A DNA stretch of 33,429 bases from Gammaproteobacteria bacterium. GTDB lineage: Bacteria > Pseudomonadota > Gammaproteobacteria > Pseudomonadales > Azotimanducaceae. A program made the position numbers and the translations under genes. This document shows, in pieces, positions 1 to 33,429 of the stretch. Below the pieces are notes generated by a model. The model was not told where the DNA came from, ran no database searches, and saw only the letters and a list, made by a program, of their open reading frames with translations. Within the stretch, counting starts at the first letter, position 1. Each line of letters begins with the position of its first letter. The stretch lies in the NCBI GenBank assembly GCA_026706385.1, contig JAPOYV010000128.1, forward strand, positions 1 through 33,429, in the 5' to 3' direction.

Positions 1-7
1 CATCGCG

Positions 8-352
8 CCGGTCCTGCGGTACCTGGCGCGGCTGGGCAAAGGGTGGGCAACCCCACACCGGCGTCGAAAAGGGCGATGTTCCGCTGCGGTGCGTGGACAG
101 CCCCCGCACAGCCGAGCCGTGCAAGACCTCGCGGCACCAGGCCCGAGGGGACCCCTCTACCGGCGCCTTGCCGGCCGAACAGTGACGACGACGCCGAAGG
201 GGTTGTCCACGCTTTGTCCAGCACCCCGGTCCTGCGTTACCAGGCGCGGTTGGACAAAGGGTGGGTAACCCCAGACCGGCGTTGAAATGGGCGATGTTCT
301 GCGGTGGGGCCTCGAGCCCGACGCAGGCCATGAAATTGGGCGATGTTCCTAC
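8..352. repeat. Non-coding region with direct repeats (~80 bp x2 plus short third motif)
   Basis: Bases 8-90 and 226-306 are clearly related direct copies, offset by 218 bases. Both begin CCGGTCCTGCG, contain CAAAGGGTGGG, and end with GGGCGATGTTC (71-81 and 289-299). A third GGGCGATGTTC lies at 338-348, without the rest of the unit. I see no transposase or convincing gene in 1-394. The arrangement looks like decayed ends or internal repeats of a mobile element, which is an inference; no terminal inverted repeats or target duplication could be defined. The stretch sits just downstream of the frameshifted P450 gene. Confidence 0.6.
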
Positions 353-394
353 GCGGCGGGCCACAAGGCCAAGAACACCCAAACGGGCAGACTC

Positions 395-1747
395 CTAAGC
401 CGGGAGTGGATGCCGCAAGCGCTTGACACGGAACTTGAACCGCTTGTTCGGGCTGGTCTTGGGCAGAGGGCTCAACTTCAGCTTGTAGTTCGTAGGCACC
501 ATCTCCAATTCGAGGTGGTGGGCGATCAGCAAAAGGTCCGCGACCATCATCAGCTCGCTGAACCGCGATCCCAGGCAGGTGTGTGTCCCGGTGCCGAACG
601 GATGATACGCACCGCGCTTGCGGTGTTCGTTGCGCGGCGGGAGGTAGCGGTCGATGTCGAACGTTTCAGGATCCTTGAAGTTCTCGGCCATGTAATGCGA
701 GGCCGAATAGACCACCAGAACCGTGCTTCTCGCAGGGACGAGCTTGCCGTCCACTTCGAAGGCGTTCGCCGCCGTGCGGTTGTGTACCGGGATCACCGGG
801 TGCAGGCGCAGGTTCTCCATGACGAACCGGTGGGCTGCGTCGATGGCCTGCAAATCGAAGTCGGCCGCGGAAGGGTCGCCATTGGCGAATAAGGCGTCCG
901 CTTCCTCGGAGATGCGCTTGTACAGATCGGGGTTGGTCATCAGTTCATAGAGCATGAAGCTCATCTGACTGCCCACGTAGTGGCCGGCGATCAGCGGCGC
1001 GATGAACGCGAACTCGAGGTCCGTCTCCGGCAGGAATTGCGGATCCGACTGATGCAGGTCCATCAGATCGTCCACCAAGTCCCGTCGCTTGTTCTCGCGC
1101 TGGGCCGGCGAGTGGTCGGTGTGGATGTGCGCGTACAGGTCCAAGACCGCCTTGTGCGCGCGCCGCATGGCGGGCGTGCGCAGGGTTATGGCCGGGAGCA
1201 TGCCGAGCACGTAGACGAGCAATGCCCGCCATTCGTAGGCCAGCAGGCCATCGAGAATCTCCACGGACGGATCGATGCTGGTACTCAAGCGCGCGATCTG
1301 CTTGCCGATGAAGCGTTGGCAGGTCATTTCCCCCGGCAACACATTGCCCACGCCCCAATGCCGGAAGCTGGCGCGCCCAAGCGAGAACACCTCGGCGAGC
1401 CGGTCCTCCACCACGGCACGCGAGTTGCCGGCTCGCGCGGCCTTGCGCATGCGATAGTGATCAGCGCCGTCCATGCTGGCAATCGAACGGGCGGTGCCCC
1501 ACGCGGTCTGGAAATCCTCCAGGTAGTCGCGCGTGCGCAGATGCAAGCGGCCCTTGCGCCCGACCCAATGGTTCATCTCCGCGCCGGCTAGTACGACCCA
1601 GTTCCTTGCCGGGGACGCAGAGGGCGTACGCCGGACCATGACGCTCCGCTTGTTCGGCGCAGAACTTCGGTAGATTCCCGGCCCGGAAGGCTGATGAGGA
1701 GATGCAGTCCCAGAGGCCGATCCTTGGCAAGGGCTGGATGCCCGCAC
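395..1747 (-). CDS. Cytochrome P450 (3' portion of a frameshifted GPP34-P450 gene)
   Basis: This open frame holds most of a P450 monooxygenase, a heme-thiolate enzyme that hydroxylates organic substrates using electrons from a redox partner. The heme loop reads FGTGTHTCLGSRF, with the ligand cysteine codon at 575-577. The K-helix ExxR is present as ENLRLHP. The I-helix segment reads AGHYVGS, so the usual acid-alcohol pair for O2 activation is absent. The first ~49 residues of this frame (upstream of about 1600) are not P450-like. The true P450 N-terminus (LPRIGLWDC through VPGKE) continues in the frame of the overlapping GPP34 gene. Removing one base from the CCC at 1597-1599 joins the two frames into a 672-residue protein. 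No ferredoxin or reductase gene is adjacent. Identification as P450 is firm; the substrate is unknown. Confidence 0.88.
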   Translation of the reverse strand: MRASSPCQGSASGTASPHQPSGPGIYRSSAPNKRSVMVRRTPSASPARNWVVLAGAEMNHWVGRKGRLHLRTRDYLEDFQTAWGTARSIASMDGADHYRMRKAARAGNSRAVVEDRLAEVFSLGRASFRHWGVGNVLPGEMTCQRFIGKQIARLSTSIDPSVEILDGLLAYEWRALLVYVLGMLPAITLRTPAMRRAHKAVLDLYAHIHTDHSPAQRENKRRDLVDDLMDLHQSDPQFLPETDLEFAFIAPLIAGHYVGSQMSFMLYELMTNPDLYKRISEEADALFANGDPSAADFDLQAIDAAHRFVMENLRLHPVIPVHNRTAANAFEVDGKLVPARSTVLVVYSASHYMAENFKDPETFDIDRYLPPRNEHRKRGAYHPFGTGTHTCLGSRFSELMMVADLLLIAHHLELEMVPTNYKLKLSPLPKTSPNKRFKFRVKRLRHPLPA

Positions 1748-2414
1748 GACGCATGCTGGCGGGCGGTGTGTACGAACTGCGCACGGCTGCGAGTACCGCG
1801 CGCCCGAACAGGTCCATGCCCGAGATCAGCTCGATCCGGTCTTCGGCCAGTTCGTACTCCTCCGGCGTCAACAGCGCTCGGAAGCCCTCGCAAGCCCGCA
1901 CCAAGCCGATCACGGTGACGTCGTGGGGATCGGGTATCTCGTCATCGAACAACGTGCGCATGACCCGGCCGCGGATTTCCTCGCCAGGCGCACCGTCCAC
2001 CAACGGGTATCGGCCGGAACGCGCCACCTTGCGGGAAAGCGACCAAAACCCGGCATGGTCGTGATCGAGGATTTCACGCTGCACCAAGCGGTCGAACACC
2101 AGCTCGTTGATGTCATCCGCCCGCGCCGCCAAGCGTTCGACCCAGAATCGCGGGCTGTGGGCACCGGCCTCTTCGGCAATGTCCCGGAGCGTTGGATCGA
2201 GCAGTTCGTCCCCTGTCGGCGTCGGGTCTATGACGCTCAGAGTTTCCAGATCGGTGTCGATCCGGTTCTTGAACGACAGGTCCAAGAGGACAGCGCCCAC
2301 GAGCGCGCACGACATGCGCCATTCCGGGATCGGCGCCACGAATCCCGTGTCGTCCTTCAGCAACAGAAGGATCAGTTCCTCGGCGATGGTCATCTCGCGC
2401 AGTTCGCTAACCAC
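1461..2414 (-). CDS. GPP34 (GOLPH3-like) domain, 5' portion of frameshifted GPP34-P450 gene
   Basis: Residues ~8-210 resemble the GPP34/GOLPH3 family: the opening TIAEELILLLLKDDTG, then ALVGAVLLDLSFKNRI, and alpha-helical repeats. In eukaryotes these proteins bind PI4P; bacterial members are membrane-associated and poorly understood. The frame continues past ~residue 215 into sequence typical of a P450 N-terminus, ending PGKEL. It then runs out of frame to a stop at 1461, so the last ~45 residues are spurious. The likely start is GTG 2414-2412, which overlaps the stop of the upstream Rieske gene by 8 bases and suggests translational coupling. A downstream ATG (residue 8) is an alternative. 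I read this and the P450 frame as one gene disrupted by a single extra base. A sequencing error is equally possible. Confidence 0.75.
   Translation of the reverse strand: MVSELREMTIAEELILLLLKDDTGFVAPIPEWRMSCALVGAVLLDLSFKNRIDTDLETLSVIDPTPTGDELLDPTLRDIAEEAGAHSPRFWVERLAARADDINELVFDRLVQREILDHDHAGFWSLSRKVARSGRYPLVDGAPGEEIRGRVMRTLFDDEIPDPHDVTVIGLVRACEGFRALLTPEEYELAEDRIELISGMDLFGRAVLAAVRSSYTPPASMRRAGIQPLPRIGLWDCISSSAFRAGNLPKFCAEQAERHGPAYALCVPGKELGRTSRRGDEPLGRAQGPLASAHARLPGGFPDRVGHRPFDCQHGRR
1597..1599 (-). other. Single-base frameshift joining GPP34 and P450 frames
   Basis: On the minus strand the coding sequence reads GGCAAGGAACTGGGTCGTAC. With one G removed from the GGG, the translation becomes PGKELVVLAGAEMNHW, a normal P450 N-terminal strand. 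With it, the GPP34 frame runs into GRTSRR and soon stops. The span 395-2414 is 2020 bases; minus one it is exactly 673 codons. It is either a recent inactivating insertion or a homopolymer sequencing error. Confidence 0.75.
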
Positions 2415-3432
2415 GCCCGACGCTCCTCACGGGCGGACCACTCTCAGGCGCATAGAACTGCTCGCTGTAGCGCCGGAAGCGCACGATGTCCCGGTCCGGT
2501 GCGGCAAGCACGGGCCGCGCCCGATAACGCTGCTGCGCCCAGATCTCGGCGTCCTTCAAGACCTCCCGCACGAGTTCGTTTACGAAAAGCCACGGCGCGA
2601 GGCGGTAGCCGATCCAGGCCACGACGCCCTTGAACCACCAACGCGGCGGAAGCTGCTTGACATCCACGGCAAGCCACATGTCGATCAACTCGCCGTCCAC
2701 AGGCGTCGCGAGAACCCACTGTCGCGCGAGAAGCCCGCCTTCGCTCCTGATCTCGACGGTCGAGACGCCCAGGCCCCAAACACGAATGGAAATGTCCACG
2801 GAGATCGTCACCCACCCCAAGCCGCGCGACAGCATGGGGCGCGTGAACGAATACGCCGACTTGAGGACCGGTCCATCGACCTCGGTAGGAGCGGTCTGCT
2901 CAAGCTTGGCGTAGCCGTGGACGTGGCCGAGGTGCGCGCGATCCACCGAATTCTCGCTCGTGGTCTGCGGATGCCCGCGGAACCGCAACCGGCGGGTGGC
3001 ACGGAAGTACCGCGTCGAAGAGAAGTCGGGGAGCTGCCACGGCGCACCGTCTGCTGACCGACCGTGATAGGCGAACACGAAGCCCGCCGCTTCCGTCGAC
3101 TCGTAGCACTTGAGCCGTGCCGACCGCGGTGGCGGTGCCGTCGGCGTGGCCACGCATCGGCCCGTGGCGTCGTATTCGAAACCGTGGAACGGACAGACCA
3201 GGTTGCCGTCGCGCAACTGGCCGCCAGTCGAAGGACCCAGATGCGCGCCCAAGTGCGGGCAGAATGCGTCCGCGACGCAGACGGCGCCGTCGGCGCCTCG
3301 CCAAACGACGATCTCCTCGCCCATCCAAGTCTTTTCGATGAGCTTGCCGGCGCGGATGTCGTCGCTCGGTCCGATCAGGTACCAACCGTCCGGGAACGGA
3401 TCGAGCGACTCGCTCGTTCGAGTGGCCTCCAC
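2407..3432 (-). CDS. Rieske 2Fe-2S oxygenase, KshA/DAF36-like
   Basis: This 341-residue protein is the terminal oxygenase type that inserts oxygen into rings or steroids, with electrons delivered by a separate reductase. The Rieske cluster ligands are Cys58/His60 (FCPHLGAHLG) and Cys80/His83 (CPFHGFEYD). The mononuclear iron site follows the N-x2-D-x2-H-x4-H pattern at Asn161, Asp164, His167 and His172. The size and motifs resemble 3-ketosteroid 9-alpha-hydroxylase oxygenase and cholesterol 7-desaturase relatives. The GTG start at 3432 has a good GGAGG eight bases upstream. It is the first gene of a two-gene unit with the GPP34-P450 gene. The reductase partner is not in the window. The substrate is inferred only by family resemblance and neighbours. 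Confidence 0.88.
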   Translation of the reverse strand: MEATRTSESLDPFPDGWYLIGPSDDIRAGKLIEKTWMGEEIVVWRGADGAVCVADAFCPHLGAHLGPSTGGQLRDGNLVCPFHGFEYDATGRCVATPTAPPPRSARLKCYESTEAAGFVFAYHGRSADGAPWQLPDFSSTRYFRATRRLRFRGHPQTTSENSVDRAHLGHVHGYAKLEQTAPTEVDGPVLKSAYSFTRPMLSRGLGWVTISVDISIRVWGLGVSTVEIRSEGGLLARQWVLATPVDGELIDMWLAVDVKQLPPRWWFKGVVAWIGYRLAPWLFVNELVREVLKDAEIWAQQRYRARPVLAAPDRDIVRFRRYSEQFYAPESGPPVRSVGRG

Positions 3433-3539
3433 TGCCGCGCCCTCCGTAGCGCTGTGGGCCGATTCTCGTTTGCGGCAGAACGGGGTGTCAACTTGGTCCA
3501 GGACGCCCGTAAGGTCGGGCGGGGTGTCGAGCGGAGAGA

Positions 3540-4424
3540 TCAGCCTCGGCGGCGCCGGGCCAGCGGATCGAAGGCGTTCGCCGCGCCCATGTCAACGACC
3601 TTCGCCACCTCGTCCGCAAGATCGTCGTAGCTCGCTTCGAGTCCGAGCGAGACGCCTTCGTTGGTGAACGTCTGCGAACGCGAATAGCGGCCGCCGGCCG
3701 CGTGGATGGTATGCGCCGACGGCGCGTCCTCGCTGCACATGTAGAGCACCGCAGGGGTCACGAGCGCCGGGCTCATCTGCGGCGGCGGATTGGACATGTC
3801 GATCGTTGAGCCGGGCACGCTCGCCGTCATCCGTGTCGCCGCGCCCGGCGCCAGGCAATTCACCCGCACGTTGTGCGCGGCGCCTTCGATGGCGAGGACA
3901 TTCATGAGGCCCAGCATGGCCATCTTCGCGGCGCCATAGTTGGCCTGCCCGAAGTTGCCGAAGATGCCCGACGTGGAGCTGGTGAACACCACGCGGCCCC
4001 AGTTCTTCTCGTACATCACGGGCCACGCGAAGCGGGTGACATAGGCGGTGCCGCGCAGGTGCACGTCGATGACGAGGTCGAACTCGTCCAAGGTCATGTT
4101 CTTGAACGACTTGTCACGCAGGATGCCGGCGTTGTTCACGACGATGTCGATGGTCCCGAAGGCGCTCAAGGCGTCGTCGACAATGCTCTTCGCACCGTCC
4201 CGGTCGGCAACGGACGCCTTGTTGGCGACCGCCTGGCCGCCGGCGGCCTTGATCTCCTCGACTACGGCGTCGGCGGCGTCGGACTGGCCGTCGCCGTGCA
4301 CCGACCCGCCGAGGTCGTTGACCACGACTTTGGCGCCACGCGCGCCGAACGCGAGGGCGTGGCTCCGGCCCAAGCCGTTCCCGGCGCCGGTCACGATGAC
4401 CACCTTGCCTTCGAATTCACTCAT
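3540..4424 (-). CDS. SDR-family dehydrogenase, MFE-2/17beta-HSD4-like
   Basis: This is a 294-residue NAD(P)-dependent short-chain dehydrogenase. The cofactor loop TGAGNGLG is at residues 12-19 and NNAG at 97-100. The catalytic Ser150, Tyr163 and Lys167 lie in TSSTSGIFGNFGQANYGAAK. The opening GKVVIVTGAGNGLGRSHALA and the C-terminal AAGGRYSRS stretch resemble the (3R)-hydroxyacyl-CoA dehydrogenase domain of peroxisomal multifunctional enzyme 2 and its bacterial relatives in steroid and fatty acid side-chain degradation. I chose ATG 4424, preceded by GGGAAA. The frame is open 30 codons further upstream, but that part has no family similarity. It lies behind the Rieske gene on the same strand and diverges from the monooxygenase gene. 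Confidence 0.88.
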   Translation of the reverse strand: MSEFEGKVVIVTGAGNGLGRSHALAFGARGAKVVVNDLGGSVHGDGQSDAADAVVEEIKAAGGQAVANKASVADRDGAKSIVDDALSAFGTIDIVVNNAGILRDKSFKNMTLDEFDLVIDVHLRGTAYVTRFAWPVMYEKNWGRVVFTSSTSGIFGNFGQANYGAAKMAMLGLMNVLAIEGAAHNVRVNCLAPGAATRMTASVPGSTIDMSNPPPQMSPALVTPAVLYMCSEDAPSAHTIHAAGGRYSRSQTFTNEGVSLGLEASYDDLADEVAKVVDMGAANAFDPLARRRRG

Positions 4425-4576
4425 TGAGATTTCCCACGATGTTGCAAGCGAGCTTAAGAGCGCGGTATTTGAAACCATGAGCGGCCCGCAATACAACCGC
4501 GCGCCGACACCCAATCTTCGCGGGTGCGATGGCTTGCGATAGGATCAACGCGTTCCAGCGGCAACCGGGCCAACGC
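4425..4576. promoter_or_regulatory. Divergent intergenic region between SDR and Baeyer-Villiger genes
   Basis: These 152 bases separate two divergent gene starts, so at least one promoter per direction is expected. The best rightward candidate is TAGGAT at 4540-4545 preceded by TTGCG (extended -10-like), giving a short leader before ATG 4577. No strong -35 box or operator palindrome was seen. Confidence 0.3.
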
Positions 4577-6490
4577 ATGCAGGATTCGCACAAACCGATC
4601 GAGGCGGACGACGCGGCCATCGAGGCCGCGCTCGCGGAAGCCCACGTACCGTCTCTCATCAACGCCCTGGTGCACTTGACCGGCGATGTTTCGCTCATCC
4701 GCGGCAGCGCCCGCCCGGTGAGCGAGCTGTTCGGCGATCCCCAGGGCGGAATCTCCGAGGCCGACCAGACCGCGATCCGGGCCCGCGCACTCGAGGCGCT
4801 CGCCGCCTACCGGGATTCGGGCTGCCCGTCCCTGCCGCCACCGCCGGTCGAACTCGTCAAGGAAATGGTCGACTTCATCGTCGGTCGCGAACTCGATGCG
4901 AGCTACGGTGACTTCCTCGTGTCCGAACTCAAGGTGTTCGACGAGGACCCTTACCGCGTGCCCTTCGACGACGTGCCCGAGGACCTTCGCCGGGACTTCC
5001 ACGTCGTCGTGGTCGGTGCCGGCATGTCGGGCATCCTCACAGCCATCAAGCTCAAACAGGCCGGCATCTCCTACACGGTCGTCGACAAGAACGCCGATGT
5101 CGGCGGCACCTGGTTCGAGAACCGCTATCCGGGTTGTCGCGTGGACAGCCCGAACCATACCTACTCGTACTCCTTCGCTCCCAACGACTGGCCACAGCAT
5201 TTCTCGCGCCAAGACGTCCTGCTCGACTACTTCGACCGCATCGCCACCGAGTTCGGGATCCGCGACAACATCCGTCTGTCCACCGAAGTCATCGAGGCGC
5301 GCTACCAGGAAAGCGGCAAATGGCACGTCAAGGTGCGTGGCGTCGCCGGCGAGGACACCATCGTCGCGAATGCCGTCGTCACCGCCGTCGGCCAATTGAA
5401 CCGGCCGAAACTCCCCGACATGGACGGTTTCGGCAGCTTCGAGGGACCCGCATTCCACACCGCGCAGTGGGAAGCCGAGCACGACCTCGAAGGCAAGCGC
5501 ATCATCGTGATCGGCACAGGCGCGAGCGCCTTCCAGACGGTTCCGGAGATCGCCCAGGTCGCCGACCGCGTCACCGTCTTCCAGCGGACACCGCCTTGGG
5601 TCGCGCCACGACCGGAGTACCACGACGCCATCAGCGACGGCAAGCACTGGCTCCTCAACCACGTGCCGTTCTACGCGAAGTGGTTCCGGTTCTGGATGTT
5701 CTGGACCACCGGCGAAGGCCTGCTGTCCATGGTCAAGCGCGATCCGGCCTGGAACGACACCGACCGATCCATCAGCGAGGCCAACGACCAGCTGCGCGCG
5801 ATGTTGACCGCCAACGTCGAGCGCATGGTGGGCGACGATCCGGAACTGTTCGCGAAGTGCGTACCCGCCTATCCGCCCGCCGGCAAACGCATGCTGGTGG
5901 ACAATGGGCACTGGTTCCGCGCGCTCAAGCGCGACAACGTGGAACTCGTGACCGACCCGATCGCCCGCATCCTGCCGGACGGCGTGTTGACCGAATCCGG
6001 GCGCCGGGTCGACGCTGACATCCTGGTCTACGGCACCGGCTTCCACGCCAGCCGGATCCTCTTCCCGATGAAGATCTACGGCAAGGACGGCGTGGAACTG
6101 CGCGAGCGTTGGGGCGCCGATCCGCGCGCCTATCTTGGCGTCGTCATGCCGGGGTATCCGAATCTGTTCTGCTGCTACGGGCCGAATACGAACATCGTCG
6201 TCAACGGCAGCATCATCTTCTTCTCGGAATGCGAAGTGCACTACATCATGGGGTGCCTGAAGCTGCTGATCGCCAACGGCAAAGCCGCGATGAACTGCCG
6301 CCAAGACGTGCACGACGCCTACAACGAGAAGATCGACGCCGGCAATCTCGACATGGCCTGGGGCTCACAGAACGTCAGTAGCTGGTACAAGAACGAAAAC
6401 GGCCGGGTCACGCAGAACTGGCCGTTCACGTTGCTGGAGTTCTGGCAGCAGACGCGAGCTCCCGAACCCGGAGACTACGAGTTCGCCTGA
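4577..6490 (+). CDS. Flavin-dependent Baeyer-Villiger monooxygenase, HAPMO-type
   Basis: This enzyme uses FAD, NADPH and O2 to convert ketones to esters or lactones. It is 637 residues from ATG 4577. The FAD Rossmann motif GAGMSG is at 147-152 and GGTW at 176-179. The diagnostic BVMO fingerprint F-x-G-x3-H-x3-W is present as FEGPAFHTAQW (288-298), and the NADPH motif GTGASA at 313-318. The ~140-residue N-terminal extension before the FAD fold, and the overall length, match 4-hydroxyacetophenone monooxygenase rather than the shorter cyclohexanone type. An in-frame start 16 codons upstream is possible but has no better ribosome site. It is divergent from the SDR gene and forms a plausible ketone-oxidation step with the P450, Rieske and SDR enzymes. 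Confidence 0.9.
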   Translation: MQDSHKPIEADDAAIEAALAEAHVPSLINALVHLTGDVSLIRGSARPVSELFGDPQGGISEADQTAIRARALEALAAYRDSGCPSLPPPPVELVKEMVDFIVGRELDASYGDFLVSELKVFDEDPYRVPFDDVPEDLRRDFHVVVVGAGMSGILTAIKLKQAGISYTVVDKNADVGGTWFENRYPGCRVDSPNHTYSYSFAPNDWPQHFSRQDVLLDYFDRIATEFGIRDNIRLSTEVIEARYQESGKWHVKVRGVAGEDTIVANAVVTAVGQLNRPKLPDMDGFGSFEGPAFHTAQWEAEHDLEGKRIIVIGTGASAFQTVPEIAQVADRVTVFQRTPPWVAPRPEYHDAISDGKHWLLNHVPFYAKWFRFWMFWTTGEGLLSMVKRDPAWNDTDRSISEANDQLRAMLTANVERMVGDDPELFAKCVPAYPPAGKRMLVDNGHWFRALKRDNVELVTDPIARILPDGVLTESGRRVDADILVYGTGFHASRILFPMKIYGKDGVELRERWGADPRAYLGVVMPGYPNLFCCYGPNTNIVVNGSIIFFSECEVHYIMGCLKLLIANGKAAMNCRQDVHDAYNEKIDAGNLDMAWGSQNVSSWYKNENGRVTQNWPFTLLEFWQQTRAPEPGDYEFA

Positions 6491-6515
6491 CGCCGCGTAG
6501 CACCACCTAGAGACC

Positions 6516-8738
6516 ATGTCCTGGCGCGCGAAAAGGCCCGTGCTGTGCATTGTCGCGGCTTGCTCGGTCGCCGCTGCAGCGCAACAGGACGACGCTTGGC
6601 GGCGCAACGTCGCGGACACGATCTCGGCGACCTGCGCCATACGGGGGCTCGATCTCAAGGCACCGCTGAAGGTGCTGCCGATGGACGAATTCCAGGGCGG
6701 CTACACGCCCGGGATCGGCAGCGTCACCTGGGAGGCTGATCACGCCCGGATCTGGCGGGAAGGCTGGTGTGCCCTAGGCGTCTACTGCGCACAGGCCCGC
6801 GCGTCTGACGGTGCGGGACGCGGCGAGCCCGGTTTCGCCCGCCCAGCCGGCCTGTACGACCCGGACAAGAACGTGCTGTTCGTGCGCGACGTCACCGACT
6901 CAAGCGCTGTGGCGACGATCGCTCACGAAGCCGTCCACGCCTTGCAGCATCAACACTTCCCCGCCCTGCGCGCCATCCACCTGTGGCGCAACCGGGACCT
7001 CGCCGCAGCCGCCAACTCCGTCATCGAAGGCGACGCCCACGTGGTCGGATGGTCGTTCGATCCGGCGCGCCGGACGATGCTGTGCAGCATGGACCCCGAA
7101 CGGGCTAGTTCCGGCCATGCAAGCTGGTGGCAGTGGGAGCCGGACGGACTCTCCGCACTGGAGGCCTTTCCGCACGTCTTCGGCACCGAACCGGCCTTGC
7201 GCGAAGTCCTCGCCCGCGGCCACACCGCCATGGACCGCGTGCTCCGCGAGCCGCCCTTGTCGACGCTCGCCGTGCTGAGGCCGTCTCTCGCCGGAACGGC
7301 CATCGATTTCATCCGGCTGCCCGAGCAACTCCGGTTCGACCACTGCACGCCGGGCTTGAGAAACACAGCGGGCGTCGTCGGCATCTGGGGGCTGCTGCGC
7401 CAGCACGGGGATGCCGAGGCGAAGGGCGAGTCGCTGCCGGCGTTGCTCGAAGCCTGGCGCGGCGATAGGTTCGCCCACCTGTCCTGCCCGGGCGATCACG
7501 ACGACGAACTGGCCTGGCTGACGCGCTGGCAAACGCCCGACGCAGCCGCACAATTCGCCGCCCGATACGTCGCCATAGCCGATGCCCTGCCGTCCTATGG
7601 CGGCCTCCTCGGCAGCGTGCCCGCGCCGGTCGTCACCGGGCGCACCGTGGTTATCGCGACGGCGGGTCTCCGCGACGCCGTCGGCCAACTCCAGGCAGAG
7701 GTCAAGGCCTTTACCCGATTCGGAGACTGGGTGGCGGCTGACTGCTTCCCCGACCACACATGCGAGGACGCTGCTGGCGATGAAGACCAAGCCGGCAACG
7801 ACTTTTATTGCACGCCACCCCGCAATCCGCCCGACCAACTCGACGCGTGGCTGGAGCGGATCCGGCGCGCCCGGTCGGCGACGATGGAACCGGAAACCGC
7901 GCTACCGGACCTGTTGGCCGATGTCGCGGAACTCGCCGCCTTCTGCGCGCGGAACAGCGCCGAGAACACCGACTTCCTCACCGCTTGCCGCGCCGTCTAC
8001 ACGGGCGCGCGCTACGTTGCCCAGTTGCGCCGGGATCCCAACTACAGGCTCCTGCCGTTCTGCCTGACCGAACCGGAAGTGCGGGACTGGGTACGAGCGA
8101 CCTACTACGCGGATGAGACGCGCCCGCTTTCGGCGGAAGCGAGCTTCACGGGCATCTACGGAATCGCCCGTGCAAGCGCCGCATTCGCCGCGACGGGATT
8201 CGCCGGTTTGCACGATCTGACCGCAGCCCCGCCCCTCGCCACTCGCGCCCTGTTACGGCCCGGGCGGGACGACGTCACGTTGATCGGCCTGCCGCGCGAC
8301 GCCGTTCACGACCACGGTTGCGAGATCTCCGCCAGTCACGCACAGGGCGCCTTGGCGATCCGGCGCCTCGTTCTGGACGACGGGCCGGAAGCAGCGGACG
8401 AGACGCTTCCTGCATTTCTCGCAGACTGGCAGGGTGACCGGCTCTTCCAGGTTCGCTGCATCGACGGCGGAGGTGCCTGGATCTGGATCAGCCTGTGGCG
8501 AACGGACGATGCCGCGCACCGTTTCGCCCACCGTTACCGCGCCCTCGGCCCGGCCACCTTGGCGGAAACCGAGCTACCGGACGTGTCGCCGGTGGTCGAA
8601 CAACGAACCGTATGGATCATCCCGTCCACGCTCATGCATCTTCGGCCCGTGCTCGAGCGAAGCATCGAGGTGCGAGAATTCGACGGCTTTGCCGAATGGG
8701 TCGCGAGCGGCTGCTTCCCGCAAGAGGCCTGTCACTGA
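6516..8738 (+). CDS. Secreted HExxH metallopeptidase-like protein with duplicated C-terminal module
   Basis: I do not recognise a named family for the whole 740-residue protein. An N-terminal signal peptide (RPVLCIVAACSVAAAA, residues 7-22) suggests export. A zinc-peptidase-like motif HEAVHALQHQHF lies at 137-148. VIEGDAH at 169-175 may supply a third Glu ligand, as in gluzincin-like proteins with a HELVHALQDQHF pattern. Residues ~250-416 and ~571-740 are an internal duplication: LPALLEAWRGDRFAHLSC matches LPAFLADWQGDRLFQVRC, and FGDWVAADCFPDHTC matches FAEWVASGCFPQEAC. The cysteines are conserved between copies, which fits disulphides in the periplasm. The second copy has no HExxH. It starts 25 bases after the monooxygenase gene and ends 9 bases before the convergent phosphodiesterase gene. 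Confidence 0.75.
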   Translation: MSWRAKRPVLCIVAACSVAAAAQQDDAWRRNVADTISATCAIRGLDLKAPLKVLPMDEFQGGYTPGIGSVTWEADHARIWREGWCALGVYCAQARASDGAGRGEPGFARPAGLYDPDKNVLFVRDVTDSSAVATIAHEAVHALQHQHFPALRAIHLWRNRDLAAAANSVIEGDAHVVGWSFDPARRTMLCSMDPERASSGHASWWQWEPDGLSALEAFPHVFGTEPALREVLARGHTAMDRVLREPPLSTLAVLRPSLAGTAIDFIRLPEQLRFDHCTPGLRNTAGVVGIWGLLRQHGDAEAKGESLPALLEAWRGDRFAHLSCPGDHDDELAWLTRWQTPDAAAQFAARYVAIADALPSYGGLLGSVPAPVVTGRTVVIATAGLRDAVGQLQAEVKAFTRFGDWVAADCFPDHTCEDAAGDEDQAGNDFYCTPPRNPPDQLDAWLERIRRARSATMEPETALPDLLADVAELAAFCARNSAENTDFLTACRAVYTGARYVAQLRRDPNYRLLPFCLTEPEVRDWVRATYYADETRPLSAEASFTGIYGIARASAAFAATGFAGLHDLTAAPPLATRALLRPGRDDVTLIGLPRDAVHDHGCEISASHAQGALAIRRLVLDDGPEAADETLPAFLADWQGDRLFQVRCIDGGGAWIWISLWRTDDAAHRFAHRYRALGPATLAETELPDVSPVVEQRTVWIIPSTLMHLRPVLERSIEVREFDGFAEWVASGCFPQEACH

Positions 8739-8747
8739 TCGGCAAGA

Positions 8748-9644
8748 TCATCGGGCGCAGCCCGGCATCGACTCGAGCGCCGCGAGCACCTGGTCCGGGT
8801 GGTCGGTGAAGACCCCGTCGACCCCCTGCGCGGCGAGGCCGATCACTTCGTCGGCGAACCGGCCGCGACGTTCGTCATCGGCACGCAGCGTGAACACGTG
8901 GACCAACAGGCCACGCTCGTGGGCGCGCGCCACGAGCGTCGCGTCGTCGGTCAACGCAAAGCTGGACACGCCGATTCCCGCGGCGTAGGTAGCGATCTGG
9001 TCCAGACCGCCGTCCTCGGTCTGCGTCGCGTTGCGGACGAGCTGCACGCGCGGATGGTCGGTGGCGAGCTTCGCAAGCACATGCGCGTCGAAGGACTGCA
9101 GGCGAACCGGCACGTCGTAACGGCTCAGCACGGCCACCACCACGTCCGCGAGGTCGGGCTGCAGCTCCGGGTGCTTCAACTCCGGATACACGCCCACGTT
9201 GCGCCCAGTGGTCCGATTCAGGCCGTGCACAAGCTGCAACACGTCCTCCAGCCGGGGCACGTGGAACGTCGCGTGCGGGTAGCGGTTCGGTCGGGGTTCG
9301 ACCACGCGCAGACGCGCGATCTCCACGTAGGCGAAGTCTCGGGCGTAGTACCGACCATCGTCGCGCCGACGATCCGGATAAACCGTCGCCACGTCCGTAG
9401 TCCGTTCCAGCGTGCTGTCGTGGAGGGCGATCGGCACGTCGTCGGCGGTCAGCACCAGGTCCGGCTCGATCCAGTGTGCCCCTAGACCGTAGCCCAAGGC
9501 GTACGCGGGGAGCGTATGCTCCGGGAGGTAGCCGGATGCGCCGCGATGAGCTATGACCTCCATGCAGGCCGCGTCCGCCGCCAAGGCGCTCGCCAGAACG
9601 GCAATGCCGACGAGAACGCGAAACGGATGGCGATCGACGTACAT
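8748..9644 (-). CDS. glpQ: Glycerophosphodiester phosphodiesterase, periplasmic
   Basis: It hydrolyses deacylated phospholipids to glycerol-3-phosphate and an alcohol. The GDPD fold signature is clear: VIAHRGASGYLPEHTLPAY after the signal peptide, EPDLVLTADDVPIALHDSTL containing metal and catalytic residues, YPELKHP, and the C-terminal GVDGVFTDHPD. ATG 9644 gives a 298-residue protein with a signal peptide (VLVGIAVLASALAADA), so periplasmic. The frame extends ~99 codons upstream, but that part overlaps the divergent speD gene and is not GDPD-like. The distance to the speD start is only 55 bases. The length and secreted nature fit GlpQ rather than the cytoplasmic UgpQ; the gene symbol is by family. 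Confidence 0.88.
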   Translation of the reverse strand: MYVDRHPFRVLVGIAVLASALAADAACMEVIAHRGASGYLPEHTLPAYALGYGLGAHWIEPDLVLTADDVPIALHDSTLERTTDVATVYPDRRRDDGRYYARDFAYVEIARLRVVEPRPNRYPHATFHVPRLEDVLQLVHGLNRTTGRNVGVYPELKHPELQPDLADVVVAVLSRYDVPVRLQSFDAHVLAKLATDHPRVQLVRNATQTEDGGLDQIATYAAGIGVSSFALTDDATLVARAHERGLLVHVFTLRADDERRGRFADEVIGLAAQGVDGVFTDHPDQVLAALESMPGCAR

Positions 9645-9699
9645 GGGAACGGCCCATTGGAGTGCCGTTTCACGGCGCAAGCTGCTAGCATGCCATAAT

Positions 9700-10083
9700 A
9701 TGTCACGAGACCCGTCGACAGGCCCGGTCGCTGCTGGTCGCCACGTCATCATCGAGTGCTTCGGTGGCCAGGCGAGTTTCGACACGGCCACCATGGAGAC
9801 GTTGCTGCGCCAAGCCGCACAAGCCGGGGGCGCTTGCGTGCTGTCCTGCCACATGCACCGCTTCGGTGCCGACGGCGGCGTGACCGGCGTCGCCTTGCTG
9901 GCCGAATCCCACATTACGGTGCACACTTGGCCGGAACGCAACTATGCGGCCTTCGACGTGTTCATGTGCGGCGACTGCGATGCCGACCAAGCGGCCGAGG
10001 CCATCGCCGGGGCGGTGCCCAGCGCCAAGGTCGCTGTCCGCGGCGTCGACCGGCCGACTTCGGCGGATTGGAGAGACGACTGA
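9700..10083 (+). CDS. speD: S-adenosylmethionine decarboxylase proenzyme, prokaryotic class 1B
   Basis: This pyruvoyl enzyme makes decarboxylated AdoMet, the aminopropyl donor for spermidine. The 127-residue protein matches the short Bacillus-type form. The self-cleavage site is Glu69-Ser70 in LAESHITVHTWPE. Ser70 becomes the pyruvoyl group, and His75 and Cys90 (DVFMCG) are the other processing and catalytic residues. ATG 9700 is the only start that fits the family; the 49 codons upstream are unrelated. There is no clear Shine-Dalgarno sequence (upstream is CATGCCATAAT), so translation may be weak or leaderless. The stop overlaps the start of the next gene (TGATG). The partner aminopropyltransferase lies two genes downstream, supporting a dedicated polyamine unit. 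Confidence 0.93.
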   Translation: MSRDPSTGPVAAGRHVIIECFGGQASFDTATMETLLRQAAQAGGACVLSCHMHRFGADGGVTGVALLAESHITVHTWPERNYAAFDVFMCGDCDADQAAEAIAGAVPSAKVAVRGVDRPTSADWRDD

Positions 10084-11057
10084 TGCACGGACCCTTTGCC
10101 AGACCCACCGCGCTCGTTGGAATCGCGTTGCTCGCTCTCGGCCTCGGCGCGTGCAGCGGCGAGAGCCTGCGCAGTCGAATCGACGCGGCAATCGTCCGCC
10201 TCGATGCAGCCGTCGCACGACTGGGCGACGACCTCGACGCGGGCCGACTGCGCAATGCCGAACTCATGCGCCAGTACGCCGACCGCGTCCGCGATACCCG
10301 GCCCGACCTGCGCGACCTGGTGGACGTCCTGGCGCGCGAAGGAACGCGCGACGGCACGATCTACCGTTCGCTCGAGACGCGCCTCGACGACGTACGCAAG
10401 GCGCTTCCCGACACTGGCGCCCGCGACCAAGCCTACGCCGGCGCCGTCGACGAACTGAATAGTCTCGCCCGCGCGGTCGTTCCCTCGGAATTCGACCGTG
10501 CCTTGGCCGATCCCTTGAACGTCCTCGCCGACCTGTCGGACGGTGCCCTGCCGCGTGTGGATGCCATCTCCGCCGCCGCGTCGCAGCGCGCCAACGGCGC
10601 CACCGACCTCGGCGTCGGCAGCCAACTGGTGGGCAATCCAAACTATGGGCAGTGGCGCACGGACTCGAGCGGCACATCGTTCTGGGTCTGGTACGGCCAG
10701 TTCGCGCTGATGCGGGACCTGATCGGCGGACCACGCATCGGCTACGGTGCCTGGGCTGGTGGACGGGACTACAGCTACTACCACGACTATGGCCGGGGCA
10801 ACTACACCTCGCCGTCGGCCCGACAACGGCAGGGCCAAGTGGAGAACACGGCGCGGCGCAAGTTCACGTCGGAGGGTCGTACGTTCCGCAGTCCGTACGC
10901 ACGTCAACGGCAAGGCGCGTCGAGCAACGTCGCGCGCGCCAAGTTCGCCTCCGCGGGCAGTCGCTCCGCGGCCGGGGTCTCACGGACACGCACTGGCACA
11001 GCGTCCGTACGCGGTTTCGGTGGCGGCGGTTACCGCGGTCCATCGAGAGGCAAATAA
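10083..11057 (+). CDS. Lipoprotein of the polyamine/DUF350 cluster, unknown function
   Basis: I do not recognise the family. The start ATG overlaps the speD stop by one base, so it is co-translated. Residues 1-24 form a lipoprotein signal (LLALGLGAC) with Cys24 as the lipidation site. Residues ~28-165 are helical with many charged residues and could form coiled coils. WVWYGQFALM (201-210) begins an aromatic patch, followed by the Tyr-rich GRDYSYYHDYGRGNY. Two tandem ~23-residue repeats follow at 243-265 and 270-292, each with ARQRQG and ARxKF(T/A)S. The tail is basic and Gly-rich (RGFGGGGYRG). In E. coli the yjf cluster includes a lipoprotein (YjfM, DUF1190) with a Gly/Arg/Ser-rich end, so this may be a positional analogue. 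That is inference. Confidence 0.8.
   Translation: MHGPFARPTALVGIALLALGLGACSGESLRSRIDAAIVRLDAAVARLGDDLDAGRLRNAELMRQYADRVRDTRPDLRDLVDVLAREGTRDGTIYRSLETRLDDVRKALPDTGARDQAYAGAVDELNSLARAVVPSEFDRALADPLNVLADLSDGALPRVDAISAAASQRANGATDLGVGSQLVGNPNYGQWRTDSSGTSFWVWYGQFALMRDLIGGPRIGYGAWAGGRDYSYYHDYGRGNYTSPSARQRQGQVENTARRKFTSEGRTFRSPYARQRQGASSNVARAKFASAGSRSAAGVSRTRTGTASVRGFGGGGYRGPSRGK
10809..10958 (+). repeat. Tandem coding repeat in lipoprotein C-terminus
   Basis: Two copies of a ~69-base coding repeat (10809-10877 and 10890-10958) encode SPSARQRQG...ARRKFTSEG and SPYARQRQG...ARAKFASAG. Roughly two thirds of the positions are identical at protein level. The repeats are basic and could bind an anionic surface such as peptidoglycan or lipid head groups, which is speculation. 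Confidence 0.7.
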
Positions 11058-11088
11058 CGCTTCGGCGGGCTCGTAAGAAGGAGACAGC

Positions 11089-11985
11089 ATGTTCGACTCG
11101 TTAAGTTTCTGGATCTGGGGCATCGTCGCGCTTGACCTCGCGGTCGCCGTCGCCGCCATCTGCGCCCTGCGCTACGCATCCGGTGTGCTGTTCAGCGTCG
11201 ATTCGCGCGATGAGCTGGCGGAGAAGGACAACCTCGCATTCGGCCTGGCGTTGGCCGGGGGCGCGGTGGCCGTGGCCCTAGTGCTCGCGGCCGCTGGTGC
11301 CGGCGACCCCGCGCTGACCTTCGCGACCGAGTTGGGAGTCGTGGTCGCCTACGCGGTCACCGGGCTCGTCCTGTTGAAGCTCGGCATGCTCATCAACGAC
11401 TGGATCATGTTCCACAAGTTCTCCGTCAAGACCGCGATCAAGGCGCAGAACACGGCGGCCGGCACCGTCCAGGCCGCCAACCTGGTCGCGCTCGGGGTAT
11501 TGATCAACGGCGCGGTCAACTGGGCGAGCGGCGACCTCGTACAAGGCTTGCTGTCGGTGGTCGTGATGTTCCTTCTCGTGCAACTCGTTCTGCTCGCGGT
11601 AACGCGCACACGGGCCACGATCTATGCCCGTCGGCATGACGGCGAGCGCTGGCAGCACGCTATCGAGGGCGGCAATACCGCCCTAGCCGTGCGCTACGCC
11701 GGCCACCTGATCGGCACCGCGTTGGCGTCGTCCGCTGCCGGAGGCATGGTGTCGTTCGTACCGGGTGCCGACACCGTCGCGCTGATCGCGTACGTCTCGT
11801 GGTTCGTCTGGGCGGTGGTCCTGGCGGCAGCTCTGCTCTTACTGTCCACCCTCGCCCAGCGGGTCATCTTGAGCGGCGTCGACGTCGTCGAGGAAGTGGA
11901 CAACCAGGGCAACGTCGGCGTGGCGGCCATCGAGGCGGCGGTGTTCTTCGGGCTAGGCCTGGTGATCCGCGCCGTCGCTGGCTAG
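11089..11985 (+). CDS. DUF350 integral membrane protein (YjfL-like, duplicated)
   Basis: The 298-residue protein has about eight hydrophobic segments arranged as two DUF350 units. The first contains ELAEKDNLAFGLALAGG, the second VEEVDNQGNVGVAAIEAAVF; these conserved polar-then-Gly/Ala stretches mark the family. E. coli YjfL is a single-unit member, so this is the longer tandem form. It is an inner membrane protein of unknown biochemical activity. A strong AAGGAG lies before ATG 11089. It sits between the lipoprotein and the membrane spermidine synthase, 31 and 42 bases from its neighbours, in the same operon. Confidence 0.88.
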   Translation: MFDSLSFWIWGIVALDLAVAVAAICALRYASGVLFSVDSRDELAEKDNLAFGLALAGGAVAVALVLAAAGAGDPALTFATELGVVVAYAVTGLVLLKLGMLINDWIMFHKFSVKTAIKAQNTAAGTVQAANLVALGVLINGAVNWASGDLVQGLLSVVVMFLLVQLVLLAVTRTRATIYARRHDGERWQHAIEGGNTALAVRYAGHLIGTALASSAAGGMVSFVPGADTVALIAYVSWFVWAVVLAAALLLLSTLAQRVILSGVDVVEEVDNQGNVGVAAIEAAVFFGLGLVIRAVAG

Positions 11986-12027
11986 CGGATCCTCGAGGCG
12001 TAGTACCACGACGGTCCGCTTGGTGAC

Positions 12028-13737
12028 GTGAAGGCCAGCAGCCGCTTGCGGTTGCACGACACGGCGCTCATCGGCGCAATGGGCCTGGTGGCCGCGTGCG
12101 GCCTGGTCTACGAATACCTGATGGCGCACTTCGCCGGGCGCATCCTGGGGGCCGTCGAACCAACCCTGTACACCATGATCGGCCTGATGATCGTGGCCAT
12201 GGGGCTCGGCGCGTTCGCGGCGAAGTGGATTGCCTCGATCTACCGGGGCTTCGCCTGGCTTGAACTCAGCATCGCCGTGCTGGGCGGCACTTCGGTGCTG
12301 GCGCTTTCGGCCGCCGTGGCCCTCGCCTATGCGCTACCTGAGTGGCTGCGCACCGTCTACGGCCTCGACGTCACCATCGCACTCGACGGCGGCGTTCCCT
12401 CGAGCATGGTCGCGGTCGCTCGCATCCTGCCATTCGTTGCCGGCTTCCTAATCGGGTTTTTGATCGGCATGGAGATCCCGCTCATCGCAAGGGTCCGCGA
12501 GCACGTGCACGCACGCCACCTGGAGCACAACCTGGGCACGATGTACGGCGCCGACTACATCGGCGCCGGGGTCGGTGCCGCCATCTGGGTGCTCGTGTGC
12601 CTGAAAATGCCCATCGTCTTCGCCGCCGTCGGGGCCGCAGCTCTGAACACCGCCGTCGGCGCGGCCTTCCTGGTGATCTACCGCGCGCGGCTCCGGCCGG
12701 CCCACTGGCTCTGGATCGGCCATGGTCTGTTGGCCGTCCTGCTGGTCGTGCTGGCGGGCTTCGGCACGCAGTGGATGGCCCAGTTGGGTGACACCCTGTT
12801 CAAGGACCGGGTCGCCTACCGGCTGCAGACGCCGTATCAGAACGTCGTCGTCACGAGACGCCACGTCGCCGTCGGCAAACCCGACGTGGTCAGCCTCTAC
12901 ATCAACGGGCGGCTGCAGTTCGCATCCAACGACGAGCGCATCTATCACGCCTACCTCACCACCCCGGCGATGCTTGCCGCCTACCGACGGGACCGCGTAC
13001 TCGTGCTCGGCGGCGGCGACGGCCTCGCCCTGCGCGACGTGCTGCGTTGGAATCCCCAAACGGTCACGCTGATCGACATCGACACGGGCCTCCTGCGCCT
13101 CTTCCGCGGCGACGATCCCGATGCCCCCGATTGGCTGACCGAGACGCTGACGGAGCTCAATGAGCACGCCTTCGACGACCCGCGGGTGGACGTCATCGAG
13201 GGGGATGCCTTCATCGAGGTGGAACAACTGGCTGCCGCGGGCCGTCGCTACGACGTCGTGGTCGCCGACCTCCCCGACCCCAGCCACCCGGACCTGAACC
13301 GGCTCTACAGCGACTACTTCTATGGGCGGATTCGCCACTTGCTGTCGCCCGACGGGACCTTCGTCACCCAATCCACCTCCCCCTTTCACGCCACCGCCGC
13401 GTTCCTGTCGATCGGCAAGACGATCGCCAGCGTGGGATTCCGAGTCGAGCAATACCATGCCAACGTGCCCAGCTTCGGCCAGTGGGGTTGGAGCATCGCC
13501 ACGGTCCAAGGCCTTGGCGCCTCCGCGCGCATCGCCGCCTCGGACACGCCGACGTTCCCGGACGGCTGGCTGGACCAAGCCCAGACTATCGCCGCATTCG
13601 CCCTGCCGGACGCGGTGACGGGGCGCGACGAATCGATCGCCATCAACCGACTAGGCAGCCATGTGGTCTTCAGCTACCACCAGCGTGCCTGGCGTGAACA
13701 CAAGGGGACGTTCTTCGCGGGTGAGGCCATACCCTGA
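12028..13737 (+). CDS. speE: Membrane-anchored spermidine synthase (polyamine aminopropyltransferase)
   Basis: The 569-residue protein joins an N-terminal membrane domain of about seven helices (residues ~12-250) to a C-terminal aminopropyltransferase domain (~255-540), which would transfer an aminopropyl group from decarboxylated AdoMet to a diamine. The domain shows LYINGRLQFASNDERIYHAYL (289-309, cf. D-E-x2-YH), the nucleotide loop GGGDG (328-332), an acidic strand end TLIDID (347-352), and DLPDP (414-418) with the catalytic aspartates. Canonical enzymes usually have GGGEG; the Asp substitution is conservative. The GTG start at 12028 is the only early start giving the first helix. AdoMet decarboxylase upstream supplies the co-substrate. 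The acceptor is unproven; it could be a diamine or another amine near the membrane. Confidence 0.88.
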   Translation: MKASSRLRLHDTALIGAMGLVAACGLVYEYLMAHFAGRILGAVEPTLYTMIGLMIVAMGLGAFAAKWIASIYRGFAWLELSIAVLGGTSVLALSAAVALAYALPEWLRTVYGLDVTIALDGGVPSSMVAVARILPFVAGFLIGFLIGMEIPLIARVREHVHARHLEHNLGTMYGADYIGAGVGAAIWVLVCLKMPIVFAAVGAAALNTAVGAAFLVIYRARLRPAHWLWIGHGLLAVLLVVLAGFGTQWMAQLGDTLFKDRVAYRLQTPYQNVVVTRRHVAVGKPDVVSLYINGRLQFASNDERIYHAYLTTPAMLAAYRRDRVLVLGGGDGLALRDVLRWNPQTVTLIDIDTGLLRLFRGDDPDAPDWLTETLTELNEHAFDDPRVDVIEGDAFIEVEQLAAAGRRYDVVVADLPDPSHPDLNRLYSDYFYGRIRHLLSPDGTFVTQSTSPFHATAAFLSIGKTIASVGFRVEQYHANVPSFGQWGWSIATVQGLGASARIAASDTPTFPDGWLDQAQTIAAFALPDAVTGRDESIAINRLGSHVVFSYHQRAWREHKGTFFAGEAIP

Positions 13738-13774
13738 CTGCCGTTCGCCCGTCGCCAACGGGTGAAAATAACGG

Positions 13775-13804
13775 TTGACCTTAGGACATATTATGTCCTA
13801 AGGT
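13775..13804 (+). promoter_or_regulatory. Candidate regulated promoter with 27-bp palindrome between -35 and -10
   Basis: A perfect inverted repeat with 13-base arms (ACCTTAGGACATA, one central T, and its complement) spans 13778-13804. TTGACC at 13775-13780 is a near-consensus -35. TAAGGT at 13799-13804 could be the -10, separated by 18 bases. A dyad centred in a long spacer, bounded by TTGACC and TAAGGT, is the layout of MerR-family promoters such as mer and copA. The AT-rich dyad stands out in the GC-rich surroundings. It lies 82 bases before the DUF2170 start and would control the PspA-containing operon. No MerR gene is in the window; the ribbon-helix-helix-like protein at 15678 is an alternative ligand. 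Confidence 0.65.
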
Positions 13805-13885
13805 TGGTTTCGAACGCGGCCTCGAGTCAACCCGCCGCACCGATATGCCACATTGGATGACACCAGACGAAGAGAGGAAGCTTGC

Positions 13886-14287
13886 ATGACCCTGGACGAC
13901 CTGGCCTTTCGCCTGAACGAGTACTCCGGCGACGAAGGCACCACTTTCGACGCGTTCGTCACCGAGCGCGGCATCCTCGAAGTCGTGTGCTCGAACGACG
14001 ACGAGTTCCCGATCCACGTCACCATGACGGAAACCCAGTTGCTGTCCGTGACGCCGCTTTTCTCGACTTCCGAAGTCCTGCCCGACAAGCTCCACGAGCT
14101 CAACGATGCCTTCCTGCGCCTGAGCCCCGCCGTACCCCTGTCCTCCATTGGGCTGCAAGGGGATACCTACATCCTGTTCGGGGCGATGGCGCTCTCGACG
14201 CGCCTTGAGGTCATCGCGCACGAGCTCGAAGTGCAGGCGGAGAACACAATCGACGTGCTCGAGGCCGTCGAGCACTTGCTGGCTTGA
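13886..14287 (+). CDS. DUF2170 family protein (YjfI-like)
   Basis: The 133-residue acidic cytoplasmic protein belongs to the DUF2170 family found with PspA-like genes. E. coli YjfI is of similar length. No enzyme motif is visible. Recognisable stretches are LNEYSGDEGTTFDAF near the start and LSSIGLQGDTYILFGAM in the C-terminal half. I chose ATG 13886 because GAGAGGAAG lies just upstream; an ATG 11 codons earlier lacks this. It is the first gene after the palindromic promoter and is followed 45 bases later by the PspA-family gene, so it is probably the first gene of a separate transcript. Its molecular function is unknown. Confidence 0.82.
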   Translation: MTLDDLAFRLNEYSGDEGTTFDAFVTERGILEVVCSNDDEFPIHVTMTETQLLSVTPLFSTSEVLPDKLHELNDAFLRLSPAVPLSSIGLQGDTYILFGAMALSTRLEVIAHELEVQAENTIDVLEAVEHLLA

Positions 14288-14332
14288 CGCAGAAGGCCGG
14301 CGAACTAGCTTACGAACGTAAAGGAGATCACC

Positions 14333-15028
14333 ATGGGTGTACTTAGAGACATGTTCACCGCGCTCAAGGGCGGTGCCAACGAGGTCGGCGAAGCCATCGT
14401 CGACGCCAATGCGATCCGCATCCTGGAACAGGAAATCCGCGATGCCGAGACCGCGATCGCAAGCGCCAAGCAGAGCCTGACGCGCATGAAGAGTTCCGAG
14501 ATCAAGCTCAAGCGCGAGGTCGCCACCATCGACGCCGACGTCGCCGACTACGAGCAGAAGGCCGTCAAAGCCCTCAACGCCGGCGAAGAGGCGCTGGCCA
14601 CGGAGGTCGCGGAGCGAATCGCGGAGCTCGAGTCCGAGCGGGGCGAAAAGGCAAGCGAACAAGCCACGCTCGATACGGAGGTCCAGAAGATCCACGCCAT
14701 GATCAAGGCGCGCGAACGCACCATTGCGAAGAACAAGCGCGAGTTGGACAAGGTCCGCACCGTGCAGGAGTTGCAACGGGCAACCGAGAGCGTCTCGAAG
14801 AACTTCGCGGCGACCGGGTCGAGTGGCCACCGCGTGTCCAAGGCTCTCGAACGCGTCAAGGCCAAGCAGCAAGGCTGGCAGGACCGCATGGAAGCCGGCG
14901 AATGGCTCGAGCACCAGGAGGCCGGCGACGATCTCGATGCCAAGTTGCGCGCCAAGGGGCTCGGCGACTCGGCCAACACCGGTGCGAGCGATGTCTTGGC
15001 CCGGCTCAAGGCTCGCCAAGCCGGTTGA
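14333..15028 (+). CDS. PspA/IM30 family protein (YjfJ-like)
   Basis: The 231-residue protein is predicted almost entirely helical, with long coiled coils (about residues 25-175), as in PspA, IM30/Vipp1 and the ESCRT-III superfamily. These bind stressed membranes as oligomeric rings or rods. The opening MGVLRDMFTALKGGANEVGE is a short amphipathic N-terminal region. A perfect AAAGGAGATC precedes ATG 14333. The partners (DUF2170 before, DUF2491 after) match the E. coli yjfIJK order, so it is YjfJ-like rather than the PspF-controlled PspA. No pspB, pspC or pspF gene is nearby. Confidence 0.9.
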   Translation: MGVLRDMFTALKGGANEVGEAIVDANAIRILEQEIRDAETAIASAKQSLTRMKSSEIKLKREVATIDADVADYEQKAVKALNAGEEALATEVAERIAELESERGEKASEQATLDTEVQKIHAMIKARERTIAKNKRELDKVRTVQELQRATESVSKNFAATGSSGHRVSKALERVKAKQQGWQDRMEAGEWLEHQEAGDDLDAKLRAKGLGDSANTGASDVLARLKARQAG

Positions 15029-15033
15029 CGCCG

Positions 15034-15681
15034 ATGCTCAAGAAACTGTTTCGCGCGCGGTTCAGCAAAGGCGATGCCAACGATGCTCGATCGCTCGAGT
15101 CGCCCGCCGATCTGACCGCCGGGGACCTCGTGACCTTCAAGCATCGCCTGGCGCTGCCCGGCGACGTTCAAGGGCAGACCTTCGAAGTCTCATCGGTCGG
15201 CGCCTATGAGTTCGAGGACGGCTTGTACCCGCAGCTCACCTTGGACGGCGCCGAATCGGGGCGCATCTTCCTGTCCTTCAAGGCGGGCGACGTAAGCGAA
15301 CTGTGCCTGTCGCGCGAGGTGCCGCGCCGGGACGTCCTGAAGCTGTTCGACGAAGACGCATTCAGCGCGCTCTGGGACGACGACTTCGCGGATCTCCAGG
15401 TCGTCTCCCGGCTCGACGCCTACGACGGCTGGCTGGCCGACGCCTACTCGCAAGTCAAGAAGTGGGCCGAAGGCTACTACCACAGCCGCGACCAGCGCGG
15501 CGAGACCCTGTCGCAATACGCGGACGACGACAGCGAAGAATTGCGCTACCACGAGTGCGAGGATGCGAGCGGCCGCTTCGGCATCACGGTCGAGGTCTGG
15601 GGCGACGGCGAGACCGAGGTGACCCTCGACGTCAACGTCGCGCCGGACGTCGTCGATGCCCTGTTTCCGGGAACGTCATGA
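15034..15681 (+). CDS. DUF2491 family protein (YjfK-like)
   Basis: The 215-residue acidic protein resembles YjfK: LTAGDLVTFKHRLALPGD at the start, YEFEDGLYPQLTLDG, and the C-terminal EVWGDGETEVTLDVNV. It has no signal peptide or membrane segment. ATG 15034 begins 5 bases after the PspA-family stop. The frame is open further upstream but only inside the PspA gene. Its stop overlaps the next start (ATGA), indicating a tightly coupled operon. The function is unknown; constant association with PspA-like and DUF2170 proteins suggests a physical partner at the membrane. Confidence 0.85.
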   Translation: MLKKLFRARFSKGDANDARSLESPADLTAGDLVTFKHRLALPGDVQGQTFEVSSVGAYEFEDGLYPQLTLDGAESGRIFLSFKAGDVSELCLSREVPRRDVLKLFDEDAFSALWDDDFADLQVVSRLDAYDGWLADAYSQVKKWAEGYYHSRDQRGETLSQYADDDSEELRYHECEDASGRFGITVEVWGDGETEVTLDVNVAPDVVDALFPGTS

Positions 15682-16055
15682 GTTCAGGCAGCGCGCCCGC
15701 CAGTCGCGCCCGTCGCCCGCGTCGGTCGAAAGGATCGACGCGGTTCCAGGCGGAGCGCCGGGCGCTGGGCAAGATCCAGGTCCACTTCGAGTTCCAGCAG
15801 GCGCTGATGCACAAGATCCGCATCGCCGCTGCAGCCGAGAACTTGAGCTACGCCGACTACGTGCGCAAGCTCGTTGGCCTTCCCTACGCGAAGATCCAGC
15901 GGCCTCGCATCAGCCTGTCCTTCGGCGCCGAAGACCTCGACCGGCTGGCTGGCCGGTACGGTCGGCCGGGGGCCGACCCGCAAGCCCTGAAGCGTTGTGT
16001 GATGGACGAGATCAGCAGTCAGCTCGATGCCGCAGATTCGCCGGATGACCCATGA
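15678..16055 (+). CDS. Small basic protein with ribbon-helix-helix-like core
   Basis: This 125-residue protein has a disordered, Arg/Ser-rich N-terminus (residues 1-25). A segment resembling a ribbon-helix-helix fold follows: a strand IQVHFEFQ then helices ALMHKIRIAAAAENL and YADYVRKLVGLP (~33-70). The rest is a less clear alpha/beta tail. RHH proteins are usually dimeric DNA binders and often autoregulators. I did not recognise a named family. It starts with ATGA overlap on the DUF2491 gene and ends with ATGA overlap on the channel gene, so it is made together with both. It could regulate the cluster or be a structural adaptor. Confidence 0.7.
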   Translation: MSSGSAPASRARRPRRSKGSTRFQAERRALGKIQVHFEFQQALMHKIRIAAAAENLSYADYVRKLVGLPYAKIQRPRISLSFGAEDLDRLAGRYGRPGADPQALKRCVMDEISSQLDAADSPDDP

Positions 16056-17167
16056 TCCCGCTGTGGTTCCGGCGGCGGCGGTACCTGCGCTTCACCCGGC
16101 ACGTCGCCGGCGCTATTCGCCGCCGCCTGATCCGCGTCGTTGCGGTTTTCGCCGCGCTATTCGGCATCCACGTGGCCGCCATGATGGTTGCCGAGGGCTA
16201 CGACCTCGGCGATGCGCTGTGGCTGACGATCACCACGGCGACCACCGTCGGCTACGGCGACATCTCGGCGAGTACGCCCCTAGGGCGCTGGGCGACCGTG
16301 ACATGCATGTACGTGTTCGGCATCTTCCTGCTCGCCCAGGCGGCGTCTGACGCCTTCGACTATCGCGCCTTGCTCCGGGAGCGGCGCCGACGCGGCGAAT
16401 TCCAGTGGAGAAACATGAACGACCACCTGCTCATCGTGAACGTGCCGGCCCAGGACGCCGACGCCTACCTCGTGCGTCTCGTCGACCACGTGCGGCGCAC
16501 CCCAGCGCTTGACGACATCCCGATACAGATCCTCACCCCCACGTACCCGGACGGGCTCCCGTCCGAATTGGTCGACGCCGGCGTCACCCACTACTCGGGA
16601 GTCGCCGAAAACACGCCCAATCTGGAGGCCGCCAACGTCGCCACGGCCCGCTGCATCGTGATCATCGCCGACGAACCCAACGACATTCGTTCGGATGCGC
16701 ATACCTACGACATCCTCACCCGCATGGCACAGATCCGCCGCGCAAGCGGTGCGCCGCCCGCGGTGGTCGTGGCCGAGGTGGTGGAAGACGCGGACCGAGC
16801 GAGAATACTCGGTGCCGGCGCCACCACCGTCGTGCGCCCGATTCGGGCCTACCCCGAACTCGTGGTGCGCGCCCTATCGGCACCGGGCGTCGAACAGGTG
16901 CTGGAGAACCTCTTCACCCACGATGCCGACAGGTTGGCGCGCTTCGACGCGGACTTCGAGAATCTCCGTTGGTCCGACGTGGTGGTCAGTTTCGTCAGGG
17001 GCGGTGCCGGCGTGCCCATGGGTTACATTGGGCCCGAGGGCGTCAACACCAATCCGCATCCGGGCGACCTGTGCAGCGGCCATGCCGTGATCTCCCTACT
17101 CGACGAACGCCTCGATGTCACGCACGACATGGTCGCGCGGTGCCTGAAGACGGCAGCGGAGTTCTAA
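16052..17167 (+). CDS. Two-TM potassium channel with divergent RCK domain
   Basis: The 371-residue protein has a basic N-terminus, TM1 (~28-46), a pore loop with the selectivity filter TTVGYGD (64-70), and TM2 (~80-98). A cytoplasmic regulatory region runs from ~125. The first RCK strand reads HLLIVNVPAQDADAYL, without the usual Gly-x-Gly-x2-Gly nucleotide loop, so NAD(H) binding may be altered. A later segment, GVPMGYIGPEGVNTNPHPGD, resembles the C-terminal lobe of some RCK channels. The start overlaps the preceding gene by four bases (ATGA). It is the last gene of the cluster and implies control of K+ flux across the inner membrane. Confidence 0.88.
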   Translation: MIPLWFRRRRYLRFTRHVAGAIRRRLIRVVAVFAALFGIHVAAMMVAEGYDLGDALWLTITTATTVGYGDISASTPLGRWATVTCMYVFGIFLLAQAASDAFDYRALLRERRRRGEFQWRNMNDHLLIVNVPAQDADAYLVRLVDHVRRTPALDDIPIQILTPTYPDGLPSELVDAGVTHYSGVAENTPNLEAANVATARCIVIIADEPNDIRSDAHTYDILTRMAQIRRASGAPPAVVVAEVVEDADRARILGAGATTVVRPIRAYPELVVRALSAPGVEQVLENLFTHDADRLARFDADFENLRWSDVVVSFVRGGAGVPMGYIGPEGVNTNPHPGDLCSGHAVISLLDERLDVTHDMVARCLKTAAEF

Positions 17168-17246
17168 CCTTAGTACCACTCGGACTCTCCGAACGGTCGG
17201 GATTTCCTTACAATCCAAAAGGTTGTTCGTTCGTCAACCGCCCGCC

Positions 17247-18929
17247 ATGTACCAGTACAGCGCGTTCGACCAGCGTTTCGTCGAGGAGCGGGTCGAGCAA
17301 TATCGGGACCAGACTCGGCGCTATCTCGCCGGCGAACTGACGGACGACCAGTTCCTTCAGTTGCGCCTGCGCAACGGCCTCTACATCCAGCGACTGGCGC
17401 CCATGCTGCGCATCGCCGTGCCCTACGGGCTGCTGACGGCGGCCCAGTTGCGGGCCTTGGCCGAGATCACGCGCACCTACGATAAGGGATACGCCCATCT
17501 GTCGACCCGGCAGAACGTCCAGATCAACTGGCCCGAGCTTCGGGTCGTCCCCGACATCCTGGCCGATCTCGCCGCCGTGCAGATGCACTGCATCCAGACC
17601 AGCGGCAGTTGCATCCGCAACATCACCACGGACCAGTTCGCCGGCGTGGCCGCCGACGAAATCGTCGATCCGCGACCCTATTGCGAGCTCATGCGGCAGT
17701 GGTCCACCTATCACCCCGAGTTCGACTGGCTGCCGCGCAAGTTCAAGATCGCCGTCAACGCGGCGCAGGCGGATCGTGCCGCGATCCACGTCCACGACAT
17801 CGGCATCAACATCCGCGCCGGCGACGACGGCAGACCGCGATTCGACTTCCTGGTCGGCGGAGGCTTGGGCCGCACGCCGGTCATCGGCAGCCTGATCCGC
17901 GAGGGTTTGCCCGAACAACACCTGCTGACCTACCTCGAAGCGATCTTGCGGGTCTACAACCGTTATGGCCGTCGCGACAACAAGTACAAGGCGCGGATCA
18001 AGATCCTCGTGCGCGCGATGACGCCGGAGAAGTTCCGGGCACAGGTGGATGCGGAATGGGAGCACCTGCGCGGCGGTCCGAGCACGGTTCCCGAAGAGGA
18101 AATCGAGCGCATCAAGGCCTGCTTCGTCCCCCACCCGTACGAAGACCTCGCCGACGAGACTCACCTCCTCGCCCGTCAGCGCCTGGCCGACCCAGCCTTC
18201 AACGCGTGGATGCGGAACAACGTCGCACCGCACAATCGCCCCGGCTACGCGATCGTGACGTTGTCGACCAAGGCCACGGGCGTTCCACCGGGCGACGTCA
18301 CCGAAGAACAGATGGATGCTGTCGCCGACTTCGCCGAGCGTTTCGGATTCGGGGAAATTCGCATCTCGCACGAGCAGAATTTCATTCTCCCGGACGTCCC
18401 GCAGAAGCACCTCTTGGCGGTCTACGAACTCGCGTGCGACCAGGCGCTCGGACAAGCCAACGCCGGGCTCCTAACCGACATGATCTGCTGCCCCGGCGGC
18501 GACTTCTGCTCGCTGGCGAACGCCAAGTCCATTCCCATCGCCGAGGCCATTCAACGGCGCTTCGACGACTACGACTACCTGCACGATCTCGGCCCGCTCG
18601 ACGTCAACATCTCGGGTTGCATGAACGCCTGCGGCCATCACCACGTCGGTCACATCGGCATTCTCGGCGTGGACAAGCGCGGCGATGAGTTCTACCAGAT
18701 CTCGATCGGCGGCAACCAGGCGGAGGACGCGTCCCTTGGTCGCATTCTCGGCCCGTCGTTCAAGCGCGCCGACGTGCCGGACGTCATCGACCGGATCTTG
18801 GCGGTCTACGTGGACAACCGGTTGGACGGCGAGCCGTTCCTGCACACTGTGCGCCGCATCGGCATCGAGCCGTTCAAGACGCACGTCTACGGGGTTGCAC
18901 AGCCGCCCGCATTGCGACGCGCCGGGTAG
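17247..18929 (+). CDS. cysI: Siroheme sulfite/nitrite reductase
   Basis: This hemoprotein carries out the six-electron reduction of sulfite to sulfide, or nitrite to ammonia, using siroheme and a 4Fe-4S cluster. The cluster ligands are present as C-x5-C (Cys415, Cys421 in CCPGGDFC) and C-x3-C (Cys458, Cys462 in GCMNACGHHHVG). The length is 560 residues from ATG 17247; a TTG eight codons earlier is less likely. The following DUF934 gene is the usual partner of the pseudomonad-type CysI, so assimilatory sulfite reduction is favoured over nitrite reduction. A TACAAT at 17209-17214 may be its -10. The 79-base gap separates it from the channel gene. No cysJ-like flavoprotein is in the window. Confidence 0.88.
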   Translation: MYQYSAFDQRFVEERVEQYRDQTRRYLAGELTDDQFLQLRLRNGLYIQRLAPMLRIAVPYGLLTAAQLRALAEITRTYDKGYAHLSTRQNVQINWPELRVVPDILADLAAVQMHCIQTSGSCIRNITTDQFAGVAADEIVDPRPYCELMRQWSTYHPEFDWLPRKFKIAVNAAQADRAAIHVHDIGINIRAGDDGRPRFDFLVGGGLGRTPVIGSLIREGLPEQHLLTYLEAILRVYNRYGRRDNKYKARIKILVRAMTPEKFRAQVDAEWEHLRGGPSTVPEEEIERIKACFVPHPYEDLADETHLLARQRLADPAFNAWMRNNVAPHNRPGYAIVTLSTKATGVPPGDVTEEQMDAVADFAERFGFGEIRISHEQNFILPDVPQKHLLAVYELACDQALGQANAGLLTDMICCPGGDFCSLANAKSIPIAEAIQRRFDDYDYLHDLGPLDVNISGCMNACGHHHVGHIGILGVDKRGDEFYQISIGGNQAEDASLGRILGPSFKRADVPDVIDRILAVYVDNRLDGEPFLHTVRRIGIEPFKTHVYGVAQPPALRRAG

Positions 18930-18934
18930 GCTCC

Positions 18935-19414
18935 GTGCCGCCAGTTCCCTGTCTGGTCCGGGACGGTCGGATCGTGGACGACGAGTGGACGCTCGTGGAA
19001 GAAGGCGATGCCGCGCCGGGCCTCATCGCGTCGCTGGACGCGTGGCGGCAAAACCCGGAAGGCGCGGGCGTCTGGGTCGAGGGCGACACGGCGGCGGAGG
19101 AGATCGGCCCCTTGGTGGCAGCCGCGCCGGTGGTCGCCGTGCGCTTCCCAGCCATCGTCGACGGTCGCGGTTTGAGCCTCGGGGCCTTGTTGCGCTCCCG
19201 CTACGGGTTCGAAGGCGAACTTCGCGCCTTCGGGGACATCATCCCGGACATCACCGAATACATGCACCGCTGCGGATTCAATGCCTTCGTGCTGCCCGAC
19301 CGGGAACAAGCCGAAGTCGCCATTGCCTGCATGGGACGCATGAGCGACCATTACCAAGCGTCGGTGCGGCAACCCAAGCCGCCGTTTCAAGAACCGACTA
19401 CGCGACGACCGTAA
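18935..19414 (+). CDS. DUF934 family protein, CysI-associated
   Basis: The 159-residue protein matches DUF934, found almost always behind cysI and near cysH in proteobacteria and thought to aid sulfate assimilation. Typical stretches are LRSRYGFEGELRAFGDI and MHRCGFNAFVLPDR. The GTG start at 18935 is 5 bases after the cysI stop, with GGGTAGG overlapping the end of cysI as a possible ribosome site. The exact role is unproven. No cysH follows; the next gene is an antiporter. Confidence 0.85.
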   Translation: MPPVPCLVRDGRIVDDEWTLVEEGDAAPGLIASLDAWRQNPEGAGVWVEGDTAAEEIGPLVAAAPVVAVRFPAIVDGRGLSLGALLRSRYGFEGELRAFGDIIPDITEYMHRCGFNAFVLPDREQAEVAIACMGRMSDHYQASVRQPKPPFQEPTTRRP

Positions 19415-19506
19415 GCCCCGTTCGCGCCAACCTAGCGGCCGGCGAGAGGTTGGCGGCTCTTGCCGAGGCGTAGCAGCAACAGGGGTCTAGGAGGCGAAAC
19501 CGGCCC

Positions 19507-20667
19507 GTGGGCATCATCGAGTCCTTTTTCGTCATCTTCACGGGTGCGGCGGCATTGGCGGCCGTCGCCCTCTACACGCGTCAGCCGCTGATCGTGGCGT
19601 ACATCGTCATTGGCTGTGCGCTCGGCCCGCACGGGCTCGCACTGGTCCCCGATGCCGCGCTCCTCGCCGAAATCGGCGAGATCGGGATCATCTTCCTGTT
19701 GTTTCTGGTGGGACTCGACCTGCCCCCGGGCAAGCTCAAGGACATGCTCGGGGAGTCGGTGGTCACGGCGCTCGCCAGTTCCGCCGTCTTCGGCGCTATT
19801 GGCTTCGGTGTGATGGCCCTGTTCGGCTACACCATCGTCGAGGCGACCATCACCGGCATCGCTTGCATGTTCTCGAGCACGATTCTCGGCATCAAGCTGC
19901 TCCCGACGACGGTGCTGCATCACCGCCACACCGGGGAAATCGTCATCAGCCTGCTGCTCATCCAGGACCTCATCGCGGTGGTCGCGCTCCTCATCCTCGC
20001 CGGATTCGACAGCGAGTCGGGTGGCTTGGTGGTGACGACGCTGACGGTCGCGGTGGCCTTGCCCGTGGTGCTGGGCGTCGCCTTCGCCGGGGTCCGCTTC
20101 GGCATCGAGCCGCTGCTGCGCCGCTTCGACGTATTCCGGGAGTTCACCTTCCTGCTCGCCATCGGCTGGTGCCTCGGCATCGCCTACCTGTCGCACACGC
20201 TCTACCTGTCCTTCGAGATCGGGGCCTTCGTTGCGGGGGTGTCGCTCGCCAACTCGCCGATCGCCCAGTACATCACGGAGAACCTGAGACCTTTGCGCGA
20301 CTTCTTCCTCGTGCTGTTCTTCTTCTCGGTCGGCGCGGCCATCAATCCGGCCGTCATCCTGCAGGTCTGGCTGCCCACCATCCTCCTCGCCGCGATCCTG
20401 GTCGCCGTCAAGCCGCCCGTGTTCCGCGCCCTGCTGCGCTGGCAGAAGGAACCCGCGGGCGTATCCACGGAAGTGGCCTTTCGCCTGGGCCAGGCCAGCG
20501 AGTTCTCGTTGCTTCTGGTGTTCGTGGCGGGTGCCGCGCTGCTCTCGGCCGAGGCCGCCCACGTGGTGCAGGGCGCGACGGTGCTTACGCTCCTGGCATC
20601 GACCTACCTGGTGATTTTCCGGTATCCGAGCCCTATCGCGGTCTCGGCGGAGCTACGCCGGGATTAG
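19507..20667 (+). CDS. CPA2-family cation:proton antiporter, no RCK domain
   Basis: The 386-residue integral membrane protein has about 12 hydrophobic segments and Na+/H+ exchanger family signatures: LIVAYIVIGCALGPHGL, FLLFLVGLDLPPGKLK, and SLLLIQDLIAVVALL with the conserved Asp. It resembles KefB/RosB-type antiporters exchanging K+ or Na+ for H+. The protein ends shortly after the last helix, so the usual TrkA-N/RCK regulatory domain is missing. GTG 19507 is preceded by AGGAGG at a somewhat long spacing of ~12 bases. It lies 92 bases after DUF934 on the same strand. The ion specificity cannot be judged from sequence. Confidence 0.85.
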   Translation: MGIIESFFVIFTGAAALAAVALYTRQPLIVAYIVIGCALGPHGLALVPDAALLAEIGEIGIIFLLFLVGLDLPPGKLKDMLGESVVTALASSAVFGAIGFGVMALFGYTIVEATITGIACMFSSTILGIKLLPTTVLHHRHTGEIVISLLLIQDLIAVVALLILAGFDSESGGLVVTTLTVAVALPVVLGVAFAGVRFGIEPLLRRFDVFREFTFLLAIGWCLGIAYLSHTLYLSFEIGAFVAGVSLANSPIAQYITENLRPLRDFFLVLFFFSVGAAINPAVILQVWLPTILLAAILVAVKPPVFRALLRWQKEPAGVSTEVAFRLGQASEFSLLLVFVAGAALLSAEAAHVVQGATVLTLLASTYLVIFRYPSPIAVSAELRRD

Positions 20668-20685
20668 CCGCGGGCGGGATGCGGA

Positions 20686-20699
20686 CGCGGACGTCCGCG
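20686..20699. terminator. GC-rich palindrome between convergent genes
   Basis: CGCGGACGTCCGCG is a 14-base perfect palindrome between the convergent antiporter and acuI stops. There is no T-tract on either side and no loop, so a role in termination is only a guess. Confidence 0.25.
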
Positions 20700-20724
20700 C
20701 ACCGAGGCAAGGTCGGACGGGCGG

Positions 20725-21723
20725 CTAGGCGCGCAAGTCCACGAGGCCACGCCCAACCATCTCGCCGGCGAGGATGCGGTCGATCGCGCCGGAGAGCGTG
20801 TCCAGGACAAGCGGCTCGACCAAGTCGTCCAAGCCGTCAAGCCGCCACTCGCCGCCGAGCTTGCGCCAAATGGCCTCCTTTCGGTCCAAGGGCAATTCGA
20901 CCGAGTCGATCCCTAAGAGGTTGACGTGGCGCAGGATGAACGGGAGCACCGTCGCGGGGATCTCTGGCGAAGCCACGAGGCCGCAGGCCGCCAGGCTCAT
21001 CCCGTAGCGCAGCGACTTCACGGCGTTGACGAGGATCTGCCCGCCCACGGTATCGACGACCCCGCCCCACGTCTCGCGCCCTAGTGGACGCTCGGCGCCG
21101 GCCAATGCGTCCTCCCGACTCATGATCGCGCTGGCACCCAAGCTCTTGAGGAATCCGTGCTGGGCCGCTTTGCCGGTTACTGCGTGGACCTCGTAGCCGA
21201 GCTTCGCCAGGAGCTTGACCGCGACGGAGCCCACACCGCCGGTGGACCCTGTGACCAGGACGGGGCCGCCTTCGGACGACATGCCCGCAGCCTCCAGCTT
21301 GTCGACGCAAAGGGCCGCGGTGAAGCCGGCGGTACCGAGGATCATGCTCGTGCGCAGGTCCAAGCCACTCGGCATCGGCACGGCCCACCCCGCGGGGATG
21401 CGGATCTTCTGCCCGAAACCACCCGCCGTGTTCATGCCGAGATCGAAACCGATAGCAATCACCTCGTCGCCCGGCGAGAAGGCGGCCACCGACGATTCCG
21501 CGACAACGCCCGCCGCGTCGATCCCGGGCGTGTGGGGGAAGTTGCGGGTGACGCCCGGGTTCCCGGTCGCGGACAACGCGTCCTTGTAGTTGAGCGACGA
21601 ATAGGCGACGTCGATGAGCAGTTCGCCGTCCGGCAGGTCCGCCGTCTCGCGCTCGACAACGCTGCGCGGATACTTGCGGTCTTCGGTCTTGTCGACCCGG
21701 AATGCACGAAACGCGCTACTCAT
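20725..21723 (-). CDS. acuI: Acrylyl-CoA reductase (NADPH), AcuI/YhdH family
   Basis: This zinc-independent medium-chain dehydrogenase reduces acrylyl-CoA to propionyl-CoA, a detoxification step in 3-hydroxypropionate and DMSP metabolism. The 332-residue length fits. Motifs are SSLNYKDALSATG near the start, the quinone oxidoreductase-like PGIDAAGVV, and the NADPH loop VTGSTGGVGSVAV. ATG 21723 overlaps the sohB stop by four bases and is preceded by GGGGGGA within the sohB end, so the two genes are translationally coupled. The frame extends 85 codons upstream inside sohB, but that part is spurious. Confidence 0.9.
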   Translation of the reverse strand: MSSAFRAFRVDKTEDRKYPRSVVERETADLPDGELLIDVAYSSLNYKDALSATGNPGVTRNFPHTPGIDAAGVVAESSVAAFSPGDEVIAIGFDLGMNTAGGFGQKIRIPAGWAVPMPSGLDLRTSMILGTAGFTAALCVDKLEAAGMSSEGGPVLVTGSTGGVGSVAVKLLAKLGYEVHAVTGKAAQHGFLKSLGASAIMSREDALAGAERPLGRETWGGVVDTVGGQILVNAVKSLRYGMSLAACGLVASPEIPATVLPFILRHVNLLGIDSVELPLDRKEAIWRKLGGEWRLDGLDDLVEPLVLDTLSGAIDRILAGEMVGRGLVDLRA

Positions 21724-22778
21724 CGAAATCCCCCCATGGTCCTGTCCAGTAGTCGGTGCAACGTGCTCTCGATCACGCTCGAGAACTGCCCGACGAGTTT
21801 TTCGATCGGGCGCTTGGGCTCCACCCAGGCCACCTCCAAAACCTCGGCGTCCGCGCATGCGCGTGCCAGGTATTCGTCGCTGGTCACGAGTTCGTCGACG
21901 AGCGCGCGATCCATGGCGCGTTGGCCGTACCAGGCCTCGCCGGTGGAAACGGCATCGAGGTCCAAGCTGGGTCGCCAATCCGCAACGTACTCCTTGAACA
22001 GCGCGTGGATGTCTTCAAGTTCCTCGCGCAGTTTTTCGCGGCCCTGCTCGGTGTTCTCGCCGAGAACGTCCAGCGTGCGCTTGTAGCGCCCGGCGGTGAG
22101 CACTTCGACGTCGACATCGTGCTTCTTCAGCAGCCGGTGGATGTTCGGAATCTGCGCGAGAACGCCAATGGAACCGACCACCGCGAACGGTGCGGCCAGC
22201 ACGCGGTCGGCAACAGCGGCCATGAGGTAGCCGCCGCTCGCAGCCACCTTGTCCACCACCGCCGTCAGTTTCAGCCCGTGGCTGCGCACCCGGGCGAGCT
22301 GCGACGCTCCGAGCCCGTACGCATGCACCATGCCGCCCGCGCTTTCAACGCGCACCACGACCTCGTCGGTCTCCGCGGCGGATGCGAGCACGGCGGAAAT
22401 CTCCAGCCTCAGGTTGTCGACGGCGCTCGCCTGGATGTCGCCGTTGAAGTTCAGAACGAATACGCGCCGCCGCTGGTCCTCCACGGGTCGTCCCCGGCGA
22501 CCCGCCTTGTCGCGCTGCTTGCGCTCGTGCTTGCGAGCCTTGGCTTCCCGCTTGCGCTGCTTCTTGGCGGCGGCGTGGGATATGGACGCCTCCTCGATCG
22601 CGCGGCCCATGTCGCGCAGGCGATCGTTGAGCAGCGTAATCTCGATCTGTCCGGTGGGGGGCTTGCGCATTGCACGGTGGGCGCTGGTCGCGGCCACTGC
22701 AGACAGCACGATCAGCGCGGCAACCACAACCGTCGCCGTCTTGGCGAGGAAGCCAAGGTATTCGAGCAGGAAATCCAT
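21720..22778 (-). CDS. sohB: Inner-membrane serine protease SohB (S49 family)
   Basis: This signal-peptide-peptidase-like protease is anchored by an N-terminal helix (residues ~10-32) with the protease domain predicted in the periplasm. The catalytic dyad is Ser181 (VAASGGYLMA) and Lys233 (AGRYKRTLD). A highly charged linker (70-105) joins anchor and domain. The 352-residue length matches E. coli SohB (~349). ATG 22778 is preferred; a TTG three codons upstream is possible. It is first in a two-gene operon with acuI and diverges from the SCP2-domain gene. Confidence 0.92.
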   Translation of the reverse strand: MDFLLEYLGFLAKTATVVVAALIVLSAVAATSAHRAMRKPPTGQIEITLLNDRLRDMGRAIEEASISHAAAKKQRKREAKARKHERKQRDKAGRRGRPVEDQRRRVFVLNFNGDIQASAVDNLRLEISAVLASAAETDEVVVRVESAGGMVHAYGLGASQLARVRSHGLKLTAVVDKVAASGGYLMAAVADRVLAAPFAVVGSIGVLAQIPNIHRLLKKHDVDVEVLTAGRYKRTLDVLGENTEQGREKLREELEDIHALFKEYVADWRPSLDLDAVSTGEAWYGQRAMDRALVDELVTSDEYLARACADAEVLEVAWVEPKRPIEKLVGQFSSVIESTLHRLLDRTMGGFR

Positions 22779-22863
22779 TGCGGGCAAGAGCCCTTACCGC
22801 TTGCTTGCTGGGCGGATTCTAGCGGTAATTGTCGTGCCCGCAACGAAAAGAGATAGATCGGCC

Positions 22864-23187
22864 ATGGACCTGTCCATCGAGCTGGCGCGAAGGTTCAAGA
22901 CCGAGGCCGCCGCCCATGCCGACACGGTGTTCCGGCTGGCCACCGACCGCGGCACCTTGCTTGTATTCTCGGTGCGGGCCGGCGAAATCGAATTCGAACC
23001 AGACGCGAGCCCGGACGTGACATTCACGTTCGACCGTGCGGAGACGGCGCGGGCGATCATCCTCGGCGATGCGGATCCCATGGACGCGTTCATGGCCGGC
23101 CGGTTTCGATCCGACGGCCACCTGCCGCTGGCATTCGTCCTGCTTGGTCTCTTCCGTCAGGACTTCGGCGGCCCGCCGCCCGACTGA
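22864..23187 (+). CDS. SCP2 sterol-carrier-domain protein
   Basis: This 107-residue single-domain protein resembles the SCP2 fold, a small lipid-binding module. The central DRGTLLVFSVRAGEIEF, the PDVTFTFDRAET strand-helix, and the pattern ILGDADPMDAFMAGRFRSDG are typical. It probably binds or shields a lipid-like ligand in the cytoplasm; the ligand is unknown. ATG 22864 is the only start consistent with the domain. Its 3' end overlaps the convergent nudC gene by 31 bases. Given the steroid-like catabolic genes in this window, a related role is possible but not linked by operon. Confidence 0.8.
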   Translation: MDLSIELARRFKTEAAAHADTVFRLATDRGTLLVFSVRAGEIEFEPDASPDVTFTFDRAETARAIILGDADPMDAFMAGRFRSDGHLPLAFVLLGLFRQDFGGPPPD

Positions 23188-24041
23188 CGCGCGCTCATTT
23201 CGTCGATGAACGCATCGATCAGCCAACGGGAGATCGCCGTACCGCCGGGAACGTTGGGCATGTCTCGGAAGTGGAACCAGCGTGCGTCGGCAATCTCGCC
23301 GTCGTGATAGGCGATCTCGCCGCCCGCATAGTCGGCGTGGAACCCAAGCATGAGCGAATTCGGGAACGGCCAAGACTGGCTGCCGCGATAGCGCAGGTTG
23401 GACACGCGGAGCCCGACTTCCTCGGCCACCTCGCGATGCACCGTCTGCTCGATGGACTCGCCCGGCTCCACGAAGCCGGCAAGCGTCGAGAACATTCCCG
23501 TCGGCCACGCCACGTTGCGGGCGAGAAGCATGTCCTCTCCGTTGCGGACTAGGACGATGATGCTCGGCGACAACCGCGGGTAGGTGGTCAGCCCGCATTC
23601 TCCGCAATATTTCGCCCGGTCGGTCGCGTGGTCCTCGTTGAGGCTGCCGCACCGCCCGCAGTAGCGGTGGTCGCGGTGCCACTCGACGATCTGCTTGGCG
23701 CGCCCGGCGAGGTAGAAGAAGTCCGGCTCCACCCGGCCAAGCCAGGCCCGCAGGCCGGTAACGGCGAACCCTTCCAGGGCCGCGCTGCCCACCGGACGGT
23801 CGGCGGCGAGCGCGAAGCAACCTTGGTTCCCCCAGCGGCCGAGGTAGTGCTTGTAGGTCACCTCGAGGTCGACCCAGCGGAACTCGTCCGCAGTGACCGG
23901 CCGCGGAATGCCCTGCTCGCTTATGGAGAGCAGTTCGTCTCCCAAGCAGACGAAATACAGCGCGTCGCCTTGATCGAGACCGTCCGGCGGCCTCGTCTCT
24001 GAGATGAATTTCGACGGGGTCGTGAGGAACAATGGACTCAC
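23157..24041 (-). CDS. nudC: NADH pyrophosphatase / RNA deNADding enzyme
   Basis: NudC hydrolyses NAD(H) to NMN(H) and AMP and removes NAD caps from RNA. The 294-residue protein shows a zinc ribbon (CGRCG and CGECG), the Nudix box GFVEPGESIEQTVHREVAEEVGL in its G-x5-E-x7-REVAEEVGL pattern, and the NudC-specific SQSWPFPNS motif, which contacts the NAD moiety. GTG 24041 fits the family N-terminus. It is convergent with the SCP2 gene (31-base overlap) and divergent from nhaB, with a 184-base gap that contains TATACT at 24052-24057 as a possible -10 and nothing else I recognise. Confidence 0.93.
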   Translation of the reverse strand: MSPLFLTTPSKFISETRPPDGLDQGDALYFVCLGDELLSISEQGIPRPVTADEFRWVDLEVTYKHYLGRWGNQGCFALAADRPVGSAALEGFAVTGLRAWLGRVEPDFFYLAGRAKQIVEWHRDHRYCGRCGSLNEDHATDRAKYCGECGLTTYPRLSPSIIVLVRNGEDMLLARNVAWPTGMFSTLAGFVEPGESIEQTVHREVAEEVGLRVSNLRYRGSQSWPFPNSLMLGFHADYAGGEIAYHDGEIADARWFHFRDMPNVPGGTAISRWLIDAFIDEMSARQSGGGPPKS

Positions 24042-24225
24042 CTGCTGTTGCTATACTCGCGCGTTTCGTGCGTACCGGCACGCTCTTGCTCGTACTCGCG
24101 ACGTCTTCGCCACGGCGCGGAGCGTCGGCATCGGCCAAGCGCACGATTCTAGCGAAAAATCCGCTGCCCGCCGCCGCTCGGCAAAGCCGGCGCGACGGCG
24201 CGCAGCCTGAGGTTAAGGAGTTCAA

Positions 24226-25728
24226 ATGGCTGAAGTGCACGGCGGCCGCGACCATGCCTGGTGGATAGCGTACTGGACCAACTTTCTCGGCGAAGCCCCG
24301 CCCTGGTACAAGCTGACGATACTCGCCTTCCTGATCGCCAATCCGTTTCTGTACATCGGGCTCGGCGGTTTCGTCGCGGGTTGGATCCTGGTCCTGCAGT
24401 TCATCTTCACCCTGGCCATGGCCCTGCGCTGCTACCCGTTGCAGCCGGGGGGCTTGCTGGCCGTGGAAGCCTTGCTCATCGGCATGACCACGCCCGGTCA
24501 CGTGTACCACGAAGTCGAGGACAACCTGAAGGTCATCCTGCTCCTGGTGTTCATGGTGGCCGGTATCTATTTCATGAAGGAACTGCTGCTGTTCACCTTC
24601 ACGAAGATCCTCGTGCGGGTCCGCAACAAGATGCTGCTGTCCGTACTCTTCTGTTTCGTCGCCGCCGTCCTGTCCGCGTTCCTCGATGCGCTGACCGTGA
24701 CCGCCGTGGTCATCAGCGTCGCGGTCGGCTTCTACGGGGTCTATCACCGGGTCGCCTCGGGAGGAGGCAATTTCGACGACGAGGTCCATGAACTGCATCG
24801 CGAGGACCTAGACCAATTCCGTGCCTTTCTGCGCAGCCTCGTCATGCACGCCGCCGTGGGCACCGCGCTCGGCGGCGTCATGACGATCGTCGGCGAGCCG
24901 CAGAACGTCCTCATCGCCGACAAGATGGGGTGGGAGTTCATGGAGTTCTTCAACCGCATGAGACCGGTGACCATGCCGGTTCTCGTGGTCGGCCTGCTGA
25001 CCTGTCTGTTCCTCGAGAAAATCAAGCGCTTCGGCTACGGCGCAACCATCCCGGCACCGGTATTGACGATACTGGCCGAGTTCGATGAGGAGCAGTCGGC
25101 CAAGCGCACGCGCAGGGAGACGGCGCGACTGGTCATCCAGGCGATCACCGCCGTCCTGCTCGCCTTCGCACTCGCCTTCCACGTCGCGGAGATCGGCCTG
25201 ATCGGACTCGCCGTGATCGTCCTGCAGACGGCGTTCAACGGCATCGTGGAGGAACATCGGCTCGGCCATGCCTTCGAGGAGGCGCTGCCGTTCACGGCGC
25301 TCCTGTGCGTCTTCTTCGGGATCGTCGCGGTGATTTCGGAGCAGCAGCTGTTCCAGCCCGTGATCGAGTGGGTACTGACCCTACCCGCCAGCCAGCAACC
25401 CGGGACGTTCTACATCGCCAACGGCGTGCTTTCGATGATCAGCGACAACGTGTTCGTGGCGACGGTCTACATCGGCGAGGTGCAAAAGGCATTCACCGAA
25501 GGAATCATCGGTCGAGAGCAGTTCGACCTCTTGGCGGTGGCGATCAACACCGGGACGAACATCCCAAGCGTTGCCACGCCAAACGGCCAAGCGGCATTCC
25601 TGTTCCTGCTGACGTCGTCCCTGGCACCGCTGATCCGTCTCTCTTACGGGCGCATGGTCATCATGGCGCTGCCCTACACCATCACGATGGGCATCATGGG
25701 CTGGATCGGGGTGACCTACCTGTTGTAG
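24226..25728 (+). CDS. nhaB: Sodium/proton antiporter NhaB
   Basis: This inner-membrane electrogenic Na+/H+ antiporter has 500 residues and about 12 helices, matching NhaB (~513 in E. coli). Diagnostic stretches include [50 protein letters not shown] and [19 protein letters not shown] clean TTAAGGAG lies eight bases before ATG 24226. The gene stands alone between nudC (divergent) and dnaQ (convergent). Together with the CPA2 antiporter it points to a sodium-rich, probably marine habitat, which is inference. Confidence 0.94.
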
Positions 25729-25739
25729 ATCGCCCGACA

Positions 25740-25765
25740 CTGCCGCCCGTTCGGGCAGTCGCGCC
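25740..25765. terminator. Possible bidirectional terminator between nhaB and dnaQ
   Basis: CACTGCCGCCCG and CGGGCAGT around a TT loop form an imperfect hairpin with a three-base bulge. It is followed by GCGCCTTTAAGGC, which overlaps the dnaQ stop. The convergent position supports termination; the T-tract is very short. Confidence 0.4.
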
Positions 25766-25766
25766 T

Positions 25767-26519
25767 TTAAGGCAGCGCGCCCGCCGCGGGTTGGTCGGCG
25801 GCTTCGCGCGATGCGGCATGTCGCCATACCGCACCGCGTTCCGCGACCCGGTCCAAGTCGTCCAGATAGGCCTCGTGCGCGGCCAGTTCGGCGGCCGTTG
25901 CCACTAGGACCGGCACGGCCGGACGATTCGTCGGCAAGCGCAACGCCTCGTGCTCCACCGCGGCGTCCAGGTCGGCTTCGTCGCTGGTGCCGAACAAGGT
26001 CATCTGACCGCCGGTCATTGCGAGATAGACGTCGGCCAGGATCTCCGCATCCAGCAAGGCGCCGTGCAATTCCCGCTTCGTGTTGTCCACCTGGTAGCGA
26101 CGGCACAGGGCGTCCAAGCTGTTCTTCTGGCCCGGGTGCTTGCGGCGGGCCAAGGCCAGCGAGTCGGTCACCGTACAGCGCTCGGCCAAGCTGCGGCCTA
26201 CGTCCAGCAGCTTGAGCTCATAGTCGATGAACGAGACGTCGAACGGCGCGTTGTGCATGATCACCTCGGCGTCCGCGACGAAGTCGAGGAACTCGTCGGC
26301 CACGTCGGCGAATTTCGGCTTGCCGGCCAGAAACGCATTGTCGAGGCCATGGACGTCGTACGCGGCGTCGTCGATCTCCCGCTCCGGATCGATGTAGAAC
26401 TGCACGCGCTTCCCAGTCACCAGTCGATCAACGATTTCCACGGCACCTAACTCCACCACGCGGTGGCCTTTCTCCGGCTCCAAGCCGGTGGTCTCCGTAT
26501 CGAGTACGACTTGCCTCAT
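25767..26519 (-). CDS. dnaQ: DNA polymerase III epsilon subunit (3'-5' exonuclease)
   Basis: This is the proofreading exonuclease of the replicase. Exo I is LDTETTG (6-12), Exo II is [11 protein letters not shown], and Exo III with the catalytic His-Asp is [15 protein letters not shown], a DEDDh arrangement. After the exonuclease domain the sequence GGQMTLFG contains a good beta-clamp-binding pentapeptide (QMTLF). The C-terminal ~60 residues should tether to the alpha subunit. The length is 250 residues. ATG 26519 overlaps the rnhA stop by four bases, so the two genes are co-expressed as in pseudomonads. Confidence 0.95.
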
Positions 26520-26974
26520 AGGACGGTAGTCGAGCGCTCAAGCATGGCGTCGATCGCCACGTTGGCTGCTCGGTCCACGGCCTCGTTCTCGGCGTGGCCG
26601 CTATGGCCCTTGACCCATTCCCAGCGCACCTCATGCGCTGCGTTCAAGCAATCCAGGCGCTGCCAGAGGTCCTGGTTCAGGACCGGCTGGCGATCGGCGC
26701 GCCGCCAGCCGCGCCTTTTCCAGCCGGCCAACCACTGCGTGATGCCCTGTCTCACGTACTGCGAGTCCGTGGTCAACACGACGCGACTGCCGCGCTTGAG
26801 GGCTGCGAGGCCCTCGATCGCCGCGGTGAGTTCCATGCGGTTGTTGGTGGTGTGCGGCTCGGCACCGCTGATTGCGCGCTCGGCCTGGCCGTAGCGGAGA
26901 AGCGCCGCCCATCCGCCGGGACCCGGATTGCCTCGGCATGCGCCGTCGGTGAAGATCTCTACGACCTGAGCCAT
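26516..26974 (-). CDS. rnhA: Ribonuclease HI
   Basis: It cleaves RNA in RNA:DNA hybrids. The four carboxylates are in [15 protein letters not shown] (Asp), NNRMELTA (Glu), [10 protein letters not shown] (Asp) and NEAVDRAAN (Asp), with the catalytic His in [11 protein letters not shown] chose ATG 26974 (152 residues, [11 protein letters not shown]) because GGA lies at a proper distance; an ATG two codons upstream would be too close to it. Upstream is the methyltransferase gene, downstream dnaQ with ATGA overlap. Confidence 0.95.
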
Positions 26975-27087
26975 GCACATTCCGTCGCGCGCGTCACGTC
27001 CGTGTCGACCAGCCCACAAGCCGCGATGTTCCGCAGTCTAAACCTCAATGGCCCAAACGCCAAAGGGAGCGCCTAGGACGATGTTGG

Positions 27088-27948
27088 TCACGCAGCCGCC
27101 CGGCGGGCGGGACTCGGCAACGCGTCTGCCAAGGCCCGGTGCGCACGCCGCCGCTCGGCACGCTCGACGATGAAGCCATGGCCGACCTTCGTCGCGGCCA
27201 GCAGGTACACGCCGCCAGCCGGCAGTCGCAGCTTGGCCAGCCAGTTGCTTGCCCACCTCCAGTGGTCGTGGGTCAGCGCGAACGGCAAGGCCCCCCTGTA
27301 GTGCAGGTGGATCGTCCGCGCGCTGCGTTCGAAGCCGAGCACCGCTAGCCAGTCGTTCAGTCGCAACGTGCTGACGGGCTTGAGCCCACGCAAAGCCGGG
27401 CGCAGCCGAGCCAACGACCACAGACTGAGCGGATTGAACCCCGCGATCAGCAACCGGCCACCGGGCCGCAGGGCGCGCGTCACCTCGCGCAACACGGCTC
27501 TGGGGTCGGGTGCCGCCTCCAGGACATGGTGCAGGACGACACCGTCCAGACTGCCCGCCGCCAGCGGTAGGTCCATGGGATCCGCGACGATCCGCGACGC
27601 CGTGCCGCCGCCGGCCCCGTCGCCATTGGGGAGATTGTGGACGGTCAGCCTCACCATGCATCGCGACGTCACGTCGATGAGCCCGGGGGGCGCCCCCAGC
27701 CACAGCATCGCATCGCCATGCAATAGGCGCACGGCCTTCGCGAGCGGCGGTCGCTCGGCCGCCAACAGGCGAACGCCGCCGGGCGTCTCGAACCAGGACG
27801 CCAAGCGCCGCTGCGACTCTGCGCCCAGGTAACCCGTTGCGGATCCGCGGTGGCCCCGGCCCTGGCGGCGTGCGTCGATCACCGGGCGTAGGCGGAGCAA
27901 TGCGGACGAGGACGGCCGCCCACCGTCAAGGCGCGTCGCTGATGCCAC
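27088..27948 (-). CDS. SAM-dependent methyltransferase (YafS-like)
   Basis: This class I methyltransferase of unknown substrate is typical of the gene beside rnhA-dnaQ in gammaproteobacteria (YafS in E. coli). Seen: LASWFETPGGVRLLAAE near the start, LLHGDAMLWLGAPPG in place of the usual SAM loop, the acidic ADPMDLPLAAGSLDGVVLHH, VLEAAPDPRAVLREVTRALRPGGRLLIAGFNP, and the family-typical LSLWSLARL. The start is uncertain: GTG 27948 gives 286 residues, ~45 longer than YafS, and the first ~40 residues look low-complexity. A GTG at 27882 is an alternative. It probably heads the methyltransferase-rnhA-dnaQ operon, with a 113-base gap to rnhA. Confidence 0.82.
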   Translation of the reverse strand: MASATRLDGGRPSSSALLRLRPVIDARRQGRGHRGSATGYLGAESQRRLASWFETPGGVRLLAAERPPLAKAVRLLHGDAMLWLGAPPGLIDVTSRCMVRLTVHNLPNGDGAGGGTASRIVADPMDLPLAAGSLDGVVLHHVLEAAPDPRAVLREVTRALRPGGRLLIAGFNPLSLWSLARLRPALRGLKPVSTLRLNDWLAVLGFERSARTIHLHYRGALPFALTHDHWRWASNWLAKLRLPAGGVYLLAATKVGHGFIVERAERRRAHRALADALPSPARRAAA

Positions 27949-28077
27949 GCAATGGCAACGTGCCGGTTCCCGTTCGCGGCTCTGGGGGCCGACACGTGCA
28001 CGCGGCGCAACCGGCTAGCTTTTTCAAGGGCCAAACGGCAAAGTCCGCGAACGAAATTGGGGCTAGTTTGACGACCA

Positions 28078-29496
28078 GTGGCAAGCGCCGCAAGACGGTT
28101 CGCGCAGCGACTCAAGGGCCGGTATCCAGCGGCGTCGCTGGCATGCGTCCTCGGCGTCACCGCAGGTTGCGTACAGCAACCACCGGTGCCGGTCGAGCTG
28201 CCGCCGCAGACCGACGAATCGACGCGACCCGCACAAGCCGGCGACAAGGCGCCGCCCAAACCGGCGATCGAGCGCGAGGTGGTACTCGCCAAGCCCGCAC
28301 CAGCCGGCTTCCTGGCACAACTCAGGGGCAGTTTCCGACTTGACCACCTCGTCGAGCACCCTTCGGTGGCGCGACAGATCGAAGCGCTCGCCGCGCAGGG
28401 CGCCAATGGCGAGCACCTCGCGAATCTGAACGACCCGGCCGGCGCCCGGCTCGACTACCTGCGCTACGTGTGCGCTCAAGTCCGGGCGAGAGACCTCCCC
28501 GGAGAGCTCTGCCTCGTGCCGATCGTGGAGAGCGGTCTGGATCCTCACGCATTCTCGCCGCAAGGTGCCGGTGGCCTTTGGCAGTTCGTGCCCGGCACCG
28601 CGCGACAATTCGGCCTCAAGGTGGATTGGTGGGCGGACGAACGCCGCGACCCGGTGTCGGCGACGACCGCGGCACTCGACTACCTGGAACAGTTGCATGC
28701 CCGGTTCGGCGACTGGCTCTTGGCACTGGCCGCCTACAACTGCGGCGAAGGCCGGCTGGAACGCGCGCTGCGCCGCGCCAGCGGCGAAGCCACGGGCTTC
28801 TTCGAAATCGACGTGCCGCGCGAAACCCGCAACCACGTTGCCAAGCTGCTGGCCTATGCCGCCGTATTCGCCGCACCGGACGATTTCGGTGTTGAGCTGC
28901 CGCTCGGGGAGGACATGTCCGCGGAGGCGGACTTCGCCGTCGTCGGTACCGGTAGCCAGATCGACCTCTCCTTGGCCGCGTCCGCGATGGGCAAGTCCGT
29001 GGAATACCTCAACCAGCGCAACCCGGCCCTCAAGCGGTGGGCAACACATCCCCGCGGACCGCACCGCTTGATCGTGGACGGGGCCGACATGGAGGCAGCT
29101 ATGGACGCCTTCGAAGGACTTGGCGGCGAGGAGCGTCTGCAGTGGCAGCCGGTGCGGGTCGAAGCCAACGACACCCTGGGCCATCTCGCGCTCCGTTTCG
29201 GAACGGACGTCGCCACGTTACGGCAGATGAACGGCCTGCCCAGCACGCTGATTCGCACTGGCGACGAGTTGCTCGTCCCCGTGGGAGGAATCATGCGACG
29301 ACCAGGCGCCGACATCTTCGCGCCGCGAAGCTCCGCCACCGGGGCCAGTTCTGCGTTTGTCTATGTCGTCCGCGCCGGAGACTCGATCTGGCGCATCGCT
29401 CGTCGCCTTGGTGTGACCCGCAAGGCCCTGATGCACGCCAACGGGATCGGCCCCCGCGACATCCTGAGCATCGGCCAGCGGCTAGATGTTCCGTAA
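28078..29496 (+). CDS. mltD: Membrane-bound lytic murein transglycosylase D
   Basis: This lipoprotein cleaves peptidoglycan glycan strands at the outer membrane. The lipobox LGVTAGC gives Cys31. The SLT domain has the catalytic Glu151 in LVPIVESGLDPHAFS, followed by GAGGLWQFVPGTAR and LALAAYNCGEGRLERAL, typical of MltD family 1D. Two LysM peptidoglycan-binding modules follow: ~361-403 (NDTLGHLALRFG) and ~427-472 (GDSIWRIARRLG). The length of 472 residues fits. The GTG start at 28078 is accepted because the signal sequence follows. In related genomes gloB lies between this gene and the divergent methyltransferase; here only ~130 non-coding bases separate them. Confidence 0.92.
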   Translation: MASAARRFAQRLKGRYPAASLACVLGVTAGCVQQPPVPVELPPQTDESTRPAQAGDKAPPKPAIEREVVLAKPAPAGFLAQLRGSFRLDHLVEHPSVARQIEALAAQGANGEHLANLNDPAGARLDYLRYVCAQVRARDLPGELCLVPIVESGLDPHAFSPQGAGGLWQFVPGTARQFGLKVDWWADERRDPVSATTAALDYLEQLHARFGDWLLALAAYNCGEGRLERALRRASGEATGFFEIDVPRETRNHVAKLLAYAAVFAAPDDFGVELPLGEDMSAEADFAVVGTGSQIDLSLAASAMGKSVEYLNQRNPALKRWATHPRGPHRLIVDGADMEAAMDAFEGLGGEERLQWQPVRVEANDTLGHLALRFGTDVATLRQMNGLPSTLIRTGDELLVPVGGIMRRPGADIFAPRSSATGASSAFVYVVRAGDSIWRIARRLGVTRKALMHANGIGPRDILSIGQRLDVP

Positions 29497-29507
29497 TGTT
29501 CCGCGCA

Positions 29508-29519
29508 TCGAGGCCTCGA
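29508..29519. other. 12-base palindrome between convergent mltD and ppiD
   Basis: TCGAGGCCTCGA is a perfect palindrome in the 29-base gap between two convergent stops. Without a loop or T-tract, a terminator role is unsupported, but the position is suggestive. Confidence 0.25.
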
Positions 29520-29525
29520 AGCCCT

Positions 29526-31427
29526 CTACGGCAGCTCCGTTGCGCTAAGGTCTATCGCGTCGATCGACGCATCAAGCCGTAGGGACTCGAGCAATGCGGC
29601 ATAGTCCCGCTCGGCGTTCAGTTGCCCCAACGACGTCGACAACGCCGCGCGATCCGTCTCCGTGACCGCGGCGAAATCGCCGAGTGAGACGTTGGAGAGC
29701 AGCACCAATGCCCGCGAGCCATCGGCCAGAGTTGCCACTTCGGCTTCACGATCACCCGGGGCGGGCGCAGCCATCTCGAACGCCGTTCGTAGAATCTCCG
29801 GGGCAACGTCGCTCGTCGTCAACTGCACGCCGTCCGCAGTCTGCCACTCGACCCCGAGCCGCGTCGACACGGCGGCCGGGGTCTCGCCCCCGGCAAGGCC
29901 CGTCAACGCATCGAAGGCCGCAGCGTCGGCCTTTTCGATGGCTTGCAGATGCTTAAGCGTGCCGCGAATCTGCTCACGCACATCGTCGAGCGCACGTTCT
30001 GTGGCCGGGTGGCGGTTACTTAGCCGAGCAACCAAGACACTGTCGTCGCCCTCTTGAACCGCGCGGCTGTTGAATCCCTCGAGTACGACCTCGTCGCTGA
30101 ACCACTCGTCGCGCACCGTGCGATCTGCGAGCGGACCTTCAGCGCCGTCGCGCGTCACACCGGCGAGGCTCTCAATGGCGAGACCGAAGGTCTCGACCAA
30201 TCCCTCGAGCGAGTCGCCCTGCTCGAAGGCGATCGTGTCCATCTCGCGGCGGGCCTCGTCGAAGCGGCGCTGGACCTCGTCGCGCCGCAAATCGGCGAGG
30301 ATCTCGTCCCTGCGTTCGGCCAGTGAAGGCACCTCCGTGGTTTCTATGGCGATCAACTTGATCAGATGGACGCCGAACTCCGTCTCCACGGGCCCCGAAA
30401 CTTCGCCCGGCTCCAAGGCCCAGAGGGCCGTCTCGAACGCCGCTGGGAATACGCCCTTGCCGGACGCGCCCAGATCGCCCCCGTCGCGTGCGGTCGCCGG
30501 GTCTTCGGACAGCGTGCGGGCCAGATCCTCGAAACTGGCACCGTCGAGGATCTCCTGGCGCGCCGCGTCGAGCCGGGCACGGGCTTCCGCCACGCTCCGT
30601 TCGGTCGTCTCCAGGAGGATGTGCGCCGCCTGCCGTCGGGGTTCCTCGAGGCCGGCCACCTCGTCCCGATAGGCCAGCTCGACATCGTCCTCGGCGATCT
30701 CGATGTCGGCATCGAAACGATCCCGCGACAGACGCACGTAGTCGAAGTCGAAGCGTTCCTCCGTCATGTATTCGTCGAGGTGCATGCCGTAGCGCTCTTC
30801 GATCGCCGCCTCTTCGATCGCAACGCCCTCGGCGAGTCGCTCGACGTCGAACTCGAGCCAGGCGATGTCGCGCCGCTGCAACTGCACGCCCGCCGTGCGT
30901 CGCAGCTCGCGGGCCGTGACGAACGCGGTTTCTCGGTAAGCGGCGTTCACTTGCGCGCGGAGTTCCTCGGCGGTGCGCGTGGCCTGGAATGTCGCCGGCG
31001 TATAGCCAAGCTCGGCGAGGCGGCGGCGGTACAGGGCGTCGTCGTAGCCGCCGGCGGCGGCGAAGGAGGCCCGAATTCGCGCCAAGACGGCATCCGGGTC
31101 CATCGACAGACCCATGTCCGCTGCGGACTGGCCGAGGAGCGTCTGGTTGACGAGTTGATCGAGGACGACGCGTCGGTTGACAACGGTCTCAAGCAGTTCG
31201 TCTGGCACGTCGCCGTACTGGCCGCGGTACAGCGACTGCTGGCGCGATGTCTCGAGGTCCAATGCGCTTTGCGTGATGTCGTCGCCGTTGACCGTCGCCA
31301 CCACAGGCTCCGATCCTGAGAACAGGCCGATCGAGCCGAAGCCGAATACCGCCAGCACGAAGACGATCAGGCCGACGAGAATCTTGGCGGCGATCCCTTG
31401 CGCGCCGGCGCGCATTTTCTGCAGCAC
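29526..31427 (-). CDS. ppiD: Periplasmic folding chaperone PpiD (SurA-N / parvulin)
   Basis: This membrane-anchored chaperone sits at the SecYEG exit. Residues ~15-37 form the single transmembrane helix (ILVGLIVFVLAVFGFG). It is followed by a SurA_N-like chaperone region and a parvulin rotamase domain (~265-365, RRQAAHILLETTE to FGVHLIKLIAIET). A C-terminal SurA_N_3-like region follows. The length of 633 residues is normal (E. coli 623). The GTG start gives MLQKMRAGAQGI, the family-typical opening; an ATG four codons later is possible. Usually hupB and lon lie upstream, but here upstream is a non-coding stretch and a toxin-antitoxin pair, suggesting local rearrangement. Confidence 0.93.
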   Translation of the reverse strand: MLQKMRAGAQGIAAKILVGLIVFVLAVFGFGSIGLFSGSEPVVATVNGDDITQSALDLETSRQQSLYRGQYGDVPDELLETVVNRRVVLDQLVNQTLLGQSAADMGLSMDPDAVLARIRASFAAAGGYDDALYRRRLAELGYTPATFQATRTAEELRAQVNAAYRETAFVTARELRRTAGVQLQRRDIAWLEFDVERLAEGVAIEEAAIEERYGMHLDEYMTEERFDFDYVRLSRDRFDADIEIAEDDVELAYRDEVAGLEEPRRQAAHILLETTERSVAEARARLDAARQEILDGASFEDLARTLSEDPATARDGGDLGASGKGVFPAAFETALWALEPGEVSGPVETEFGVHLIKLIAIETTEVPSLAERRDEILADLRRDEVQRRFDEARREMDTIAFEQGDSLEGLVETFGLAIESLAGVTRDGAEGPLADRTVRDEWFSDEVVLEGFNSRAVQEGDDSVLVARLSNRHPATERALDDVREQIRGTLKHLQAIEKADAAAFDALTGLAGGETPAAVSTRLGVEWQTADGVQLTTSDVAPEILRTAFEMAAPAPGDREAEVATLADGSRALVLLSNVSLGDFAAVTETDRAALSTSLGQLNAERDYAALLESLRLDASIDAIDLSATELP

Positions 31428-31904
31428 GTTGAGCGGATCCGGTGACTGCCCAGGTGCGCGACATTATCGCGCACATCGGCTGATCGCGTCAGGTCGCGCC
31501 GCTCGAGTCGCTTGCCGCGAAAGCGTCGCGTGGGCCCGCGTCATCCCTCGCATGCACAAACGCCAAGGGAAGCGTAGCGACCGGACGCGGTTGTTCCATG
31601 GCAGTGAACCTGTTTTCCATAACTTATTGTTTCCAAGCGTATTTTGACCTTTCTTCATGTCCGCTGGCCAACAAAACGACACCCTCAGATGTGCGGACCA
31701 GTGGCCCCTCCTGCGATGCCCTGACGCCCTGATTCCCATTGTGGGCGATGCCGCCTGACGGCGGCCCGCGCCCTAGTCGGCTGCGCCGACCGGAGCCCGC
31801 GAGCGGTCTCCGCCCATTCGGGTTGCGGTCGCTATCGCTTCCGCCCTCCGGGCGGTGAGGCCGCCCCGCGACGACGCACAGGCCGCGTTGTCCGGGTTGC
31901 GCGC
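31428..31904. other. Gene-free spacer with three hairpins and an AT-rich island
   Basis: No convincing gene in 477 bases. About 31608-31675 is distinctly AT-rich and may hold the ppiD promoter on the minus strand, but I cannot place a firm -35/-10 pair. From 31750 there are three compact hairpins: 31750-31765 (GCCGCC/GGCGGC, 4-base loop), 31776-31790 (GTCGGC/GCCGAC, 3-base loop) and 31841-31855 (CCGCCC/GGGCGG, 3-base loop). They lie downstream of the toxin-antitoxin operon and could terminate it, or be REP-like elements. Confidence 0.5.
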
Positions 31905-32099
31905 TCAGACGGCCAGCGTCTCGTCCGAACCCTCGACGATCCGGCGCGCGGGGTACTCGACGTACTCGCGTCCGGACCCCTCCTGCATCTCGCGGATCCG
32001 CTGGAAGATCGCGGCCACGTCGTAGTCGGCGCGCGCCGCGATTCCGTCCCGCATCGCCCGGACCTCGGCGATCACCGGGTCAGCCTGTGTCGTCTCCAT
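31905..32099 (-). CDS. Antitoxin of VapC-type pair
   Basis: This 64-residue acidic protein has the sequence pattern of small antitoxins paired with PIN toxins: DPVIAEVRAMRDGIAARADYDVAAIFQRIRE near the N-terminus. The start ATG 32099 lies within the toxin gene's end (20-base overlap), with GGAG eight bases upstream, giving coupled translation. It probably wraps and neutralises the PIN toxin by its C-terminal part and may autoregulate the operon. The family identification is by pattern and neighbour; confidence is moderate. Confidence 0.72.
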   Translation of the reverse strand: METTQADPVIAEVRAMRDGIAARADYDVAAIFQRIREMQEGSGREYVEYPARRIVEGSDETLAV

Positions 32100-32574
32100 G
32101 TCCGGTCTCCATCAGTTCGCTCGGCGTGCAGATCACCGGCGGCTCGTAGCCCGCCTGTCGGCACGCGCTTTCGATCCGCACCCGCATCGCCGCGTTGGCG
32201 ATGTGACGGAAGTTCCACGTCACCAGATACTCGACGCCGTTCGTCACGGCGATGGCGATGTGCGCCGCGTCCGCCGCAGCTTCGCGCGGAACCGCCCCGA
32301 GATCAAGCAGACGCTGCGCGAGGTCCTCCGCCTCCTCGGAGACGCCCAGCAGCGCGACGCCTTCGAGCGCCTTCAGGCGATCCCGCGCGGCGCTCGAGTC
32401 GCCGCCCGCGCACTCCGCGCGCACCAGTTCGGACGCGACCAGCTCGAACCGGGCGGCGGCGCGCCCCCACCACTCGCGCGTCACCTCCTGGTACGCGGCG
32501 ACCACCACGTCCCGCGACGGGCGCGCCGTCAGGTAGCTGACCACCGACGTCTCGATGTAGGCGGTCGGATTCAT
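32080..32574 (-). CDS. vapC: VapC-family PIN-domain toxin
   Basis: This 164-residue PIN-domain ribonuclease-like toxin opens with TAYIETSVVSYLTARPSRD, where Glu takes the place of the usual first Asp. Further features are WWGRAAARFELVASELVRAE, AADAAHIAIAVTNGVEYLVTWNFRHIANA (central acidic and core motif) and the ending PPVICTPSELME. This is the signature of a well-known VapC subgroup. Toxins of the group cut tRNA or rRNA; the target here is unknown. ATG 32574 is right for the domain; the frame extends 122 codons upstream without any similarity. The toxin precedes its antitoxin, the usual order for this subgroup. Confidence 0.85.
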   Translation of the reverse strand: MNPTAYIETSVVSYLTARPSRDVVVAAYQEVTREWWGRAAARFELVASELVRAECAGGDSSAARDRLKALEGVALLGVSEEAEDLAQRLLDLGAVPREAAADAAHIAIAVTNGVEYLVTWNFRHIANAAMRVRIESACRQAGYEPPVICTPSELMETGHGDDTG

Positions 32575-32593
32575 CCGCGGCAACCCACCGCGG
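32575..32593. promoter_or_regulatory. Inverted repeat directly upstream of toxin start
   Basis: CCGCGG-caaccca-CCGCGG forms a six-base stem with a seven-base loop immediately before the toxin ATG. It could be an autoregulatory operator or sequester the ribosome site. No test is possible from sequence. Confidence 0.35.
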
Positions 32594-32938
32594 GCACCCG
32601 GAAGGGACAGCGCCCGGAGACCATGAGCTTCCCGCTCGGCTACGACAACGAACCGTTGTGGCCCAGACAGGCCGCGTTTGCAAGCCCCGGGGCCACGCAT
32701 CGGCGGATTTCCCGATGCCGGCCGACTTCCCCAGCTCGCCGAGCGGCCCACGCGACCCGCAGCGGCTAGCGCCCGTCCCGTCCGTCGGTGGCGCCATGGT
32801 GGCGCGCGTGCTCGACCGGCCAACCCTCCGGGTTCTCCGCTTCGCTCCGACCTCGCTGGCGCGAGGTGACCGGCCTGTGCGCGCGCGCCGCGGCCGGGGG
32901 GACCGACGCACTTCCGCGTCGCCACCACGGAGAACACC
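32594..32938. other. Gene-free spacer with hairpins
   Basis: No recognisable gene. Inverted repeats occur around 32792-32806 (GCGCCA/TGGCGC), 32822-32834 (AACCC/GGGTT) and 32850-32867 (ACCTCGC/GCGAGGT). The segment 32828-32868 resembles 31818-31860 on the other side of the toxin-antitoxin pair, with shared GGGTT, CGCT-TCGCT-CCG-CCTC and GTGA blocks. Confidence 0.45.
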
Positions 32939-33429
32939 ATGGACCTTCAAACCCTCATCGCCCAGTGGAGCGGGAAGACCCCGCCGGGCTTCGTCCCGCA
33001 CGCCGTCCTATCGGCGCAGACCCGGCCCCGTTGTCAGCAGCGCCGGTGCAAACACCCCGTCGCGATCAAGAAGAACGGGGAGTTCGCCAAGTCCTGCGCA
33101 GGATGCCTGGCCCGGCGAGCCGCCAGCTGCCGCAGAAGGCGGGTCGCGCTTGTTACCGAAGGCGGCTGCCGAAGGTGCGCCTATCGGAAAAGGCTCGAAG
33201 GCGACTTCCTCTGCCAGCGGTGCCGCGAGGACCGCGACATCGAGCGCGCGCGGAAGCGCCAGGACGCCATCGACGCGGCGGCCATCGACGCGTTCGCGGC
33301 CAGGCCCGACAGGGCGCACGAGCCGTCGAACCTCGACTGCGGCGTGAGTCCCTGGAACGCCCGCGCGCCGCGGCAACCGTCCTCGGCCTACTGGGCGCCG
33401 CTCCCGGATCCCGAGCCGAAATCCACCCA
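32939..33429 (+). CDS. Cysteine-rich double zinc-ribbon protein, partial (runs off window)
   Basis: An open frame from ATG 32939 to the window end gives 163 codons with no stop, so it is truncated here. GGAG lies six bases upstream of the ATG. Ten cysteines form two metal-site-like groups: C32-x4-C37 with C53-x2-C56, and C77-x2-C80 with C92-x2-C95. The intervening region is strongly basic (CRRRRVALVTEGGCRRCAY). The layout resembles zinc ribbons seen in fungal and other eukaryotic small proteins, and some mobile-element proteins. I cannot name a function; nucleic-acid binding is plausible. The C-terminal part is Pro/Ala-rich and possibly disordered. Confidence 0.55.
   Translation, partial: MDLQTLIAQWSGKTPPGFVPHAVLSAQTRPRCQQRRCKHPVAIKKNGEFAKSCAGCLARRAASCRRRRVALVTEGGCRRCAYRKRLEGDFLCQRCREDRDIERARKRQDAIDAAAIDAFAARPDRAHEPSNLDCGVSPWNARAPRQPSSAYWAPLPDPEPKST

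Follow-up and report, generated by a model that had tools for sequence, protein, structure and literature searches.

The closest described relative of the locus analysed here is the CesT/Tir-PspA operon, the second group of Ravi 2024 (PMC11237479). This published cluster type, whose function is unknown, combines DUF2170, PspA, a 7TM-SpdSyn fusion, an 8-TM DUF350 protein, a Ctha_1186-type lipoprotein, DUF4178 and, in some cases, an RHH regulator. The portion of that paper available here has a single mention of a potassium channel, for the ATP-grasp group, and none of lysine, an operator or a substrate. In the E. coli yjfIJKL-yjfMC and ygiBC stretches, neither of which contains a SpdSyn fusion, a tail protein is paired with a polyamine-type enzyme, the ATP-grasp ligase YjfC or YgiC, which acts on a carboxylate. 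Clusters of an AdoMet decarboxylase, an MFS-SpdSyn fusion and DUF350 were reportedly described by Li et al. in 2019, who are said to have proposed aminopropylation of a substrate other than putrescine and to have named none.

The window, the whole 33,429-nucleotide stretch of DNA analysed, contains nine co-directional genes of the + strand that fill positions 9700-17167 and form one unit, as the first-pass annotation had stated; their families were matched by profile search. The cluster begins with speD (9700..10083), a class 1b-like AdoMet decarboxylase (PF02675, 2.7e-28; TIGR03330, 7.9e-31, above the cut-off) and the only SpeD match in the genome. It is followed by a lipoprotein (10083..11057) with lipobox Cys24 and a G/S/R-rich tail ending in -Arg-Gly-Lys, by a DUF350 protein of the 8-TM double form (11089..11985; E 9.2e-38) and by a 7-TM domain fused to a spermidine-synthase-like aminopropyltransferase domain (12028..13737; NF002956, 2e-168). 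The second part consists of DUF2170 (YjfI/BacA, CesT/Tir-like; 13886..14287; 2.7e-22), a PspA/IM30 protein (14333..15028; 2.1e-35), gene 7 (15034..15681), an RHH-like protein (15678..16055) and a two-TM K+ channel with the motif TVGYGD (16052..17167; 8.9e-12). SpeD and the lipoprotein gene overlap by 1 nt, gene 7 and the RHH gene by 4 nt, and the RHH and channel genes by 4 nt. Between 9000 and 17500 no known RNA element reaches its gathering score. The features of the available description of Ravi group 2 found here are DUF2170 beside PspA, the 7TM-SpdSyn fusion, the 8-TM DUF350 protein and, via relatives, DUF4178; the lipoprotein is present, and no model named Ctha_1186 occurred in the libraries searched. 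Relative to that group, as far as it is described there, the present cluster adds SpeD at its head and the K+ channel at its end.

The two parts appear to be two sub-operons of one regulon. A perfect palindrome with 13-nt arms (13778..13804) contains GACATATTATGTC and is the proposed operator of the second sub-operon. An operator-like copy, GCCATAATATGTC, with one mismatch to GACATAWTATGTC, lies on the + strand at 9692..9704 and overlaps the SpeD start codon. In the 5.1 Mb genome GACATAWTATGTC occurs, with at most one mismatch, in these two places only, both of them sub-operon starts. The site is present in 83 of the 85 loci carrying the RHH gene, a pattern that points to the RHH protein as the putative repressor at both; the RHH assignment of the window's own protein is weak (RHH_10, E 0.0056, below the cut-off). 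Gene order is kept in many relatives, the exceptions having inserts, only half of the cluster or a different order. Some loci are on duplicate contigs (e.g. L067/L035, L093/L061, L120/L049 and L125/L048), so that counts per locus are not fully independent. The lipoprotein profile was found in 36 of 38 genomes with the fused SpeE (34 strong matches, two weak and partial) and in none of 112 others. The shared operator, the conserved order and this matched presence and absence support the earlier reading of a single system.

The likeness to E. coli yjfIJKL is looser than the first-pass annotation had claimed. DUF2170, PspA and the DUF350 family are common to both; DUF2491, the short YjfL, DUF1190 and the ligase of the E. 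coli system are missing here. The DUF350 protein has eight long helices (pLDDT 89) and is not the short YjfL. Gene 7, labelled DUF2491 in that annotation, belongs to a family of which none of 31 members matches DUF2491, whereas DUF4178 is matched by 14 of them at E <= 1, the best E value being 2.4e-8; the DUF2491 label is therefore rejected. The window's copy matches neither, and the DUF4178-type assignment was made via its relatives. Profile comparison with E. coli YjfK gave a probability of 37 over 59 columns. The absence of an ATP-grasp ligase from the window was noted correctly and extends to the whole draft genome, where a search for GSP_synth (PF03738) that detected the E. coli and Caulobacter controls found none; DUF1190 is likewise absent from the genome. 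Thus, of the yjf-type features (group 3 in the available part of Ravi 2024), GSP_synth, DUF2491 and DUF1190 are absent and a K+ channel is present. The better parallel is that in each system a polyamine-type enzyme is paired with a tail protein. All four complete DUF1190 copies have tails ending in Gly-Gly; L225 has no complete frame.

The fused enzyme has the fold and donor site of spermidine and thermospermine synthases (PDB 1uir, 6bq2, 7xif and 3o4f), from which it differs by its seven TM helices and by replaced acceptor-side residues. Catalytic and donor residues are kept in 150-153 of 153 aligned fusion sequences and GGGDG in 147-153, so that the decarboxylated-AdoMet site and the catalytic Asp are present. 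On the acceptor side, residues are changed relative to soluble SpdSyn in 138-153 of the 153; the changes include E57->S, T160->P, Y226->F and M231->W. The only gene of the Orn/Arg-decarboxylase fold in the window's genome is lysA; its orthologues occur in 14 further genomes of the genus, none of which has a second gene of this fold, and OKR_DC_1 was found in 0 of 16 genomes of the genus.

Direct production of polyamine, which the first-pass annotation had assumed, is therefore doubtful: no putrescine decarboxylase of the two main families was found in the genus, the acceptor side is remodelled, and the cluster probably does not make free polyamine. The opposite reading, that spermidine or a related triamine is formed from imported or unrecognised putrescine and that its level controls PspA and the channel, agrees with the NCBIfam name of the fused enzyme, polyamine aminopropyltransferase, with the intact decarboxylated-AdoMet site and with the adjoining SpeD. 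Against it stand the same two observations and the finding attributed to Li et al. in 2019 that such fusions do not rescue a speE deletion strain and that spermidine is lacking; we regard it as improbable. Two observations count against the lysine modification proposed below. A soluble SpdSyn is also present in at least 8 of the 44 fusion genomes, three candidates being scored per genome. Among the 36 close-fusion genomes of the family, 7 gave no SpeD match (two of these genomes are incomplete), and some matches in that survey were weak or under the cut-off. SpeD-derived ornithine or arginine decarboxylases are described in the available part of Li 2023 (PMC10407285). Such a conversion of the window's SpeD seems unlikely, since the genome has no other SpeD and the fusion retains its donor site.

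A candidate acceptor is provided by the gene before DUF350. Its conserved tail is one of four new findings here, the others being the predicted side of the synthase domain, the palindrome and the accessory channel of varying type. The lipoprotein has no Pfam family above the cut-off. Of 82 distinct complete sequences, 81 end in lysine, 79 of them as -Gly-Lys; no last residue of the other eight cluster proteins is comparably conserved. The terminal Gly-Lys codons (11049..11054, +) are used differently between relatives, which argues that the constraint acts at the level of the protein. A nucleic-acid cause, the Shine-Dalgarno sequence of the next gene, was ruled out by the varying codons and spacing.

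The lysine tail also occurs upstream of DUF350 elsewhere, on apparently unrelated proteins. Lys-ending proteins lie near the fusion enzyme at 18 of 19 distant named loci and, judged by eye (Lys end, G/S/R-rich tail, TM helix or lipobox), at 40 of 44 loci drawn evenly from Pseudomonadota. These proteins are membrane-anchored, DUF4178, DUF4247 or without a Pfam match, and some are one-TM peptides of 49-100 aa. An automatic count of [GH]K tails gave 35/44 fusion loci versus 3/20 loci with soluble SpeE; [GH]R ends passing the same tail filter, at 17/44 and 9/20, represent background. The glycine before the lysine is not absolute, as L118 ends in -PK, L069 in -SK and five sampled tails in -[IV]K. 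The four sampled loci with no lysine-tail protein are L163, L173, L193 and L196, and none was found at L128, L092 and L123. Four loci from other genera of the same family, with SpeD and further SpdSyn-like fusions, were left out of all lysine-tail counts; by the filter L063, L064 and L066 have no lysine-tail protein and L065 has one.

Taken together, the cluster seems made for attaching a polyamine-like group to a membrane-anchored protein at its final residue, nearly always lysine. SpeD would produce decarboxylated AdoMet, and the fused enzyme would use it to aminopropylate not putrescine but the C-terminal lysine, at its side-chain amine; here that lysine belongs to the co-encoded lipoprotein. 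Lysine resembles putrescine in that its side chain is a butylamine, so the modified C-terminus would carry a spermidine-like side chain. We give about an even chance to this explanation as a whole, namely one regulon under control of the RHH protein through two GACATAWTATGTC-type sites, in which SpeD and the fused enzyme aminopropylate the tail protein. Relative to the clusters attributed to Li et al., with which SpeD, the fused SpdSyn and DUF350 are common, the lysine tail supplies a substrate candidate.

The tail could instead be a recognition or anchoring signal, the enzyme acting on another target, for instance a small molecule or the head group of a lipid. Braun's lipoprotein is bound to peptidoglycan via its C-terminal lysine, a precedent for anchoring; a lipid acceptor is conceivable for a membrane-embedded enzyme, and tail proteins as short as 49 aa fit a signal. 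However, lysine tails follow the fusion enzyme and not soluble SpeE, and the L,D-transpeptidase domain YkuD (PF03734), found in 23 of 34 fusion-enzyme genomes, was not found in the other 11, which include the window's genome and five single-contig relatives. This alternative is rather unlikely, though it deserves serious weight.

Seven long TM helices precede the synthase domain according to hydropathy and AlphaFold, and the K+R counts per sequence are 1.75, 1.93, 2.77 and 3.00 in the four N-side loops and 0.69 and 0.71 opposite, where the helix 5-6 loop received no residues. With an N-in orientation and seven helices, the synthase domain should be outside, on the same side as the tail. The side is set by the parity of the helices, and a single re-entrant helix would flip it. 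The tails of most lysine-tail proteins, being lipoproteins or one-TM proteins, should also be outside; the side is ambiguous for L174 and L183, with two and three predicted TM helices, and for several one-TM peptides without an N-side charge excess. Both partners would thus lie on the outer face of the inner membrane.

An outer enzyme requires decarboxylated AdoMet outside, and we know of no route by which it gets there, which counts against the preferred explanation. The donor might cross via the 7-TM domain or DUF350; transport by DUF350 stays a guess because its predicted fold has no match in the PDB at E <= 0.001 (Foldseek). Alternatively, the same lysine might be modified in the cytoplasm, where decarboxylated AdoMet is made, before export of the tail protein. 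The DUF1190 neighbours of YjfC/YgiC are, by eye, likewise N-terminally membrane-anchored, and ATP-dependent peptide-spermidine ligases of that type would likewise have to act before export. The charge bias of the seven helices and the expected outside position of most tails make cytoplasmic modification quite improbable.

Across phyla the core of the system is the tail protein, DUF350 and the fused enzyme, usually with SpeD, whereas the portion with PspA, RHH and the channel is accessory. The first-pass annotation had placed the system at the membrane together with PspA and a K+ channel. The placement is supported, and both are parts of the cluster in the window; as general components they hold for a subset, PspA occurring at 18 of 44 evenly drawn loci and the channel at 7. 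The last gene in close relatives is a K+ channel in 57 of 77 cases, different types occupying the same place. The C-terminal domain of the window's channel is divergent and assigned as RCK-type from relatives: TrkA_N is matched by 9 of 16 aligned members and not by the window's copy, and a ligand-sensing domain is thus seen in relatives only. In this lineage the core may cooperate with the PspA-DUF2170 membrane-repair pair and the channel. A broader proposal, which we put forward tentatively and think somewhat unlikely, is that membrane-embedded aminopropyltransferases of several phyla carry out extracytoplasmic N-epsilon-aminopropylation of the C-terminal lysine of dedicated tail proteins, which would parallel hypusine and peptide-spermidine ligation, that decarboxylated AdoMet crosses the membrane for this reaction, possibly via DUF350, and that the spermidine-like tail, in those lineages that have the whole cluster, gates or plugs the K+ channel encoded with it.

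The membrane-fused spermidine synthase is present in genomes of several phyla. If the reading of the lysine tail is true, many annotations as polyamine aminopropyltransferase are wrong, there is a previously unknown modification of proteins, and what the fusion aminopropylates, a question left from 2019, has a candidate answer. In the window's lineage, a K+ channel and the PspA membrane-stress machinery would then be joined to it in one regulon with a defined operator.

The window corresponds to contig 14 in a draft genome assembly of 5.1 Mb. As the first-pass annotation had stated, it carries nine co-directional genes, all on the + strand at 9700-17167: speD, lipoprotein, DUF350, fused spermidine synthase, DUF2170, PspA/IM30, gene 7, RHH-like and K+ channel. 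The SpeD and lipoprotein genes overlap by 1 nt, and 4-nt overlaps join gene 7 to the RHH gene and the RHH gene to the channel gene. The largest intergenic gap in the cluster, 148 nt, separates the fusion enzyme from DUF2170. Gene 7 had been assigned to DUF2491, which was not borne out; its relatives place it in the DUF4178 grouping. An ordinary pair, nitrite/sulfite reductase and DUF934, directly follows the channel (17223-19414). Further downstream are a Na+/H+ exchanger family protein (PF00999, 19507-20667) and NhaB (PF06450, 24226-25728), whose genes are probably transcription units separate from the cluster. A 740 aa open reading frame at 6516-8738 has two halves similar by eye and is without a Pfam match at 1e-5.

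The lipoprotein (10083..11057) ends in -Arg-Gly-Lys, at the tip of a Ser/Arg/Gly-rich tail that varies in length and sequence among relatives. The terminal Lys is nearly invariant: it is present in 81 of 82 distinct complete lipoproteins, 79 of which end in Gly-Lys. None of the eight other cluster proteins has a comparably conserved last residue. Counted by locus, a Lys-ended lipoprotein is found in 30 of 32 own-family loci, the other two lying at contig edges, and in 55 of 61 close named loci. The six exceptions among the latter are three loci at contig edges (L067, L093, L127), two in which such a lipoprotein was looked for and none seen (L092, L123), and L070, where an in-frame stop interrupts the gene and the same frame past the stop ends -GGGK. 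The sequences indicate that the constraint on the terminal Lys acts at the protein level, because in 86 records, duplicates included, the codons vary for Gly (GGC 33, GGT 19, GGA 18, GGG 13) and for Lys (AAA 52, AAG 33), as does the distance from the lipoprotein end to the next gene.

In distant clusters, where the fusion enzyme is 29-36% identical, the Lys end is carried by other proteins, encoded close to DUF350 or speD (18 of 19 loci; exception L128). They are one-TM peptides of 59-75 aa in nine Flavobacterium loci, peptides of 49 aa in a Helicobacteraceae MAG and 62 aa in a Planctomycetota MAG, DUF4178 proteins in Lachnospiraceae (L139 from Pfam, L143 from likeness) and DUF4247 proteins in Nocardia and Actinomadura; the remaining bodies are without a Pfam match. 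A less biased sample was taken from 398 Pseudomonadota genomes, which gave 44 fusion loci above the cut-off, the window's own left out. Judged by eye, 40 of them encode a membrane-anchored, G/S/R-rich protein ending in Lys, and none was seen in L163, L173, L193 and L196. These proteins are lipoproteins, large TM proteins, one-TM peptides of 49-100 aa and two other bodies (L183, L195). In the large ones (492-640 aa when complete) a TM helix precedes the short tail; that of L162 matches DUF4178 in Pfam and the others resemble it. A single TM helix or a lipobox is usual among the tail proteins; L174 has two predicted helices and L183 three. An automatic rule, requiring a [GH]K end and a tail of at least 60% G/S/R/Y/F/N/H/T/W, was satisfied in 35/44 fusion loci versus 3/20 control loci with soluble SpeE; with any Lys end the counts were 40/44 and 6/20. 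Arg ends under the same tail rule are a common background in both sets. Separately, locus L065 (genome G025) encodes a 559 aa lysine-tailed protein (10533-12212) whose likeness to the lipoprotein profile is limited to a short segment, positions 183-244, and whose neighbours are SpeD, a TrkA_N-containing channel and a divergent fusion enzyme.

The synthase part of the fusion enzyme was compared in 153 fusion sequences and 21 soluble SpdSyn (those of the 20 control loci and E. coli). The donor and catalytic positions are retained (E. coli numbering: Q33, Y63, H64, GGGDG, D110, D140, D158, D161). Six positions, which we take to be on the acceptor side in spermidine-synthase structures, are replaced uniformly: T55 by Phe (149), E57 by Ser (138), T160 by Pro (153), Y226 by Phe (149), M231 by Trp (150) and T232 by Gly (152). 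In an AlphaFold model (pLDDT 84, pTM 0.64), seven long helices and a single short helix (149-161) precede a synthase domain that matches known aminopropyltransferases. Across the 153 sequences, Lys plus Arg per sequence is 1.75, 1.93, 2.77 and 3.00 in the four N-side loops and 0.69 and 0.71 in two opposite-side loops, the helix 5-6 loop being assigned no residues. With seven helices and the N-terminus inside, helix parity would make the synthase domain extracytoplasmic, on the tail's side of the membrane.

The earlier proposal that the cluster produces free polyamine was not sustained. The only gene of the Orn/Arg decarboxylase fold in the window's genome is lysA (TIGR01048, 467.7 bits); 15 of 16 genus genomes have a single such gene, the 14 others being 59-90% identical to this lysA, and OKR_DC_1 is found in 0 of 16. 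The lack of a putrescine enzyme in these two decarboxylase families, together with the altered acceptor side, speaks against free spermidine being the product. A second PF01564 match in the genome (C85) belongs to another type of MFS-SpdSyn fusion. Soluble SpdSyn is also encoded in at least 8 of the 44 Pseudomonadota fusion genomes, and free spermidine there therefore has a separate enzyme.

Clusters of AdoMetDC and fused SpdSyn were reportedly the subject of Li 2019. The close fusion enzyme is found in 36 of 150 family genomes and a divergent one in two more (G025, G118). Of these 38, 36 match the lipoprotein profile, 34 strongly and G025 and G118 by a short weak match; the remaining 112 give no match. 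In G123 and G139, where the profile misses, the assembly is incomplete and the gene sits on or close to the end of a contig. Relatives repeatedly show the order lipoprotein-DUF350-fusion-DUF2170-PspA-gene 7-RHH-channel; L076, L099 and L115 are arranged differently, and in some species extra genes interrupt the 148-nt junction. At this sub-operon junction L036 and L037 have a gene that is ABC transporter-like by eye. Only speD-lipoprotein-DUF350-fusion is found, in the stretch read, in two single-contig species of the window's genus (L031 of G078, L032 of G037), and only the first half in the named loci L073, L077, L082, L085, L090, L091 and L116. SpeD lies within the stretch in 14/32 own-family and 8/61 close named loci; in some cases speD is placed elsewhere in the genome, and 7 of the family's 36 close-fusion genomes have no SpeD match. 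In L063, L064 and L066, from other genera of the family, SpeD is accompanied by a different type of SpdSyn-like membrane fusion, and the tail filter found no lysine-tail protein. The tail protein, DUF350 and the fused enzyme are the core: of the 44 evenly drawn Pseudomonadota loci, 39 have DUF350, 18 have PspA and 7 have a channel on the same strand. PspA, RHH and the channel are confined to a subset, the window's lineage among them, and are accessory. The single-system claim is supported by the matched presence and absence of lipoprotein and fusion enzyme, by the recurrent order and by the putative operator described next.

A perfect palindrome with 13-nt arms (13778-13804), the proposed operator, lies in the 148-nt gap. 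With at most one mismatch its core, GACATAWTATGTC, occurs at two places genome-wide, in this gap and across the speD start; the reversed-sequence control has 0 matches in the whole genome. Across 1.87 Mb from 112 related loci, GACATANTATGTC has 172 exact occurrences, 129 close to the DUF2170 start and 35 close to that of the lipoprotein gene (164 together), and four control palindromes gave 0, 0, 0 and 1 sites. Of 160 loci, 85 have the RHH gene, and the site is present in 83 of these (exceptions L070, L072) versus 4 of the 75 that lack the gene; in those four (L033, L035, L059, L067) the stretch stops short of the RHH position. Nine loci with DUF2170 and PspA and without the RHH gene have no site. 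The palindrome at the start of both halves and its co-occurrence with RHH suggest that the halves form one regulon, with the RHH protein as the likely, predicted binder.

Of 93 close loci, 13 lack RHH or gene 7 and 3 stop at a contig end, which leaves 77 for assessment; a K+ channel gene follows the RHH gene in 57 of them and is absent from 20. In 52 of the 57 the distance is at most 100 nt, measured on stop-to-stop frames. By length, 37 channels exceed 330 aa (two TM helices plus an RCK-type domain), 14 have 230-330 aa (six-TM; Shewanella, Parashewanella) and 6 are short, of which that of L098 (Shewanella) could be a truncated six-TM gene. Two six-TM, three short and 16 of the >330 aa kind were checked with Pfam. 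Occupation of one position by different channel types suggests that channel activity itself is what the cluster uses. The passages of Ravi 2024 (PMC11237479) on CesT/Tir-PspA operon groups list a channel only for the ATP-grasp group, and the word 'lysine' does not occur in its main text. Also cited are the BacA paper (PMC10948618) and PMC11107197, PMC10407285, PMC12270671, PMC12568646 and PMC12506659. Among the matches listed in open-licence PubMed Central, including the best 15 of 164 and the best 10 of 210, none names a lysine-tail substrate or peptide aminopropylation.

The aminopropyltransferase reaction requires an amine acceptor. The side chain of Lys, like putrescine, is a butylamine, so that aminopropylation of the terminal Lys would, on chemical grounds, give a spermidine-like side chain. 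Alternatively the Lys tail might serve Braun-type anchoring by an L,D-transpeptidase, a reading weakened by the finding that a search for YkuD gave no match in 11 of 34 fusion-enzyme genomes, the window's own among them. Aminopropylation of the tail would have a possible parallel in E. coli YjfC and YgiC, annotated as peptide-spermidine ligases, a reading reportedly associated with Pederick 2023. The DUF1190 proteins beside them have a Gly-Gly terminus, and two further complete DUF1190 proteins share it (4 of 4), which fits a ligase acting on a carboxylate. By this analogy, the YjfC/YgiC and fusion-enzyme systems seem to reach one goal, an envelope tail bearing a polyamine-like group, by two different chemistries.
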